A stretch of DNA of 64,000 nt from Bacteroidota bacterium (lineage in GTDB: Bacteria > Bacteroidota > JABWAT01): contig JABWAT010000008.1 in assembly GCA_013360915.1 (NCBI GenBank), forward strand, positions 1-64,000, read 5' to 3'. Made by a program: the position numbers and the translations under genes. This document shows, piece by piece, positions 1 through 64,000 of this stretch. Numbering within the stretch: position 1 is the first letter of the stretch; each line of letters starts with the position of its first letter. The notes under the pieces are model-generated. The model was not told the origin of the DNA, did not search any database, and was given only the letters and a program-made list of their open reading frames with translations.

Positions 1-198
1 ACCGGCAGACTGGGCAAAGTAGGCGTTGGCCGAATTTCCCACGTAGATGGATTCCGTCGGCTTCTGGAAAACTGGTTTCCGGTAAGCGCTTTCGGAGATA
101 CCTTTATCTGCAATTGCAACAGCCTTCGTCCCGTCGTTACCGGCAAGGGCGGCAACAGAAACGAGAAGAGCTGTTCCGAGCAGTAAAGTTTTTTTCAT
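1..198 (-). CDS. Partial secreted protein (N-terminus only)
   Basis: This reading frame is open from the window edge to an ATG at 196-198 and encodes the first 66 residues of a protein whose remainder lies outside the window. It starts with a typical signal peptide (MKKTLLLGTALLVSVAALAG), so the product is exported. The visible mature part is polar and has no family motif I recognise. A strong AGGAGG ribosome-binding site sits a few bases before the ATG, and a near-consensus promoter lies about 65-90 bp upstream (263-291). In this genome many such proteins end in a T9SS-type sorting domain, but that cannot be checked here. The gene call is solid and the function is unknown. Confidence 0.8.
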   Translation of the reverse strand, partial: MKKTLLLGTALLVSVAALAGNDGTKAVAIADKGISESAYRKPVFQKPTESIYVGNSANAYFAQSAG

Positions 199-262
199 AA
201 ACTTCCTCCTAAAGTTATGAGATGGTTGTGATGGTATAGCAGCAACATCTGCTATGAAAGTA

Positions 263-291
263 ATTATAGCGGTTCCACTGAATAAAATCAA
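263..291 (-). promoter_or_regulatory. Sigma-70-like promoter of the partial secreted gene
   Basis: Read on the minus strand there is TTGATT (286-291), a 17-bp spacer and a perfect TATAAT (263-268). The expected start near 256 leaves a 5' leader of about 57 nt before the ATG at 198. This is a classical E. coli-style promoter, unlike the TAnnTTTG boxes seen before several housekeeping genes in the window. Confidence 0.65.
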
Positions 292-501
292 TACATATTT
301 AGCTTTTTTGTCGGGTTACTTTTTTGTGCACCCTGTCAGATTGTGTCACTTTTACCTTAAAATGACGGTCAGATTGTGACGGAGGTCATCTTTCATTAAT
401 AGAACGGACGCTCCTTTACAGAACAGTCCGTCCACAGTCAGGTCCGCTTTTTCGCCTCTAAAAGGAATGGTGGTACAAGTTCATCCAGATACCTGACAGG
501 T

Positions 502-534
502 AAAAAAAAAGGGCTGCCGGTTGGCAGCCCTTTT
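502..534 (-). terminator. Rho-independent terminator after the PorV-like gene
   Basis: An 8-bp perfect stem GGGCTGCC/GGCAGCCC (511-518 with 523-530) has a 4-nt loop. On the minus strand it is followed by nine T residues (502-510 read as complement). It lies 22 bp past the stop of the gene ending at 557 and closes the LacI/TonB/PorV unit. Confidence 0.9.
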
Positions 535-556
535 CATAATTAATCGTATTCAGGGG

Positions 557-1567
557 TCAGAACTGAAGACTGAGACCGTAGACTGTGATACCATCAAACA
601 GTTCCATCTGTGAGTGAGAAACATCGAACTTCAGGTTATACCCAAAGATCGGATAGGCGATTCCGACTCCGAATGCAAGTCCTTCCTGGGACTCACCACG
701 GAACAGATTCTTCATACCCACACGCAGAAAGACGTTGTCATTGAAACCATATTCGGTACCAATGTTGACGGACTCATTGTGGTTACTCGGGCGTTGAGCA
801 TCCGCCGCAATAATCAGGCTGTTCATGTCATCCCGGTACACATCCATGGCGAGTCCGACCCTGAAAAAGATCGGCAATGGCCAGTATTCGGTTTTCAGAG
901 CGGTGGAAATCTTTCCATTGTTTCCTGAGGATGATGGATCATCATCGTAAGATTTGAAAAGATCCTTGCCTTCATAGCGCATGTCCTGGCCGAAGTTTGA
1001 TACCGACATTCCGAGTTTCAGACCATTCCACTGGAAATTGTAGAGAAGTCCGAGATCCAGAGCAAAGGCACTGGCCGTTTCGTGCCAGATCTGGCTGCGA
1101 ATGTACTTGGCTGTACCACCCAGTGTGAACTGCTCGGTAAGTGCATGAGAGTAAGTCACCCCGACGAACAGATCAGAGGCATCCCACCGTTCACCGGTTC
1201 CATCCTCATCCAGTTCAGTCACCACTTCTTCCTCGCCATAGCTGAGACGGCCAAACTGCAGACCGATCACGCTGGCATCGGTTACCGCAATGGTGGCACC
1301 CAGCCAGTCATACTTTGAACCGACCAGCCAGTTTGTTTTTGTGAAATAAACCTCATTTCTGGGCTTGGAACCGGCAGCTCCCGGATTCCAGTACAGCGAT
1401 GAAGCACCGGTTTTGGAAGCCACAACGGCACTTCCCATCCCGATGGCATCCGGACCGATACCGATACCCAGGAAGGTGGCGGTGCTGGTCCCGACTTTTG
1501 ACTGGCCCATGGCCACCGAGGTGACCAGTATCAGGGCAAGTCCAATGAAAGAGAAACGTGTTTTCAT
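557..1567 (-). CDS. PorV/PorQ-family outer-membrane protein
   Basis: 336 residues with a signal peptide (cleavage near SVAMGQS). The mature start runs through FLGIGIGPDAIGMGSA and then WNPGAAG, the hallmark of the UPF0164/PorV-PorQ family of FadL-like outer-membrane barrels linked to type IX secretion. The C-terminus ends in aromatic Phe (LSLQF), as expected for a barrel. It is the last gene of the unit LacI > TonB receptor > 1314-aa secreted protein > this gene, 20 bp after its neighbour, and is followed by a strong terminator. By family knowledge such proteins either shuttle T9SS cargo or act as generic OM barrels. Its position next to a large exported protein suggests a dedicated role in handling that protein, which is inference. 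Confidence 0.8.
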   Translation of the reverse strand: MKTRFSFIGLALILVTSVAMGQSKVGTSTATFLGIGIGPDAIGMGSAVVASKTGASSLYWNPGAAGSKPRNEVYFTKTNWLVGSKYDWLGATIAVTDASVIGLQFGRLSYGEEEVVTELDEDGTGERWDASDLFVGVTYSHALTEQFTLGGTAKYIRSQIWHETASAFALDLGLLYNFQWNGLKLGMSVSNFGQDMRYEGKDLFKSYDDDPSSSGNNGKISTALKTEYWPLPIFFRVGLAMDVYRDDMNSLIIAADAQRPSNHNESVNIGTEYGFNDNVFLRVGMKNLFRGESQEGLAFGVGIAYPIFGYNLKFDVSHSQMELFDGITVYGLSLQF

Positions 1568-1587
1568 AGTTTAATCAACCTTCCTGG

Positions 1588-4500
1588 TTATTTAATGACC
1601 CCGATTTTGCCTTCTTTTTTGCCGTATTTAGATTCTACCACGTAGAAGTAAATACCGGCTGCCACATCCAGGTTCTCCTTCGTACGGAGATCCCAGTACA
1701 CCGACCCGTTGAAGATGGATCCGTCAGCATACAGTGTACGGACCAAATCACCGGCCGTGGTGAAAATGTAGATTTTGGCATCATTCGGAACATGACGAAA
1801 CTCGATCCGGCGTTCACCCCGACCGCTTGTTACGTTGGGCGGCAGCGGATTTTCAATGCTCGACATGGCCACATACGGATTCGGAACCACCTTGATCTTC
1901 ATCATTTCCTGTTTGACCACTGATTCGGCATCCAGTTTGGGCGCCTTGGTTGTAAACTCGAACACGTTTGCTGAATACAACGGTTTCGAGAAGGTGATCT
2001 TCAGTTTCATGGCAGAACTTGTGATGGTGGTGTTGTAAGAACCTGTCATCAGAAAGGATGCCACCAACAGGTGCAGAGAATCATTGAGGGTATAATAGTT
2101 GTTGGGCGAATTGTAACCACGTTTTTGTGGCAGCAAATCAAGCAGAACAACCTGATCCCCTCTCGAAAGGGCACCAGTTGTATTTCCTGAACGAGGGAGA
2201 TACAGGAATGGTGCATCCTGACCAGTGATGGTATTGACCACTTTGAATTTTGTAGGTCTCGATGGAACGTTGGTCGTTACCAGACGGCCTGCGGTGCTGT
2301 TACTGATATCCGTATCACTGAAGGAAATTTCGTAGGTATTCGGCAGGAATGTGTAATACACAAAATTGGCACCTGCTTTTACCACATCCTTCGAGAATGA
2401 CAATTTCAGCGAAGTGGTATCACCAAAGAATCCGGTTTCAGAACCAATGCGCACTGAATCTATCGGAACGTTTTTGATTGAGTCATACCTGCGCCAGTCA
2501 TTTTTAAACGCAAGTGTTACACCATCGAAGGTGACATCATCTGCATTAGACCGGAAGTTGGTTTCATCAAAGGCCGGATTATTGGCCATATAGGGGCTTT
2601 CGTAAACAGGGAAGGCTTTGTAAGTGAAATTATAAACCTTGTCGGCTACGAATGGGAAGTCTACCCCTTTTATGGCAATGATCCGACCTGTCCTTGGATC
2701 AGCCCGGAAGGTATTGCGTGGGAGTATTACACCTGAAGGATCCTTCACAACCAGAGTAGTGGTATCCAGTCGCTGACCGGTGCGAGAAAGGGCAATCAGT
2801 CCCGAACCGTCATACTGAATCGATTCAGATTCTTCCGTTTCTTTTCTTACAGTATAAGAAGTGGTAAGGGGAATCAATTCAGATGGATCATTGGAATCGA
2901 TTAAAGTATCGGCATCGTTAGACACTCCATCATTTGAAATGTCTTTAAAAGTGATTTGATAGGTTGCATTATCAATCAGCCGACTATCATCGACCACTTT
3001 AACCGTTACAGTTGAATTGGTGGGACGTCCAATATTGGTAACCGGAAAGGTTGATTCAGAATCAAAACCAGCGACCCGATGGTTTGGTACTGCAACAACA
3101 GTGTTGATATCCGTGATATATTCCCCGCTTGAGAGTTGGCGGATAAATTTGGTGTTTTCCGACGGATAAATCCCTGCAGTGTCAACACCGCGGTCATAGG
3201 CCACGACTGCATAGAAATAAGTTTCACCATTGACCACACTTTCATCCACGAAGGAGTGAGCTAAACCAACTTCATCATCCCCCAAATAGTAAGAATAACC
3301 AGATGCACTCTGGAAATCATCATTGGACGGAATAAAGTAGCCAGAAACACCATTTTTTGGGATATCAAACTGTGCGAGCGGCTGATAGCCAACTGCCTCG
3401 CCGCTTGCATCGGTTATAGTGCGGATATCTTCAAAGTTAGGATCTAGGGAACGGTAGACCCGATACCCTTCAAAATCCCTTATTCTCAATACCGGGTCAA
3501 TCGTAGCCTCGGATTCACGTCCCCAATGAAGGGTAACCTTTTTATCACCAACCACTGCTTTTACAAGGGGTCTCCGGGGAGCTGTAGGAAATTGGTAGTT
3601 GGCGTCATAGATGATCTGGACGACCTTCCTGTTTTTATAAAAATCTTTCAGATCGCTTCCATACAAAAGTGCAAAAGAGAACCGTTCGGTTTGTTTGGAT
3701 AGAAGCGGAAATACGCCAGACCCAAAGGTAAAGTCACCATCTTCACCCCGAATGGCTTTTCCGTTCACAAATATTTCTGGAACGGAGAAAAATCCGGGAC
3801 GCAGGCGATTCCACAAGGTTTCGTCATTCTTCAAGTCAATGTCGTTGGCAGGGGAAAAATATTCAAAGGAGGTCAGTCCAATCTGATCGGACTCACTCAC
3901 ATCCAACGCATCAAAATTGGGTTCTCCTGGTGTTGGAATTCCGTCATTCTGACCGTTATCAATATTTTCAGCATCACCATCAGCTCCAACATCATCCCAA
4001 AGAGAAGACCAATCCCGATCGTTGTCTATTCCGTCATCCCGACGTTCATCGATCAGCAGATCTGCGCCACCGGCACCGGTTTTATAATTGACATAGGCTG
4101 TTGGTACAATTTCATCGAACAGCACGTTGTCATTCTGATCCTTTTTAAACTGACGATAATGAACAAAATAGTTCTCATCAATGAGACCATCGAAATCGTT
4201 ATCCACCCCGTCAAAGGCATTTTCTGCAATCACTTCGGTCACATAGGTTCCAACACCACCCGGGCGAGGAACGGTCTTCTTAACCAGATGACCTTCTGAA
4301 AGGCGTGTGATACCGGGAACAATATTCACCGGGGTTTTCATACCAAGGGTGGTGAGAGAAAACGGGGTGGAAGGTACTGTGACCTGAGTCCGTTTAAATA
4401 CCGGGATTTTTTTATTGTAGGCAGCTACAAACACCGAGTCGCGGCTGATGGTGATCAGCACATCACCGCTTTGAATAATTTTGGTTGTGTCAAAATCGGA

Positions 4501-5532
4501 TGGAGTAAACTGCGGTGATGCTTTGCTGGCATCGCGGTCATTATCAATTCCGTCGAAGGGGTTGCCCGGTGATTCGAGAAAGGCGTAGCCAACATAGCCG
4601 ACTTTACGACCCACCCAATTCGGATTACGTCTGTTATCATTCGGGTAGTCCCAGGAATAAACCAGGTTGTTTTTTACATCGAAAAAAGAGGCATCGTCAT
4701 CATATTCACGAGGTGCATCATCGGTTCCGGTTACTCCCACATAGGTACCGCAGATCAGACCGAAAATGGCCTTTTCATAGTCCATGGTGGAAGTGTTGTT
4801 AATTTCGTATAACCAGAAGATGCAATCCTGAGCCAGGAATTGAGCCCATTGCAAACCACGAACCTTCACATCCAGTCCCATTCCCTTGCGGGCAGGTTCT
4901 GCAGAATTGGGAACGTGATTGAAGGGAGCCCGATTAAATTCATCATCAGAATGATCATCCATGACAAAATAAGATTCCTGATCAGCACCAGCAAAAGGCC
5001 CGAAATAGCCATTCCATTTGCGGTTGTAGGAAGCATCACGATCGGGCCAGGTTGCCGGCCAGGTGCTTGGATTGATGCTGGTTGCAATGGCTCCCTGATC
5101 ACGGTTAGCATAGCCAGGCTTGGGTTGGAAGGTCCAGGGCAATCCCTCAGGGCTTTGTTCCTGTGCCTTTGCAGGGCGTGCAACGTTTGAAATGACCACA
5201 GAGTGATAGATACTGTCCTTATTAGAGGCAATCAGACTGTTGATCAGCGGATCATTGGGTGTGACGTTCTTCATTCTGGCTTCGACACCAATCATGAGGG
5301 AGATATCACCAATGTATCCGTTGTTATCATAAATCCAGGCGCCCCGAGGTCCGCCGGAAGAAGGCTGACCAATGACACCGGCATTACTGAAAACGGTTTT
5401 CACCAGATTACCTGAGTGAACTCCGGTTTTCTGGTTGGTTGCATTTCCATATCCGCTTGTCTGAGCCATCCCGGTAAAGGGAATCACCAGACCTGCAACC
5501 AGGAAAAGTGAAAGTTGAATTAATTTCTTCAT
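1588..5532 (-). CDS. Large secreted protein with Asp-rich calcium-type repeats, Fn3-like and C-terminal sorting-like domain
   Basis: 1314 residues with a clear signal peptide (MKKLIQLSLFLVAGLVIPFTGMAQ). At least three copies of a D-G-[IV]-D-N-D-x-D motif occur (roughly residues 330, 440 and 500), resembling thrombospondin type 3 calcium loops, followed by another Asp/Asn-rich stretch to about 555. An Fn3-like segment (FEGYRVYRS) follows around 690-800. The last ~100 residues begin IKVVPNPY and contain IYIFTTAGDLVRTL and AAGIYFYVVES, a FlgD-Ig/T9SS-like C-terminal domain. It sits between the TonB receptor (18 bp upstream) and the PorV-like gene. SD GGAG lies 9 nt before the ATG. It is likely a surface protein partnering the receptor in place of a SusD lipoprotein; that role is inferred. 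Confidence 0.8.
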   Translation of the reverse strand: MKKLIQLSLFLVAGLVIPFTGMAQTSGYGNATNQKTGVHSGNLVKTVFSNAGVIGQPSSGGPRGAWIYDNNGYIGDISLMIGVEARMKNVTPNDPLINSLIASNKDSIYHSVVISNVARPAKAQEQSPEGLPWTFQPKPGYANRDQGAIATSINPSTWPATWPDRDASYNRKWNGYFGPFAGADQESYFVMDDHSDDEFNRAPFNHVPNSAEPARKGMGLDVKVRGLQWAQFLAQDCIFWLYEINNTSTMDYEKAIFGLICGTYVGVTGTDDAPREYDDDASFFDVKNNLVYSWDYPNDNRRNPNWVGRKVGYVGYAFLESPGNPFDGIDNDRDASKASPQFTPSDFDTTKIIQSGDVLITISRDSVFVAAYNKKIPVFKRTQVTVPSTPFSLTTLGMKTPVNIVPGITRLSEGHLVKKTVPRPGGVGTYVTEVIAENAFDGVDNDFDGLIDENYFVHYRQFKKDQNDNVLFDEIVPTAYVNYKTGAGGADLLIDERRDDGIDNDRDWSSLWDDVGADGDAENIDNGQNDGIPTPGEPNFDALDVSESDQIGLTSFEYFSPANDIDLKNDETLWNRLRPGFFSVPEIFVNGKAIRGEDGDFTFGSGVFPLLSKQTERFSFALLYGSDLKDFYKNRKVVQIIYDANYQFPTAPRRPLVKAVVGDKKVTLHWGRESEATIDPVLRIRDFEGYRVYRSLDPNFEDIRTITDASGEAVGYQPLAQFDIPKNGVSGYFIPSNDDFQSASGYSYYLGDDEVGLAHSFVDESVVNGETYFYAVVAYDRGVDTAGIYPSENTKFIRQLSSGEYITDINTVVAVPNHRVAGFDSESTFPVTNIGRPTNSTVTVKVVDDSRLIDNATYQITFKDISNDGVSNDADTLIDSNDPSELIPLTTSYTVRKETEESESIQYDGSGLIALSRTGQRLDTTTLVVKDPSGVILPRNTFRADPRTGRIIAIKGVDFPFVADKVYNFTYKAFPVYESPYMANNPAFDETNFRSNADDVTFDGVTLAFKNDWRRYDSIKNVPIDSVRIGSETGFFGDTTSLKLSFSKDVVKAGANFVYYTFLPNTYEISFSDTDISNSTAGRLVTTNVPSRPTKFKVVNTITGQDAPFLYLPRSGNTTGALSRGDQVVLLDLLPQKRGYNSPNNYYTLNDSLHLLVASFLMTGSYNTTITSSAMKLKITFSKPLYSANVFEFTTKAPKLDAESVVKQEMMKIKVVPNPYVAMSSIENPLPPNVTSGRGERRIEFRHVPNDAKIYIFTTAGDLVRTLYADGSIFNGSVYWDLRTKENLDVAAGIYFYVVESKYGKKEGKIGVIK

Positions 5533-5550
5533 GTAGAAACTCCGGAGATG

Positions 5551-8346
5551 TTAGAAATTATAAGTCACGCCAAATTCGATCAGGCGGGGTGCTGAGTAAT
5601 TCTGAGGATTGGTGAACCATTCATCCAATGTATTCACACCCTTCAGATCTGGATTCAACCGTTCTGCATTCAGCTGATCTACAGTAAAGCCTGAGCGACC
5701 GGAGTCATCAAAGACACCATATTCATTCAGGGTATCGAACAGGTTATAGACCCGTGCAAATATGGTCATGCTTCCGTACCCTTCAGGCATTCCCAAATTA
5801 TAATACCCACGTACATCCACGTTGACGTTGGAGGGCTTGATTTCACTGTTGGTCAGAATGGTTGCAGCATCCTGGCTGGTGCGCGGGGTATAGGGTTGAC
5901 CGCTGCCAAAAGTCATGATGGTGGAAACACCCCAGTCTTTCTGGCTGTAATTCACGGTAGCATTGACAGTATGGGTCTGGTCCCAATCAAGGGCAACCAG
6001 TTTCACTTCTGGCTCAAGACCACCGGCAATGGCATTCCGGGCGGCATCGGGGTTGGAAGCCGTTCCTTTGGCAATCTGGTAGGTATAATCAAGGGTCACT
6101 CCCAGTCCATCGGTCATCCGTTGGTTGAGGGTCAGGATGAAACCGCGGATGAAAGCGAAGTCAGAGTTGACCAGCTGAGAATACTGACGGGTACCGCCAA
6201 ACATGATGATTTCATCGGCACGGGTACCAGAAAGATCACGATAGTCGCGGAAATAGACCGTGGCATCGAGGGCCATGTCTGAAGTCAGTTGCTGGTTCAG
6301 ACCCACTTCCATCGACACGTTACGTTCCGGTTTCAGGTCGGAGTTTCCAGCCACACCCTGGTTTCCGCTGCCAAGTCCGAATTTGTAATTGGCATTGCGG
6401 TATAAAAGGTCAAAATTCGGGAACTGGTAGAAATGACCGTAGGAGAAATAAATCTTACCCTGATCGGTAATCGGGAAGGCGGCACCGATCCGTGGACTGA
6501 TCTGATATTTGGCTTCAGTATCCTTCCACCAGTATTTCTCACGGGCTTCCACTGATTTTTTATTTCCATCACTGAACTCGCTGTCGTCAATCTTTCCATC
6601 CGAATTCAGATCATTATAGATATTGATGGGTTTCAGCGGGTTGTAAATACTTGGATCGGTCGGATCATTCAGAACCTTTCCTGCTGCATCGAACCAGTCG
6701 AACCGGATTCCGATATTCAGGATAAAATTATCAAGCTCCACTTTGTCCTGAATGTAGGCCGAAAATTCCTGCGGGGAGCGCTCATACAAATCGGTATTGA
6801 ATGTGTTATTGCCATCATACCGGGTTTGAATGTAAGGGCTGTTCCCCACGGTAGGTGCAAAATTTTCCTGCGAAGAAACAGGCAGAACCGTCCGTGATAG
6901 GAAATCGATCATGTGGTACTTATACTCGAAACCAGCTTTGATCTGGTGCTCATTGTTCACCTGACTCCACAAATCAGATTTGAAGGAGAAGCTGCGGCTT
7001 TCACGCTGGAACTGGCCCATATCGACACCACCCACCGAGAAAGTGAAAGGGGCAACCTGATTATTCAGTGAAGGATGAACGTATTTTGAGCTGAGGCCAT
7101 CATACACATAATTTTCAAAAAACTTGTTGAATCCGCTCACAGACACTGTATAGAAAGTGCTGGCAGTGAGTGTATGGGTCAATGTGGAAATCATGGTATG
7201 AGAAGTCTGGTAATTGGTCCGGATGGCATCGGGATTATAAACATAGAAGCGGTTATAATCTTTCCATTGCCGATCCTCATACATGTAGTTAACCGAGGTT
7301 TTGATACTGGTTGAAACGGGCCAGGTCAGTTTCATTTGCCCGGAAATCCGGCTGGAGTTATTCATGGCAACATATTTGTTGTCACCAAGAGACTGAAAAC
7401 CTGCATCCCGTCCAAGGGAGTCCTGTGCCAAGAAATTGTCGGGATTGAATTTCCGTTTTCCATACAGATGGCCGCCGAAATTGACAAACCGTCCAACCGC
7501 AAAGAAATAGAGGTTGTTGTTGGTGTAAGGAACCGGGCCGCTGAACGTTCCCTCATAATTCTGAATATTGAAGGGATTGAAATAATCTTCTTTCGGGAAG
7601 ATGTCATCATTACCGGTGATGTAGTCACCATAATAAACCGTAGCCGATCCCTCATATTTATTAGTACCATCCTTGGTAGCCACGTTGATCACCGCAGACA
7701 TGGCCTGTCCGTACTCAGCGTTAAATGCACCAGAGATCACCTGAAGCTCACTGACGATGTTTTTGTTCACATCAACGACTGCGGATCCGTCAAATTTATC
7801 GGTTACGGGTACCCCATCAATCATATAGGCCACTTCACCGGTACGACCGCCGCGGAAGTGTCCGTTGACGTTACCAGCCTGAAGCGACACGACCTGAGCC
7901 AACTCGGTTACCGGAAGGGCCGAAATCTGATCTCCCGACACGATGGCGGTGGATGCAGTTAAGTCCTTCTGAACCAGCGGGCGTTCGGCAGTGATGAGAA
8001 TTTCCCCCTCCAGTGCCAGAACCTCGGCACTGAGCTGCACATCAATTCGGGCGGTGAGTCCGATGGAGACCCGCACGTTGCTGATGGTCTTGCTGGAGTA
8101 TCCCACGTAGGAAACCCGGAGGGTATAGACACCCGGGGGAACGTTAAGGATATTGTAATTCCCCTCAAAGTCGGTGGCAGCACCGAGGCTGGTTCCGACA
8201 ACGAGTACGCTGGCTCCGATGAGTTCCTCGCCGGATTGCTGGTCAGTAATCTTTCCAGCAATTTTTCCGGTCTGAGCAAACACCGGGGATGAAATGGCTG
8301 CTATTAAAGCAGCCAGGATGAATTGTCCCAATCGCTTGGTAATCAT
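5551..8346 (-). CDS. TonB-dependent receptor with carboxypeptidase-like N-terminal domain
   Basis: 931 residues. Signal peptide, then a CarboxypepD_reg-like beta-sandwich (KIAGKITDQQSGEELIGASV through PPGVYTLRVSYVGY, about 27-105). A TonB-box-like stretch (EGEILITAERP) follows, then a plug domain (about 130-235, with RGGRTGEVAYMIDGVP) and a 22-strand-type barrel ending in Phe (EFGVTYNF). The family actively imports ligands such as oligosaccharides, siderophores or cobalamin across the outer membrane using TonB energy. No SusD-like lipoprotein is adjacent. The LacI-family gene immediately upstream (30 bp) suggests a carbohydrate substrate. SD GGAG lies 11 nt before the ATG. Family call is firm; substrate is unknown. 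Confidence 0.93.
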   Translation of the reverse strand: MITKRLGQFILAALIAAISSPVFAQTGKIAGKITDQQSGEELIGASVLVVGTSLGAATDFEGNYNILNVPPGVYTLRVSYVGYSSKTISNVRVSIGLTARIDVQLSAEVLALEGEILITAERPLVQKDLTASTAIVSGDQISALPVTELAQVVSLQAGNVNGHFRGGRTGEVAYMIDGVPVTDKFDGSAVVDVNKNIVSELQVISGAFNAEYGQAMSAVINVATKDGTNKYEGSATVYYGDYITGNDDIFPKEDYFNPFNIQNYEGTFSGPVPYTNNNLYFFAVGRFVNFGGHLYGKRKFNPDNFLAQDSLGRDAGFQSLGDNKYVAMNNSSRISGQMKLTWPVSTSIKTSVNYMYEDRQWKDYNRFYVYNPDAIRTNYQTSHTMISTLTHTLTASTFYTVSVSGFNKFFENYVYDGLSSKYVHPSLNNQVAPFTFSVGGVDMGQFQRESRSFSFKSDLWSQVNNEHQIKAGFEYKYHMIDFLSRTVLPVSSQENFAPTVGNSPYIQTRYDGNNTFNTDLYERSPQEFSAYIQDKVELDNFILNIGIRFDWFDAAGKVLNDPTDPSIYNPLKPINIYNDLNSDGKIDDSEFSDGNKKSVEAREKYWWKDTEAKYQISPRIGAAFPITDQGKIYFSYGHFYQFPNFDLLYRNANYKFGLGSGNQGVAGNSDLKPERNVSMEVGLNQQLTSDMALDATVYFRDYRDLSGTRADEIIMFGGTRQYSQLVNSDFAFIRGFILTLNQRMTDGLGVTLDYTYQIAKGTASNPDAARNAIAGGLEPEVKLVALDWDQTHTVNATVNYSQKDWGVSTIMTFGSGQPYTPRTSQDAATILTNSEIKPSNVNVDVRGYYNLGMPEGYGSMTIFARVYNLFDTLNEYGVFDDSGRSGFTVDQLNAERLNPDLKGVNTLDEWFTNPQNYSAPRLIEFGVTYNF

Positions 8347-8376
8347 TGGACACTTACTCCACGGTTAATTAAACAG

Positions 8377-9408
8377 TTAGGCATGAACAGATTGTTTTTC
8401 CATTCCGCACGTTTCCCTGACCACCAGGGTTGGTGAGAAGGTTGTGTGGGAAGGTGGAAAGTCGTTATTCTGGATACGATGGAAAATTTTCTCGACGGCC
8501 AATACCCCCATCTGATACATGGGCTGACGCATGGTGGTGAGTCCGAGGTGTTTGGCCAGTTCAATGTCATCATATCCGATGATGGCGATGTCTTCCGGAG
8601 CAGACAGCTTCCGGTCACGAAGGGCATTCAGGGCTCCGATGGCCTGAATATCCGAAGAAATAAATACGGCATCCGGCAGATCCTCGCGGTTCCGGTCAAT
8701 CAGTTCCATCATGGACTGATAGCCCGCTTCGCGGTTGAATCCGTCATTTTTAAGATTCTTACTGACTTTAAAGTAGCGGTCATTGAAGGTCAGGCGGGCT
8801 TCATCTAGGGCCTTGCGGTATCCGTTGTACCGCATCCGGGCCGGTTCGGATTCCATCGAGGCATTCAGCATGCCGATTTTGCGATACCCGGCCTTGATCA
8901 GATGTTTGGTGGCCACATAGGCACCGTCTTCATTCTGAACGGTGATCGAATCGAATTCGGGATGGTAGGTATCCACCAAAACGGTCGGCATGTTCAGTTC
9001 GCGGAGTTTTTCCTCAAATCCCGGGGCCATTTTCATGGAGTGGTACAGAATCCCATCCACTTTCCCTTTTTGCATGGCCCGGCGCAGGTATTCATCTACC
9101 TGACTGATCTGATTAACACCATACAACATTATATCATATCCCAGCTCGGCCATTTTGTCCTGAACGCCCTGCAGCATTTCCACCTGGAAATAATTGGTGA
9201 AGAACGGCATGATGATGGCGATGGTGTTGGTGCGGCGTTTGGCCAGCCCCTGAGCATAGACGTGTGGCTGGTAATTGAGCTTGCGGGAGATTTCGAGGAT
9301 TCGGTTTTTGGTTTTAGCGGCGATTTTCGGATGGTTGTTCAGTGCACGTGATACCGTGCCAATCCCAACATTGGCTTCACGTGCGATGTCATAAATTGTC
9401 ACTCCCAT
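8377..9408 (-). CDS. LacI-family transcriptional regulator
   Basis: 343 residues from the ATG at 9406-9408. The N-terminal helix-turn-helix is textbook LacI (TIYDIAREANVGIGTVSRAL, then a hinge helix ending QGLAKRRTNTIA). A periplasmic-binding-protein-like sensor domain (about 60-335) follows, with a type-1 fold sequence such as IAIIMPFFTNYF and IGYDDIELA. A longer reading to a TTG at 9456 would add 16 residues ahead of the usual LacI start and would overlap the promoter, so the ATG preceded by GGGGTG is preferred. It is first in the unit with the TonB receptor. LacI regulators normally repress sugar-uptake genes until a sugar binds. GGAAGCGCTT-type sites elsewhere in the window are candidate operators. 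Confidence 0.95.
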   Translation of the reverse strand: MGVTIYDIAREANVGIGTVSRALNNHPKIAAKTKNRILEISRKLNYQPHVYAQGLAKRRTNTIAIIMPFFTNYFQVEMLQGVQDKMAELGYDIMLYGVNQISQVDEYLRRAMQKGKVDGILYHSMKMAPGFEEKLRELNMPTVLVDTYHPEFDSITVQNEDGAYVATKHLIKAGYRKIGMLNASMESEPARMRYNGYRKALDEARLTFNDRYFKVSKNLKNDGFNREAGYQSMMELIDRNREDLPDAVFISSDIQAIGALNALRDRKLSAPEDIAIIGYDDIELAKHLGLTTMRQPMYQMGVLAVEKIFHRIQNNDFPPSHTTFSPTLVVRETCGMEKQSVHA

Positions 9409-9777
9409 ACCGTCTACACCCCAAAAATGGAACTTTTCTTGGAAAGGCTTCCACAATATTGTGAAAATTTTTACGGAGTGTCAACCCGTTCCAGCTGAAA
9501 AAGGTCAGGAAAAAGTCAATTAAATCATCTTTTAATCCGGCCAAATTTGTGACATGAGAAGGTTTTGAGCCTGATTTGCACGCTTTTTGTCAATGAAAAT
9601 GACCATACCTGACCATTTATTAACATCAGGTATCCGGTCGTCACACTTGTCACTGGAACAAGACCATCAACCGCTTCCACTGTATTTATCAAACTGATAA
9701 TTCTTTATCACCTAAGATAATAAAGCGTAAAAACCGATTAACCTGCAAGAAGAAGGATGGCAACAAGTTTGTGTCGG
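9409..9777. other. Intergenic region upstream of the LacI gene
   Basis: No gene is visible in these 369 bases. They hold the LacI promoter (9441-9484) and an inverted repeat at 9601-9639: GACC-ATACCTGA and TCAGGTAT-CC-GGTC around a 13-nt AT-rich centre. The repeat has no T tract, so it is more like a protein-binding site or RNA hairpin than a terminator. It lies about 120 bp upstream of the -35 and also downstream of the mnmA unit. Confidence 0.5.
9441..9484 (-). promoter_or_regulatory. Promoter and putative operator of the LacI-family gene
   Basis: On the minus strand TTGACA (9479-9484) is followed after 17-18 bp by CAATAT or AATATT as the -10 element. The -10 is embedded in a perfect 12-bp palindrome CACAATATTGTG (9452-9463). 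Directly downstream lies GGAAGCCTTTCC (9441-9452), a two-mismatch relative of the GGAAGCGCTTCC-type palindromes at 58146 and 34475 and at a similar distance from the -10. The arrangement would suit autoregulation; this is inference. Confidence 0.5.
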
Positions 9778-9984
9778 TCAGGAACGGAACCAGAGCAACC
9801 GGACAATGATGCGGAATATCATCAGAACGGCGGCTGCACCAAGCATGGCTGCCGAGAGGCTTTCCGGGAGAAAGGTGACAAACTTGCCAGCCCCGAGAAT
9901 GCCCAGCACGGCAAGAAGCACAATAAACAGGTATGCCTGCCAGCCCAGCATGAAGAGGATGAACGGATTTTCGCGGATATTCAT
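9778..9984 (-). CDS. Small membrane protein coupled to mnmA
   Basis: 68 residues with two predicted membrane helices (about 8-33, FILFMLGWQAYLFIVLLAVLG, and 42-64, LSAAMLGAAAVLMIFRIIV) and a basic end. Its ATG overlaps the mnmA stop by 4 bp (ATGA), so it is probably translated by coupling from mnmA. I recognise no named family. The orientation, overlap and clean hydrophobic pattern support a real gene. The function is unknown and need not relate to tRNA thiolation. Confidence 0.65.
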   Translation of the reverse strand: MNIRENPFILFMLGWQAYLFIVLLAVLGILGAGKFVTFLPESLSAAMLGAAAVLMIFRIIVRLLWFRS

Positions 9985-11093
9985 TGAATAAAGGCCCTTT
10001 CTATTATTCCACCACCCAGGAGATCGTCTCCTGAATAAAACACCACGGATTGACCGGGGGTTACTGCACGCTTTGGCTGATCGAACCGGATTTCCGCCCC
10101 TCCCCCGGGTAATGGAGTCAGAGTGGCCGGTTCCTGTGAATCCTTGTACCGGATTTTAGCCTCGACCCGGATTCCCCCATCGGGTATCTGATCCCAGGCA
10201 ATGGTATTGATCTGACCGGCAATGAGCCGGCTGCATAGCAGAGACTGATCCTCCCCCACCACCACGGTATTGGTGTCGGGTTCGATACGGGTTACATAAA
10301 CCGGTTTTCCAACAGCGATGTTTAATCCCCGCCGCTGACCTATGGTATAAAACGGGTACCCGTCATGATGACCCACCACGTCTCCGCCTTCCGTTTTAAC
10401 CGGTCCGCCGGAAAGCCGGTCTCCGAGTCCGGGGACTTTCTCACGCAGAAAACGTCCATAGTCGTTGTCTGGAATGAAGCAGATTTCATAGGATTCTGAT
10501 TTATCGGCCGTTTTAAGACCGAACTCACGGGCCAGCTGACGGACCTCAGGTTTGGTCAGACCGGAAAGCGGCAACAAGGTCTTCGACAGGGCTTCCTGAG
10601 AAATTCCCCACAACACATAGGTCTGGTCCTTGTTCGAATCGCGGCCGCGGGACAGCATCCAACGGTTTCGGTCGTCGTCATGACGGATCCGGGCGTAATG
10701 TCCGGTTGCAATGTAATCAGCGCCGAGAGCCATGGCCTTTCTGAGCATGGAATTCCATTTCACCTTTGTGTTGCAGAGAACGCAGGGGTTGGGTGTCCGG
10801 CCGGCCATGTACTCACCAACAAAGTTATCAATCACCTCGTCGCCGAAATCACCACGGAAATCCACTATATAATGAGGAAAGCCATGATGGACTGCAATGC
10901 TGCGGGCGTCGTTTATGGACTCCAGGGAACAGCACCCGGTTTCCTTGCCGGTGTTTCCTCCCGACAGCTGATAATCCCAGGTTTTCATGGTCATCCCAAT
11001 CACCTGATACCCCTGTTCCTTAAGCAGGACCGCCGCCACGCTGCTGTCGACCCCGCCGCTCATTCCCACGACCACTGTACCGAGTTTACTCAT
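9981..11093 (-). CDS. mnmA: tRNA-specific 2-thiouridylase MnmA
   Basis: 370 residues from the ATG at 11091-11093. It adds sulfur to U34 of Glu, Gln and Lys tRNAs using ATP and a persulfide relay. The PP-loop ATP site SGGVDSS is near the N-terminus, the first catalytic cysteine is C104 in PNPCVLC, and the second is C205 in YEICFIP. The C-terminal beta-barrel region ends normally. A longer reading to 11222 adds 43 unrelated residues and would start upstream of the likely promoter box TATCTTTG (11112-11119), so the inner ATG is chosen. The cysteine desulfurase at 52222 could supply the sulfur, which is inference. Confidence 0.95.
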   Translation of the reverse strand: MSKLGTVVVGMSGGVDSSVAAVLLKEQGYQVIGMTMKTWDYQLSGGNTGKETGCCSLESINDARSIAVHHGFPHYIVDFRGDFGDEVIDNFVGEYMAGRTPNPCVLCNTKVKWNSMLRKAMALGADYIATGHYARIRHDDDRNRWMLSRGRDSNKDQTYVLWGISQEALSKTLLPLSGLTKPEVRQLAREFGLKTADKSESYEICFIPDNDYGRFLREKVPGLGDRLSGGPVKTEGGDVVGHHDGYPFYTIGQRRGLNIAVGKPVYVTRIEPDTNTVVVGEDQSLLCSRLIAGQINTIAWDQIPDGGIRVEAKIRYKDSQEPATLTPLPGGGAEIRFDQPKRAVTPGQSVVFYSGDDLLGGGIIERAFIQ

Positions 11094-11111
11094 TGATTTC
11101 CAGAATTTTTG

Positions 11112-11119
11112 CAAAGATA
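11112..11119 (-). promoter_or_regulatory. mnmA: TAnnTTTG -7 box of mnmA
   Basis: On the minus strand TATCTTTG lies 19 bp before the mnmA ATG. It matches the Bacteroidota housekeeping -7 consensus TAnnTTTG. The -33 element is poor (TTT about 17 bp upstream). The transcript would have a very short leader. Confidence 0.5.
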
Positions 11120-11208
11120 CGCCAGCGTGATAACCGAAACCCTTTCTGTTAAATTCCCCTTTCCTGCGAACCCGGATGCCAGGAAGAGAACCAACGGGCC
11201 ATTCTGAG

Positions 11209-11239
11209 TTGTTAACTGTCAATAATTTCAGTAGATTTG
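11209..11239 (+). promoter_or_regulatory. Bacteroidota-type promoter of the mutL-fol chain
   Basis: TTG (11209-11211), a 20-bp spacer and TAGATTTG (11232-11239) match the Bacteroidota TTG-N17-23-TAnnTTTG promoter. The predicted start near 11246 lies upstream of the ATG at 11264 but downstream of an alternative TTG codon at 11237, which settles the start of the first gene. Confidence 0.6.
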
Positions 11240-11263
11240 AATCAGTCAGGAACAGTATTCAAC

Positions 11264-11464
11264 ATGCTTTTTAAACGCCCCCCGGTTCGCCGGTTCGATT
11301 TGCCGCTGCGGTATTATGATCCGTCCAAAGATGACTCTCAGAAGGAGCACCGGATCCGCTTTACCAGCCTCCGGGATGGAGGAAGACCACCCGGTCTTAT
11401 CCGCAACCTGGTCCTGTTCATAGCAGCCGTCTGGATGTTCCTTTACCTGCTCGGGCGCAGTTAA
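11264..11464 (+). CDS. Small tail-anchored protein upstream of mutL
   Basis: 66 residues. A basic, Tyr/Asp-rich cytoplasmic part (RYYDPSKDD, then EHRIRF) is followed by one C-terminal membrane helix (LIRNLVLFIAAVWMFLYLLG). From memory, small proteins with an RYYDP-K-x-x-RRIRF pattern are common in Bacteroidota/Chlorobi genomes, but no function is established to my knowledge. It ends 2 bp before mutL and so is probably cotranscribed. The ATG at 11264 is preferred to a TTG at 11237 because the promoter box covers the latter. Confidence 0.7.
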   Translation: MLFKRPPVRRFDLPLRYYDPSKDDSQKEHRIRFTSLRDGGRPPGLIRNLVLFIAAVWMFLYLLGRS

Positions 11465-11466
11465 TT

Positions 11467-13284
11467 ATGGCTGTTAACCGGATCCGGATCCTGCCGGATG
11501 CCATCGCCAATCAGATTGCGGCGGGTGAAGTCGTTCAGCGTCCCGAATCGGTCGTGAAGGAACTGATTGAAAATGCCATTGATGCCGAATCCACTTCGAT
11601 CACCGTTGTCATAGAAGAATCGGGGAAAACCCGCATTCAGGTGGTAGATAACGGGGCGGGCATGTCCTCCGACGATGCACGACTGGCCTTTGAACGCCAT
11701 GCCACCAGCAAGATCATCACGGCCGACGATCTGCAGGCCATACGGACCCTCGGTTTCCGGGGTGAGGCCCTTGCCTCGATTGCCTCGGTCTCACAAGCTG
11801 AACTGAAAACCCGGCAGGCTGGTTCAAAAACCGGTACTGTGGTCCGGATGAGCGGCGGACTCATTCAGGCCTTTGAACCGGAGGCCTGTGCACCCGGCAC
11901 TTCCATTACGGTCAAGAATCTGTTTTTCAACACACCGGGCCGCAGGAACTTCCTAAAATCGGACCAGGTGGAATTCCGGCATATACTGGATACCGTTCAG
12001 AAATACGCACTTTTTTATCATCAGATCCACTGGACCCTTATCAGTGATGGAGCCGAAGTCTTTTCGGTGGAACCTGCCGATGCCAATGAGCGGATCGGGC
12101 AATTGTTTGGTCGCAAAGTCATGGAAAACCTTATCCGGGTGGAGGAGCAAACCGACCTGGTCTCGGTAACCGGTTTTCTTTCCCATCCGACCATCGCCCG
12201 GAAAACAAGGGGCGATCAGTACCTGTTCATCAATGGGCGGTCGATTATCCACAAATCGATCCAGCATGCCGTTTTCAATGCCTACGGACCGGCTCTGGCG
12301 GCTGGTACCTTCCCTTTTTATGTTCTGTTTCTGAATCTGGATCCACACCGGGTCGATATCAACGTTCATCCGGCCAAGCAGGAAGTAAAATTTGATGATG
12401 AACGATCGGTTTACGCTATTACCATGGCGGTGGTGAGGAAAGCCCTGGGAACCCGTGATCTGACTCCGGTGGAATCAGGCCTGACCCATTTACCTCCCGG
12501 GCATGATTTCACAAACCGACCTGCCACGGACAGCATCCGGCCTTCATCACCCATCTCGAATTTTCCCTACCGGGATCCGCTGGAACGGGTGGTCACCCTT
12601 CCCTTCCGGACTCCCGTTCCCGACCCATTGCCTGTGACAGACACGGTTCAGAGGCCATTGGATATTCTGAAATCCTTTGCGTCTGAAGTGGACAATTCAG
12701 CCATCGGGGACCGGCGGATCTGGCAGGTTCACAACAAGTATATATTCAGTCAGATTGTGACCGGTCTGATGATTATTGATCAGCATGTGGCCCATGAGCG
12801 GATCCTGTTTGAACGGGCTCTCAGGATGATGGAAAGCAGTTCGGCGTTTACCCAGCAATTGCTGTTTCCGCATACACTGGACCTGACACCGGCCGATTTT
12901 GAACTCATCCGGGCTGTAAAAGATGACCTGATCCGGCTGGGATTTGATTTTAAATTTTACAGCGGACGAACCGTTGTGATTGAAGGCGTTCCGGCCGATG
13001 TGAAACCCGGAACCGAGCAGCGTATTCTTCAGGATATTCTGACACAGTACCGGGATTACGAGCAGGAATTTCAATGGAAGGGGCGTCACAACCTGGCGGC
13101 TTCTTACGCCTGCCGGTCCTCGATCAAAGCCGGTGATCCGCTCACGCTGGCCGAAATGAATGCCCTGATCGATCAGCTTTTTGCCTGTGAGAACCCGTAC
13201 ACCTGTCCGCACGGGCGTCCGGTGATCATCAAGATGACAATAGATGATCTCGACACCCGGTTCGGACGTAAACATCCCTGGTAA
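11467..13284 (+). CDS. mutL: DNA mismatch repair protein MutL (endonuclease type)
   Basis: 605 residues. The N-terminal GHKL ATPase carries VVKELIENAIDA, VVDNGAGM and TLGFRGEAL. A linker of low conservation spans about 330-420. The C-terminal dimerisation/nuclease domain has the metal-binding set: DQHVAHERILFE from D438 (the DQHAx2Ex4E motif with Ala to Val), ACR at 548-550, CPHGRP at 580-585 and FGR at 599-601. By family knowledge these mark MutL proteins that nick DNA themselves, as in bacteria without MutH. It is the second gene of a chain that continues into folate genes. Confidence 0.97.
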   Translation: MAVNRIRILPDAIANQIAAGEVVQRPESVVKELIENAIDAESTSITVVIEESGKTRIQVVDNGAGMSSDDARLAFERHATSKIITADDLQAIRTLGFRGEALASIASVSQAELKTRQAGSKTGTVVRMSGGLIQAFEPEACAPGTSITVKNLFFNTPGRRNFLKSDQVEFRHILDTVQKYALFYHQIHWTLISDGAEVFSVEPADANERIGQLFGRKVMENLIRVEEQTDLVSVTGFLSHPTIARKTRGDQYLFINGRSIIHKSIQHAVFNAYGPALAAGTFPFYVLFLNLDPHRVDINVHPAKQEVKFDDERSVYAITMAVVRKALGTRDLTPVESGLTHLPPGHDFTNRPATDSIRPSSPISNFPYRDPLERVVTLPFRTPVPDPLPVTDTVQRPLDILKSFASEVDNSAIGDRRIWQVHNKYIFSQIVTGLMIIDQHVAHERILFERALRMMESSSAFTQQLLFPHTLDLTPADFELIRAVKDDLIRLGFDFKFYSGRTVVIEGVPADVKPGTEQRILQDILTQYRDYEQEFQWKGRHNLAASYACRSSIKAGDPLTLAEMNALIDQLFACENPYTCPHGRPVIIKMTIDDLDTRFGRKHPW

Positions 13285-13303
13285 CCAGACTTCAGAGCCT
13301 GCC

Positions 13304-13828
13304 ATGAAAATAGAAACCCTGACATTTTTCAGAACCCACCTTCTCATCGGCGGAAAACGCGAATTGTTTCCGGTGGTGAATCTTGTCCTGGACCAGGACT
13401 ATCCCGGATTGGTCACCCTGGATGGATTGTCCGTTCAACTATCCACCGAACGGACCGATTCGGGTGAGGTGCCCATGGTACTGTGCCACGTTGATTTCAG
13501 CCCCGGCGGGGGGATCCGGCTCAGAAAAACCAAAACCATCGATTATACCAGCGAAGAAACGGTCCATTTTTTCGAAGACCTGTTTTCGGGCGATCCCTTT
13601 CTGTTTGCCTTTTCAACCCCTGCGTTTCTGAATGGAAAAACAAAAGACTTTCAATATATTCCTGCCACCATTGACCAGGAGCAGGGAAAGCTGTTCCGGT
13701 GGGATGTTGAGTTGGCCTATACCGACAGCACCAGCCGGAATCTGGACCGGGGAATGATCACCGGCACATTCGAGAAATGGTGGCATTCCACAGGAAAAAC
13801 ACTAAACGACCAGCAGGATCATCAATGA
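13304..13828 (+). CDS. Conserved-looking hypothetical protein between mutL and folB
   Basis: 174 residues, soluble, no signal peptide or membrane segment. I recognise no family. The sequence has alternating beta-like stretches (LVTLDGLSVQLS, MVLCHVDFS) and a Trp/Phe-rich region. The ATG at 13304 lies 19 bp after the mutL stop, and the end overlaps the folB ATG by 4 bp, so it is translated within the mutL-fol chain. Codon use resembles its neighbours. The overlap structure supports a real gene; no function can be proposed. Confidence 0.75.
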   Translation: MKIETLTFFRTHLLIGGKRELFPVVNLVLDQDYPGLVTLDGLSVQLSTERTDSGEVPMVLCHVDFSPGGGIRLRKTKTIDYTSEETVHFFEDLFSGDPFLFAFSTPAFLNGKTKDFQYIPATIDQEQGKLFRWDVELAYTDSTSRNLDRGMITGTFEKWWHSTGKTLNDQQDHQ

Positions 13829-14190
13829 CGACCACCATTAAGCTGATTAATTGTGATTTTTACGCACACCACGGGGTGATGCAGGAAGAACACCGGATTG
13901 GCGGCCGCTACCAGGTCGATGTGGAGATGACTCTGGATGCCGAGGAAGCAGCGATGACAGATGACATCACTGCTACGGTCGATTATGAATCGGTTTATTC
14001 AACCCTTCGGCACCTGATACTGTCGCAGAAAAAGTACCTGATTGAAGCACTCGCCCATCAGATGGCAGTGGAATTACTCGGTCGGTTTCTGAAAATCCAT
14101 TCGGTTCTGATCAGGGTAAGGAAAATGAATCCACCGGTGGGAGGGGTCTGTGACTACGCCGAGATTGAATACCGGAAAAGCCGCTCATGA
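13825..14190 (+). CDS. folB: Dihydroneopterin aldolase FolB
   Basis: 121 residues. It converts 7,8-dihydroneopterin to 6-hydroxymethyl-dihydropterin in folate synthesis. Family signatures are visible: CDFYAHHGVMQEE near the N-terminus (active-site Glu), TVDYESVY in the middle, LIEALAHQMA and then RVRKMNPPVGG near the end. The ATG at 13825 overlaps the upstream stop (ATGA), and its own stop overlaps the folK ATG, indicating translational coupling FolB-FolK, consecutive enzymes of one pathway. FolP is encoded separately at 24029. Confidence 0.93.
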   Translation: MTTTIKLINCDFYAHHGVMQEEHRIGGRYQVDVEMTLDAEEAAMTDDITATVDYESVYSTLRHLILSQKKYLIEALAHQMAVELLGRFLKIHSVLIRVRKMNPPVGGVCDYAEIEYRKSRS

Positions 14191-14684
14191 TCCGGTACTA
14201 CCTCGGACTTGGTTCTAACCTGGGAGACCGGGAACGATTTCTGAACGAGGCCGCCTCCAAGGTAGCCGCAAACCCTTCCACGATCAGTTACCGGCTGAGT
14301 CCCCTGTATGAATCGGCCCCATTCGATGGATCAGGTCAGCCCGATTACCTGAATGCGGTTCTGGAACTGCTGAGTGACCTTGACCCGTGGGAACTGCTCG
14401 ATTTCTGCCGGCGTCTGGAGGCAGAAGCCGGCAGGCAACGAACCCCCGGTCTGCAATGGGAGCCGCGGACGCTTGACATCGATATTCTTTTTGCCGGCAC
14501 CGAGGTGGTTGATACCGCCGACCTGACCATTCCGCATCCCGGAGTGTCTCAGAGACCGTTTGTGCTGGTCCCGCTGGCCGATCTGAATGCTTCACTGGTC
14601 CATCCCGTAACAGGAGAACGGATCGGTCTTCTTGCCCAATCCATGAAATCCCAACTGATGCCCTATCAACCGATATACACATGA
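14187..14684 (+). CDS. folK: HPPK, 6-hydroxymethyl-dihydropterin pyrophosphokinase FolK
   Basis: 165 residues. It transfers pyrophosphate from ATP to the FolB product. Motifs: YYLGLGSNLGDR at the start, SPLYESAPF, then PRTLDIDIL (metal-binding Asp pair) and TIPHPGVSQRPFVLVPL. The length is normal for a stand-alone HPPK. It starts within the folB stop and ends within the start of the deoxynucleoside kinase gene (4-bp overlaps at both ends). Confidence 0.95.
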   Translation: MIRYYLGLGSNLGDRERFLNEAASKVAANPSTISYRLSPLYESAPFDGSGQPDYLNAVLELLSDLDPWELLDFCRRLEAEAGRQRTPGLQWEPRTLDIDILFAGTEVVDTADLTIPHPGVSQRPFVLVPLADLNASLVHPVTGERIGLLAQSMKSQLMPYQPIYT

Positions 14685-15349
14685 TACCACCGGTTAAACA
14701 TCCGAAAGACCTGCATTTTATTGCCGTTGAAGGAGTTATTGGTGTGGGCAAGACCAGTCTGGCCCATATACTGGCCAACCGGATCAATGCACGGCTGGTT
14801 CTTGAATCCTTTGAAGACAACCCGTTTCTCGAAAAATTCTATGAAGATCCCAACCGGTATGCCTTCCAGACACAGGTTCAGTTTCTGATATCGAGAGTTC
14901 AGCAACAACAGAAGATCACCGAACTGGATCTTTTTCATGAATATGTCGTCAGTGATTATATTTTCGAAAAAGACCGGATTTTTGCAATGACCACCCTGAA
15001 ATCGGAGGAACTGGATCTGTATGACCGCATTGCTTCGGTCATGGAGAGTTTTGTGGCCAGCCCCGATCTGGTAATCTATCTGCAATCTTCGGTGGACCGG
15101 CTGATGCTGAACATAAAGAAACGGGCAAGAGGCAACGAGCACCGGATTACCCGACCATATCTGGAAAGCCTCTCTGAAGCGTACACACACTTTTTTTTCA
15201 GGTATCAGCGATGCCCGGTATTGATTATCAATACCACTGAAATTGATTTTGTGAATGACCAGACACACTTTGAAGAATTGATTGAACAGATTTTACACCG
15301 GACCCACAGCGGTCTGGAATATTATTTACCCAGCGGAAAGCAACCATGA
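14681..15349 (+). CDS. Deoxynucleoside kinase family protein
   Basis: 222 residues. The P-loop is at the N-terminus (VEGVIGVGKTSLA) and is followed by LVLESFEDNPFLEKFYED and a QVQFLISR helix, the signature of the dGK/dCK/dNK family that phosphorylates deoxynucleosides for salvage. The lid-like region KKRARGNEHRI supplies arginines near residue 145-155. Which nucleoside is preferred cannot be read from the sequence. It overlaps folK by 4 bp, and a 55-aa gene starts within its stop. A pairing of folK with such a kinase is often seen in Bacteroidota-like genomes, as I recall. Confidence 0.9.
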   Translation: MIPPVKHPKDLHFIAVEGVIGVGKTSLAHILANRINARLVLESFEDNPFLEKFYEDPNRYAFQTQVQFLISRVQQQQKITELDLFHEYVVSDYIFEKDRIFAMTTLKSEELDLYDRIASVMESFVASPDLVIYLQSSVDRLMLNIKKRARGNEHRITRPYLESLSEAYTHFFFRYQRCPVLIINTTEIDFVNDQTHFEELIEQILHRTHSGLEYYLPSGKQP

Positions 15350-15513
15350 TGATCCGAGTCGCTATTCTACTCGTCCTGTTTCTGATCATTGTTCTGATTG
15401 TTGCCAGCATGATCAGGAAAAATCGTTCCGGAAAAACCAATCAGACCTATAACAGCGGTTTCCGGAAAAAAGACCGGAAACAGGTGGAGGATGCCGATTT
15501 TACCGAGGAATAA
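15346..15513 (+). CDS. Small single-pass membrane protein (55 aa)
   Basis: A 55-residue reading frame starts with ATGATG overlapping the kinase stop (ATGATGA). One membrane helix (about residues 4-22, VAILLVLFLIIVLIVASM) is followed by a basic stretch and an acidic tail ending VEDADFTEE. Similar tiny proteins with an N-terminal helix and a terminal E-D-A-D-[FY]-E-E motif are familiar from this phylum, without known function. It is the last gene before a strong terminator (15514-15546), which supports it as the end of the operon. Confidence 0.65.
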   Translation: MMIRVAILLVLFLIIVLIVASMIRKNRSGKTNQTYNSGFRKKDRKQVEDADFTEE

Positions 15514-15546
15514 AGTGTAAGGCTGCCCTTTCCTTACACTTTTCTT
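15514..15546 (+). terminator. Terminator of the mutL-fol-dNK operon
   Basis: A 9-bp perfect stem AGTGTAAGG/CCTTACACT (15514-15522 with 15532-15540) with a 9-nt loop is followed by TTTCTT. It begins directly after the stop of the 55-aa gene. Confidence 0.85.
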
Positions 15547-15591
15547 ACGGGTAACCTTTCAGTTCCCGCAAAGATCTTAAATTGTTATATT

Positions 15592-15633
15592 ATTGATATT
15601 CAATGATATAAAGACTTTGGCACGGTTCTTTCA
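15592..15633 (+). promoter_or_regulatory. Sigma-54-like -24/-12 site with adjacent palindrome
   Basis: TTGGCACGGTTCTTTCA (15617-15633) matches the sigma-54 consensus TGGCAC-N5-TTGCA with correct spacing and one mismatch, at the -13 G. Just upstream is a perfect 13-bp palindrome ATTGATATTCAAT (15592-15604) in an AT-rich stretch, which could be an activator site or a DNA bend. The site lies 57 bp before the lipoprotein ATG at 15690 and 1.8 kb from the gene of a sigma-54 activator. The mismatch falls in a highly conserved position, so activity is uncertain. Confidence 0.4.
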
Positions 15634-15689
15634 ATGGGGTTGGCCAGCACCGGTACTCAGCCGGTACCCAAACCAAAAAGGAGTTACCC

Positions 15690-16508
15690 ATGAAAACGCA
15701 ATCTTCTCTTCTGACTGCCTTCACCTACCTGGCCATCGCAGGAACCGCCATCTGGCTGACCGGATGCGATTCTTCAACCAAATCTGAAGACGATGCCAGC
15801 ACATCTGAAGACAACCTGACAGCCGTGCAACTGATTGCCGGTGACATTGCCTCTGATACCGATGGCGAATTCAGTGAACTGGAAACCATCGCCGCCTATG
15901 AATCAGGTTCCGTTGGCAAATTCGGCAAACCGGCCATTGATACTGTGATCACCCGCCCGAACATGACCATCAGTCTGTACCGGAAGTTTGCAAGCGTCAG
16001 CGGCGATTCCACCGACAATTATGTCGAGGGTTCTTCGACCGCACTGGTATTTAAACGCAGCATGACAGGTGTGTTTTCCACACCCGAAGGCATGACCCGC
16101 AACACCCGTTATAAAGAAATCAACCGGTATAATGCTCACACAGTGACCGGCCTTCTTCCCACAGAAACAGCCATCACCCTGAATGGCACCGGTACCCGTT
16201 CCAATTTCCATGAAATGAAACGGACCATTCGCAATCAGTCAGTGACCGAAACTTTCTCTCTGAGCGGATCAAGTACCCGTACCAACATCGTGATTAACAA
16301 GAATGACGGTAACAACTGGCCGGAAAGCGGAACAGCGGTTTACACCCTGACCATCACAAAAACCAAAAGCCGCGCTGACAAGTCAGGTGAAAGAACCTTT
16401 ACGCGCACCATCACCATCACCTATAACGGAACCGAAACACCGGATGTGACCGTGAATGGCGAGAAATTTAAAATTGGTCTCAAGGACGGCGAAGTCACCA
16501 AAAAGTAA
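15690..16508 (+). CDS. Lipoprotein of unknown function (272 aa)
   Basis: 272 residues with a lipoprotein signal peptide ending in the lipobox LTGC (Cys near residue 26), followed by an acidic Ser/Thr-rich linker (SEDDASTSEDN). The mature part is Thr-rich and beta-like, with stretches such as TYTLTITKTKS and RTFTRTITITYNGTETPDV. No family is recognised. A clear GGAG ribosome-binding site precedes the ATG. A sigma-54-like site lies 57 bp upstream, and a hairpin follows at 16527. It is probably anchored in the outer membrane or periplasmic face. Proximity to the CHASE2 sigma-54 activator operon suggests, but does not prove, that it is a target. Confidence 0.8.
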   Translation: MKTQSSLLTAFTYLAIAGTAIWLTGCDSSTKSEDDASTSEDNLTAVQLIAGDIASDTDGEFSELETIAAYESGSVGKFGKPAIDTVITRPNMTISLYRKFASVSGDSTDNYVEGSSTALVFKRSMTGVFSTPEGMTRNTRYKEINRYNAHTVTGLLPTETAITLNGTGTRSNFHEMKRTIRNQSVTETFSLSGSSTRTNIVINKNDGNNWPESGTAVYTLTITKTKSRADKSGERTFTRTITITYNGTETPDVTVNGEKFKIGLKDGEVTKK

Positions 16509-16526
16509 CAGACTGGCAACCCTGCA

Positions 16527-16560
16527 ACCACAGGCCGGATCAAACCGGCTTGTGGTGTTT
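16527..16560 (+). terminator. Hairpin between the two lipoprotein genes
   Basis: A 12-bp stem ACCACAGGCCGG/CCGGCTTGTGGT (16527-16538 with 16545-16556, one G-T pair) with a 6-nt loop is followed by only three T residues. It probably gives partial termination of the first lipoprotein transcript or protects its 3' end. It sits 20 bp before the next ATG, so read-through could feed the downstream operon. Confidence 0.55.
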
Positions 16561-16579
16561 CAGGAAACAACCAAAACCC

Positions 16580-17431
16580 ATGAAAACGAACCGGACTCTT
16601 CTTTTGCTGCCCCTGCTGACTGCCCTCTGGCTGCTGAGTGCCTGTCAGTCCTCCACTCCTGTGGATGTGGATCCGGACGATCCGGAAGAAACCAATCCGT
16701 TGATCCTTTCAAACACAGATGTGCTGGTGGATGATGAGGCCGAGGACCTTCCCCGTCTCGATTCATCCATGATCATTTCCGTCCTGGGATATCCGAACCT
16801 GATTCCAACCAAACGGTTTTTCACGGGTATCTCTCTGAGGCATCGTCTTCATGGAAACAACTTCCTCAATTATGGGACGGTTAAGTTCGGATCGGTTACT
16901 TTAAACCATCCCGGTGTTGGCTATTTATTAAGTATCTGGGATTCATCCAATCCAACCGGCCAGGTGTATACACTCACTGCAACCGGATCCTCTGCCATCG
17001 AAGACTATTCAACCACCATCAGCCTGCCAGCCATGTACCGGATAACCAATCTGACCAACAACCAGGTCATTCCGGTCAGTGAAAAGCTTCGTCTTGTTTT
17101 TTCAGAACCGGTCAGCCCGGCAAGCTTTTTCCTGCACCTGGTCCCCGACAAAAAATATGGTCCAGGTGAAGAACTGCCAGCAGGAAAGAAATTTTTAACC
17201 ATCCGGGTGAGCCGGCCGACCAAGGTCATTGTCATTCCGAAACCCTATCTGAAACAACTGGCGGCCCGGTTCCGGCCCCAGCAGGTCAATTACTACCTGA
17301 TGGTGGCCAATGGCAAATTCCGCCAGATTGATACGCTCTCGGTTCAACCAAAGGCTGGGGGACCGACCCTTCAGCTTCCTGTTTATTACCGGAACCGGTA
17401 TGAGATTCCGGTTATTCTGAGCGGAAAATGA
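16580..17431 (+). CDS. Lipoprotein, first gene of the CHASE2/sigma-54 activator operon
   Basis: 283 residues with a lipoprotein signal ([16 protein letters not shown], lipobox LSAC) and an acidic linker (DVDPDDPEE). The body looks like one or two beta-sandwich modules; [27 protein letters not shown] resembles the Big/SbsA-type Ig-like folds used as structural spacers. The family is not identified. The ATG at 16580 is preferred to an earlier ATG at 16550 that lies in the hairpin. Its stop overlaps the start of the sigma-54 activator by 4 bp, so the two are coupled. It may present a ligand to, or sense stress for, the membrane activator; that is inference. Confidence 0.8.
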
Positions 17432-19632
17432 ACATGTGGACCACCGGTTTTCTCCTTCTGTTTTTTCTGTCGGATTCCACGGGTCAAACCGGGGAAGAAA
17501 GACGGCCATTGACGTTCATTCCGGTTTCCATCACACAAACCGACCTGAAAGCGCTGGATTCATCCTGGCCGATAAACCGGCGGTTTTACGGACTTCTGAC
17601 CGATCAGATTAAATCAGTCAGCGGAGGTTCGGTCTACTTTGATCTGGCTTTTCCGGCCCGGGATTTTCTTCATCCTGAATCGGATCTGTACTGGTATACT
17701 GTTCTGACGCAATACCAGAACGTGCATGTTCTGGCCCCGGCCGCACCCGATAGTCTGCTGATGGGACAGTTTCCCGCACCCCGCCAGCTTTTTTTTCCTC
17801 CATTTCCTGATGTGATAAAAGTTACTGACCGGGGTCTGGTTTGCCGGAATCTGCCGGGAACGGATCCGTCACTTGCCAATCGGGATCTTTGGATTCCATG
17901 GCCTGAATCGGCTGTCACCGGACCTTCCTTCACTGGTCTGATCACCGGACAAATCCGGCCTGACAGCGCTGATTATTTTATTTTTGCGGACCTTCCGGGT
18001 CTGACTTCGTATGTTGTTCATCCGGGAACGCAGGAATCATGGGCCACCGGACGGCTCTATGCCTGGAGTATTCAATCGGTCCGTGACGGGCGCTGGGCCT
18101 GGTTCCTCCCTGACTGGGTGTGGATCCTGTCGTCCTTGGGTCTGATCGCACTGGCCTCTCTGATCGTCTTCATGCCCAACCGGCAGCACAGGTTGTTTCT
18201 GACCCTTCTGGTTGCAGGCAGTATCCTGGTCCCTGTTCTTGCCAGATGGACCGGGTATCATGTACCGGCCCTGATCTGGTTATTTCCACTGCTTCCCCTG
18301 ATTCCGTTTCTGTTTCACCGGCTCTATGTGGCACTGCGGGGTGCTCATCAGGATAAGGCCCCCTCATCTGATCCGGTTCCTGCCGGGCCCGATCCATCGG
18401 TTCACAGAGAACTCACCGATCTGAAGTACAAATTGCGCTTCTACGAAGACATGTCTTCCAATCAGCCACCAGCTCCCACAGAAGGTCCTGATGGGTTGTG
18501 GTACGATCCCAAAGGGTCCTTTGCCGACCTCATTGGCCGGGCGGCTGTGGTGGCTTCCTCGGATATTTCGGTCATGATTCTGGGGGAAAGCGGAACCGGG
18601 AAAGAACGATTGGCCCGGTTTATTCACGATCGGTCGGCCCGTGCAAAAAAACCATTCATTGCCGTCAACTGCGCCTCTTTCAATGAAAATCTGATTGAGT
18701 CTGAACTGTTCGGATATGAAAAAGGGGCCTTTACCGGAGCCATTCAGACCAAACCGGGACGGTTTGAACTCGCCGATGGAGGAACGCTGTTTCTCGATGA
18801 AATTGGTGAAACACCTCCCGCCTTTCAGGTCCGTTTGCTCAGGGTATTACAGGAAGGCCTTTTTGAACGGGTAGGTGGTGTCAGTCCCATACGGGTATCG
18901 GTACGGATCATAACGGCCACCCATCAGCATCTGCCTACCCTGATCAGTCAGAAGACCTTCAGGGAGGATCTGTACTTCCGGCTGAACGGCTTACAACTGA
19001 CCATCCCTCCCCTTCGCGAACGGAAATCGGATATCGGTCTGATTTTCAACAACCGGCTGGCTTTAACATCACCCGAAACCCGTTTTTCCCCTGCTCTGGT
19101 GGACTATTTGCAACAACAACCCTGGCCGGGAAATATTCGGCAATTGCTGGCTGCAACGGACCGTGCCATTCTGAATGCCAGAATCATGAACCGGACCTTT
19201 CTACTGCCCGATGATTTCGAACTTGGACTCACCGGACAGACTCCCTCCACGGACCAGATGGCCGACTCGGTTCTTGCCGCCCTGCGTGACGACCGGTTCC
19301 GGCACAGGAGCTTTACTGCCGCCGCCACCTCTCTGAATCTTCACCGGGTGACCATCACCGATTATTTCAGGGGTTGGGTGATCAGGTATACCTGTCAGAA
19401 TCCGGATTTCAGGACGGTTTCTGCGTTGCTGGCTGGTGTGACCGAACCCGAAAGCATGGAAAAACTGCAAGAGAGGGTCCGGGAATATCAGGAAGGAATT
19501 TTCTCGAGAATTGATGAAGGTCTGGCTGCCGGAGAGACTGTAGAGCAACTGATAAAAGGCCGGTTCAAGAATCTGCCATCCTTTTTCCTTCCCGATCTGC
19601 AAACACTGATAGACAGGAGAATCAAACCATGA
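17428..19632 (+). CDS. Membrane-bound sigma-54 activator with CHASE2-like sensor domain
   Basis: 734 residues. An N-terminal hydrophobic segment (3-15) is followed by an extracytoplasmic domain (about 30-228) that resembles CHASE2 ([20 protein letters not shown], then VYFDLAFPA). Three membrane helices follow (about 232-251, 259-276, 281-299), the usual CHASE2 arrangement. The cytoplasmic part is a sigma-54 AAA+ domain: Walker A GESGTGKE (386-393), GAFTGA loop (433-438), Walker B TLFLDE (453-458), and [11 protein letters not shown] helix-turn-helix-like end ([18 protein letters not shown]) follows, then an extra ~90 residues. It should activate RNA polymerase-sigma-54 in response to an envelope signal while tethered to the membrane. 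CHASE2 is best known on kinases and cyclases; its fusion here is notable. It overlaps both neighbours by 4 bp. Confidence 0.87.
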
Positions 19633-21605
19633 AATGGTGGCTGGTTCCCTGTCTGATTCTGTACACCCGTTTGCTGCCTGCTCAGCCGGTTGAACCCTTC
19701 TCACTCGTTCCTTCCGCGACCTACCAACTGGGCGTTGATGGCTGGTGGTTCAGAAACACCCTGACTGGTGTTCCTGTGTTTCAGTCTTCACTTTATGGAA
19801 AAATACGGGGAGGAAATTGGGAATCCGGACTGATTCTGAGATTTAACGATGAACAGGCCTTTTCGATTCCGGTCACCGAGCAGGTGATTTTACTGCCCGA
19901 CAGCACCGAACTGACCGATCCCGAGGCCGTTTCAAACAACCCGTCCGTCCTGCGCTACTCATGGCCTGTGTCATTGGTCGGACAATGGCAAACAGGTGCA
20001 TTTCGTTTTGAAACAGCGGCCCATTGGCTCATTCAGGAGGCTTCTGAACCTGAACCCATCCTAAAAACAGCTTCTCCGGGACTTTATTACATCGATTGGA
20101 AGACACCGGTCACCACTGCTCACCGGGTGGTGCTTCAGGGCGGGCTTTCCTGGATTTCTGAATCTCTGACCCTCACTGGTGGCTGGTCTGGACTGAGTGT
20201 GCTTGAATCAGGGGACCCCGGATCACTCAGTGGCGTCACTTCCACCATCCGACCCGATTTCCGGATCCGGTATCAATGGCCGGAGATTCAGATTGAAGGT
20301 GGATTTATGCAAAATGCCTGGTTCACCGGACTGACCGCCTCGACTGGTTTTCCCGGACTTTCCCAACCGGTGAAATCGGGTCTGCGGGTAAGAAAACCAG
20401 TGTCTGCCTACGAGATCACTGATTTTCAGATTCAATCGGTCTTCCCTGTGTACCCCTTTCTCGATCTGGTGATTGCCGGCCGGATGGCAGCCTGGAAAAA
20501 GGACCGTTTTTCACCCGATGATCTGAATGCCCTGCTGACCAACCAGGCCCACACGACCGATCCCATGACCCCGAATCAGAGCATTGGTGTCGGAATCCGG
20601 TTTAAACTGGATCCGACTTTCCGGAGCAACCCGGTGCGGTTAACCAGTCAGAAAACGTATCTGTCATCGGTTTACTCGGCCAAACGGTCTTATTACGCTT
20701 ACAATCCGGCCGCCACCCTCGATCTTTTCAATACCTCTCCAGATGCCGAGGCGGTTCAGATTTCTGCCAGAACGGCCAAAGCACCCATCAGTTTTCAATC
20801 GGGTCAGCTGGTTCTGCAACCGGGCGAAATCAGGCAGGTCCCGGTTTATCTCTATCTGGGAGAAACCTCTTTTCCTACAGGTTCTGTGAGTGATCAGCTG
20901 GATATTTTTCTGGTCCGTGATGGCAAGGAGGAAAGGCTGACCAGCCTGGCCCTTGAAATCCACGACCGGAATGCCTGGGATGGTGATACCTGGGGGCTTC
21001 GCTTTTTCCTGACACCCCAATCGCCCGATATTTTATCATTCAGCAAGTCACGGTTTATTGAGGCAGGTCTGGCCGGTGCTCAGGTGGGTGACTCAATCCG
21101 GTTTTCCGGTCTCAGACGGTTTTTGTCCCTGCTGGGAACTTCCATGAGATACGTTCCGGATCCCTCCACTTCTTTTCTGACCGACCGTGTTCAATATCCG
21201 GCCGAAACCCTTGAAAAATCGGGTGGGGATTGCGAGGACCTGGTGGTTCTGACCGCCAGTTTCCTGATGGCGGTGGGAATGGATTGTGCTGTGGTCGATC
21301 TGCGTCCGGGAACACAACCTGGTGTGTCGCTGCCAACCGCACAAAATGGTACAGCCGGCCATGTTTTTTTGCTGGTGGATACCGGACTGACTCCGAGGTC
21401 CCAATCATTGACCGGGCTGAATGACTACCAGGCCGTTATCAGGAAGAATGCCTTTGGGGAGCCAACCATCTGGATTCCGGTAGAAGTCACCTTGCTTCCC
21501 AACGGATTTGATGCGGCATTCAGTTCTGGAGTCCAGCAATACTATGACCATGTGATTATCAATGACGGAGTCGGCAACGGCTCGGTCTATATCTATGATT
21601 TCTGA
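19629..21605 (+). CDS. Exported protein with C-terminal transglutaminase-like cysteine protease domain
   Basis: 658 residues with a signal peptide (cleavage after LLPAQ). Residues about 20-330 are rich in alternating beta strands with aromatic ends, like an outer-membrane barrel or large beta domain. A beta-sandwich segment lies around 355-440. The last ~200 residues form a transglutaminase-like/BTLCP-type core: catalytic Cys C535 in [10 protein letters not shown], His H578 in GHVFLLVD, and an acidic residue E619 in WIPVEVT. LapG-like enzymes of this fold cleave surface proteins. It starts in the stop of the sigma-54 activator gene, so the enzyme and the sensor are translationally coupled. 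Substrate unknown. Confidence 0.75.
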
Positions 21606-21613
21606 GGTGTGAA

Positions 21614-22306
21614 ATGACTGCTTATTTTTCACTGCTGATTCTGTTGCTCAATCTTCCCGACCCGTTGGTCTGGACCCGGCTCGAATCGGGTCAGGCCTTC
21701 ACTCTGAACCCGGTAAAGTCGGAATGGATTCCATTAAAGGAACGGGAACAGCTGCCGGCTCAATCGATTATCCTGACCAAACCGGGGACCCGGTTGTATG
21801 TTTACGAGGGGACCGAAACCAGCGAGGCCCCTGCCAATGCCTATTTCATTCTGGGAGATGTCTTACCGAAAACCACACCCGATCTGGTCAGGACCCTGAC
21901 CCACATCGAACTGTCCCAGCTTCCTGCCGCACCGGCCACTCAGGAACAAACACCCCCTAAGCCGGGTATAACGTACGGGGAACTGAAAAAACAGGCAGAA
22001 GCCCCGGCGATTCCATTTTATCTGGAACGCCTGACCGCCATCGATTGGTTTGCAGCACATGGACAGCCGGGGGGAGCCCTGCTCAGCCTGAAACGCCTGG
22101 TCACCCGTTACCCGGATCTGTTGGAACGGGCCGATCTGGCCGAACGGTTGTTTACGCTCTACGATCAGCTTGGACTGGATGGTTATCTCTACGATGAAAC
22201 CTCCCGGCTGATGCTCAGGCAAACACGTGGTGATACCGATCCGCTGCTTCGTCAGTGGAATGAGCGGGCCCGTCAGAAACTGACTCGCAGCGCACAGCCA
22301 AGGTAA
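21614..22306 (+). CDS. Unknown exported protein, last gene of the CHASE2 operon
   Basis: 230 residues. A short hydrophobic N-terminus (AYFSLLILLLNLPDPLVW) may be a signal sequence. Residues about 25-95 look beta-rich. A Pro-rich linker follows (PAAPATQEQTPPKPG), then a helical, Leu/Arg-rich C-terminal half that could be TPR-like (FYLERLTAIDWFAAHG, RYPDLLERADLAERLFTLYDQLG). No family is recognised. It starts 8 bp after the transglutaminase-like gene with a good GAGGTG ribosome-binding site, so it belongs to the same operon. Confidence 0.7.
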   Translation: MTAYFSLLILLLNLPDPLVWTRLESGQAFTLNPVKSEWIPLKEREQLPAQSIILTKPGTRLYVYEGTETSEAPANAYFILGDVLPKTTPDLVRTLTHIELSQLPAAPATQEQTPPKPGITYGELKKQAEAPAIPFYLERLTAIDWFAAHGQPGGALLSLKRLVTRYPDLLERADLAERLFTLYDQLGLDGYLYDETSRLMLRQTRGDTDPLLRQWNERARQKLTRSAQPR

Positions 22307-22336
22307 CCATTTTTTTCATCGGGTCGGGTTCTCCTG

Positions 22337-22344
22337 TAACTTTG
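22337..22344 (+). promoter_or_regulatory. TAnnTTTG -7 box before the TPR gene
   Basis: TAACTTTG at 22337-22344 matches the Bacteroidota -7 consensus, with a T-rich tract (22309-22318) at about the -33 position. The start would fall near 22351, about 33 nt before the ATG at 22384. It separates the TPR-folP chain from the CHASE2 operon. Confidence 0.5.
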
Positions 22345-22383
22345 CATTTTTTCCGGCTTGCCGGTATTTGAAATAAGGGTAGT

Positions 22384-24039
22384 ATGCTCGACTTCAGAAT
22401 GATTATCAACGGCACCATTCCCGGTGGAATATGGGTGCTGGTTTTTCTGGTGGTGGTTTCGCTGGGAATCATCACTTACATGTATCTCAGCAGTGAACTG
22501 ATGAAAACCAAAACCTACATCCGGTCCCTGCTGGTTTCGGTCTTTGGCAGCGTTTTCGTTTACAGTCTGCTATTGTTGGCATTTCCTCCGGTGCGGCTGA
22601 TTCCCAACGTGGTTATCAGTCCGGTATTTTCAAAAGATAAGGAACCAGGGGTCAGGGCGCTTCCCTATTTTCTCACTCAGGTCCTCAGAAAATCCTATCC
22701 CACCAAAATCAACACCATTCCGGATGAATCGGTCCTGACGGTTGTGAATTCCCATCAGTGGACCCATCCCGATTCACTCATTCAGTTTGCCCGTTTCAAT
22801 CACATCCACTTTGTGGTGACTCTGGTCGAAAATCAGGATCAGTCCCTGACCATTACCCTGACCGATACCCGATATGGTGAGTCAAATACGTACGGAAGCT
22901 GGGATATTCCATCAGGACTGTCGCTCACTGACCAATTGGTCGAGGCAGGCAATGTCATCGTTTCGGCCATGTACCCCGATCTGAAAGTCTCAAAAAGCCG
23001 GTTAATTGAAGAAATCAGCCGGTCCCTTCCCTCTGACGAAAACGAGTTAAACCGGTTTATGGAAGCCCGCACCCTGATCACCGGTGGTGACTTTCTGGCT
23101 GCCATTCCCAAACTGGAAAGCTGGATTAAAGCGGATACCGGCTCTGCCTGGAATTATCACTATCTGGGCAAGGCCTGTCTGGGCCAATCGAGACGGGAAG
23201 TGGTTGATTCTCTCAAACGGAAATATTTCCTCAACCGCGCCAATTACTATCTGCTCGAGGCCGTAAAAAGGGACCAGACCTCGGTCGAATTTTTACATGA
23301 ACTGGCCGATTACTATCTGCAAATGAGTCTGTTTGCCGATGCGGAAGACGTCGTTAAGGCCGCTTTTGTTCTTGATCCGTACCATTACAAGGGCTATCTG
23401 CAATTCGGTAGAATGCACATCAGCCGCTGGTCGGGCTTTCCGTTTCCAAATGATGAAAAGTTCCCGACACAAAATGCACTGGTCAGAAAGGCGACCGAGC
23501 TGAATCCGTTCTCTGCTGAAGCCTTTTACTTTGTGGGCTATCTGCTCGAAGGAGAAAGAAAACTGGAGGATTTACAAGGTGGCCGCTCTTTCGAAAACTA
23601 CGCTAAAGCACTGGAACTGAATCCGAACTACCTCGAAGCCCTCTCAAACACCTTTCGGCTGAGCGTTCTGAAAGGTCAGTTTATCAACTCCAGACAGTAT
23701 TATAACCGCATGCTGGAATTGTCACCCGGCAATCCGGATGCTGTCTTTTTCATGGGCATGAATTTTTACTATCAGTTCCTTTTCGATTCAACCATTTATT
23801 ATTTCAACAAAAACCTGTCAATGAAACCCAATGCCAATGCTCATATGTACCTGGCGGCCACCTATGAGAACATGGGTGATACGGCAAAGGCAGTTGAACA
23901 TTACACCATCCGGATTCTGAACAGGGAGAATGAGACAGACGCCATTGCGACCAGTGCTTACAAGCGGTTACGTGAACTGGATATCGCCGCCTGGCGGGAA
24001 GTCAATAAAAAGATTCCTCCGGTCATCCTTGAAGACTGA
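22384..24039 (+). CDS. Membrane-anchored TPR protein with TolB-N-like domain
   Basis: 551 residues. Two membrane helices lie near the N-terminus (about 16-36, GIWVLVFLVVVSLGIITYMYL, and 45-66). Residues about 75-210 resemble the N-terminal alpha/beta domain of TolB-like or cyclase-associated proteins (VVISPVFSKD, then FNHIHFVVTLVENQDQ). Residues about 220-540 are tetratricopeptide repeats, for example AYFYVGYLLEGE-type and NAHMYLAATYENMGDTAKAVEHY. Such proteins are usually scaffolds; no partner is known. The ATG has a good AAGGG site. Its end overlaps the likely TTG start of folP. Confidence 0.8.
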   Translation: MLDFRMIINGTIPGGIWVLVFLVVVSLGIITYMYLSSELMKTKTYIRSLLVSVFGSVFVYSLLLLAFPPVRLIPNVVISPVFSKDKEPGVRALPYFLTQVLRKSYPTKINTIPDESVLTVVNSHQWTHPDSLIQFARFNHIHFVVTLVENQDQSLTITLTDTRYGESNTYGSWDIPSGLSLTDQLVEAGNVIVSAMYPDLKVSKSRLIEEISRSLPSDENELNRFMEARTLITGGDFLAAIPKLESWIKADTGSAWNYHYLGKACLGQSRREVVDSLKRKYFLNRANYYLLEAVKRDQTSVEFLHELADYYLQMSLFADAEDVVKAAFVLDPYHYKGYLQFGRMHISRWSGFPFPNDEKFPTQNALVRKATELNPFSAEAFYFVGYLLEGERKLEDLQGGRSFENYAKALELNPNYLEALSNTFRLSVLKGQFINSRQYYNRMLELSPGNPDAVFFMGMNFYYQFLFDSTIYYFNKNLSMKPNANAHMYLAATYENMGDTAKAVEHYTIRILNRENETDAIATSAYKRLRELDIAAWREVNKKIPPVILED

Positions 24040-24880
24040 CCGTTTAAAAAATCCCGCTCTCATCACCAGCCTGAAAAAACTGGAAACCAGCCGGCTGATT
24101 ATGGGGATCGTCAATATCACCCCCGACTCCTTCTCGGATGGCGGCCGGTATCTGATGGCAGACGCCGCCATTGAACATGGTCTGAAATTACTCTCCGAGG
24201 GTGCCGACTGGCTGGATCTGGGTGCAGAATCCACCCGTCCGGGAGCCGCACCTGTTCCTGAATCACTGGAATCGGACCGGCTGCTCCCGGTGATAGAAGG
24301 AATTCTGAAGCACCGTCCTGATGCCGTTTTATCCATTGATACCACCAAATCAGCAGTGGCAGCCCGTTGTCTGGAGCAAGGCGCTGCCGTGATCAATGAC
24401 ATATCGGGTGGTACTTTTGATCCGGGAATGATCCAAGTGGTGGCCCGCTCGGGTGCTGGTTACATTGTCATGCACATACAGGGAACCCCAAAAACCATGC
24501 AGGCCAACCCGGTGTATCAGGATGTGGTAGCCGAGGTGGCTGGTTTTCTGAACACGCAGTGCCGGTTGGCGCTTGAAGCAGGTGTCCCTGCCGTTTTCAG
24601 GGATCCCGGTTTCGGTTTCGGAAAAACGCTGGAACACAACTATCAACTCTTAAAAAACCTGCCTCGCCTGTGCCATTCCGGTCAGCCGCTTGTTGTCGGA
24701 CTTTCCAGAAAAAGTATGATTGGCCTGGTAACCGGCAAACCGGCCGGTGAACGGGTGATTGGCTCTAAAATTCTTGAGTTTCAGGCCTGTCTGGGCGGTG
24801 CCCGGCTGCTCCGTGTCCATGATGTGGCCGAAACTGTTGATATGCTGAAACTGCTTTCCTTCATGGAAAAGGTGTCCTGA
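24029..24880 (+). CDS. folP: Dihydropteroate synthase FolP
   Basis: About 283 residues. It condenses p-aminobenzoate with dihydropterin pyrophosphate. Diagnostic motifs are MGIVNITPDSFSDGG, LDLGAESTRPGA, SIDTTKS, INDISGG, MHIQGTP, DPGFGFGKT and a final VHDVAE. No ATG exists at a sensible place; a TTG at 24029, inside the end of the TPR gene, gives the ~24 residues usually seen before MGIVN. A longer reading from 23930 would overlap the TPR gene by 110 bp. Its stop overlaps the glycosyltransferase ATG. It is the target of sulfonamides in other bacteria. It lies 10 kb from folB-folK. Confidence 0.92.
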   Translation: MKTDRLKNPALITSLKKLETSRLIMGIVNITPDSFSDGGRYLMADAAIEHGLKLLSEGADWLDLGAESTRPGAAPVPESLESDRLLPVIEGILKHRPDAVLSIDTTKSAVAARCLEQGAAVINDISGGTFDPGMIQVVARSGAGYIVMHIQGTPKTMQANPVYQDVVAEVAGFLNTQCRLALEAGVPAVFRDPGFGFGKTLEHNYQLLKNLPRLCHSGQPLVVGLSRKSMIGLVTGKPAGERVIGSKILEFQACLGGARLLRVHDVAETVDMLKLLSFMEKVS

Positions 24881-25581
24881 TGCCTGTCAACCAGCCGATG
24901 ACCATCCTGATTCCAGCCTTTCAGGCTGCCTCGTATTTGCCCGATCTGATGGAAAAAATCGGAAAAGTGGCCCCGGATATTTCCGTGATCATTGTGGATG
25001 ATGGCAGCAACGACGGCACCGGCCAACTATTATTCCCCCCGAACTGTCTGCTTCTGAGTAAGGAGAAAAATGAGGGGAAAGGGGCTGCCATCCAGACCGG
25101 ACTGAAGCACATCAGGGGAGGATGGGTCCTTTGCATGGATGCCGACCTGCAGCATGACCCGGATGATTTACCCCTTTTCATCGCCCATTTGAACCGGTAC
25201 CCCGACACCGATCTGATTGTCGGAAAACGTCGTTTCGACCCGCCCATGCCTGTTCAGAGGCGTTTGAGCAACCGGCTCAGTTCCTTTCTGACAGCCCTTC
25301 GATGCCGCCATCCTGTTCCGGATGTTCAGTGTGGATTCCGTGCCTTCCGCCTGGAATCACTTCCCCGCTTCAACTGGAATGACACCGGTTATCTGTTCGA
25401 AACGGAAATGATCATGAAAGCCCTCCTGAATGGTTGTAAAGTTGACTGGATTCCCGTTTCAACCATTTACAATTCCAGCCATAGCCACATTCGTCCTTGG
25501 GAGACCATCCGGAAATTTGTAACTTTGTGGCTTTTGTCTTTTAGCTGGGAACGGAATGGCCGACCACGCCTTCAATCGTGA
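24880..25581 (+). CDS. Family 2 glycosyltransferase (DPM/Dpm1-like)
   Basis: 233 residues, no membrane segment. The GT-A fold signatures are ILIPAFQAASYLP at the start, VDDGSNDGT, a GKGAAIQTG helix and the metal-binding DADLQHDP. The short length without a C-terminal membrane region resembles dolichol/undecaprenyl-phosphate sugar transferases or GT2 enzymes for glycan assembly. The acceptor cannot be read from sequence. It starts in the folP stop and overlaps pcm by 26 bp. Confidence 0.88.
   Translation: MPVNQPMTILIPAFQAASYLPDLMEKIGKVAPDISVIIVDDGSNDGTGQLLFPPNCLLLSKEKNEGKGAAIQTGLKHIRGGWVLCMDADLQHDPDDLPLFIAHLNRYPDTDLIVGKRRFDPPMPVQRRLSNRLSSFLTALRCRHPVPDVQCGFRAFRLESLPRFNWNDTGYLFETEMIMKALLNGCKVDWIPVSTIYNSSHSHIRPWETIRKFVTLWLLSFSWERNGRPRLQS
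25497..25527 (+). promoter_or_regulatory. Internal Bacteroidota-type promoter for pcm
   Basis: Within the end of the glycosyltransferase gene, TTG (25497-25499), a 20-bp spacer and TAACTTTG (25520-25527) match TTG-N17-23-TAnnTTTG, with the same spacing as the promoter at 11209. The start would fall about 22 nt before the pcm ATG. It may allow pcm and its followers to be expressed apart from folP. Confidence 0.5.
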
Positions 25582-26203
25582 ACGACAGGAACTGGCAGAC
25601 ATCCTCAGAAAAAAGGGGATTTCAGACGACCGTGTGCTGGCGGCCATCGCCTCTGTTCACAGACACCGGTTTGTTCAGTCAGCACTGATTCACCGGGCCT
25701 ATGAAGACGTGGCCCTCCCCATCGGACTGAATCAGACCATTTCACAGCCTTACACAGTGGCCGTGATGACACAGGCACTGGGCGTTCAGCCCGGAGACCG
25801 TATTCTTGAAATCGGGACGGGGTCGGGTTACCAGGCAGCCATTCTTGCAACCATGGGGTGTCAGGTCTTTACCATCGAACGTCATCTGGAACTGATGAAC
25901 CAGGCCAGAACCCTGCTTGAAACCCTTGGATACCGTGTGGTGTTCAGGTGTGCCGACGGGACTCTTGGATGGTCAAACTATGCCCCGTATAATGGCATTG
26001 TGGTGACGGCCGGGGCTCCTGTTGTACCTGATTCACTGATTAAGCAACTGAAACCCGGCGGACGGCTGGTCATTCCGGTCGGTGATGAACGGATTCAGAA
26101 CCTGAAAGTAATCAGGCTGCTCGATGACAACCGAACCCACACCGACACCATCGAAGGGTTCAAATTTGTGCCGCTGATCGGTGTTCACGGCTGGAAATCC
26201 TGA
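25556..26203 (+). CDS. pcm: Protein-L-isoaspartate O-methyltransferase
   Basis: 215 residues. It repairs isoaspartyl damage in aged proteins with S-adenosylmethionine. Family motifs: RHRFVQSALIHRAYEDVALPIG, QTISQPYTVAVMT (substrate loop), the SAM motif ILEIGTGSGYQAAIL, FTIERHLEL, and VVTAGAPVVPD, then LKPGGRLVIPVG. Full length for the family. The ATG overlaps the end of the glycosyltransferase gene. Confidence 0.95.
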   Translation: MADHAFNRERQELADILRKKGISDDRVLAAIASVHRHRFVQSALIHRAYEDVALPIGLNQTISQPYTVAVMTQALGVQPGDRILEIGTGSGYQAAILATMGCQVFTIERHLELMNQARTLLETLGYRVVFRCADGTLGWSNYAPYNGIVVTAGAPVVPDSLIKQLKPGGRLVIPVGDERIQNLKVIRLLDDNRTHTDTIEGFKFVPLIGVHGWKS

Positions 26204-26215
26204 CTGGAAAAGCGT

Positions 26216-26848
26216 ATGCCAATTAAAGCCATTGCGTCCTCATTTACCGGCTGGTCCTACCGCCTGAAACATTGGGTCGAAGAAAAGGCCAATCATGCTC
26301 ACAGTCGCTGGTGGCTTGCCTTTATCTCGTTTATCGAAAGCAGTTTCTTTCCGATTCCCCCCGATTTTCTCATGATTCCTCTTGCGGTTTTGCAACCGAA
26401 GAAATCGTATATGTTCGCCTTTATTTCCACAGTTTTCTCCGTACTGGGTGGCGTGGCTGGTTACTTCATCGGGCTGTGGGCCTATGACCTGATCGGAATT
26501 TACATCATGGAATTCATCGGGTGGATTGCCGGAAAACCGGGTGATGTCATGCTGGAAACTGCACGAAATTATTTCCTTGAATATGGGGTCTGGGCAGTGA
26601 TTATTGCCGGATTCACCCCAATTCCCTACAAGGTGTTTACCATTGCGGCGGGATTCTTCGGGATGGCCCTGCCGGCCTTTGTATTTGCATCGGTCATCGG
26701 ACGCGCAGGCCGGTTTTACCTGGTCGCCACGTTCATCTACTTTATCGGACCGAAAATCAAATCATTTATTGATAATTACTTCGATAAAATTCTGTTAGCC
26801 GGAACAGCCCTGCTGATTCTTGGTTTTGCTGCTCTGAAACTTTTATAA
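26216..26848 (+). CDS. YqaA/DedA-type (VTT domain) inner-membrane protein
   Basis: 210 residues with about five membrane helices. It has the VTT/SNARE-associated core of the DedA superfamily in its shorter YqaA form: FIESSFFPIPPDFLMIPLAVL, then a Gly-rich helix (VLGGVAGYFIGLWAYD), and FTPIPYKVFTIAAGFFGM, the conserved F-T-P-[IL]-P-x-K membrane re-entrant motif. DedA-family members take part in lipid-carrier recycling; the YqaA branch is uncharacterised. It lies 12 bp after pcm. Confidence 0.85.
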   Translation: MPIKAIASSFTGWSYRLKHWVEEKANHAHSRWWLAFISFIESSFFPIPPDFLMIPLAVLQPKKSYMFAFISTVFSVLGGVAGYFIGLWAYDLIGIYIMEFIGWIAGKPGDVMLETARNYFLEYGVWAVIIAGFTPIPYKVFTIAAGFFGMALPAFVFASVIGRAGRFYLVATFIYFIGPKIKSFIDNYFDKILLAGTALLILGFAALKLL

Positions 26849-26866
26849 GTCTGGAAAGGATCGTCT

Positions 26867-27781
26867 GTGAGTCTGCTTGTCGTCGGGTCAGTTGCCCTCG
26901 ATACCATTGAAACACCGTTTGGAAAAGCTGATGACGCCCTGGGCGGATCGGCAACCTTTATCACCGCTGCTGCCTCGTTTTTTTATCAGGATATCCATCT
27001 GGTTGGTGTGGTTGGCGGTGACTTCCCAAAAGTTCATATAGATTTTCTCAAAGACCGGGGAATCAATCTGAACGGATTGCAGATCATCGAGGAAGGAAAA
27101 ACCTTCCGCTGGCACGGCCGGTATCATTTTGACCTGAATACCCGCGATACACTCGACACTCAGCTGAATGTGTTTGAATCTTTCAATCCGATTATTCCTG
27201 AAGCAGCCCGTCAGGCCGATATTGTTTGTCTGGGTAATATACACCCCATCCTGCAAAGACAGGTTCTCGATCAGGTGATTAACCCAAAGCTGGTCATTGC
27301 TGATACCATGAATTTCTGGATCACCGGGGCTTATGATGAGCTAGTAAAAACACTGGCCCGGGTCGATCTGCTCAGCATTAACGATTCCGAAGCGCGTGAA
27401 CTGGCCGGGGAGTATAACCTGATCAGAGCCGCCCGGAAAATCATGGCCATGGGCCCACACACGCTTATTATCAAAAAGGGTGAACACGGAGCCCTGCTGT
27501 TTACGCAGGATGAAGTTTTCAGTGCACCCGCCTTTCCGCTTGAAGATATTTTCGACCCGACCGGCGCCGGTGATACCTTTATGGGAGGCTTTGCTGGTTA
27601 CATTGCCAAACAGGGAAAACTGGACAATGCCAACCTTCGCCGCGCGGTGGTTTATGGTTCAACGCTGGCATCTTTCTCGGTTGAAAAATTCAGCCTGGAG
27701 CGGTTGCAGGATCTGACCATGCAGGATATCAATCACCGGTACCGCCAGTTCAACAATCTCTGCCGGTTCGATCCGGATTAA
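26867..27781 (+). CDS. PfkB/ribokinase-family carbohydrate kinase
   Basis: 304 residues with a GTG start preceded by GGAT. PfkB-fold signatures: LLVVGSVALDTIETPFG, GGSATFITAAASFF at the sugar-binding lid, DTMNFWI in the middle, LLSINDSEARELAG, and the C-terminal DPTGAGDTFMGGFAGYIA with the catalytic Asp of the GAGD motif. This branch, often annotated as sugar kinase or adenosine kinase-like, cannot be given a substrate from sequence. It is the last plus-strand gene before a convergent minus-strand gene only 6 bp away. Confidence 0.87.
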   Translation: MSLLVVGSVALDTIETPFGKADDALGGSATFITAAASFFYQDIHLVGVVGGDFPKVHIDFLKDRGINLNGLQIIEEGKTFRWHGRYHFDLNTRDTLDTQLNVFESFNPIIPEAARQADIVCLGNIHPILQRQVLDQVINPKLVIADTMNFWITGAYDELVKTLARVDLLSINDSEARELAGEYNLIRAARKIMAMGPHTLIIKKGEHGALLFTQDEVFSAPAFPLEDIFDPTGAGDTFMGGFAGYIAKQGKLDNANLRRAVVYGSTLASFSVEKFSLERLQDLTMQDINHRYRQFNNLCRFDPD

Positions 27782-27787
27782 ACCGGC

Positions 27788-30700
27788 TTACAAACGGCAA
27801 CCAACCACCACCACCAGTTTTCTGGTGGTCTGCTCACCGGTCAGCTGGTTTCTGAATGACTGAAGGATGATGTAAGGGCCGGCCGGTACCCGCCGGCCCT
27901 GATGCCTGCCCATCCAGAAGACCACCCCGTTCTCGGCCACCGGACCAACCGGCATGACCGGATCCAGTTCCCTGCCGATGATATCAAAAACCCGCAAATC
28001 AGCAGTATAGATACCAGCCGGTAACCGCCAGCTGATCTCACATGCTTCACCTTCATCGGGAAAAAAGGGATTGGGGGTGGCGGTTAACCGCCCGGATCCC
28101 GGCTTTTGCATATCGGCCGCCACTGAATTTTTTCTGCCGGGTGTTCCTCCGGACTGATCTCCCGAACTATTCCAGTTTCCTGCCATTTCCGCTGGCAGAT
28201 CCGATCGTCTACGCTCCAACGATATCCCGGTCGTGGATTCTAGATCGGGATGGTGCCAATCCGGGCGGTAACCCACCGACTCAATCCGGTATCCCCATTC
28301 ATCCTTAATCAGAATTGAATCTTCTCCGGCATTCAGATCCAGCCGATCAGACAGAATCACCACCCGACTGGTCAGAGTATCGGTTTTCCAGCGTGAAAAA
28401 AAGGTGCTGTCATCTGCCACAACCAGGTACTCACCGGGAAGGAGGTTCAACTCTTCGTCAAGCCACACCTGATTCCCGGCCCCATCGCGAACAGCCCACG
28501 CTTTGAGGGCGACCGGGCGACTTCCTGTATTCAGCAATTCAATCCAGTCCGGACCCACTCTGCCATCGGACCCTTTGCCCGGATCAGAAAGAAATTCATT
28601 CACCACCACGCCAATCCCCTCATGAAAATGAACCGGAATTTCAATTACATTGGATGATGGACGTTCATCGGGCGGAAAGTCAGCTACAAACCGGCAACGA
28701 CCCGACTGGTCTGCCCGGAGTGAAAAGGGAACCACCACCGAATCACCCGGATTGAGGTATTCCAGAGCATTCCAAATCCCAAGCGAATCGACTGTACCGG
28801 CATCAGAGAGGAACCAGCCTCTCACCTGAAGTCTTTCTGCGGGGGCAAGGCCTGTATTCCTGATCGTCAGGGACAGATTCAAGGGTTCATCGGGAAATGC
28901 ATCAGCCTTTTCCATTCCCGCCAAAGCCACATCCAGAAACCGGACCGGCCAGGTGTTGGGTTGTGCCGGTGATCCCCCGGGCCAGCGGGACGTTCGCCAG
29001 TCCACCAGTCCCAAAGAATCGACCCGTTCATAACTATATCCGGGCTGAAGCCATCCGGGCGGCAGAAAGACCGAATCGATCACAGAACCTTGCGGACTGG
29101 TCAGTGTCAGGGTTCCCGATCCGGAAAGAAGGTCCGGGAAAGAGGCACACCAGATCACTTTTCCGGTTGCGCCCGATGGAACCGGTTCATCCTTTTTCAA
29201 CAGAATGCACCTTCCACCCGGCCATATCGGGGAGTTGGATGGAGACACGGATGAGCGGGGCCCGGTCTTCCACCCGATCTTAATCTCATCGGGATAGACC
29301 GGGTACTCCGAGTCATTAACCAATTCCACAAAGGACGGAACACCCGTTGCTCCCGACGATATTTCGGTCATTTTCAGGGTTCCCGGGGTGAAGGGAAGGG
29401 TTACATCCACAGTATCTCTGGCAACGGTTACACCGGTTGTCTGAATCGACATGATAAATTGGTAAGAGCCCGGAGAGGCATTGATATCCGAAAAACCGGT
29501 TTCGACGGAATCACCAAAACAAATGAGCTGGTTAAGATCAGAGATATACACTTCCACGGGCCGTGAACCAGACAGATTCCGGTAAACCAGTTTCCCTTCC
29601 AGGGTGGTGTGCCTGAGGGTATCCGAACCGGTGAATTGGATCTTCCCTGTAACAGAAAACCCGTTTACTCCCACCGTGGCTGACAGTCTCCTGATCCACC
29701 GGCTGCTGATTTTCTGTAACGGCGGCGGTGCCCACTTTCCCGGATTCCCATTCAGGTCGGGCGAAGGTTGCCAGAAACGGTTCACATGCGCCTGAGGGAC
29801 CGCCACCCGTTCCCAGGACCGTCCATCGCCGGCATCCCGTCCCCAGGTAAAGGAATCCGAGGCGACCGAATCGGCAAAAACCTCCAATGAACCATTCCGG
29901 TTGGTCAAGGAAAAGGCAGGCTCCGATTTTGCAATCACACAACCTGTTTTTCCTTCCAGATCTGTGTACAGCCGATCGGGAAGGCTGAACCAGCTTTCAC
30001 AGAATACTACCAGCGTTTGTCCGGGCCCAAGTCTTTTACCTGGTTGGGAAACCGGTTCGATCTGAAAGGTGGCTGATCCATTCCGGAAAGTGATGATGCT
30101 GACAGGCAAACTATCTGTCGGATGCAGATTCGTGAGTTCGATAAATTCATTTCCGTAGTCGGATCCATCCGGATTGGCCATCACTTCAGTCAACCGCAGG
30201 TCGTTCAGAGGCCAGGCCTTTTCAACGGTGACCCACCCTTCTGACCGGTTGTTTTCGGGTACATCATCCGACCCTTCCCACTCAGCAGAGTATTGAATCG
30301 GTCCGGACTGAGCAGGTATCCAACGGAATGTGATTGTCTGGCTCTGACCCGGCCCGATATTTTCGACACCAAGGGGAGCCAGGAATTCATTTCCGGGTTT
30401 GAAACGAACCGTTCCGGCACCGGTCGGCAACCACCCGGCACTTTTCAGGGTGACCTTCACATTAACCGGACGACCAACCTGTACCCATCCGTCAAACGAA
30501 ACGGAGTCCATCCGGATATCCCGTGCGGCGGTGGCTTCCACCTTCCAGTTTATCAGGAGTGAGTCATTGTTTTTATCGCCGGTATCTCCACTGATCCGTG
30601 CAACAATCGGGTATAATCCCTGGGGCAGGCGCCGGATTGAAAACGGTTGATGACTCTCTCCGCCAGCAGGGACGGTGAACGGGTTTGAAATAAAAAGCAG

Positions 30701-31417
30701 CTCACCTGATGGATCTGAAAGTGAAATGGTCACTGGTGTGGCTGGGAGGATTCCGATGTTTGTGAGGATGACATGGCCCGCTGTATCGCCTGACTGATGG
30801 ACCGAAACCAGTGAGGCATCGGTGAGAACCGGGATGTCTCCTGCATACGGCTGCCCTGGGGTACCATGAGTCAGGACGGATTGAATCCAGTTTGCTCCCG
30901 GGAAAAACTGTCCCGGAGGGCCTGCAGGATGCCGCCGCTCAATGGAAAATCCCGCCGGAACCGTTACTTGCCAACTGATCGATGAAAGTGTATCGCCCGT
31001 TGAGGCCGAGAGAATGCAAAGGAAGTCAGAGGTATTGCCCAGACCATTGCCGATACTGGCATTACTGGTTTTGAAAACCGGTGTCCCGGGCGGAATCACC
31101 TGTTCATAATGACGAGGATTTCCGGCCAGGAAATAATCCTTATCAATCAGAAGCGCATGTGAACGGGGAGGAATTTTTGGTGGGCCCGCCACATGAATCA
31201 GGGACGTTGTGCTGTATCCGTCCCGGAACCGGATTGCGGCCGGATCGAGAGAATCGGCACCCGGATTGAAAAACTCTGCATATTCGCTGTCAGCATCCAA
31301 TGGACGGAACATGACCTCGGTAATGACCGGTTGGGCCTGCAGAGAACTGCCGGATGCCAGACAAATAAAAAAGAGCCAGCGGCCTACAAGGCTCCCAGCC
31401 GTTTTCGGATTATCCAT
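27788..31417 (-). CDS. Large secreted protein with lamin-tail domains and sorting-like C-terminus
   Basis: 1209 residues with a signal peptide (LFFICLASGSSLQAQ). At least four lamin-tail-domain (LTD)-like modules are recognisable by ITEVMFRP-EYAEFFN (about 32), LTEVMANP-NEFIELTN (about 410), MTEISS-SFVELVN (about 680) and VVNEFLSDP-DWIELLN (about 945). CARDB-like beta-sandwiches lie between them (for example DIRMDSVSFDGWVQVGRP). The end (PNPFFPDEGE, LRVFDIIGRELD) is a T9SS/FlgD-like C-terminal domain. LTD proteins of this phylum are surface or extracellular, some nuclease-linked, but no catalytic domain is seen. It overlaps the VWA gene by 34 bp. Confidence 0.82.
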   Translation of the reverse strand: MDNPKTAGSLVGRWLFFICLASGSSLQAQPVITEVMFRPLDADSEYAEFFNPGADSLDPAAIRFRDGYSTTSLIHVAGPPKIPPRSHALLIDKDYFLAGNPRHYEQVIPPGTPVFKTSNASIGNGLGNTSDFLCILSASTGDTLSSISWQVTVPAGFSIERRHPAGPPGQFFPGANWIQSVLTHGTPGQPYAGDIPVLTDASLVSVHQSGDTAGHVILTNIGILPATPVTISLSDPSGELLFISNPFTVPAGGESHQPFSIRRLPQGLYPIVARISGDTGDKNNDSLLINWKVEATAARDIRMDSVSFDGWVQVGRPVNVKVTLKSAGWLPTGAGTVRFKPGNEFLAPLGVENIGPGQSQTITFRWIPAQSGPIQYSAEWEGSDDVPENNRSEGWVTVEKAWPLNDLRLTEVMANPDGSDYGNEFIELTNLHPTDSLPVSIITFRNGSATFQIEPVSQPGKRLGPGQTLVVFCESWFSLPDRLYTDLEGKTGCVIAKSEPAFSLTNRNGSLEVFADSVASDSFTWGRDAGDGRSWERVAVPQAHVNRFWQPSPDLNGNPGKWAPPPLQKISSRWIRRLSATVGVNGFSVTGKIQFTGSDTLRHTTLEGKLVYRNLSGSRPVEVYISDLNQLICFGDSVETGFSDINASPGSYQFIMSIQTTGVTVARDTVDVTLPFTPGTLKMTEISSGATGVPSFVELVNDSEYPVYPDEIKIGWKTGPRSSVSPSNSPIWPGGRCILLKKDEPVPSGATGKVIWCASFPDLLSGSGTLTLTSPQGSVIDSVFLPPGWLQPGYSYERVDSLGLVDWRTSRWPGGSPAQPNTWPVRFLDVALAGMEKADAFPDEPLNLSLTIRNTGLAPAERLQVRGWFLSDAGTVDSLGIWNALEYLNPGDSVVVPFSLRADQSGRCRFVADFPPDERPSSNVIEIPVHFHEGIGVVVNEFLSDPGKGSDGRVGPDWIELLNTGSRPVALKAWAVRDGAGNQVWLDEELNLLPGEYLVVADDSTFFSRWKTDTLTSRVVILSDRLDLNAGEDSILIKDEWGYRIESVGYRPDWHHPDLESTTGISLERRRSDLPAEMAGNWNSSGDQSGGTPGRKNSVAADMQKPGSGRLTATPNPFFPDEGEACEISWRLPAGIYTADLRVFDIIGRELDPVMPVGPVAENGVVFWMGRHQGRRVPAGPYIILQSFRNQLTGEQTTRKLVVVVGCRL

Positions 31418-33423
31418 TCGGTTGTCAATAGAATCAGGATCAGCAGAAAAATACCGACCTGATCCCAGCTATCCAACACACGTGAACGGATTTCTGGTTT
31501 TGCCAGGGAATTTAATCGTTCTTTAATTGTTTGTAGATCGGGTAACCCCGTGTAAGTCTGACCGCCGGTGCCAGAAGCCCACGTTCTGAAAGGTTCTGTG
31601 GATGCATAGTCTACAGAGGTTTCAGAGTCCAATTTTCCAGGCTGGTAAGTGCCTGTCATGATCTCTGTCCGGCCATCCGGTTGAACCAGCCTTGCTTTCC
31701 AGTTAAAAAATCCCGAGCCCGGTGGCCGGAACAAAGCGCCAAAGGAGGTTTTTGTCTCGGGCTGCAATCGCACCTCGGGCAGATCACCTGGTGTTAGCCA
31801 GGCAACCAGAGAATCCGCTGGCCAGGAAATCCGATCCGGATTCAGAACCACGGTGGCCTTCAGATCGGTACCGCTTCCCGAAGGCTGGAAGGAAACAGAG
31901 AAAGGATCTTCATCGGCCGGAGTCAGCAAATCGCGAATGAGCAAACGGAACCCGGATGCCATACCGGAAGGAGATCTCCCATTCAGTGCTTCCAGCCGGT
32001 CCCAATCATCCCAGGCCCCGGCAGCAACCCATGCACGTTTGGGAAGCCCGGTACCCGACCATGCCACCGGAAAATCCAGAATGGTTCCTGCAATATTGAG
32101 TTGTGCCGACTCACCACGAACCCCCGGAACGGCCATCAGAGCCGTCTGATGTGGTGGCATCCGGCCAATTTCTTCGGGAGTCCAACCCGACAGGAGTCCG
32201 GTTCGTCCTTCAACCGGTGCTGGCATCCAGGGTTTCCTGTTAAAGGGTTCGGGGATAATTCTGAAAGGAGGAACCCAGTCGGGTAACGCACCAGAAATTA
32301 GAGGAACCGAGGAGACGAGCAAGACCGGATTTTTTTCGGTCAGGGACCTGAATCCTGAGATAGTCCTGGTTTCAACGGAAGGATAGTTGACTGCAATGAT
32401 CAAACCGGTAAATCCGGCTGGTGGTGCAGAGGAAAACCGTGAAGGAGTTAACTCCCTGGTATCATAAAAAATACCGGCATTTTTTGCGCCGGCTGCAAGG
32501 GCCTGACGGTGAATAAACCCGATGAACGGCTGTGGTTCATGCGCCAGTATCCAGACATCACGGTAACGTTCTCTGATCCGGATGCGGATGGTCTCACCTT
32601 GACTTCTGATGGCGGAAGAGCCTTCCAGCCTGACCTGAACCACAACGGTTCCGGGGTTCTGACTGACCACCGGAATCCGGATCAGCTGATTGCCTGCCCC
32701 CGATTCAGATACGATCCAATCACTGGCTCCTGTGGCTCCACCTGTCCACATCACCCTGACTGAATCGGAAGGAACCGAACGCCAGGTTACATTCAATGGC
32801 AGGCGTAGGGTATCGCCGGTAAATCCGGTCATCTGTTCACGCGACAGAGGCTGAAGCATAAATCCAGCTGGCTGGGTGGTGTCTCCCACCATCCAGGCAT
32901 CCCAGTGCCCCACCGGTTCGGTAAAAAACCACTCCTGGTCATCAAACCGACCATCGGTGACCACCAGATTCAATCCGTTCCCTGCCGATTTTACAACCGG
33001 ACTGAACCGGGTCTGCGAGGTCATGGATGCAGTCGTATCAGGTAACTCTGAAACCGATGAACCAAAAAAACGGACGGACAGATTCACCGAATCACTGGCA
33101 AGGTCCTGAATGCGTGAAATCACATCAGTGCGAGTGGCATCGGTCCACCAGTTGTTCATACTGCGGCTCTGGTCAATCCAGACCGTCACCGATGGATAGG
33201 CATTCATTGAAACGGAACTTCGGATCACCGGGTGAACCGCCAGCGATCCAATAAGAATCAGAACCACTGACCTGAGTGAAATGAGCAGGAGGCGGAAGGA
33301 AGGAGGCAATTCCGGCCTTACCCTGCGGTAGGACCAGATGGACAGCCAGCAGGAAACAATGGTCAGGACCAAAAGATACCATGAGAACCAGTCAGGAGAG
33401 AGTTCCAGCCACTTGTCGGTCAT
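31384..33423 (-). CDS. Membrane protein with von Willebrand A-like domain
   Basis: 679 residues. Two N-terminal membrane helices (about 12-30 and 45-65) are followed by a VWA-like domain starting VTVWIDQSRSM, which carries the metal-ion MIDAS motif D-x-S-x-S. A long beta-rich region follows, then a single C-terminal membrane helix (VGIFLLILILLTTEWII). This BatA/aerotolerance-like layout (helix pair, VWA, terminal helix near RKRLG) is common for Bacteroidota envelope proteins of unknown function. The ATG at 33423 overlaps the SDR stop (ATGA) and is preferred over an upstream start at 33471. Confidence 0.75.
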   Translation of the reverse strand: MTDKWLELSPDWFSWYLLVLTIVSCWLSIWSYRRVRPELPPSFRLLLISLRSVVLILIGSLAVHPVIRSSVSMNAYPSVTVWIDQSRSMNNWWTDATRTDVISRIQDLASDSVNLSVRFFGSSVSELPDTTASMTSQTRFSPVVKSAGNGLNLVVTDGRFDDQEWFFTEPVGHWDAWMVGDTTQPAGFMLQPLSREQMTGFTGDTLRLPLNVTWRSVPSDSVRVMWTGGATGASDWIVSESGAGNQLIRIPVVSQNPGTVVVQVRLEGSSAIRSQGETIRIRIRERYRDVWILAHEPQPFIGFIHRQALAAGAKNAGIFYDTRELTPSRFSSAPPAGFTGLIIAVNYPSVETRTISGFRSLTEKNPVLLVSSVPLISGALPDWVPPFRIIPEPFNRKPWMPAPVEGRTGLLSGWTPEEIGRMPPHQTALMAVPGVRGESAQLNIAGTILDFPVAWSGTGLPKRAWVAAGAWDDWDRLEALNGRSPSGMASGFRLLIRDLLTPADEDPFSVSFQPSGSGTDLKATVVLNPDRISWPADSLVAWLTPGDLPEVRLQPETKTSFGALFRPPGSGFFNWKARLVQPDGRTEIMTGTYQPGKLDSETSVDYASTEPFRTWASGTGGQTYTGLPDLQTIKERLNSLAKPEIRSRVLDSWDQVGIFLLILILLTTEWIIRKRLGAL

Positions 33424-34280
33424 GATCGCGAGCCGCCTCCCTGGCGCATTTTTCTGGCCAGTTCGGGCCATTGGTCTTCGGGGATGGCCCGGAGCGGATT
33501 AAACTGACCGGCCCCGTTTAATTGTTCTCCGCCATCTAACCGGATCACCTCTCCGTTGATAAAACGGCTGAGCGGGGACATGAGAAAGACAGCCAGATTG
33601 GTCAGGTCTTCATGGGTACCAAATGTTCCGCCCGGAATGCGGTTCTTCATCACCTGTTCCCAAGATTCATCGGGAAGCAGCCGGGAAAACGCGCCTTTTG
33701 TCGGGATGGGGCCGGGGGCAATGGCGTTTACCCTGATTCCGTTGCCACCCCATTCCGCTGCCAGAGACCGGGTCAGGGCATTGACACCTGCTTTTGCACA
33801 GGCAGAGGGAACCACAAATCCACTCCCGGAATCGGCATAAGTGGTCGAAATATTTAAAACGACACCCGGTAGCCGGTTTTCGAGCCAGTACCGGCCAGCG
33901 GCATGGGTGCAATAGAACGTTCCTCTGAGTACAATATCAACCACCACATCGAACCCTTTCGGGGATAAAAGCTGAGTTGGTGAGATAAAATTACCCGCCG
34001 CGTTATTGATCAATCCATCCAGTTGTCCATATTCCTCTACAACCGACGCGATCATTTCTGCCACCTGGTCAGAATTTCTGACATCACAAACCCGGAATCC
34101 GATGTTGAGTCCTTCCGAGGCCAATGCTTCAGCAGAAGCCTCCAGAACCTCTCTTTTGCGGCTTGAAATCACGATTCTGGCCCCATAGCCCGCCATGGCC
34201 CGGGCCATGCTGAGTCCAAGTCCGGTGCCGCCCCCGGTAATCAGGATAACCCGGTTGTCTAATAAAGTAGGCTGAAACAT
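33420..34280 (-). CDS. SDR oxidoreductase, 2,4-dienoyl-CoA reductase-like
   Basis: 286 residues. Rossmann motif ITGGGTGLGLSMA at the N-terminus, arginines in ISSRKRE that favour NADPH, NNAAGNF in the middle and the FINGEVIRLDGG end of short-chain dehydrogenases. The segment ISTTYADSGSGFVVPSACAKAGV lacks the usual Tyr of YxxxK (Ser in its place, Lys kept). This matches the DECR branch, which reduces 2,4-dienoyl-CoA in unsaturated fatty acid breakdown using a different tyrosine. It heads the unit SDR > VWA > LTD protein; a link between these functions is not evident. Confidence 0.85.
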   Translation of the reverse strand: MFQPTLLDNRVILITGGGTGLGLSMARAMAGYGARIVISSRKREVLEASAEALASEGLNIGFRVCDVRNSDQVAEMIASVVEEYGQLDGLINNAAGNFISPTQLLSPKGFDVVVDIVLRGTFYCTHAAGRYWLENRLPGVVLNISTTYADSGSGFVVPSACAKAGVNALTRSLAAEWGGNGIRVNAIAPGPIPTKGAFSRLLPDESWEQVMKNRIPGGTFGTHEDLTNLAVFLMSPLSRFINGEVIRLDGGEQLNGAGQFNPLRAIPEDQWPELARKMRQGGGSRS

Positions 34281-34445
34281 CTGCTTTCTCCTGCCGTTTT
34301 TCCTGTTTTTCCCTTGTCAGGCGGCTTTGCGTCCAGAATAGTATACACCCCGGCGATGAAAGGAAGGTGATAATTGACCTCCGGCGTGACCAGTTACACA
34401 AAAAACAGAACCCGGGTCCACGTGAGCCCTCCCGGATGCCTCAAT

Positions 34446-34503
34446 TTGGCATCCAGATAAACATATCTTAATAAAAGCGCTTCCATTTGGCACGGCATTT
34501 GTA
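34446..34503 (+). promoter_or_regulatory. Regulatory region of the 3D-domain gene (two alternative promoters, palindrome)
   Basis: Two readings exist. (a) TTGGCA (34446-34451), 17 bp, TAATAA (34469-34474), directly followed by the palindrome AAGCGCTT (34475-34482), the same core as at 58148. (b) TTTGGCACGGCATTTGTA (34486-34503), matching sigma-54 TGGCAC-N5-TTGCA with one mismatch at the -12 C. In (b) the palindrome lies just upstream of the -24 element. Both readings place a start 30-60 nt before the ATG at 34545. Which is used cannot be decided from sequence. Confidence 0.4.
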
Positions 34504-34544
34504 AGTGGTACGGTCGTCGTATGTTCAACTAATCTGAGAGACAC

Positions 34545-35042
34545 ATGCCGAGAAAAACGATTCAGCGCTCGACCGTGGTTCTGCTGTTTGGCGCTCTGAT
34601 GGTATCTTCCTTCGGTTTTGGTCATTTCCAATCAACCAGTCAATATCGTGAACGGATCAGTGCCCTGCAGGATTCTCTGATTCTCACGCGTCAAAGTCTT
34701 GAAGCCAACCGGTTAAAATTGCGGGGCTCCATGGATACAGTGACGTTTACTTCTTACAATCCCGTCGAGGGACAGACCGATGACACGCCATTTACCACAG
34801 CCTCGGGCTCAACCGTGGATGGCTGGACATTGGCTCTTTCGCGTGATATGCTTCGTCCCCACAATTTCGAGGCTGAGTACAGTTACGGTGATACCGTCTA
34901 TGCCATTATTCCTTTGGTCGTCCGTGATACCATGAACAAGCGGTATGCCCGGTCAGCCGATATTCTTTCCTTCAGTTACGAGGTCAGCAAATGGCTGGGC
35001 CGTCGTGAGGGATACATTGTCAAAGCAAGTGAGATCAAGTGA
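34545..35042 (+). CDS. 3D-domain exported protein
   Basis: 165 residues. An N-terminal membrane or signal segment (STVVLLFGALMVSSFGFGHF) is followed by a coiled-coil-like stretch (RERISALQDSLILTRQSLEANR). A 3D-type domain (FTSYNPVEGQTDDTPFTTASG, ALSRDM, then VVRDTMNKRYARSADILSF) fills the rest; in MltA and Rpf-like proteins this double-psi barrel carries three Asp residues and acts on peptidoglycan. It is probably envelope-located and cell-wall-linked. It stands alone between divergent regulatory sites upstream and a strong terminator downstream. Confidence 0.78.
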   Translation: MPRKTIQRSTVVLLFGALMVSSFGFGHFQSTSQYRERISALQDSLILTRQSLEANRLKLRGSMDTVTFTSYNPVEGQTDDTPFTTASGSTVDGWTLALSRDMLRPHNFEAEYSYGDTVYAIIPLVVRDTMNKRYARSADILSFSYEVSKWLGRREGYIVKASEIK

Positions 35043-35082
35043 TGTAATCTTCATCCGGTTTTAAGCTGGGTGACCCTTCCAC

Positions 35083-35120
35083 AGAAAAAGTCCGGTTCGT
35101 TTGAGCCGGACTTTTTCTTT
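35083..35120. terminator. Bidirectional terminator
   Basis: A perfect 13-bp stem AGAAAAAGTCCGG/CCGGACTTTTTCT (35083-35095 with 35106-35118) with a 10-nt loop has T runs on both strands. It serves the 3D-domain gene on the plus strand and the DUF1573 gene on the minus strand, whose stop is at 35121. Confidence 0.9.
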
Positions 35121-36038
35121 TTATAGCCGGTACCGGACCTCGGTTCCCTTTTTAACCTGAAGAAGCGCGCCTTCTCCCTGCTGCAGCACTTCTTTACCCG
35201 CCAGAATCTGATAGCTGCCGGCAGGCATCAGTTCACTGATCATAACCGGTTTGCTGATATAACTGGTCACCCGCACAATGACCTGATCGTTCACTTCCCG
35301 TTCGGGGACCACCACCACTCCCTGACGCTGTTCGTACCAGCCGAGAACCGATATCACTGCACGCCGGCGTGAAGGATCGTTACTTGTCAGGGTAAGAACG
35401 CCCGAGTACATACCCTCTGTTTCAGGCGAGGGGACGTCAACGGCCAATGTATAGGATGAGCCAGGCGGAACAGAGAGGGGTTCTTTCAGGATGTTTTTCT
35501 TGTCGAGTTCGGCCGTTTGCACCACCAATGGTTCGGTTCCCTTGTTTCTGATCGGGACCGATACGGTCACCCGCTGTCGGAAGGCCTGAACACCCAGATT
35601 GATCCGGTTGGCATCAAGAACTAGCCGGGGGCCTGACGGAGAGACTACTTCACCCTTCATGAAAACAGTAACCGGTTTCGACCCGGATCCATTCATAAAT
35701 ACAGTTATCTCGCGGTTGAACGGACCAGGACGGTTTTTGGAATCATAACTGGCCGTTACCACTGTGGTCTCACCAGGTTTGATTTCCTTCAGTGAAGGCT
35801 CAGCCGTGGTACAACCGCAACTTGTTTTAACCGGACCGACCGTGTGGGTGGCTGCAGACTGATTGGTAATTTTAAAATCGACCGTGACCACCTTACCCTC
35901 TTCGATTTCTCCAAGATCGACCACTTCGGAAGGCTCGACTTTATACTGCCCTGATGCAATGGAGGGAGCAACTGCCAGAAGACCGGCCAGTAAAGCCTTA
36001 CTTACAACATTCAGGGAGATTTTCATAGCTTTTTTCAT
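35121..36038 (-). CDS. DUF1573 exported protein
   Basis: 305 residues with a signal peptide (cleavage near SIASGQ). The N-terminal half is a DUF1573 Ig-like module (VDLGEIEEGKVVTVDFKITN, then the hallmark SCGCTTAEP and FNREITVFMNGS). A second similar beta module lies around 135-225, and an unknown C-terminal domain follows. Such proteins are periplasmic or surface beta-sandwiches common in Bacteroidota, of unknown role. It overlaps the HMA lipoprotein gene by 41 bp. Its Cys pair and the HMA neighbour hint at a metal or redox setting, which is inference. Confidence 0.85.
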   Translation of the reverse strand: MKKAMKISLNVVSKALLAGLLAVAPSIASGQYKVEPSEVVDLGEIEEGKVVTVDFKITNQSAATHTVGPVKTSCGCTTAEPSLKEIKPGETTVVTASYDSKNRPGPFNREITVFMNGSGSKPVTVFMKGEVVSPSGPRLVLDANRINLGVQAFRQRVTVSVPIRNKGTEPLVVQTAELDKKNILKEPLSVPPGSSYTLAVDVPSPETEGMYSGVLTLTSNDPSRRRAVISVLGWYEQRQGVVVVPEREVNDQVIVRVTSYISKPVMISELMPAGSYQILAGKEVLQQGEGALLQVKKGTEVRYRL

Positions 36039-36342
36039 CCTTCTTCACATGATCAGCATCATAACCGCTGGCAGAGACAACGTTCAGAATCATTTCTCGG
36101 GTGACCCCTTCTGTATGTGCCACCAGCACCATTTTCTTTTTCAGATCCACATCCACCTTTTTGACCCCATCGATCTTTTTCAACGCAGCGCTGATGGTTG
36201 CCTCGCACATGCTGCACTGAACACCTGGTGTGGAAATTTCATCTACCAGTAAATCGGAACCTGCAGTATCAGATTTGCTGCAGGCCAGACCGGTGAACAA
36301 CAATAAAACAAGTAAGCCCGGCCATATTTGCCAGCGTTTCAT
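35998..36342 (-). CDS. HMA (heavy-metal-associated) domain lipoprotein
   Basis: 114 residues. A lipoprotein signal (LLVLLLFTGLAC, Cys near 21) is followed by a ferredoxin-like HMA domain with the metal-binding CSMC (TPGVQCSMCEATI, about 39-50) and GVKKVDVDLKKKMVLV. The tail ends LPECC. By family, HMA domains bind Cu(I) or similar soft metals. A lipid-anchored copy outside the cytoplasm with a terminal Cys pair is unusual; it could sequester or deliver a metal in the periplasm. It overlaps murA by 4 bp (ATGA) and DUF1573 by 41 bp. Confidence 0.82.
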   Translation of the reverse strand: MKRWQIWPGLLVLLLFTGLACSKSDTAGSDLLVDEISTPGVQCSMCEATISAALKKIDGVKKVDVDLKKKMVLVAHTEGVTREMILNVVSASGYDADHVKKDEKSYENLPECCK

Positions 36343-37634
36343 GATTCCTCCTGAACATCAGATTTTGAAAACTCTTCATAGTGCTCACGCCGGATGCCGG
36401 CACCCAGCGCGGCCAGTTTCTTTTCAAGTGACTCATATCCCCGGTCCAGATGGTACACCCGAAGAACCTCGGTGGTTCCCTTTGCAACCAAACCAGCCAG
36501 AATAAGGGTTGCGGAAGCACGAAGGTCGGTGGACATGACGGTCGCGCCTTTCAGCACAGCAGGCGCTTCGATCTTGCATGCATTTCCATCGGTTTTCAGA
36601 CGGGCATTCAGCCGCTCCAGTTCGGGAACGTGTTTCCACCGGTCAAAGTAGATCTGATCGACCAGCGTACTCGGGCCATTGGCCTGCGTCATATAGGCAA
36701 TCCACTGCGCCTGCATATCGGTCGGAAATCCGGGAAAGACATCTGTAATGACATTGACAGGACGAATCTGTTCGCCACCCGTCACGCGTACCTGTGAGGT
36801 TCCCCATTCAATCCTGCATCCGGATTGTTCCAGATGATCAGCAACAGACCGGATATGATCGGGGATAACATTGGTAATGGTCACATCTCCCCGGGTCAGT
36901 CCGGCCGCAACCATGAAAGTACCGATTTCGATACGGTCAGGAATGTTATTAAAATGGGTCGGATACAATGAATCCACTCCCTGAACGGTCAGGGTGCGTG
37001 TGCCTACGCCCTGAATTTTTGCTCCCATGGCAACCAGAAATTCTTCAAGTGCCACGATTTCTGGTTCAATGGCTGCATTTTCAATCAGAGATTCGCCTTT
37101 TGCCAGCACCGCTGCCATCAGGACATTTCCGGTGGCACCCACCGAGCTGATCGGGAATTTGATGCGATTTCCCACCAGTCGATCTTTTTTCGCGATGATG
37201 TAACCACCATCAAGATCAACCTCGGCACCCAGTTGTTTCATTCCTTCAATATGCAGATCCACCGGCCGTGGACCCCAGGCACATCCTCCCGGTAAACTCA
37301 CCCGTGCATAACCATACCTGGCAAGCAGCGGACCGAGCACGTAGATACTGGCCCGCATTTTTTTCACCAACTCGTACGGAGCCTCGTAATGATGAACATG
37401 CTCGGTGTTGATGAGCAGATCCTGGGTTTCACGGGTAAACTGAACACGGCACCCGATAATCCGAAGCAAGTTAGAAAGGGTGTGAACATCCTGAAGATCG
37501 GGAGTGTGATGAATGGTGAATGTTCCTCTGGCCAGCAATGAGGCGGCCATCAGAGGAAGTGATGCATTTTTCGAACCCGATGCTGCAATGGTTCCGCGGA
37601 GGTTTTTTCCTCCTTCAATGACAAATTTATCCAT
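36339..37634 (-). CDS. murA: UDP-N-acetylglucosamine enolpyruvyl transferase MurA
   Basis: 431 residues from the ATG at 37632-37634, which has an AGAGGT site 6 nt upstream; a longer reading to 37727 adds 31 Lys-rich residues and is not preferred. It starts peptidoglycan synthesis. Signatures: FVIEGGKNLRGTIAASGSKNA (catalytic Lys and Asn), the PEP-reactive Cys C118 in PGGCAWGPRPVDLH, SVGATGNVLMAAVLA, and the end DRGYESLEKKLAALGA. The presence of Cys rather than Asp at 118 predicts the fosfomycin-sensitive type. It is first of a coupled unit murA > HMA lipoprotein > DUF1573. Confidence 0.97.
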   Translation of the reverse strand: MDKFVIEGGKNLRGTIAASGSKNASLPLMAASLLARGTFTIHHTPDLQDVHTLSNLLRIIGCRVQFTRETQDLLINTEHVHHYEAPYELVKKMRASIYVLGPLLARYGYARVSLPGGCAWGPRPVDLHIEGMKQLGAEVDLDGGYIIAKKDRLVGNRIKFPISSVGATGNVLMAAVLAKGESLIENAAIEPEIVALEEFLVAMGAKIQGVGTRTLTVQGVDSLYPTHFNNIPDRIEIGTFMVAAGLTRGDVTITNVIPDHIRSVADHLEQSGCRIEWGTSQVRVTGGEQIRPVNVITDVFPGFPTDMQAQWIAYMTQANGPSTLVDQIYFDRWKHVPELERLNARLKTDGNACKIEAPAVLKGATVMSTDLRASATLILAGLVAKGTTEVLRVYHLDRGYESLEKKLAALGAGIRREHYEEFSKSDVQEES

Positions 37635-37779
37635 ATAGACCTCTGCCCGAATGTCTTCATTTTCGGACATGAATTCAAATCGGACCTTTTTCTGTTTCTT
37701 CTTCTTGACATGAAACCTCCGATTCATGACATTCGTATCACGGTGATATCAATTTAGTATCACTTCAAAGGAGAAAACC

Positions 37780-38652
37780 ATGACCACTGAAAAACTGAAC
37801 CGGACTGCCAACGGATGGACCATTCTGGCAATCCTGATTGCCCTTCTGGTTGCAGAAGGCGTTCTGATCGTACAATTAATCCAGGCGGGTTCTCCCAATC
37901 CCTGGCTTTTGGGAATCCTGATTCTGGCTGCAATCATCACGCTGGTTTGCTTTGCCGGCCTGTTTACCCTCGAACCCAATGAGGCTGCCGTTCTCGTCTT
38001 TTTCGGAAGCTATGCCGGTACCACCCGCGATACCGGTCTGCGGTGGACCAATCCGCTTTTTGAACGCAAGAAATTGTCACTCAGAGCCAGAAACTTCGAC
38101 AGTCAGAAGCTTAAGGTGAACGACAAGAAGGGGAATCCAATCGAAATTTCTGCGGTGGTGGTCTGGCGGATCCGTGAAACAGCTCAGGCCATTTTTGATG
38201 TGGACAATTACCTTGAATTTGTTCACGTTCAGGCCGAGTCAGCCATCAGGCATGTGGCCACTTCATATAATTACGACAATTATGAAGGCGAGGAGCAAAG
38301 TCTTCGGTCGAGTATTGACGAGGTGTGTGACCGGCTGCAGCATGAAATACAGGAACGGGTTCAATCGGCCGGTGTCGAGATTCTTGAGTCTCGGATCAAC
38401 CACCTGGCTTATTCCCCGGAAATTGCCGGAGCCATGCTTCAGCGCCAACAGGCTGAGGCTATTATTGCGGCCCGTCAGAAAATTGTTGATGGGGCCGTTG
38501 GGATGGTTCAGATGGCCTTACAGAAGCTGCGGGCAGATGGTATTGTGGAGTTGGATGAAGAACGGAAAGCCAGTATGGTCAGCAACCTGCTGGTGGTTCT
38601 GTGCAGTGAACGCGCAACCACTCCGGTAGTGAATACAGGTTCATTGTACTGA
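37780..38652 (+). CDS. SPFH/Band-7 domain membrane protein
   Basis: 290 residues. Two N-terminal membrane helices (about 12-31, 41-62) are followed by an SPFH domain (TLEPNEAAVLVFFGSYAGT, RARNFDSQKLKVNDKKGNPIEISAVVVWRI, AIRHVATSY) and a helical tail (QRQQAEAIIAARQKIVDGAVGM). SPFH proteins form large membrane-bound oligomers of the flotillin/stomatin type. A strong AGGAG site precedes the ATG. It is followed 12 bp later by a ribbon-helix-helix-like gene, a pairing I recall from many genomes. Confidence 0.9.
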   Translation: MTTEKLNRTANGWTILAILIALLVAEGVLIVQLIQAGSPNPWLLGILILAAIITLVCFAGLFTLEPNEAAVLVFFGSYAGTTRDTGLRWTNPLFERKKLSLRARNFDSQKLKVNDKKGNPIEISAVVVWRIRETAQAIFDVDNYLEFVHVQAESAIRHVATSYNYDNYEGEEQSLRSSIDEVCDRLQHEIQERVQSAGVEILESRINHLAYSPEIAGAMLQRQQAEAIIAARQKIVDGAVGMVQMALQKLRADGIVELDEERKASMVSNLLVVLCSERATTPVVNTGSLY

Positions 38653-38664
38653 TCCGGACTGGCT

Positions 38665-38871
38665 ATGTCGGAAAAATCCGAGAAAAAATCACTGGTCCTT
38701 CGGATTGATCCCCGGCTGTGGGAAGACCTGAACCGGATGGCTTCTGATGAACTCAGAAGCCTGAACGGACAGATTGAATACCTTCTCCGGGAATCAGTCA
38801 GGCAATGGAAAGGGCACCGGAAAACACATCCGCCTTCCCCTCCGGAACCGACAAAAGAAGCAGAACCATAA
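38665..38871 (+). CDS. Arc/ribbon-helix-helix-like small protein next to SPFH gene
   Basis: 68 residues. The core [37 protein letters not shown] fits the ribbon-helix-helix fold (one beta strand, two helices) of Arc-family DNA-binding proteins. A basic and Pro-rich tail follows. In other genomes this short gene directly follows SPFH genes. Whether it acts as a repressor or binds the SPFH protein is unknown. Twelve bp separate it from the upstream stop. Confidence 0.8.
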
Positions 38872-38929
38872 AAGACGTTTTTAACTTTTTATTTCATGGG
38901 TGGCTCTAAAGAAAAAAACGGAGCCATCC

Positions 38930-39709
38930 ATGAACACTTACCCTCACTCCAACTGGCAATTACGTCCCTTTATCAGCCAGACTCTTTTTACCGGATTCCT
39001 GATTCTGGTTCTGACCGGACTGGTCCTATTTATTTCCCCATCTAACCGGATTGTCCGGACGGTTAACTGGGAGTTTCTCTGGTTAACCAAATCTCAGTGG
39101 CAGAGTCTGCACAACTGGTTATCGGTTTTGTTTATTCTCGCCAGTCTGATTCATACGGTTCTGAACTGGAGAGCACTGAAAAACTACTGCTACGATCAGT
39201 ACCAGATGACCCGGACCCATTGGCGTGAATTGCTGGCAGCGCTTCTGTTGATTCTGATCTGCTGCTGGATGGCAGTTTCCTACTGGGGACCCGCTGGCTG
39301 GCTGCAGGAAACCCGCGACAGTTTCCGACACCAGACGCCTGTTACCGGCAGTGACACAACCGATACCGTGATTTCCGATTCAACCGATCACCGTTATGGA
39401 CACCAGGAAAAGGCGGCTGGCGAGCCCCGGCAAATCGTTCCCTCTCCACGCCCAGACCAAACGGTTTCACAGGGATCCGGGACTGGTGGCGGCTGGGGAG
39501 AAATGACCCTCAGACAGTTCTGCAAATCGGAATCCATCAACCTTGAATCGGCCATTGAGGAACTGAACCGGCGGGGAATCAAAGCACGGGAATCGGACAC
39601 TCTGCGGGAATTGGCTGATCAGGTGGGAATCCGTCCCGGTCAATTGGCCAAAGACCTGATGGGTGAGCCTTATGGTGGAGGGAAAAATCGCCGTCGCCAC
39701 GATTTCTGA
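38930..39709 (+). CDS. DUF4405-like membrane protein
   Basis: 259 residues from the ATG at 38930, which has GGAG 6 nt upstream (preferred over a GTG at 38900). Three membrane helices lie in the first ~130 residues, with HNWLSVLFILASLIHTVLNWR matching the DUF4405 core, where His residues suggest haem binding as in cytochrome-b-like proteins. A charged linker (about 135-190) leads to a C-terminal helical module (MTLRQFCKSESINLESAIEEL, then TLRELADQVGIRPGQLAKDLM) seen in other DUF4405 proteins. Function unknown. Confidence 0.78.
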   Translation: MNTYPHSNWQLRPFISQTLFTGFLILVLTGLVLFISPSNRIVRTVNWEFLWLTKSQWQSLHNWLSVLFILASLIHTVLNWRALKNYCYDQYQMTRTHWRELLAALLLILICCWMAVSYWGPAGWLQETRDSFRHQTPVTGSDTTDTVISDSTDHRYGHQEKAAGEPRQIVPSPRPDQTVSQGSGTGGGWGEMTLRQFCKSESINLESAIEELNRRGIKARESDTLRELADQVGIRPGQLAKDLMGEPYGGGKNRRRHDF

Positions 39710-39760
39710 TCGGTCTGTCGGGCGGTTAACTTTACAGTACCACCATTTCTGAGAGAGCTC

Positions 39761-40783
39761 ATGACCCTTCGTCACATCCTGGTCACCGGCGGGGCCGGTT
39801 ACATTGGCAGCCACACGGTCGTAGAATTGCTGAAAGCCGGCTATCAGGTCCACATCGCCGACAATTTTTCAAATAGTCATCCTGTTTGTCTGGATCGGAT
39901 CAGACAGATTTCCGGACATTCATTCGGTTTTTCTGAAATGGATCTGACCGATCCCGTAGAAGTAAAAAAACTGTTCTCCATGGTCCCCGTTGAGGCAGTC
40001 ATTCATTTTGCTGCCTTCAAGGCAGTGGGAGAATCGGTAGCCAATCCGCTCATGTATTTCAACAACAATCTGACCGGCACGCTGAACCTGTTGACTGGTA
40101 TGAAGGAAGCAGGTGTAAAAAACCTGGTTTTCAGTTCTTCAGCCACTGTTTACGGAAATCCATCCACGGTTCCCATCACCGAGGACTTTCCGCTGTCGGT
40201 CACCAATCCGTACGGACGGACCAAACTGATGGCCGAGGATATTCTTCGTGACCTGTATGCCTCTGATCCTGACTGGAATATCGGTTTGCTTCGCTACTTC
40301 AATCCGGTAGGTGCCCACCCAAGTGGTTTGATAGGTGAGGATCCGTCTGGAATTCCAAACAATCTGATGCCCTTTGTCACACAGGTCGCCATCGGACGCA
40401 GACAGGAACTCCAGGTATTTGGTGGCGACTATCCCACCCGCGATGGAACCGGAATCCGGGATTACATTCATGTGGTGGATCTGGCGATCGGGCACGTAAA
40501 GATGGTTGATAAGCTGTCTTCATCACCCGGTCTGGTCACTTACAATCTGGGCACAGGGGAAGGTTATTCGGTTCTGGAAGTGATACGGGCGTTCGAAAAG
40601 GCCAGCGGAAAACCAGTCCCCTACCGCATTGTTTCACGACGTCCGGGAGATGTTCCGGCTTGTTATGCCAATCCGGAAAAAGCCAGAATCGAACTGGGAT
40701 GGCAGGCCGCCAGGTCCCTTGATGAAATGTGTGCCGATTCCTGGCGATGGCAGGAACAGAATCCAAACGGTTTCAGAGAATAA
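39761..40783 (+). CDS. galE: UDP-glucose 4-epimerase
   Basis: 340 residues. It interconverts UDP-glucose and UDP-galactose. NAD site [28 protein letters not shown], catalytic SSSATVYG and YGRTK (Tyr and Lys of YxxxK), [13 protein letters not shown] and [10 protein letters not shown] are all family-specific. A TAACTTTA box (39727-39734) about 27 bp upstream may be its promoter. The downstream hairpin mainly terminates the opposite-strand gene. Confidence 0.95.
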
Positions 40784-40813
40784 AAAAAGGGCTGCCTGTT
40801 CACCAGACAGCCC
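40782..40813 (-). terminator. Terminator after the M13-like gene
   Basis: Stem GGGCTGCCTG/CAGACAGCCC (40789-40798 with 40804-40813, one C-A mismatch) with a 5-nt loop. On the minus strand it is followed by seven T residues (40782-40788), 25 bp beyond the stop at 40838. It may also end galE weakly on the plus strand. Confidence 0.82.
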
Positions 40814-40837
40814 CACCACCATCTCATGGAATCACTT

Positions 40838-42196
40838 TCAGAGGATCTCGTATCCGATCCAGCCGCCAATCATTCCTGTTAAAGTCTGCTCAAAAGAATC
40901 ATAAGATCCGGTTGCCAGAAAGTCACCGACGAGTTCGCGGGACAAAGTCCCTTCATTGCGGAAGGCATCGTATTGTACCTGATCAGGGCTATGGGTTGTG
41001 CAAAGCAAATGTTTGGTTTTGCAGGAACCTGCCCGTAGAATGTTATTCATCCAATCGTTGCCATTGGCCGACAGATCGGTTTCTGCAATGGTTCCGGGAA
41101 GAGACCCCACGCGGATGGTCAGATTATCCAGTGTGGTGATCAGACGGTTTTTTTCGGACTCATCCAGATCGGTTCTGAGGGCAATCTGGTTTTTCACTTC
41201 GCCCTTGGCCAGTTCAATCCGGTAAACGATCTGTGATTTGTCTTCCTTGCTGATCAGTCTGGGAAAAAGATGTCCCGACATACCTTCACCCGACAGTTCA
41301 CCAGCCACATCAAGCACCTGCCGCCAGCGGGCTGGGGTCCGCTCACCCGGTGCCAGATATTGGTAATGGATCATCGCCACATTGCCGCCGATGGCCGGCG
41401 CCATGGCTTCCAGGAGGCGCCATTTCAGATAGACCTTCCATGTATCAAGATCAGCAATGGAATTGATCCGGTTGGTCAGATTATACAAACTGGCCGGGGC
41501 TTCACTGGTAAACCTGGATGGATCGAACTGGAGCTGAGTCCAGAACTGGTTCCAGTTAAAGAATGGGTCAGGAACCACCGTCTGTCCGTTGATTTCTCCG
41601 TTTCTGGCAGAAAGAATGGCGGCATCAATGGCCGCAATCTGCTTTGCAACCTCTGGAGTAATAATCAGAGTACCCATCGTCATCCCACTCAGTTCGTCGA
41701 GGTAGTCGAGATACGCAGCAGGTGATAGTTTTTCAGAGGCAGGTGTGGGCAACGGATTGAGAACAATGGCATTGTGATCATCGCCGGCTGGGGTCATACT
41801 GAACACCACTGGAATTCCGATCCGGTGAAGAATGCCAACTGCTGTGGCAATGTCTTTTTCGGATTGAATCAGATCAATCTGGGCGAAGTACTTATTCAAT
41901 GACTTCAGATTCTGATCAGGATCAGAATTTAGACCTGAGGCCAGAAAAGCAGACAGTTGCCGGCTTCCGCCTGTCATTTTGAATTCGGGATGTTCAGCCT
42001 GGGCCTGAACCCACATTTCAAGTTCTTCTTCAGGAACAGATTCGGTGGTCAGCCAGGAAATCGAACCCGATGAATGGGTCGTTCCGGTGGACAGCGCAGT
42101 AAGGTTTTTTGGTTTTCCGTTGGAAACCATGGCGTCTGAAACAGATGCCGTCAGTAGTAGTGCAAGCACGGAGCCCGCAAGCAGAGAGAGTTTCAT
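40838..42196 (-). CDS. Exported M13 (neprilysin) N-terminal-domain-like protein without catalytic half
   Basis: 452 residues with a signal peptide (MKLSLLAGSVLALLLTASVSDA). The body resembles the helical N-terminal region of M13 peptidases: ATAVGILHRIGIPVVFSMTPAGDDHNAIVL, FFNWNQFWTQL, DTWKVYLKWRLLEAMAP, ARWRQVLDVAGELSG, and RLITTLDNLTIRVGSLPG. In M13 enzymes a catalytic HExxH domain of ~250 residues follows. Here only ~85 residues remain, with no HExxH and no ExxxD. It is therefore likely non-catalytic (chaperone or binding role) or a decayed enzyme. The ATG at 42196 gives a clean signal peptide, unlike an earlier start at 42247. Confidence 0.65.
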   Translation of the reverse strand: MKLSLLAGSVLALLLTASVSDAMVSNGKPKNLTALSTGTTHSSGSISWLTTESVPEEELEMWVQAQAEHPEFKMTGGSRQLSAFLASGLNSDPDQNLKSLNKYFAQIDLIQSEKDIATAVGILHRIGIPVVFSMTPAGDDHNAIVLNPLPTPASEKLSPAAYLDYLDELSGMTMGTLIITPEVAKQIAAIDAAILSARNGEINGQTVVPDPFFNWNQFWTQLQFDPSRFTSEAPASLYNLTNRINSIADLDTWKVYLKWRLLEAMAPAIGGNVAMIHYQYLAPGERTPARWRQVLDVAGELSGEGMSGHLFPRLISKEDKSQIVYRIELAKGEVKNQIALRTDLDESEKNRLITTLDNLTIRVGSLPGTIAETDLSANGNDWMNNILRAGSCKTKHLLCTTHSPDQVQYDAFRNEGTLSRELVGDFLATGSYDSFEQTLTGMIGGWIGYEIL

Positions 42197-42446
42197 GATG
42201 ACCGTCCTTTCGTCAGTTGTACCATGGAACCCACCCGAATTGGCCAATCCTATGTGTTTTCCTGAACCGTTTTTCGGAAATGGTCCGGATAAGATTCACT
42301 ATTTTGACTTTTTTAAAATAAATTAACTCCCAAGCCGCTTGACAACGCCAAAATGGGCACTTTTATGCTGGTCGGGCATCCCATTTCATTGGTTGAATCC
42401 CAATGACTGTCTGACGACCTTTGAGCAAAATTGAATAAGGATCCCC

Positions 42447-43502
42447 GTGTCAGTGTATCGCTCAATCATCAGACCCTTTCTCTTTTCCTTTCCGCCGGAA
42501 ACCATGCACGAGGTATCGGTCCATCTGGCTTCCTCATTGCAGCCCCATGACTGGCTGGTGAAACCAATTGGAAACTGGCTGCGTCCCGATACTGATCCCG
42601 TGACCTTGTGGAATCTAAAATTCCCAAACCGGATTGGCCTTGCGGCCGGTTATGATAAAAATGGAATGGCTCCCTGGATCTGGTGGATGTTGGGCTTTGG
42701 TCATGCCGAGTTGGGAGGTGTCACCCGTTACCCTCAGCCCGGGAATCCCCAACCCCGCGTGTTCAGACTGCCAGCCGACCATGCGATTATTAACCGGATG
42801 GGGTTTAATAATGAGGGAGCTGATTCGGTTGCTCACCGGTTGGAATCCATGCTGAGACGGGAAGGCAAACCTCCAATTCCGCTTGGAATGAATCTTGGAA
42901 AAAACAAATGGGTACCAAACAACGAAGCTCCTGATGCTTACCGGTATGTGCTGGCACGGTTCTATGACCTGTGCGACTTTTTTGTTGTGAATGTCTCATC
43001 GCCCAACACCCCCAATCTGCGACAGTTGCAGGAACTGGATTCTCTCCGCCCCATTTTTGATGAATTGTGGTCGTTTCGTGCCAGCCAGTCCATCAAAAAA
43101 CCCATTCTGCTGAAGGTCGCTCCGGATCTGAATGACTGGCAGGTTGGTTCCATTTGTCAGTGGGTGGTCGGGGACCAGGTCGATGGATTGGTGGTATCAA
43201 ACACCACTCTTTCCAGGGAGGGTCTGCGTTCTTCTTCCAGACTTGTCAGTCAGACCGGCGGATTGAGTGGAGCACCGGTTCGCGAGCGGTCAACAACCCT
43301 CATTCGTCAGTTTGCCAGCCAGATCGGATCGGTTCCCATCATCGGATCGGGCGGAATTTTCTCGGTTGAAGATGCTGCGGAGAAACTGGAAGCCGGCGCC
43401 TCACTGGTTCAGGTGTATACCGGGATGATATATGAAGGACCGCAGTTAATCGGCCGGCTGGTTCGGGGAACCGATCAGAAAAACAAACTCCAGAGCACAT
43501 AA
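42447..43502 (+). CDS. pyrD: Dihydroorotate dehydrogenase (quinone), class 2
   Basis: 351 residues, GTG start after AAGGA. It oxidises dihydroorotate at the membrane using quinone. Class 2 marks: N-terminal membrane-binding helices (about 1-35), GLAAGYDKNG, AELGGVTRYPQPGN, INRMGFNNEG, GMNLGKNK, VNVSSPNTPNLR with the catalytic Ser, LKVAPDL, VVSNTT, and GSGGIFSVEDAAEKLEAGASLVQVYTG. Its last 28 bp overlap the end of the convergent mlaE-like gene. Confidence 0.96.
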   Translation: MSVYRSIIRPFLFSFPPETMHEVSVHLASSLQPHDWLVKPIGNWLRPDTDPVTLWNLKFPNRIGLAAGYDKNGMAPWIWWMLGFGHAELGGVTRYPQPGNPQPRVFRLPADHAIINRMGFNNEGADSVAHRLESMLRREGKPPIPLGMNLGKNKWVPNNEAPDAYRYVLARFYDLCDFFVVNVSSPNTPNLRQLQELDSLRPIFDELWSFRASQSIKKPILLKVAPDLNDWQVGSICQWVVGDQVDGLVVSNTTLSREGLRSSSRLVSQTGGLSGAPVRERSTTLIRQFASQIGSVPIIGSGGIFSVEDAAEKLEAGASLVQVYTGMIYEGPQLIGRLVRGTDQKNKLQST

Positions 43503-44248
43503 TCGGCCACCAGAATCGAAGCGGCAGAAACAACAAACGCCTTGATGGTTGATTTACCAACGCCTTCGGCACCACCTTCGGTTGAAAATCCGATGTGGCA
43601 CCCGATGATAGCGGTTGTAAATCCAAACACCACCGACTTGCTGATGCCATAAATCAGGTCGCTGAGTATAAAGAACTTCTGAACGGAATAAAAGAAAACC
43701 TCCACGCTGATCCCCAGAAATCCGTTTGATACTGCAAACGATCCAAACAGGGCGATCGAGTTTGCAAAAATGACCAGAACAGGCATCATGATCACCGATG
43801 CCAATACTCTGGGCAAGGCCAGAAAACGCTCAGGAGGAATGGACATGACCCGCAGAGCATCCAATTGTTCGGTCACTTTCATGGTACCCAGTTCTGCGGC
43901 AATACTGGCTCCAACCCGACCGGCAATGATGATCCCGGTTAAAACCGGTCCCAGTTCCAGAAATATGGCACGGCTGGTAGCCGATCCGATCAGAAAATTG
44001 GAAATGAGTCCTTTAAACTGGTAGGCTGCCTGCCAGGCAGAAATGGCTCCGGTCGACAGGCCAATCACCAGGACCAGTGGGAGAGATCCAACCCCGATAT
44101 GATGCATCTGCTGAATCAGTAACCGGCGATCTCTGAGCACCCTTGGAAGATGCAGGAAGATGCTGGCAGAAAGGGTTGCCATCGAACCGAATTCATGAAA
44201 AAACCGGATGATGCGCTGATACAACGGGACAAGGACGATGGATTTCAT
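43475..44248 (-). CDS. MlaE-type ABC transporter permease
   Basis: 257 residues from the ATG at 44248 (a TTG at 44260 is also possible). It has the MlaE/TTG2B permease signature: VLVIGLSTGAISAWQAAYQFKG, LGPVLTGIIIAGRVGASIAAELGTMKVTEQLDALRVM, and FGFTTAIIGCHIGFSTEGGAEGVG. MlaE works with an ATPase (MlaF) and an MCE protein (MlaD) to move phospholipids between membranes. Neither partner is adjacent here; the next genes downstream belong to other pathways. It is divergent from trpC with ~70 bp between. Confidence 0.92.
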   Translation of the reverse strand: MKSIVLVPLYQRIIRFFHEFGSMATLSASIFLHLPRVLRDRRLLIQQMHHIGVGSLPLVLVIGLSTGAISAWQAAYQFKGLISNFLIGSATSRAIFLELGPVLTGIIIAGRVGASIAAELGTMKVTEQLDALRVMSIPPERFLALPRVLASVIMMPVLVIFANSIALFGSFAVSNGFLGISVEVFFYSVQKFFILSDLIYGISKSVVFGFTTAIIGCHIGFSTEGGAEGVGKSTIKAFVVSAASILVADYVLWSLFF

Positions 44249-44317
44249 TGTAATGGGCAATTTACAAAATTATTTTCGTTAATCAGACAGACACCCAATC
44301 AACATGGAGAATCCCCA

Positions 44318-45094
44318 TTGGCACGATTACAGACCATATTAGATACCATTGTTGAGACCAAAAAAACAGAAGTGATCGTGGCCCGTCATCAGCCGGTTTC
44401 ATTCACCCGTCCGGCTCATCCGGTTCCGACCTTTCGTTCTGCCATCAGCAGGTCCGGAATCCAGATCATAGCAGAAATCAAAAAGGCTTCCCCAAGCCGC
44501 GGGATATTAATTGAGGATTTTCATCCGGCAGAACTGGCAAAAGCATATCAGGCTGGCGGGGCCGCGGCTTTTTCTGTGCTGACTGATGAAACGTATTTCA
44601 AGGGACATTTGACTCATTTACATGATGTCGCCCAGCTGGGACTGGCACCAGCAATCCGTAAGGACTTTATCATTGATCCGGTCCAGATTGAGCAGGCCTA
44701 CCAGGCCGGAGCAAGTGCCATTCTTCTGATTGCTGCTATTCTGGATGACCCGGCACTTCATTCCCTTTACAAAATCGCCACCAACCTGAGGCTGGATGTT
44801 CTGGTCGAGGTTCACACGGTTGATGAGCTTAAGCGGGTACTTCATCTCGACAATCCGATTATTGGTGTGAATAACCGGAATCTTCATTCCTTCCACGTCG
44901 ATTTGCAGACGGCCCTCGACATGGCACCACTGATTCCTGCTGAACTGATCAAAGTCACAGAAAGTGGCATTTTCACACGTAAGGATATGCTCAGAATGGA
45001 AGACGCTGGTTTTCATGCAGCCCTGATCGGGGAAAGTCTGGTCACCAGCGGCCATCCGCAGCAGAAACTGAGGGAATTACTTGGTCAGGATTAA
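44318..45094 (+). CDS. trpC: Indole-3-glycerol phosphate synthase
   Basis: 258 residues from a TTG at 44318 that has GGAG 8 nt upstream and gives the usual start (LQTILDTIVETKKTEV). Longer readings overlap the divergent mlaE gene. The beta/alpha-barrel motifs are IIAEIKKASPSRG, FSVLTDETYFKG, AIRKDFIIDPVQI, LIAAIL, LDVLVEVHTVDEL, IGVNNRNLHSF and VTESGIF, then GESLV. It catalyses ring closure in tryptophan synthesis. trpF overlaps by 14 bp. Confidence 0.95.
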   Translation: MARLQTILDTIVETKKTEVIVARHQPVSFTRPAHPVPTFRSAISRSGIQIIAEIKKASPSRGILIEDFHPAELAKAYQAGGAAAFSVLTDETYFKGHLTHLHDVAQLGLAPAIRKDFIIDPVQIEQAYQAGASAILLIAAILDDPALHSLYKIATNLRLDVLVEVHTVDELKRVLHLDNPIIGVNNRNLHSFHVDLQTALDMAPLIPAELIKVTESGIFTRKDMLRMEDAGFHAALIGESLVTSGHPQQKLRELLGQD

Positions 45095-45689
45095 AATCTG
45101 TGGTCTTACCCGCCCGGAAGATGCCTTGCTTTCAGAGTCTTTGGGCGCATACGCTCTTGGCTTCATCCTGACCCCGGTCAGCAAACGGTTTAATCCCCCC
45201 GGAAACCGTGAGTGGATTTCTTCGCTTTCATGCCGGGCGTTGAAGGTCGGTGTTTTTCAGGATCAGCCGGCGGACCTCATTATACAGGCAGTGAAAACCT
45301 GCCGGCTGGACCGTATTCAGTTGCATGGCCGGGAAACTGCTGATCTCATCGGACAGATGCCGGTTCCTGTCTGGAAAGCCCTTACCATTGAAGAGGCCTT
45401 GTCGGATGAATTCCCGGTTCAGGAAAAAATCGAGTATTATCTGATCGATTCGGGAAACGGGACTCAGCGCGGCGGAACCGGTGTCGCCATCAATCCTGAT
45501 TTACTGAAAAAGCTGTCGCTGCCCAAACCCCGCATCATCGCAGGTGGAATCCGCCCGGAAACCATGGCAGTTCTTCTGGACCAGCCAGGTATCGATTTTC
45601 TGGATATTAACAGCGGGATAGAAACGGCTCCGGGCCTGAAAGACCCGGAGCGTTTAAGGAAGGTCTTCGAAATTGCAGGCCGTTATTAG
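45081..45689 (+). CDS. trpF: Phosphoribosylanthranilate isomerase
   Basis: 202 residues from a TTG start at 45081 (GGGA 5 nt upstream). Signatures: IKICGLTRPEDALL with the catalytic Cys, AYALGFILTPVSKRF, KVGVFQ, RIQLHGRE, a later Asp in LIDSGNGTQRGGTG, and IIAGGIRPETM, then DINSGIE. It acts just before TrpC and overlaps its gene. Its end overlaps that of the convergent pntB by 4 bp, leaving no room for a terminator. Confidence 0.95.
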   Translation: MVRIKICGLTRPEDALLSESLGAYALGFILTPVSKRFNPPGNREWISSLSCRALKVGVFQDQPADLIIQAVKTCRLDRIQLHGRETADLIGQMPVPVWKALTIEEALSDEFPVQEKIEYYLIDSGNGTQRGGTGVAINPDLLKKLSLPKPRIIAGGIRPETMAVLLDQPGIDFLDINSGIETAPGLKDPERLRKVFEIAGRY

Positions 45690-47092
45690 GCCTTTCCTTT
45701 CAATTCATTGTTCAGGCGGCCGATGGCATCTTTTGCATCGCCAAAATACATGAGCGTGTTATCCATGTAGAACAATTCGTTCTCAATACCCGCATATCCG
45801 GTGTTCATGGAACGTTTTACCACAATCACGGTTTTTGAATAATCCACATTCAGGATCGGCATTCCGAAAATCGGTGAAGATGCATTGCTTCTTGCTGCCG
45901 GATTGACCACATCATTGGCACCGATCACCAGGGTGATATCGGTGTTTCTGAAATCATCATTGATATCTTCCAGCGCATAGAGTCTTTCATACGGCACATT
46001 GGATTCTGCCAGAAGAATGTTCATGTGGCCGGGCATCCGTCCTGCAACCGGGTGAATGGCAAACCGGACATCGGTTCCATTTTTCTGAAGCAGATCCATC
46101 AGTTCCTTCACAGCGTGCTGAGCTTGTGCAACAGCCATACCGTATCCGGGAACAATAATGACCCGGGATGCACCCGAAAAGAGCATGGCCAGTTCTTCTG
46201 AGTCGATCGATTTCACCACCAGGTCTTTTCCGGAAGCGGTATCCGCAGCGGCTGAACCGGCATTGGCCCACCCACCCAGCAATACATTCATCAGTGAGCG
46301 GTTCATGGCCTTGCACATGATCTGAGTCAGGATAATTCCGGAAGCCCCCACCAGCGCACCGGCAATGATGAGCATGTTGTTGTCAATGACAAATCCGGTG
46401 GCAGCCCCCGCCAGTCCCGAATAGGAGTTGAGCAGCGAAATGGCCACAGGCATATCGGCTCCGCCGATGGGCAATACCAACAGGACACCCAATAAGAGCG
46501 AAATTCCCACCAATCCGATATATAACCATTGATTAACCGGATCAATTATGCCCATCACGATCAGGGTGATGACAGCAAGAACCAGCAGCACATTCAGCGG
46601 ATTCTGAAATGGGAACTTGACCACTTTTCCGGTGACGAGCCCCTGCAGTTTACCGAAAGCAATCAACGAACCGGTAAAAGTGACTGCTCCGATCAGAAGA
46701 CTTAATCCGATGGCCACGGTCAGTTTGATCGGATCGGCTGGAAATCCATGATGAAGATGGGTGTAGTACTCGGCCATTCCCACCAGAGCAGAGGCACCTC
46801 CACCGAATCCATTCAGCAATCCAACCATTTGAGGCATGGCCGTCATTTCGACTTTAAGAGCCAGAATCACCCCGATCAGCGACCCGATCAGCAAGCCAAT
46901 CATGATCCAGTGAAATTCGAGGATATGCTGGTCGAACAAGGTGACCACAATGGCCAGAAACATACCCAGAGCGGAATACAGATTCCCCTTCCGGGCAGTG
47001 GCGGGTGAACTCAGCCACTTGATTCCCATGATAAACAGGAATGAAGCAACGAGGTAAACAACGGGAATAACTACAGTGCGGATCAGTTCCAT
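45686..47092 (-). CDS. pntB: NAD(P) transhydrogenase subunit beta
   Basis: 468 residues. The N-terminal half carries about eight to nine membrane helices of the proton channel (dII). The C-terminal ~190 residues are the NADP(H)-binding domain dIII with VIIVPGYGMAVAQAQH, AIHPVAGRMPGHMNVLLAE-type and VIGANDVVNPAAR. It couples proton entry to transfer of hydride from NADH to NADP. It is last of the unit alpha1 > alpha2 > beta, 8 bp after its neighbour. Confidence 0.97.
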   Translation of the reverse strand: MELIRTVVIPVVYLVASFLFIMGIKWLSSPATARKGNLYSALGMFLAIVVTLFDQHILEFHWIMIGLLIGSLIGVILALKVEMTAMPQMVGLLNGFGGGASALVGMAEYYTHLHHGFPADPIKLTVAIGLSLLIGAVTFTGSLIAFGKLQGLVTGKVVKFPFQNPLNVLLVLAVITLIVMGIIDPVNQWLYIGLVGISLLLGVLLVLPIGGADMPVAISLLNSYSGLAGAATGFVIDNNMLIIAGALVGASGIILTQIMCKAMNRSLMNVLLGGWANAGSAAADTASGKDLVVKSIDSEELAMLFSGASRVIIVPGYGMAVAQAQHAVKELMDLLQKNGTDVRFAIHPVAGRMPGHMNILLAESNVPYERLYALEDINDDFRNTDITLVIGANDVVNPAARSNASSPIFGMPILNVDYSKTVIVVKRSMNTGYAGIENELFYMDNTLMYFGDAKDAIGRLNNELKGKA

Positions 47093-47100
47093 GATTTACC

Positions 47101-47385
47101 TCATTTCTTCTTAAACATTTTAAGCATCCGGTCGGTGACCAGATAGCCACCCACCACGTTGATGGTGGCAAAAATGACCGCTATAAAACCCAAAATTGAG
47201 CTCAGAAAACTGTCACCCTGTCCGGCAGCGACCAGAGCACCAACGATGGTAATCCCCGAAATGGCGTTCGAACCGGACATCAGTGGAGTGTGAAGGGTTG
47301 GCGGAACTTTATTGATCAGTTCAAAGCCCACAAATGAGGCCAGAACAAAGACATAAATGAGCATCAGAAAGGTAGAGGTTTCCAT
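47101..47385 (-). CDS. pntAB: NAD(P) transhydrogenase subunit alpha, part 2
   Basis: 94 residues with three membrane helices: [39 protein letters not shown] is the recognisable signature of the membrane part of the alpha subunit when it is split from the NAD-binding part. The split alpha arrangement (three-gene transhydrogenase) is common in alphaproteobacteria and others. It lies 7 bp after the first alpha gene. Confidence 0.95.
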
Positions 47386-47392
47386 TTATTCC

Positions 47393-48526
47393 TCAGGCGG
47401 TTAACAGTGAATTGATTCGTTCGTTGATGACCTGACCGTCATGAGCAACCAGTGCACCTTTGACAATTTCATCATTCAGATCCAGGTTGAGCTCACCGGT
47501 TTTTGTAGTGATATGCTGCAACAAGGCCAGAATGTTCTTAGAGTACAGGTCGCTCGACTGGGTGGGAAGTAAAGCAGGAAGATTGGAAAAACCGATGATT
47601 TTAACACCGTGTTTAACCACAATCTTACCAGCCTCGGATCCTTCGACGTTGCCGCCGAATTCGACAGCCATATCCAGCACCACACTACCGGGTTTCATGG
47701 ACTGAACCATGGATTCAGTCACCAGTACCGGTGCTTTTTTACCTGGAATCAGCGCAGTGGTAATGACAATATCGGCATGACTGACATGCCGTGAGATCAC
47801 TTCTTTCTGACGGGCGAGAAACTCAGGTGATGCTTCTTTTGCATATCCGCGCTCATCCTGCAGGTCGGCCATCCCTTCCACTTCGATAAACCGTCCGCCA
47901 AGTGACTGAACTTCTTCCTTCACGGCCAGTCGCACATCAGAAACCTCGACAACGGCACCCAGCCGTTTGGCGGTCCCGAGTGCCTGCAGACCTGCCACAC
48001 CGGCACCCATGATCACTACTTTTGCCGGGGTAATGGTTCCGGCTGCTGTCATCAGCAATGGGAAAATGCGGCCATATTCATTGGCGGCGAGGAGGACAGC
48101 TTTGTAGCCGGCCAGATTGGCCTGTGAGCTGAGCGCATCCATGCGCTGTGCCTTTGTGGTCCGCGGAATCATATCCATGCAGAGCAGACTGAATTTTTTA
48201 TCAGCAGCCACCCTGGCTTGGGCAGGCCAGACCATGGCAAAGCCAAGCGCAATGACCAGAGTCCCGGCCTTTACTTTTGCTGCTTCCGCATCGGAAAGGC
48301 GCTGCACTTTCAGAACCAGATCGGATCCGCCATAAATCTCATCGGCAGATTTGACCAGCGTGACACCTGCTTTTTCATATTCTGTATCCGGAAAGTGAGC
48401 TGCCATACCGGCACCAGCTTCCAGACGGATGGAATGGCCGGCTTTGATCAGTTTGACGGCCACTTCGGGAACCATGGCAACCCGGTTTTCACCGGCTGCT
48501 GTTTCTTTCGGAATTCCGATAACCAT
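47393..48526 (-). CDS. pntAA: NAD(P) transhydrogenase subunit alpha, part 1 (NAD-binding)
   Basis: 377 residues from the ATG at 48526 (GGGG 9 nt upstream; a longer reading to 48601 adds an unrelated leader). It belongs to the alanine dehydrogenase/PNT family: IGIPKETAAGENRVAMVPE at the start, RTTKAQRMDALSSQANLAGYKAV, and the NAD-binding VVIMGAGVAGLQALGTAKRLGA, then SDVRLAVKEEVQSLGG. It binds NADH as domain dI of the proton-driven transhydrogenase. A TAAGTTTG promoter-like box lies at 48556-48563. Confidence 0.96.
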   Translation of the reverse strand: MVIGIPKETAAGENRVAMVPEVAVKLIKAGHSIRLEAGAGMAAHFPDTEYEKAGVTLVKSADEIYGGSDLVLKVQRLSDAEAAKVKAGTLVIALGFAMVWPAQARVAADKKFSLLCMDMIPRTTKAQRMDALSSQANLAGYKAVLLAANEYGRIFPLLMTAAGTITPAKVVIMGAGVAGLQALGTAKRLGAVVEVSDVRLAVKEEVQSLGGRFIEVEGMADLQDERGYAKEASPEFLARQKEVISRHVSHADIVITTALIPGKKAPVLVTESMVQSMKPGSVVLDMAVEFGGNVEGSEAGKIVVKHGVKIIGFSNLPALLPTQSSDLYSKNILALLQHITTKTGELNLDLNDEIVKGALVAHDGQVINERINSLLTA

Positions 48527-48555
48527 TTTTAATCCCCAGTTTAACTTTGGCGGCA

Positions 48556-48563
48556 CAAACTTA
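48556..48563 (-). promoter_or_regulatory. TAnnTTTG box of the pnt operon
   Basis: On the minus strand TAAGTTTG lies 29 bp before the pntAA ATG, matching the Bacteroidota -7 box. The -33 element is weak (a TTTG only 14 bp upstream). The region also contains a T9 run between the boxes. Confidence 0.45.
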
Positions 48564-48683
48564 GCAAAAAAAAACGGCAAACCGGAACCGGTGTTTCTCA
48601 TGCAGGGTTTAAATGCGGATAATTTGGTCCATGGTGATACAAGTTTTTTCCGAAAGTCGACCGTGTCACCGGAATTTTGTAAA

Positions 48684-48714
48684 TTTATTCCCTGATATTG
48701 ATTTAATAGATTTG
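48684..48714 (+). promoter_or_regulatory. trpB: Bacteroidota-type promoter of trpB
   Basis: TTT (48684-48686), a 20-bp spacer and TAGATTTG (48707-48714) match the TAnnTTTG promoter type. The -7 box is identical to that at 11232. The start would lie near 48721, about 42 nt before the ATG at 48763. It divides trpB from the divergent pnt operon. Confidence 0.5.
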
Positions 48715-48762
48715 GTCACCCGGCCGACCGGATTTCCGGAAACCGGTTATTAGAAAGTCAGC

Positions 48763-49965
48763 ATGATTTCATACCACAACATACCCGATGCCACCGGCCA
48801 TTTCGGTCCGTATGGCGGCCGATTCATCCCTGAAACCCTGATTCCTGTTGCAATGGAAATTGAACAGGAATACCTGAAAGCCCGGGAGGATCAGAATTTC
48901 TGGGCCGAATTCCGTAGCCTGCTCAAAGATTATGTGGGACGGCCTTCCCCGCTTTATGAAGCCAAAAGACTTGGCAGCCTCATGGGCGAAAACCGCCGTG
49001 TATGGCTGAAGCGTGAGGATCTGAATCATACCGGTGCCCACAAGATCAATAACACGGTCGGTCAGGTTCTTCTGGCCAACCGGATGGGCAAAAAGCGGAT
49101 CATTGCTGAAACCGGTGCTGGACAGCATGGTGTGGCCACCGCCACCGTTTGTGCACTGTATGGGCTGACCTGTATTGTCTACATGGGTGAAGAAGACATT
49201 GAGCGTCAGGCTCCAAACGTGTACCGTATGAAATTATTGGGGGCAACGGTTGTTCCGGTTTCCAGCGGATCCAAGACCCTGAAGGATGCAACCAACGAAG
49301 CCATCCGCGACTGGGTGACCAATCCGGATGACACTTTTTACATTATCGGATCAGTGGTGGGAATGCATCCCTTCCCCATGATTGTACGGGATTTTCAATC
49401 AGTGATCGGAAAAGAAACTCTTTCCCAGAGTTTTGAACAATTCGGCTCGTTACCCGACTACGTGCTCGCCTGCGTGGGAGGTGGAAGCAACGCCATGGGA
49501 ATTTTTCATCCGATGATTCCTTACACCGACCGGGTGAAACTGATCGGAGTCGAAGCGGCTGGACACGGACTTAATACCGACGCCCATGCAGCCACCCTGA
49601 CCAAAGGCATTCCCGGAGTGATTCATGGTGCCATGACCTATCTGCTTCAGAATGAAGACGGTCAGGTTCAGATCGCTCATTCCATTTCTGCCGGACTCGA
49701 TTACCCGGGAGTCGGACCCGAACATGCTTACTTAAAAGATCGCGGATTGGTTACCTATGTGTCAGCAACGGATCAGCAGGCCCTGGATGCAGTTGTGCAG
49801 CTTTCACGCCGGGAAGGCATCATTCCTGCGCTGGAATCGGCACACGCCCTGGCGTGGATGCTCGACAATCCGTCTGCCTTTAAACCAGATTCCAACATTG
49901 TGGTGAATCTCTCTGGCCGCGGCGATAAGGATCTGGGAACCTACATGCGCGAGCTTAAACTCTGA
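48763..49965 (+). CDS. trpB: Tryptophan synthase beta chain (TrpB1 type)
   Basis: 400 residues. It condenses indole and serine with pyridoxal phosphate. Signatures: [26 protein letters not shown], the PLP lysine in [52 protein letters not shown] (usual GPHP is GMHP here), [10 protein letters not shown], and [14 protein letters not shown]. No trpA follows; rnhB is next, 10 bp away. The alpha subunit must be encoded elsewhere. Confidence 0.97.
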
Positions 49966-49974
49966 CAGACGGAT

Positions 49975-50655
49975 GTGAAGACACTACAAAAAATTCCCTC
50001 TCTGTTTCCTTCTGCTCTTGTTAATTACCCTTTCACCGATGACCGGTTTCAGAAGGAATGGGAACTGAATGAGTTGTGTCTCGGTCCGGTTGCAGGAGTT
50101 GATGAAGCCGGAAGAGGTCCGCTGGCTGGTCCGGTTACCGCTGCGGCGGTGATCCTGAATCCGGATGACCTCAATTGGTCCTTGCGGGATAGCAAAAAGG
50201 TACCTGCCGGAGAACGGGATCAGTTGAAGCAATGGGTGATGGATCATGCACGTTCCTGGGCCATCGGGTGGGCATCAGTCGAAGAAATCGACCGGTTTAA
50301 TATTCTGCAGGCCACCTTTCTGGCGATGAGACGGGCACTTGATCAGCTTACCATCCGACCAAAAAGCATTCTGGTGGATGGAAAACTCAAAATTGCCGGT
50401 GTAACCGGTTCTTCTCCTGTGGTTTCGGGCGATTCAGTTTGCCTTTCAATTTCCGCAGCCTCAATTTTAGCTAAAACGGCCCGAGATGGGTATATGCAAA
50501 CCCTTCACGACCAGTTTCCCGGGTATCACTTTCAATCCAATGCAGGTTACGCCACAGCGAACCATATCAGGGCTATTTATGAGCACGGACTTACCCCCCA
50601 TCACCGGAGATCATTCCGGATCCCCAGCCACCCGGACCACCGGGACCAGAGCTGA
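49975..50655 (+). CDS. rnhB: Ribonuclease HII
   Basis: 226 residues, GTG start. It removes ribonucleotides and RNA primers from DNA. Catalytic signatures: VAGVDEAGRGPLAGPVTAAAVIL (first Asp-Glu pair), LRDSKKV, ILVDGKLKI, VSGDSVCLSISAASILAKTARDGYM (Asp) and the end GYATANHIRAI, then GLTPHHRRSF. An N-terminal extension of ~38 residues precedes the domain. It overlaps yraN by 77 bp in another frame. Confidence 0.95.
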   Translation: MKTLQKIPSLFPSALVNYPFTDDRFQKEWELNELCLGPVAGVDEAGRGPLAGPVTAAAVILNPDDLNWSLRDSKKVPAGERDQLKQWVMDHARSWAIGWASVEEIDRFNILQATFLAMRRALDQLTIRPKSILVDGKLKIAGVTGSSPVVSGDSVCLSISAASILAKTARDGYMQTLHDQFPGYHFQSNAGYATANHIRAIYEHGLTPHHRRSFRIPSHPDHRDQS

Positions 50656-50986
50656 ACAATTCGCAGCCGGCTGGCTCGAAAAACAGGGACATCGCATTCT
50701 CGACCGGAATTTTCAATTCGGACACACTGAAATTGACATTATCACCGAGTATAAAGGCATGCTGGTTTTCACCGAGGTCAAATACCGGGCTTCCACACAC
50801 CTTGGTCATCCCTTCCAGCAGGTCAACCGCAAGAAAATTCAGAACCTGTTTTTTGCAGCAGAGGGATATTTAATCAGAAACCCGCAATGGAAAGGACGGG
50901 ATATCCGGATGGATGTGCTGAGCCTGACGGGAAATCTCGACAATCCCGATGTGGAAGCTTTCGAAAATATCACCCAGTGGTTGTGA
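50579..50986 (+). CDS. yraN: UPF0102/YraN family endonuclease-like protein
   Basis: 135 residues from the ATG at 50579 (AGGG 6 nt upstream). The restriction-endonuclease-like core is visible: GTRAEQFAAGWLEKQGHRILDRNFQFGHTEIDII (with the Glu-Asp pair of the PD-(D/E)xK fold), then LVFTEVKYRAS. YraN genes very often follow rnhB, as here. The biochemical function is not established; a role in DNA processing is likely. Confidence 0.9.
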   Translation: MSTDLPPITGDHSGSPATRTTGTRAEQFAAGWLEKQGHRILDRNFQFGHTEIDIITEYKGMLVFTEVKYRASTHLGHPFQQVNRKKIQNLFFAAEGYLIRNPQWKGRDIRMDVLSLTGNLDNPDVEAFENITQWL

Positions 50987-51171
50987 GTAGTGATTGGAAA
51001 AACCCGGACCCTGTGGTTCTCGAAAAACCCGGACCCCGAGTGATCTGACCGAAGGGAAGATATTATCGAGGGGACAAGAGTTTTTCCAGTGACGAGTGAC
51101 GCGTGACGAGAGAATACAAGTGATCAGTGATCAGAAAGCAGTCAACGAATCACCTTCAGCGGAAGAATTCC
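50987..51171. repeat. Intergenic repeat island
   Basis: Two perfect 15-bp direct copies of GAAAAACCCGGACCC lie at 50997-51011 and 51022-51036 (25-bp period). Further on are heptamer runs: AGTGACG at 51088-51094 and 51095-51101, CGTGACG at 51102-51108, then AGTGATC at 51119-51125 and 51126-51132. No gene is seen. Such GTGA-rich strings look like a short-period repeat that expanded in a spacer; no terminator is evident for either flanking gene. Confidence 0.7.
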
Positions 51172-51483
51172 TTACGGCTGGTTGTCGGCGTCCATTCCAA
51201 CCGGGACATCCCTGCGCCGGTATATCGGAATGGCAGAACAACCTTCACCAAACATCAACTGGGAAACCACAGGCACCAGGTAAGCCGAAATCAGCATATA
51301 CGACCACGTGGGTACCGGAATCGCTCCACAACCCTTAACCAACACCTTCTGATTCCGGTATTGCTCCCAATCGTGCTCGCGCAATTTCTGGCGGAAGGCC
51401 TTTTCGCGCAGAATGCCACCTTCAATAAAGTCCTGCATATCCACCGTGATGAGCGGTGATTCTTTTGGTTGTATTAAATCCAT
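51172..51483 (-). CDS. DUF2480-like protein (short form)
   Basis: 103 residues. The segment LITVDMQDFIEGGILREKAFRQKLREHDWEQYRNQKVLVKGC and VPTWSYMLISAYLVP fit DUF2480, a Bacteroidota family of unknown function in which a Cys and acidic residues are conserved. Family members known to me are about 160 residues, with an extra N-terminal stretch that is absent here. Its ATG overlaps the stop of the 106-aa gene by one base (TAATG). It is the last gene of a unit with an Fe-S assembly protein. Confidence 0.7.
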   Translation of the reverse strand: MDLIQPKESPLITVDMQDFIEGGILREKAFRQKLREHDWEQYRNQKVLVKGCGAIPVPTWSYMLISAYLVPVVSQLMFGEGCSAIPIYRRRDVPVGMDADNQP

Positions 51484-51803
51484 TATTCTGTTGATAATAA
51501 AAAGGTCTGTGGTCCGGTTTTCTGAATTACCAGGGTCTGTCCGGGCTTCAGGCCCGATTCCCTGATAAATCTGGTTGTTCCTGGTCTGGAGGATGACCGT
51601 TCCGAAATAAAAAATCCGCTTTTTTCAATGACCGACCGGAACGACCAACCCAGACTGGTTTCGAATAAGACCGGCTCACCGGTTCCCGATTTTGCATCGT
51701 CCACCGTTCCAGCCGGAAACCATTCAAGAATGTCAAAAACCGGAATGTTTTTTTCCAGCAGCCAGAGATGCTGATCATCCCGGACCCGGATCCGGTGAGT
51801 CAT
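51483..51803 (-). CDS. Unknown small protein between Fe-S gene and DUF2480
   Basis: 106 residues from the ATG at 51803. Soluble, no signal peptide. Short beta-like stretches (HLWLLEKNIPVFDILEWFP, GLKPGQTLVIQKTGPQTFLL) and basic residues (SSSRPGTTRFIRESG) are visible; no family is recognised. It lies 4 bp after the A-type Fe-S carrier gene and overlaps the DUF2480 start, which argues for a genuine coupled gene. An earlier start at 51881 would overlap the carrier gene and is not preferred. Confidence 0.65.
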   Translation of the reverse strand: MTHRIRVRDDQHLWLLEKNIPVFDILEWFPAGTVDDAKSGTGEPVLFETSLGWSFRSVIEKSGFFISERSSSRPGTTRFIRESGLKPGQTLVIQKTGPQTFLLSTE

Positions 51804-51807
51804 GGTA

Positions 51808-52134
51808 TCAGACCGAGAAGGATTCGCCACAGCCACAAGTCCGGGCCGCATTCGGATTGTTAAACACAAACCCCCGGCCATTCAGACCATCGGTATAATC
51901 CAGAACCGTTCCGGCGAGGTACAACAGGGACTTTCCATCCACCACCAGTTCAACACCATTTTCGGTGATTTTCTCATCACCTTCTTTAAACTCATTATCA
52001 AAAGCAAGATTGTAGGAAAGGCCCGAACATCCGCCGCCAACCACCGATACTCTTAGGTGATAGTCGGTAGGCACATTTTTTTCGCTCATGATGGTAGCAA
52101 CCTGCCTGGCTGCCTTTTCCGACACACTGATCAT
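51808..52134 (-). CDS. A-type iron-sulfur carrier (IscA/ErpA family)
   Basis: 108 residues. It has the three conserved cysteines: one in GGGCSGLSY and two in the C-terminal CGCGESF, plus VDGKSLLYLAGTVLDY, FNNPNA. Such proteins carry Fe-S clusters to apo-enzymes. The exact member (IscA, ErpA or SufA) cannot be fixed. It lies 87 bp downstream of the cysteine desulfurase gene on the same strand. Confidence 0.93.
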   Translation of the reverse strand: MISVSEKAARQVATIMSEKNVPTDYHLRVSVVGGGCSGLSYNLAFDNEFKEGDEKITENGVELVVDGKSLLYLAGTVLDYTDGLNGRGFVFNNPNAARTCGCGESFSV

Positions 52135-52221
52135 ATTGTCTCCGTCTCTAATCTTTCTCTAATTTATACATAAAAGTCAAGAATGAAAAGAAAAATTCCC
52201 GTCAGGGGGATATGATGGTGT

Positions 52222-53361
52222 TCAGGACCGCAATTTACTGATGGTGCTGACCAGGATATCCAGAGCATGATCCACATCGGAGGGTGTGGTCGGACGTCCC
52301 AGGGAGAGGCGAATGGTATTGTGGATATGGGAGTCAGGTACTTTCATTGCCATCAGAACATGAGAGGGCTGAAGCTGACCCGTTGCACAGGCCGATCCTG
52401 CTGAAACCGCGATTCCTTTCAGAGAAGTGAGAAGCTTTCGGGGACGTATTCCGGGGACCGAAAAACTGGAAACATGCGGAAGGCGGCGTGTTCCTGAACC
52501 ATTGATCAGCAAATCGGGAATGTGAGAAACCAGGGTTTTCTCGAAACCATCCCGCAAAGCACCCAGCCGGTCTGCATCGTGATTCATCTGGGATAAAGCC
52601 AATTGTGCGGCTGCACCGAATCCGGCAATGGCAGGAACATTCAGTGTACCCGACCGGTAACCACTCTCCTGGCCACCACCCGAGAGAAGGGTTTTTGGCA
52701 GCCTGACCGATTTCTGTGAAGGAAGAATGACTGCACCGGCCCCTTTGGGTCCGTAGAATTTATGAGCGGAAAAGAAAAGGTAACCATGCATTGTCTGCAA
52801 AGCATCCAGTGGAATTTTACCGGCCGCCTGTGCCGCATCGGATAAAAGGGGAATACCGGCCTGACGACAAAGCCCGGCTGTTTTTTCCACTGGTTGTATC
52901 ACGCCTGTTTCATTGTTGGCTGTCATGAGAACCACCAACGAGCAGGAAAGAAAAGCAGTGTCAGAAAAGACTGTTTCATCAACACATCCATCGGACCGGA
53001 CCGGCATCCAGTGAATCGGAAATCCGCCCTTTTCAAGCTCCAGTATGGGTTCCAGCACAGCCCGGTGTTCGGTCGGATTTACGAGCCATGGACCTTTATC
53101 ACCGGCCATAACCAATCCCTTGATGAGCCAGTTGGCCGATTCGGTGGAGCCTGATGTAAAAATCACCCTGGACGCATCAGCGCCGGTCAGTGAAGCTACC
53201 TGCTGCCTTGCTTTGGTAACTGCTGCCCCGGCTTCCAATCCCTGACGGTAAATCCGGCTGGAAGGGTTTGCAAAATGATCAGTCAGATAAGGGTACATGG
53301 CAGCCAGGGCCTCGGCTGCCAGTGGTGTGGTGGAAAGATAATCGAGGTAAACCGGAATCAA
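52222..53361 (-). CDS. Cysteine desulfurase (NifS/IscS family)
   Basis: 379 residues from a TTG at 53361 that overlaps the upstream stop (TTGA) and gives the normal start PVYLDYLSTTPL. A GTG at 53412 is possible but adds unrelated residues. PLP motifs: TSGSTESANWLIKG, NPTEHRAVLEP, NNETGVIQPVE, DAAQAAGKIPLD, the PLP lysine in FSAHKFYGPKGAGA, and the active cysteine in SAGSACATGQ. It supplies sulfur for Fe-S clusters and tRNA thiolation (MnmA at 9981). Confidence 0.92.
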   Translation of the reverse strand: MIPVYLDYLSTTPLAAEALAAMYPYLTDHFANPSSRIYRQGLEAGAAVTKARQQVASLTGADASRVIFTSGSTESANWLIKGLVMAGDKGPWLVNPTEHRAVLEPILELEKGGFPIHWMPVRSDGCVDETVFSDTAFLSCSLVVLMTANNETGVIQPVEKTAGLCRQAGIPLLSDAAQAAGKIPLDALQTMHGYLFFSAHKFYGPKGAGAVILPSQKSVRLPKTLLSGGGQESGYRSGTLNVPAIAGFGAAAQLALSQMNHDADRLGALRDGFEKTLVSHIPDLLINGSGTRRLPHVSSFSVPGIRPRKLLTSLKGIAVSAGSACATGQLQPSHVLMAMKVPDSHIHNTIRLSLGRPTTPSDVDHALDILVSTISKLRS

Positions 53362-53687
53362 CCGAAAATAACTTTCCGACGGTTCATCATACCGGGAGGA
53401 AGAGGTTCCCACCGATGCCGGCGGTTGTATACATCAATATAAGGGCCGCGTTTTTTATCCTGTAAGTCCTCAAGAAACATTTTGAATGTATTTTCAACCA
53501 CCTGAGGAACACTTTTGCCATGACGGTCAAAGGATTCTGCAGCCATGCTGATGGTAATGCTCGAATGCTTGATGGCGAGATCCCTGTCCACGCCTTTTTC
53601 CATCAGCTGCTGTGTCAAACGCCGGTGAAGTGTGTTGTTCCGGGTTTCGACTTTGCTCTTTGTTTTGTTCACAACGAATTGTCCCAT
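53358..53687 (-). CDS. Unknown small protein coupled to cysteine desulfurase
   Basis: 109 residues from the ATG at 53687, which has a strong AAGGAGG site upstream. The sequence is basic and helical (NNTLHRRLTQQLMEKG, VVENTFKMFLEDLQDK), with a Pro-rich C-terminal tail (RRHRWEPLPPGMMNRR). No family is recognised. Its stop overlaps the desulfurase TTG, so the two are coupled. A TATCTTTG promoter box lies 45 bp upstream. Confidence 0.65.
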   Translation of the reverse strand: MGQFVVNKTKSKVETRNNTLHRRLTQQLMEKGVDRDLAIKHSSITISMAAESFDRHGKSVPQVVENTFKMFLEDLQDKKRGPYIDVYNRRHRWEPLPPGMMNRRKVIFG

Positions 53688-53731
53688 GACATCCTCCTTT
53701 TCTCCTGAAGAGACCACTCGCCCTTCACTGT

Positions 53732-53758
53732 CAAAGATATAAACGGATGAGAAATCAA
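53732..53758 (-). promoter_or_regulatory. Promoter of the desulfurase unit
   Basis: On the minus strand TTG (53756-53758), a 16-bp spacer and TATCTTTG (53732-53739) resemble the Bacteroidota promoter TTG-N17-23-TAnnTTTG with a spacer one base short. The start would fall near 53725, giving a leader of about 37 nt before the ATG. Confidence 0.45.
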
Positions 53759-53779
53759 GGGTTGAAGGGGGTCACAAAT

Positions 53780-54481
53780 TCAGGAAGACAGTTTCCTGAT
53801 CTCCAAACCCAATGATCGGACAAGATCTGCAGCAGCGGGTGTCAGTTTTTGTCCCGGAAGCAGATTAATCGGTTTTCCAGACCAGCGAGCCTGCCTGATC
53901 ATCCCTTCGGTAATCCAGGTTCCCTTTACAAGAAGCCCATCTGATTGCATTTCCGGCTTTTTCCACCGCAGTGTCGCACGGTTTAATGCCGGAAGCCATG
54001 AAACGGGGGAACCGGGAATTAACACAACCGGTTCATGAACCGGTCCGGTAATCACCGGAAGAGAACCAAGCGACAGCCGGATGGTTCCCTCCTCCAATAC
54101 AACCTCGGGCTGATCATCAGGAAAGGATTCCTGTGTGGGAAGCCAGACAGCGGGACCCGGGTTTCTTATGGGCCATTCCCCGGAAATTTCACCGGCCGGA
54201 CCTTTTATTGTCATGGGAGATTCCTGAATCCGCAGATCGATTCTCCCCTTTCTGACTGGATCACCACTTTCACAATCGAGGAAAACGGTGACCAGCAGAT
54301 TCCCTGAAACAACGGGGATTTCCCGGGTCTGACCACGAACCGTTAACCGGACCCGTTCGTGGCTGATTTCCCAACCTCCGGGTACGATTTGTTCACTGGT
54401 AATCGCTGTGATTCCCAGTGCCCGCGCATCAGCGGGGGAAAGCAGCAGAACGGAAGGAAGATAACCGACCGGAAAAGTCAC
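53780..54481 (-). CDS. Unknown protein with C-terminal LLPG-type motif shared with the RpiB-like neighbour
   Basis: 233 residues, no clear signal peptide. Residues about 1-170 are beta-rich with no recognised family. The last ~45 residues (ITEGMIRQARWSGKPINLLPG, then LTPAAADLVRSLGLEI) match the N-terminal segment of the next protein upstream in the operon (VTGKMILDASKAGK, ELLPGDLITALARDLA). The motif occurs in ethanolamine/microcompartment-type proteins as I recall. It starts in the stop of the RpiB-like gene and ends the yajC-ribBA-tldD chain. No promoter is needed of its own. Confidence 0.65.
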   Translation of the reverse strand: MTFPVGYLPSVLLLSPADARALGITAITSEQIVPGGWEISHERVRLTVRGQTREIPVVSGNLLVTVFLDCESGDPVRKGRIDLRIQESPMTIKGPAGEISGEWPIRNPGPAVWLPTQESFPDDQPEVVLEEGTIRLSLGSLPVITGPVHEPVVLIPGSPVSWLPALNRATLRWKKPEMQSDGLLVKGTWITEGMIRQARWSGKPINLLPGQKLTPAAADLVRSLGLEIRKLSS

Positions 54482-55113
54482 CGGAAAAAGCGCTCCTCGA
54501 TCTGACGGATTTTCTCCACGCGCGCTTCATGACGACCGGGTTCTGGAACAGCCGTCAGAAAGGCTTTGACCACGCTTTTTGCTGTTTCAAGTCCGATATC
54601 CCGCGATCCGAGTGTCAGAACATTGGCGTGATTGTGCTGACGGGCGTTCCGGGCGGTGAATTCATTATGACAGGGTGCAGCCAGAATTCCCTTCATTTTA
54701 TTGAGTGCCATGGCAGACCCCAATCCGGCCCCATCAATCATGATTCCTATTTCAGAAGTCCGGTCCTGTATACGCCTTCCGACGGCATAGGCAAAATCGG
54801 GATAATCCACCGCCTCGGTGGAAAAGGGACCTTCATCCGACACCTGATATCCGAGTGAAGTCAGAAACGGGATCAGATCCTTTTTCAGGTCGTACCCTCC
54901 ATGATCGGACGCAATGGCAATCTTCACAACGGAAACCGACCTGGTCTCAGGTATCGTTTTCTGACCGGAGCCCTGAACCAGGCGAACGTGCTTCTCCTTT
55001 GCCAGATCTCTGGCCAGAGCGGTAATCAGATCGCCCGGGAGCAATTCAAAATCCTTTCCTGCTTTGGAGGCATCCAGGATCATTTTTCCGGTAACCAGTC
55101 GTTTTTTATTCAT
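54478..55113 (-). CDS. RpiB/LacA/LacB-family isomerase-like protein with extra N-terminal motif
   Basis: 211 residues. An N-terminal ~55-residue EutQ-like motif (VTGKMILDASKAGK, LLPGDLITALARDLAKEKHVRL) precedes an RpiB fold (VKIAIASDHGGYDLKKDLIPFL, VDYPDFAYAVG, TARNARQHNHANVLTLGSR, then GRHEARVEKI). In ribose-5-phosphate isomerase B the active Cys sits in ICGTGIG; here the site reads MIDGAGLGSAMALNK, with Asp-Gly in its place. Another Cys (APCHNE) is downstream. This matches, from memory, a branch found in microcompartment loci; the substrate is uncertain. 4-bp overlaps on both sides. Confidence 0.82.
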   Translation of the reverse strand: MNKKRLVTGKMILDASKAGKDFELLPGDLITALARDLAKEKHVRLVQGSGQKTIPETRSVSVVKIAIASDHGGYDLKKDLIPFLTSLGYQVSDEGPFSTEAVDYPDFAYAVGRRIQDRTSEIGIMIDGAGLGSAMALNKMKGILAAPCHNEFTARNARQHNHANVLTLGSRDIGLETAKSVVKAFLTAVPEPGRHEARVEKIRQIEERFFR

Positions 55114-56369
55114 TGACCACCTTCAGAAGTTACTGTCAGCGATGAAATCAGTACCGACGGCTGACCAATCGATACCGGACGCACCTGACCCGACCGGATG
55201 CACCATCCGGCCGAGCTGTCAAGATAACCATCCGGACCGATTGCATCAATCCGTTTCAGCGTTTCAGGACCCGTTCCGGTCAGAACAGCCCCTTTTGCCC
55301 GACCTGTTATCTTTCCGTTTCTGATCAGCCATGCAGTGCCTGCAGGAAAAGAAAAGTGACCGGTTCCCGGATCACATTTACCGTCCTCTAAGTCAGTGAT
55401 GAAAAGACCGGTTTTCAGACTTCTGATCATTTCCTCCGGGTTATCCTGGCCGGCTTTCATGATCAGATTCCGCATCCGGACCAATGGTGGATTCTCCCCT
55501 CTCTCACATCGTGCATTTCCGGTCAGAGGCAATCCAAGCTGACGGGCCGAGTCGCGGTTTGTCAGAAATCCGTTGAGTATTCCCTTCTCAATCAATACTG
55601 TATGAGTTACGGGAGATCCTTCATCATCCACCGTTTCGGTTCCCCTTCCACCCGGAAGGGTTCCGTCGTCAGAAAGGGTTAACAGTGGATTTGCAATCGC
55701 CGAACCAAGCGAATCAGGCCGAAGCCAGGAACGTCCCTGAATCAGATTATCTGCCTCGAGTGCATGTCCCACCGCTTCGTGAAAAAGCAGACCGGGCCAG
55801 CCGGGTCCCAGAATCACCGGCCAGTCACCTGTGGGTACCTGAGACCAGCCAAGGCGGGAAAGCGGATCGTTTACCATGGAAACTGCCAGTTTTACAAACT
55901 CACCAGGAGCAGGTTCCCGATACCCACCCCATCGTTTCCACAGCGGGGGAAGCTGGTTGGGTCGGTTTTCCAGAGCCAGCTGCAATCGCCAAAGCTCTGT
56001 TTGTTTTCTTTTTACCGGTTGGTCAGGCAGAAAAACCAGGCTGGTTTCCTGTTCAACCGTCAGATGAAATAACCGGTAGCCGGCCACTGTCCTCAATACA
56101 GATGCCGCACGGAACAGGCCTTCTTCGAGCATGGCCAGGCGGTCCTGAGTAAATGGATCGGGTATAAAGGGAAATGATTCTGGTTCAACCTGCCATGGAA
56201 TGACTTGCTGTGTGGCAAGACGGAGACCGGCCGATTGGGTTGTGTGGCTCTGGGGCGGAAGCCAGGTTTCCTGTTCTATGCGAAGGTCGGTACGCTTCGA
56301 AGTTCTGATCAGACCCGACCACCAGTCATTACCGGGCGGCAGCGGGAACCGATCAGGATACTCATTCAT
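55110..56369 (-). CDS. TldD/PmbA-family metalloprotease-like protein
   Basis: 419 residues. The zinc motif [11 protein letters not shown] (HExxxH, about residue 205) and the later [19 protein letters not shown] and GFLTNRDSA are diagnostic for TldD, which with PmbA/TldE cleaves unfolded peptides. It is ~60 residues shorter than E. coli TldD, mainly at the N-terminus. No PmbA-like partner is adjacent, so it may pair with one elsewhere. It overlaps ribBA by 8 bp and the RpiB-like gene by 4 bp. Confidence 0.85.
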
Positions 56370-57633
56370 CGGGTTCGTTCAGGAGGGATTGAAAGACGGA
56401 TGTATCGTGACTATCGGCCAGTTGAGAACCGAGAATGGCGTGGGCCATTTTATCCCGCTTGGTCCGCAGGTATTTTTCATTCACCAGATTGGGTGAAATT
56501 TCCAGCGGAACCCGCTCGGTAACGTCGAGTCCATATCCGTTCAGTCCGACAATCTTTTTCGGGTTGTTCGTCATCAGACGCATGGATTTTACTCCCAGAT
56601 CAAGCAAAATCTGAGCACCGATTCCATAATCGCGCAGATCGGGTTTAAACCCGAGTTCCAGATTGGCTTCAACCGTGTCACGTCCCTGATCCTGGAGCAC
56701 ATAAGCTTTCAGTTTATTAATGAGTCCGATGCCACGGCCTTCCTGCCGCATATACAGAATGACGCCACGTCCATCCTCAGCGACCTTCCGCATAGCGGCA
56801 TCGAGCTGATCGCCGCAATCGCAGCGGGAGGAGCCGAACACATCGCCGGTAAGACATTCAGAATGAACCCTGACCAGAACCGGTTCTCCATTGCCCACAT
56901 CCCCCATTGACATGGCCACATGGGTTTTACCATCCACAAGACTTTCATACGCCGCAATGGTAAACTCACCATACCGGGTTGGCAGTTTTACTTCGGCAGC
57001 CCGGTGTATCAATTTGGTGCGTTGAAGACGGAAGGAAATCAGATCCTTAATCGTGACGATTTTCAATCCAAACCGATCGGCGACCTGCATCAGATCGGGT
57101 AACCGCGCCATGGTTCCATCCGGGTTCATGATTTCGCAGATAATACCGGCAGGTGTTAATCCGGCAAGACGGGCCAGATCAACCCCGGCTTCGGTGTGAC
57201 CTGCACGCCGGATAACGCCACCTTCTGCGGCGATCAGGGGGAAAATATGACCTGGTCTGGTAAAATCGTCGGCTTTTATTGCCGAATTGGCGATGGCCTG
57301 AATGGTTTTAGACCGGTCCGGTGCTGAAATACCAGTGGTGACGCCGTCATGCCGGTAATCGATAGAAACGGTAAAGGGAGTCCCATACCGGCTGTCATTT
57401 TTGGGAACCATCAATTCCAGATTCAATTCGGCAGCCCGTTCGCGGGTGATGGGGGCACAAATCAGCCCCCGCCCGTGAGTGGCCATGAAATTGATCATAT
57501 CCGGGGTGGCAAACTGAGCAGCTGCCACGAAATCACCTTCATTCTCCCGGTCTTCATCATCAACGACGACGATGACTTTTCCGGCCCGGATATCCTCAAT
57601 AGCCGATTCGATGGAATCGAAAGTCAGACGCAT
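56362..57633 (-). CDS. ribBA: Bifunctional riboflavin synthesis enzyme RibBA (DHBP synthase/GTP cyclohydrolase II)
   Basis: 423 residues. The N-terminal half is dihydroxybutanone phosphate synthase ([37 protein letters not shown]); the C-terminal half is GTP cyclohydrolase II with the zinc ligands in [18 protein letters not shown] and RQEGRGIGL. Both catalytic parts look complete. It starts in the last base of yajC and begins flavin synthesis from GTP and ribulose phosphate; the RpiB-like neighbour could in principle help supply pentose phosphates, which is speculative. Confidence 0.97.
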
Positions 57634-57980
57634 TACTTACTGTCGGCTGAACCGGTCGGACGGGTAATACTGGAAATGCTGGATTTATCAAATTTGATCG
57701 CAATATTGGCAGGAATCAGGCGGATCACAACGGTATTGCCTTCTTCAACCGATTCGACCACGCCATGGGCACCGCTGATGGTAACCACTTTATCACCTTT
57801 GGTCACACTGTCGAGCATTTTCTCACGTTCTTTCTGCTTCTTCTGCTGCGGACGGATCATGAAGAAATAAAACACAACAAAGATCAGGACGATGGGCAGA
57901 AGTGAACCGATCAGGCTACCGGCACCACCTTCAGAACCAGCTGGCGGAGCAAAAAGAATCAGAAACATCATGGCTAACAT
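57633..57980 (-). CDS. yajC: Preprotein translocase accessory subunit YajC
   Basis: 115 residues. An N-terminal periplasmic/signal-like part ([13 protein letters not shown]) is followed by the single membrane helix ([27 protein letters not shown]) and the YajC cytoplasmic domain ([37 protein letters not shown]-type). It associates with SecDF. The start has good AGGA spacing (AGGAGTTCCTATG). It is first of the ribBA-tldD chain, and a TATCTTTA box lies 26 bp upstream. Confidence 0.9.
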
Positions 57981-58116
57981 AGGAACTCCTGTTTTTTAAA
58001 GGGCGTAAAGATAGGAAAAACGCAGGGAAATTTCTGTTTACCGCAGTGGTTTTGAAGACAACATGCAAACACAATCCCACTAATCGAAATTTAATGACCA
58101 ACCATGTCACCGTTTC

Positions 58117-58157
58117 TTGACATTTAATTATTTATTGTGATAATTGGAAGCGCTTCA
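58117..58157 (+). promoter_or_regulatory. Promoter with LacI-type operator for the modular secreted proteins
   Basis: TTGACA (58117-58122), a 16-bp spacer and GATAAT (58139-58144) form a near-consensus sigma-70 promoter. Immediately downstream, centred near the expected start point, lies the palindrome GAAGCGCTTC (58147-58156) within TTGGAAGCGCTTCAA. A repressor bound there would block initiation. The core resembles sites of the LacI/GalR family. The LacI-family protein at 8377 is the only such regulator in the window. Confidence 0.72.
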
Positions 58158-58177
58158 ACAAATAAGGAGACCCAAAA

Positions 58178-60349
58178 ATGAAAAAATGGCTACTTTCGGT
58201 TCTTTCGCTGATTGTTTTTGCAGGAACCGCTTTCACTCAAACATACGATTTTTGGATGTGGAACGGGTGGGGTGCAGCCCCAACAGCCGTCAGTCCGAAA
58301 GGAATTCCCGGAGTTTCGTCTGCCACTGTTACTGCAACCACAACCGGATCTGCCGGTTTTCTCTACCGGAATACCGACTGGACACAAAAGTGGGGAGCAG
58401 CTCTTTCAATTAATACTGTAGCAGTTCTGAATCAATACAACGGTTCAGATGGATCTGCTGCCATTACGGCCGGAATGTATTATACTCTTAATGTACCAAC
58501 TTCACCTGTTGCTGATAATACCAGCAACAAAATAGGTATCCTTGAAACCACGGCTCAACCGGTTACCATCACCGCTGTTACACGGGATTTTCTTCAACCC
58601 ATTCCGGAAGAACCAGTCGAAGTAACAGTTACGCTGAGTGGTACACCCGGAACCGAAGAGAAATTCTACGTGGTCTACACAACCAATAACTGGTCTTCAG
58701 CCACGGCTGTAGCAGTTACCCTGTCGGGAACAACGGGAACGGCAACCCTTCCTCCACAACCCGAAGGAACCGATGTCTCCTATTATGCCATGTCATCAAC
58801 AGTGCTGTCCACTTCCTGGGGATCGGACCGGGACTATTATACCCTCCGTTTAAACAACAATAGCGGTACCAATTATAACTATACCTCCAGCAATGTTGGC
58901 GATACCACCCCCCCGACTACTATTACAGACCTGGCTGCCACAGCGGATGCCAATCTGAACAGAATCACACTGACATGGACTCCTGTCACCGAAGAAAATT
59001 TCGAAACGTATGAAATTTTTTACAGCACCTCTGGTATTCCAACCACCACGGACCCCATGCTGGATAAATCCGATTATCTTTCTCTGGGAACCATCAGCAC
59101 AAGTTCAATTACTCTGACCGGGTTAGACTGGAGTACTGATTATTTCTTTAAAATCCGTGGAGTGGATGCAGCCGGGAACAAGGGAACGCTTTCTGATGCA
59201 GATAAAGCAACCACGGTTGCAGAACCTTACATTCTGATGGATGGTACCTTTGATGGCCAATTAAAATGGGGACCTCCTGTTGCCTCCGCATCAAACACCA
59301 CAGATGGATGGGGTGGTGCAAATGCCACCGATCTGTATGTAAAATATCATGATGGATATATCTATCTGGGCGTAAACCTGGCCATTGAAGGATGGCAGCG
59401 TTGGGTGTTCATTATCAATACAACATCCGGCGGCGCACCTCAGGATAGCTGGGGATTGGGTGTGTATTATGATCACACAGATAAACCCGATTTCAGCATC
59501 CGCAAAGGAAATTCAGCTGCAACTGCACAGTTTAACGCATGGAATGGCACTGCCTGGACCTATGACGATGGCACCCTGCTTGAGGACATCTGGTACAAAC
59601 AGGGAGCCTCTTTTGTGGAAGTCCGTGTTTCTCAGGCCATGTTGGGCGGAGCAGAGAATGGAGATGTTCAGTTCTACATCACAGGAAACAATGCCGAACA
59701 TGGGGCCTTCGACTGCCTGCCGGATGATGACAACTCAACTGGCTGGTCGGCTCCTGAAGTGACTTCAAACCTCAGTTTTTATGCTTCCGGTGTGACTCTC
59801 CCGGTTGAACTGGCCTCCTTTACCGGATCCCGCCAGGGTGACCGTGTTCGCCTGAATTGGTCATCCCGTTCTGAAACAAACAATGCGGGCTTTGAGGTAG
59901 AGGAAAAACTGGCAGGTCAATCCTGGAAATCCGTTGGTTTTGTGGCCGGAAAAGGTACCACTCAATCTACTCAGGGTTACTTCTTCGAAGTGGTTTCGGC
60001 ACATAAGGCCAGCTATCGTCTGAAACAAATCGATCTGGATGGATCATTCAGTTACTCCACTGTGGTCGAGGTTTCAGGAGCACCCACCCATTTCCTGACG
60101 GCCCGGAATTATCCGAATCCGTTTAACCCGGTTTCCACCATTGAGATTTCCATACCGGTGGCTGGTACAGTCAGTCTGGAAGTATTCAACACCTTGGGAC
60201 AGCGGGTATATTCTCAACTGCTTCCCGACTTGCAAGCCGGCCTTCATACGGTACCGTTTAATGGAGCAGGATTGTCGTCTGGGTTGTATCAATACCGGAT
60301 CACTCAAAATGGACAAATCGTGACCGGAACCATGTCACTGATCAAATAA
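58178..60349 (+). CDS. Secreted modular protein with A-B modules, Fn3, CBM9-like domain and sorting domain
   Basis: 723 residues with a signal peptide (cleaved near TAFTQ). Domains in order: module A (about 22-130, WTQKWGAALSIN and MYYTLNVP), module B (about 131-235, YTTNNWSS, PPQPEGTDVSYY), Fn3 (about 240-345, TDLAATADANLNRITLTWTPV), a CBM9/DOMON-like beta-sandwich (about 349-535, LMDGTFDGQLKWGPP, DLYVKYHDGYIYLGVNL), an LPVELASFTG Fn3-like module, and a T9SS-type end (NYPNPFNP, LEVFNTLGQRVYS). Probably binds glycans at the cell surface. A and B recur in the next gene. Preceded by a promoter with a LacI-type palindrome. Confidence 0.85.
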   Translation: MKKWLLSVLSLIVFAGTAFTQTYDFWMWNGWGAAPTAVSPKGIPGVSSATVTATTTGSAGFLYRNTDWTQKWGAALSINTVAVLNQYNGSDGSAAITAGMYYTLNVPTSPVADNTSNKIGILETTAQPVTITAVTRDFLQPIPEEPVEVTVTLSGTPGTEEKFYVVYTTNNWSSATAVAVTLSGTTGTATLPPQPEGTDVSYYAMSSTVLSTSWGSDRDYYTLRLNNNSGTNYNYTSSNVGDTTPPTTITDLAATADANLNRITLTWTPVTEENFETYEIFYSTSGIPTTTDPMLDKSDYLSLGTISTSSITLTGLDWSTDYFFKIRGVDAAGNKGTLSDADKATTVAEPYILMDGTFDGQLKWGPPVASASNTTDGWGGANATDLYVKYHDGYIYLGVNLAIEGWQRWVFIINTTSGGAPQDSWGLGVYYDHTDKPDFSIRKGNSAATAQFNAWNGTAWTYDDGTLLEDIWYKQGASFVEVRVSQAMLGGAENGDVQFYITGNNAEHGAFDCLPDDDNSTGWSAPEVTSNLSFYASGVTLPVELASFTGSRQGDRVRLNWSSRSETNNAGFEVEEKLAGQSWKSVGFVAGKGTTQSTQGYFFEVVSAHKASYRLKQIDLDGSFSYSTVVEVSGAPTHFLTARNYPNPFNPVSTIEISIPVAGTVSLEVFNTLGQRVYSQLLPDLQAGLHTVPFNGAGLSSGLYQYRITQNGQIVTGTMSLIK

Positions 60350-60366
60350 TCTGTCTGACCTTTAAG

Positions 60367-60405
60367 AAAAGCCCATCAGGTCTTTTTCCTGATGGGCTTT
60401 TTTAT
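60367..60405 (+). terminator. Terminator after the first modular protein gene
   Basis: A 13-14-bp stem (AAAGCCCATCAGG with CCTGATGGGCTTT, 60368-60380 and 60388-60400) with a 7-nt T-rich loop is followed by TTTTATT. It lies 17 bp past the stop. No strong promoter is visible before the next ATG, so expression of the second gene may depend on read-through. Confidence 0.88.
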
Positions 60406-60444
60406 TATTATAAACTCACAGATCAATGAAGAACGGAGAAATCA

Positions 60445-63363
60445 ATGACTAACAAACGTTACACCCTCTTACTCTCACTCCTTTTTTTCTCCTTCCCTGC
60501 CTTTTCGCAGATTTATCAGCCGGAAGGATTGAATCTCCCCGGCGCCTGGAATAGCTGGACCAATCCCCCTTCTAATGCACCAGCATTGGGAAGCGCCACT
60601 CAGGTTACCGGTGGCGAAGTCACAAGAATCACGTCGGGAAGAGGAACCGGCAGATATACGACCACCTTTAGTGCAGCCGCTTCCGGTGCCGATGTGGTGG
60701 GAGGAACGTATGAATTCCTGTTTACATCCGGACCAGGCGGAAGTCCATACAACAACAAGTGGTCGGGTGTGACGGTAGCGTTGAATACGGTTCAAACCTA
60801 TTTGAAAGAAAATCCGGCTAATAATTCCATTACAGTCAGCAACGGAAAGTGGTATACGCTTAACTGGCTCGATTCAGGATACGGAAATACCTCAGCCATT
60901 TTTATTGAAACCAGTTCGGAACCCGTTTCCATTTCGTCTTTAACGAGAAATCCTGAAAATCCGACACCAGAAGACGATGTCGACATCACGGTGACCCTTT
61001 CCGGGGCTCCTGCTACCGGGGAATATGTGTACATTCGATACACAACCGACAATTGGACAACCGGAACAACCGAACTGGTTTCCCTTTCAGGTTCCAGCGG
61101 ATCCATCACCGTTCCGGCTCAATTAAACGGAACCACCATACAATACTATGCACTTACCACCCCTTTTCTTTCAGAGTCATGGGGTTCAAACAATGTTGAT
61201 CTGCTTTCCTTACGGACCAGCAGTCTTGCAACCTACCAGTCCACATCCGCCCCGGATGTCACCCCTCCAACGGTTGTTTCAGACCTGAGTGCCACATCGG
61301 TTGCCAAATCAAAAACCATTTCCCTGTCCTGGTCGCCGGTAACTGAAGCCAACTTTGATTCATACGAGATTTATTATAATTCCACCGGAAATCCCGGACT
61401 TACCGATTCGAAACTGGATAAGACTTCACATGCCGCTTTGGGAACAATCAGCACTTCTGAGCTTCAGATCACACTGGCAGATTGGAACACCACTTATCAT
61501 TTTGCCATCCGGGCAAAGGATCAGGCTGGAAATGTGGCAGACCTTTCCAATTCTGCACAGGCAACCACCTCTGTTCTGGGACATGATCTGTGGCTGTTCA
61601 ATGGTCTCATTCCGGAAGGGGGAGCCTCTGTGTCTCCGAAGGGCCTTGCTGGACTTGCTGAGGCCACGGTCAGTGCCAATGCCACCGGAACAGCCGGCTT
61701 TCTGTATCGGCAATTTGACTGGAACAGGAAATGGGGCGGATCGGTTGCAATCAATTCGGCCGGCACTCTGAGTGAGTTTAATGGTGCGGATGGTTCGGTT
61801 GCTGTAACAAACGGCAAATTTTATACTTTTAACGTTCCATTGAATCCGGCAGATGGTAATGGAAATCCTGTTGCCATTCTCGAAACCAGCAACGTTCCGG
61901 TTACAATCACCGAAGTCAATCAAACAACGTTGACCCCCGAACCAGACGAAGCGGTCAACATTATCATAACACTGTCATCTTCACCTTCTCCCGAAGAATT
62001 GGTTTACATTCGGTATACCACCGATGGATGGGCAAACTCCATGGCCAGTTTAGCCAGCATCTCCGGAACCACTGCCATTGGAACCATCCCGATGCAACCA
62101 GAAGGAACGGTCGTAAATTACTATGTCCTGACGACCACCGTCGGAATGGAATCCTGGGGAGGGGCGGTGGATCTTCTGACACTGAAAGCAAACACAAATA
62201 ATGGGCTTAATTATACCTATTCTGTCGGAGTCATCAGCAATCCGACCTCTGGCGAGGTTCCCAACGTCGAATTCACTACCGGAACCACATTAACAGGCAA
62301 TCTGACCGTTAGCGGAATTATTACCGTGAATGCTCCTGTAAACACCAGCGGCAATATCCTCAGCCTCGCTCCAACAGGATTGATACTTGGCGAAACACCA
62401 TCCACTTACATTCAGGGTATTGTTCAGACGATCCGGAATCTGAGCGGATCAGAAGAAAGCAATCTGGCCGGGTTGGGAGTTTCGATTGATCCATTGGGTC
62501 AGGTACTTGGTAATACACAGATCACCCGGAAATCGGGTCCGGGTTACAGTGCCGGAGTCGGAATCAATCAAATCTGGACCATAACACCAACCAATCAGCC
62601 AACCTCAGATGTGAGTGTCACGCTGACCTGGCCTGGCAGCAATGATAATGGTAAAAACCTGGCAACGCTGGTTCTGTTTAAAAGCAGCGATGGTGGTGCC
62701 ACCTGGACAGCCATTGATGCCAGCTTTATAACAAACACCAATCCGAGATCGGTCACCTTTGCGGTTACCGGATTTTCAGATTTTACCATCAGCAATGGTG
62801 AAACGCCACTTCCTGTGGAATTGGATGGTTTCAATGCGCAGGTTGCAGGCAGGTCTGTGGTGATTTCCTGGTCAACCCGGACCGAAACCAACAATTTTGG
62901 TTTTGAAGTCGAAAGGTCAACAGACCGGATGAATTGGGAAATGGTACACTTTGTTCCTGGTCATGGCACAACCACCGACCCTCAACGTTACTCGGTAACG
63001 GTCAATATGAAACAGGAAAAAGTCTGGTTCAGACTGAAACAAATCGATATGGATGGATCCTGGACATACTCACCGCTTGTGGAAGTAATCGAAAACCCAT
63101 CTGAGATCTTAACCGCCCGGGCTTACCCGAATCCGTTTAACCCGACCACCAATCTGGAAATCAACCTGCCCAATGATGGAGAGGTTATCATTTCCATTTT
63201 TAATACGTTGGGACAATTGATCCGGGAAATCAACCTGGACAATCAACGGGCAGGACTTTTAGTAGTTCCGTTTAAAGCCGATCAGTTGGCCTCGGGGCTA
63301 TACCACTATCGGGTGGTATCCCGGCGGCAATCGGTGACCGGAACGTTGCTTCTGGTTCGCTGA
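60445..63363 (+). CDS. Secreted modular paralogue with two A-B units and sorting domain
   Basis: 972 residues with a signal peptide (LLLSLLFFSFPAFSQ). A first A-type module (about 22-155, LPGAWNSWTNPP, NNKWSGVTVALN) and B module (about 156-265, YIRYTTDNWTTG) precede an Fn3 unit (about 270-370). A second A (about 374-480, WNRKWGGSVAINSAGT) and B (about 485-590, YIRYTTDGWANS) follow. A beta region of ~190 residues, an LPVELDGFNAQ module and a T9SS-type end (AYPNPFNP, ISIFNTLGQLIRE) complete it. It is a paralogue of the upstream protein with one A-B unit duplicated. No enzyme domain is seen; it may bind or display polysaccharide. Confidence 0.85.
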   Translation: MTNKRYTLLLSLLFFSFPAFSQIYQPEGLNLPGAWNSWTNPPSNAPALGSATQVTGGEVTRITSGRGTGRYTTTFSAAASGADVVGGTYEFLFTSGPGGSPYNNKWSGVTVALNTVQTYLKENPANNSITVSNGKWYTLNWLDSGYGNTSAIFIETSSEPVSISSLTRNPENPTPEDDVDITVTLSGAPATGEYVYIRYTTDNWTTGTTELVSLSGSSGSITVPAQLNGTTIQYYALTTPFLSESWGSNNVDLLSLRTSSLATYQSTSAPDVTPPTVVSDLSATSVAKSKTISLSWSPVTEANFDSYEIYYNSTGNPGLTDSKLDKTSHAALGTISTSELQITLADWNTTYHFAIRAKDQAGNVADLSNSAQATTSVLGHDLWLFNGLIPEGGASVSPKGLAGLAEATVSANATGTAGFLYRQFDWNRKWGGSVAINSAGTLSEFNGADGSVAVTNGKFYTFNVPLNPADGNGNPVAILETSNVPVTITEVNQTTLTPEPDEAVNIIITLSSSPSPEELVYIRYTTDGWANSMASLASISGTTAIGTIPMQPEGTVVNYYVLTTTVGMESWGGAVDLLTLKANTNNGLNYTYSVGVISNPTSGEVPNVEFTTGTTLTGNLTVSGIITVNAPVNTSGNILSLAPTGLILGETPSTYIQGIVQTIRNLSGSEESNLAGLGVSIDPLGQVLGNTQITRKSGPGYSAGVGINQIWTITPTNQPTSDVSVTLTWPGSNDNGKNLATLVLFKSSDGGATWTAIDASFITNTNPRSVTFAVTGFSDFTISNGETPLPVELDGFNAQVAGRSVVISWSTRTETNNFGFEVERSTDRMNWEMVHFVPGHGTTTDPQRYSVTVNMKQEKVWFRLKQIDMDGSWTYSPLVEVIENPSEILTARAYPNPFNPTTNLEINLPNDGEVIISIFNTLGQLIREINLDNQRAGLLVVPFKADQLASGLYHYRVVSRRQSVTGTLLLVR

Positions 63364-63380
63364 GAGAATTGAAACCAGTA

Positions 63381-63416
63381 AAGGGGCTGTTCCATCCGGA
63401 CAGCCCCTTTTTTTTT
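63381..63416 (+). terminator. Terminator after the second modular protein gene
   Basis: A 10-bp perfect stem AAGGGGCTGT/ACAGCCCCTT (63381-63390 with 63400-63409), with a 9-nt loop, is followed by seven T residues up to 63416. It is adjacent to the stop of the convergent gene at 63415 and is weaker for that strand. Confidence 0.88.
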
Positions 63417-64000
63417 ATCTGACCAGCATCATCCGGTGAGTTTTCTGATTGTTTCCGGCAACTACCCTCACCAGGTAAACACCGCTTCCCAATCCGGTAG
63501 CATCAAACCGCAGTTCGTGATCCCCCTGATTGAAAACCTGATTTCTGGCCAGTACAGCCACACGCTGACCGGTTATGGAAAAGATTTCTGCAGTAACCGG
63601 CAGGGTACTTCCTACTGAAAACCGGATGGTGGTTGATGGATTGAACGGATTCGGATAATTTCCATCAATAGTTAAAGAGCCGGGTGTTAATTCCTCTTCA
63701 GCAGATTCAACCGACACGGCCACTCCCGGCAGGCTGGAGCCCTGTATTGCAAACAATCCCCGTCCTTTTATACCAACCCAGATTTCTTTCCCGACAATGG
63801 AAACAAAACTGAGCTCTCCTTCCGGCAAACCCGTGCTGTATTTGGTCCAGGACGTTTGCCCATCGGTCCGGTAGGCAAATTTATCGAGATAACCCGCATA
63901 AACCAGGGTATTTCCGTCTCCATCCACCATATAACCACTGCCATTGTTGGTTAGTCCGGGTCCAAAACCAGTCCAGTTGACCGAGAAATCATTGCTTCTG
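63415..64000 (-). CDS. C-terminal part of a sorted beta-propeller-like protein (5' end beyond window)
   Basis: The frame is open from the stop at 63415 to the window edge, 195 codons. The visible part has YxD/Trp-rich repeats such as YAGYLDKFAYRTDGQTSWTKYSTGLP and IWVGIKGRGLFAI, typical of two-component-type or BNR-like beta-propeller repeats. The last ~80 residues are a T9SS type A-like sorting domain (NYPNPFNPSTTIRFSV, AEIFSITGQRVAVL, GSGVYLVRVVAG). An ATG at 63930 is internal to this longer frame. The product is likely a surface or secreted protein; its main function lies outside the window. Confidence 0.85.
   Translation of the reverse strand, partial: RSNDFSVNWTGFGPGLTNNGSGYMVDGDGNTLVYAGYLDKFAYRTDGQTSWTKYSTGLPEGELSFVSIVGKEIWVGIKGRGLFAIQGSSLPGVAVSVESAEEELTPGSLTIDGNYPNPFNPSTTIRFSVGSTLPVTAEIFSITGQRVAVLARNQVFNQGDHELRFDATGLGSGVYLVRVVAGNNQKTHRMMLVR

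Follow-up and report, generated by a model that had tools for sequence, protein, structure and literature searches.

The window analysed here, a stretch of 64,000 nucleotides from a Bacteroidota bacterium (contig JABWAT010000008.1), carries two open reading frames in tandem on the forward strand near its distal end, P1 (58178-60349, 723 aa) and P2 (60445-63363, 972 aa). Both products are predicted to be secreted. P1 is composed of a signal peptide, an A module (58241-58576), a B module (58577-58930), an Fn3 domain (58922-59188), a Trp-rich domain of ~190 residues (59213-59812) and a T9SS C-terminal sorting domain (60110-60325). P2 is composed of a signal peptide, a long-form A module (A1, 60508-60939), a CBM53-like B module (B1, 60940-61272), an Fn3-like domain (61282-61539), a short-form A module placed by alignment to the other units (A2, 61579-61914), a second CBM53-like B module (B2, 61915-62262), a linker and a T9SS sorting domain (63124-63342). 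The tandem locus beside a ribBA-like gene is kept in three sister genomes. The Fn3 domains that a first-pass annotation had joined to the units are well founded in P1 (PF00041, E 7.5e-9, residues 249-337, above cut-off), whereas in P2 the match is weak (fn3_4, PF16794, E 0.015, below cut-off). Pfam and TIGR profile searches found no catalytic domain in P1 or P2. The Trp-rich domain of P1 (residues 346-545) is conserved in six homologues from the three sister genomes. No Pfam family matches it at E values up to 10, and no CBM9 match appeared up to the same E value in P1 and the four homologues scanned alongside; the previous label of this domain as CBM9-like thus lacks Pfam support and was set aside.

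Comparison of the two proteins confirmed the proposed A-B repeat, with one unit in P1 and two in P2. Residues 22-247 of P1 and residues 28-276 and 379-604 of P2 are matched by a single profile made from the units, and BLASTP of P1 against P2 aligns the units with E values of 5e-59 and 8e-53, far beyond chance. The three units of the window share 36-46% identity with the P1 copy. Two of the landmark motifs described for them had been slightly misread: P1 contains VVYTTNNW rather than YYTTN, and the first unit of P2 contains PAQLNGT rather than PQPEGT. The family is larger than first noted, as a third paralogue, P3, lies directly beyond the window end on the opposite strand (L009:3760-6738 on contig C8; 992 aa, two A-B units, ~55% identity to P2). 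All five units of P1, P2 and P3 align over their full length, and the other four are 36-52% identical to the P1 copy. The gene after P3 (L009:7294-10830) has its C-terminal 400 residues in common with P3 at 83% identity. A 2066-aa secreted protein elsewhere in the genome (L010:2241-8441, minus strand, contig C24) shows a distant A-B match, and frames of similar length with such a match are present in all three sister genomes.

Conserved aromatic residues were counted over 46 modules, in P2 numbering. Alignment A4 omits units that score below 90 bits or contain X, and alignments A5 and A6 also omit L050 and L071; the 46 modules are therefore the better-scoring matches and not the full set. W106 and Y199 are present in 46/46 modules, W38 in 45/46, and W204 in 42/46 with Phe in the other four. 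With respect to the ligand-stacking Trp pair of X25 modules, W38 and W106 are near-invariant at the level of sequence alignment, as distinct from a residue-level structural alignment.

The C termini of both proteins match the T9SS type A sorting domain (TIGR04183) with 34.5 bits for P1 and 29.7 bits for P2 against a cut-off of 23, which bears out the T9SS-type ends noted earlier. Searches for the export machinery covered SprA in the genome and PorV in the window; SprA was found with 1354.8 bits (cut-off 200), and PorV is above its cut-off. On reading of the sequences, neither P1 nor P2 had a lipoprotein Cys around the region where cleavage is predicted.

By sequence, the P2 copy of module A falls outside Pfam. 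P2 A1 alone matched no Pfam family at E ≤ 0.1, and the X25 profile (PF22058, X25_BaPul_like) matched just one of the 46 A modules (E 0.0012), which is not P2 A1. A PDB sequence search with the A profile returned only collagenases at E 0.28 and worse, taken as chance. A model of the two-domain A-B unit has high confidence (pLDDT 94.2, pTM 0.89), and a structure search with the whole model gave mostly Ig/Fn3 pairs, with CBM56 folds among the matches. A was therefore folded by itself with AlphaFold from an alignment of 46 rows, giving a model of P2 A1 with a pLDDT of 94.4. The top Foldseek match of this model is X25-2 of Ruminococcus bromii Sca5 (probability 1.00, TM 0.57, E 0.038) and the second is the Klebsiella maltohexaose amylase, with Foldseek E values above 0.03. 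Structural alignment with VIA-align gave the same order: Sca5 X25-2 (7rpy) has a Z score of 11.2 over 112 aligned residues at 3.4 Å and 11% identity, followed by the Klebsiella amylase (9us6, 9us4 and 9us3; Z 9.5-9.4, 92-93 residues), the starch-binding domain of AmyP, a CBM69 module (5x5s, Z 6.8), and a pullulanase (2wan, Z 6.6). All top six rows are starch-active proteins; the next is GRP78 (Z 3.8), and none else is listed above 4. Sequence identities in these six rows are 8-21%, so that it is the fold that relates A to these entries. The structural matches listed for A do not include SusE or SusF, which does not speak against kinship. The models thus predict that A has the same β-sandwich fold as the starch-binding X25/CBM69 modules. 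For P1 the assignment is by homology, with the fold taken from the P2 copy. In the available part of PMC9112005, Sca5 X25-2 is described as crystallised with maltotriose, and in that of PMC10223318 a CBM69 assignment is proposed for the N-domain of Escherichia coli MalS, which is related to the Klebsiella enzyme.

Module B is related to a family of starch synthase III binding modules, CBM53 (as described in an excerpt of PMC6243121). Whole P2 scores 32.5 bits against the CBM53 profile (PF16760; E 1e-7, cut-off 27.6), with both B modules contributing jointly, whereas the single modules fall below the gathering score (B1, 18.8 bits and E 0.0021 alone; B2, 19.6 bits at C8:61975-62118). The P1 B module does not reach this score, and the Pfam search of whole P1 lists no CBM53 match up to E 1; P1 B is related to P2 B by alignment and is CBM53-like by this homology. 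Among the 46 isolated B modules, 30 match CBM53 at E ≤ 0.1, 15 CBM21 and 7 CBM56. The best CBM53 matches of the genome, the two domains over the cut-off, share frames with GH13 catalytic domains (contigs C39 and C9). The fold of B alone is uninformative because it resembles Ig/Fn3 domains generally, which make up most of its structural matches. A PDB sequence search with the B profile yielded antibody chains for the most part (best 1nfd, E 0.004), taken as chance or generic Ig similarity. The P2 score, the 30 matching B modules and the CBM53-GH13 frames in the same genome together indicate that B is, as judged from its sequence, related to the CBM53 starch modules, though divergent. It differs from them in its divergence, in partial profile coverage with single copies below cut-off, and in being linked to A instead of standing in tandem CBM53 arrays.

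A scan of GTDB representative contigs found at least 63 loci with A-B relatives. By the record titles of the metagenome contigs, these are mostly Bacteroidota, and other titles name Chlorobi, Ignavibacteriae, Spirochaetes, Verrucomicrobiia, Kiritimatiellae, Lentisphaerae and Chloroflexota; the units are thus not specific to this lineage, as had been suggested, but spread over several phyla by these titles. The unit profile matches an ORF in 59 of the 63 loci listed (E ≤ 1e-3), and the first match starts near the protein start, by residue 71, in 55 of these 59. The longest array seen is a 2197-aa protein with five consecutive A-B matches (L084:6483-13073, plus strand). Of the 63 relatives listed, 19 have a GH13 α-amylase catalytic domain within the protein itself (Pfam, 11/29 and 8/34), 20 have AMPK1_CBM (13/29 and 7/34) and one has GH31; these tallies exclude P1 and P2, which were scanned alongside. 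Both tallies have GH13 as their commonest catalytic family. A GH13 profile from this genome gave the same count within the proteins (19/63) and 34/63 for the protein or the fetched flanks, against a chance expectation of ~6% for such stretches, estimated from the GH13 density of this genome and not from a matched control. In the remaining 29 relatives GH13 is absent from both the protein and the fetched flanking DNA, and no GH13 gene was found within the 64 kb window. The matches are thus neither restricted to generic Ig/Fn3 folds nor to proteins without a polysaccharide link, either of which would have spoken against the first-pass annotation.

The start of P1 is preceded by a predicted promoter (58117-58144; TTGACA and GATAAT separated by 16 bp, with TG before the second hexamer) that agrees with the consensus at 11 of 12 positions. 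It is the best of eight promoter-like sites in the region; because this number equals the chance expectation (8 vs. 7.3), support for the promoter comes from its position and its footprint in the sister genomes. A candidate LacI-type operator, TGGAAGCGCTTCAA (58145-58158; core GGAAGCGCTTC, 58146-58156), abuts the -10 element ~19 bp before the P1 start codon. No other site in the genome (3.65 Mb) has fewer than two mismatches to TGGAAGCGCTTCCA, and a like site is found at the same position before the P1 homologue in all three related genomes. The P1 site shows the features by which LacI regulons are recognised, an even palindrome with a central CG that is conserved before orthologues, and sites of such form and position are usual for LacI in the portion of PMC4052901 consulted. 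P1 is followed by an intrinsic terminator (60365-60403; 16-pair stem and T tract, -25.9 kcal/mol, z -7.6) and P2 by a terminator-like hairpin (63380-63410, hairpin prediction). No operator-like site was found in the 110 bases upstream of P2, and the strong terminator separates it from P1. An operator ahead of both genes, as first proposed, therefore applies to P1 and not to P2.

The genome has one LacI-family gene (PF00356, E 5.5e-16), which lies inside the window on the minus strand (8377-9408) and encodes 343 aa from the ATG at 9408, including a sugar-binding domain. An operator-like site, TGGAAAGGCTTCCA, which has no central CG, is located 31 bp ahead of it (9440-9453), and the same 14-mer recurs 32-33 bp before the lacI homologue in 3/3 related genomes. 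Allowing at most two mismatches to TGGAAGCGCTTCCA gives 20 sites in the genome vs. 6 for the reversed pattern, and 24, 23 and 13 vs. 7, 10 and 8 in the sister genomes. Those located within 100 bp upstream of a gene precede P1, lacI, an amylase with CBM26 (contig C27), an amylase with CBM48 (contig C2), a fructose-1,6-bisphosphatase (FBPase), a 165-aa ORF and two small outer-membrane-like proteins; the remaining sites fall in coding sequence or before unrelated genes. For the positions at lacI and the two amylases, without P1, the chance expectation is 0.007, which is indicative only, as it relies on 13 GH13 frames counted by hand and a target set picked after seeing the matches. In the sister genomes, where gene context was read for part of the 60 sites, sites stand before lacI, GH13 genes, glycogen phosphorylase and, in two genomes, a gene judged GH3-like by sequence reading only; otherwise they lie inside genes or have no gene found behind them. 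The link to LacI is supported for P1 and not for P2. P1 and P2 might bind starch while the P1 site serves a general sugar response or is unused, but we regard this as unlikely. The FBPase site, ~95 bp upstream of the gene (L131, C1:411315-411328), would fit a wider carbon regulator and hints at a further role of LacI in directing central carbon flow; in addition, several of the 20 sites fall within coding sequence or precede unrelated genes. However, four genomes keep the P1 site, with its sequence and its position immediately after the promoter, and there is a single LacI gene with sites before amylases, phosphorylase and lacI itself.

Taken together, we hold with considerable confidence that the A-B unit is a tandem α-glucan binder, that P1 and P2 are surface starch holders and that P1 is repressed by the sole LacI. 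The A-B pair itself very probably binds starch-like sugars (starch or glycogen), a reading that derives from the CBM53 matches of B, the fold of A, the amylase fusions and flanks, and the sites before amylase genes; all of these, like the conservation of the operator, are results of computation. The original suggestion of a carbohydrate-binding module pair is thereby supported, with α-glucan as the predicted ligand. Its novelty is partial: B would be a divergent CBM53-type module, and A, although outside Pfam by sequence in the P2 copy, would have the known X25/CBM69 fold. In the proposed mechanism, P1 and P2 would be non-catalytic proteins exported via the Sec pathway and the type IX system, whose A (X25/CBM69-like β-sandwich) and B (CBM53-type) modules, presumably acting jointly, would keep starch, glycogen or maltodextrin on the cell surface for cleavage by the secreted GH13 amylases. 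P1 would be transcribed from its own promoter, at which the only LacI repressor of the genome would be bound; a maltodextrin-type sugar would release LacI and derepress P1 and the amylase genes. The same LacI is predicted to control its own gene in addition to the amylase genes. P2, with no operator, may be constitutive or under other control.

A different polysaccharide as ligand, e.g. β-glucan, with the amylase link as a by-product of modular shuffling, appears improbable. CBM56 is a β-1,3-glucan-binding family, and its resemblance to seven B modules, its folds among the matches of the two-domain model and the GH3-like gene with a site in two sister genomes would agree with such a ligand. 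However, the starch families CBM53 and CBM21 match more B modules than CBM56 does, the best folds for A are all from starch-active proteins, and GH13 is the commonest catalytic family. A reading in which the units, as generic Ig/Fn3-type domains, serve as structural spacers or for adhesion and bind no sugar, which the Ig/Fn3 matches of B and the lack of a catalytic domain would allow, is very hard to reconcile with the strongly conserved aromatic positions in the aligned modules, the CBM53 match, the amylase fusions and the operator common to amylase genes. The α-glucan reading has its own points against it, namely the A-X25 link that no sequence profile reports for the P2 copy, the missing CBM53 match of P1, the generic fold of B, the 29 of 63 relatives and the window that have no GH13, the missing operator of P2, and the sites before non-starch genes (FBPase and the two outer-membrane-like proteins). 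A more far-reaching version of the α-glucan reading is tentative: A-B may form a rigid composite clamp in which a groove between the X25-like and the CBM53-like domain reads helical α-glucan, A may found a new widespread sequence family of starch-binding modules, and the proteins may be the non-lipoprotein counterpart of SusE/F in T9SS bacteria, within a starch regulon under LacI. A fixed A-B orientation is allowed by the pTM of 0.89 of the two-domain model.

SusE and SusF of Bacteroides are lipoproteins of the sus operon. Like P1 and P2, they are multi-module, non-catalytic surface starch binders (from the available part of PMC9112005), but in P1 and P2 the signal peptide is not followed by a Cys and the C terminus is a T9SS tail. 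The same partial source describes R. bromii Sas20 domain 2 and Sca5 X25-2, the latter being the best structural match to A, as tandem β-sandwich units of ~240 aa in non-catalytic surface starch binders; these combine two X25 modules and are attached by dockerin or sortase-type means, whereas an X25-like and a CBM53-like module are combined here and the attachment would be by a T9SS tail. The CBM69 module of AmyP and the N-domain of GH13_19 amylases share the fold of A (Z 6.8, and 9.5 for the Klebsiella enzyme), but are attached to amylases as far as the excerpt of PMC10223318 describes them, and no sequence-level match to A was found here. The kinds of function and fold are known; what is new is the variant in which T9SS proteins pair a sequence-orphan X25-like module with one that is CBM53-like. 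In the titles and abstract openings returned by the literature search, which cover the subscription literature little, the A-B unit is undescribed. Module A, which lies beyond Pfam and is found in many Bacteroidota and their neighbours, in surface proteins as well as in amylases, gains a likely function from this analysis. The results further suggest that surface proteins for starch capture are built by T9SS bacteria without lipoproteins of the SusE/F type, and they put forward for testing a starch regulon governed by one LacI repressor, in a lineage that has been sampled only sparsely.

The predicted regulon resembles the MalR-type LacI regulons of Firmicutes in its even palindrome with a central CG, in autoregulation and in the control of α-glucan genes (as far as the consulted part of PMC4052901 goes), but it includes a T9SS surface protein, and the likeness is drawn at the level of the regulon and not of orthology to MalR. 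Towards the other end of the window, the minus strand at 557-9456 contains lacI followed by genes for a TonB-dependent receptor (CarboxypepD_reg), a 1314-aa protein and a PorV-like protein, possibly an uptake operon of the same regulator; the 1314-aa protein looks secreted and matches nothing in Pfam at E ≤ 0.001. The two small outer-membrane-like proteins, which resemble each other and are ~217 aa long (L144:2253-2906 and 3891-4538, minus strand) each have an operator-like site ~80 bp upstream. The 165-aa ORF (34545-35042, plus strand), which has no Pfam match at E ≤ 0.001, is preceded at ~60 bp by TAAAAGCGCTTCCA (34472-34485; palindrome 34475-34482), and the same 14-mer occurs ~140 bp before the glycogen phosphorylase gene in two sister genomes. 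A further palindrome is present in the window at 84-91.
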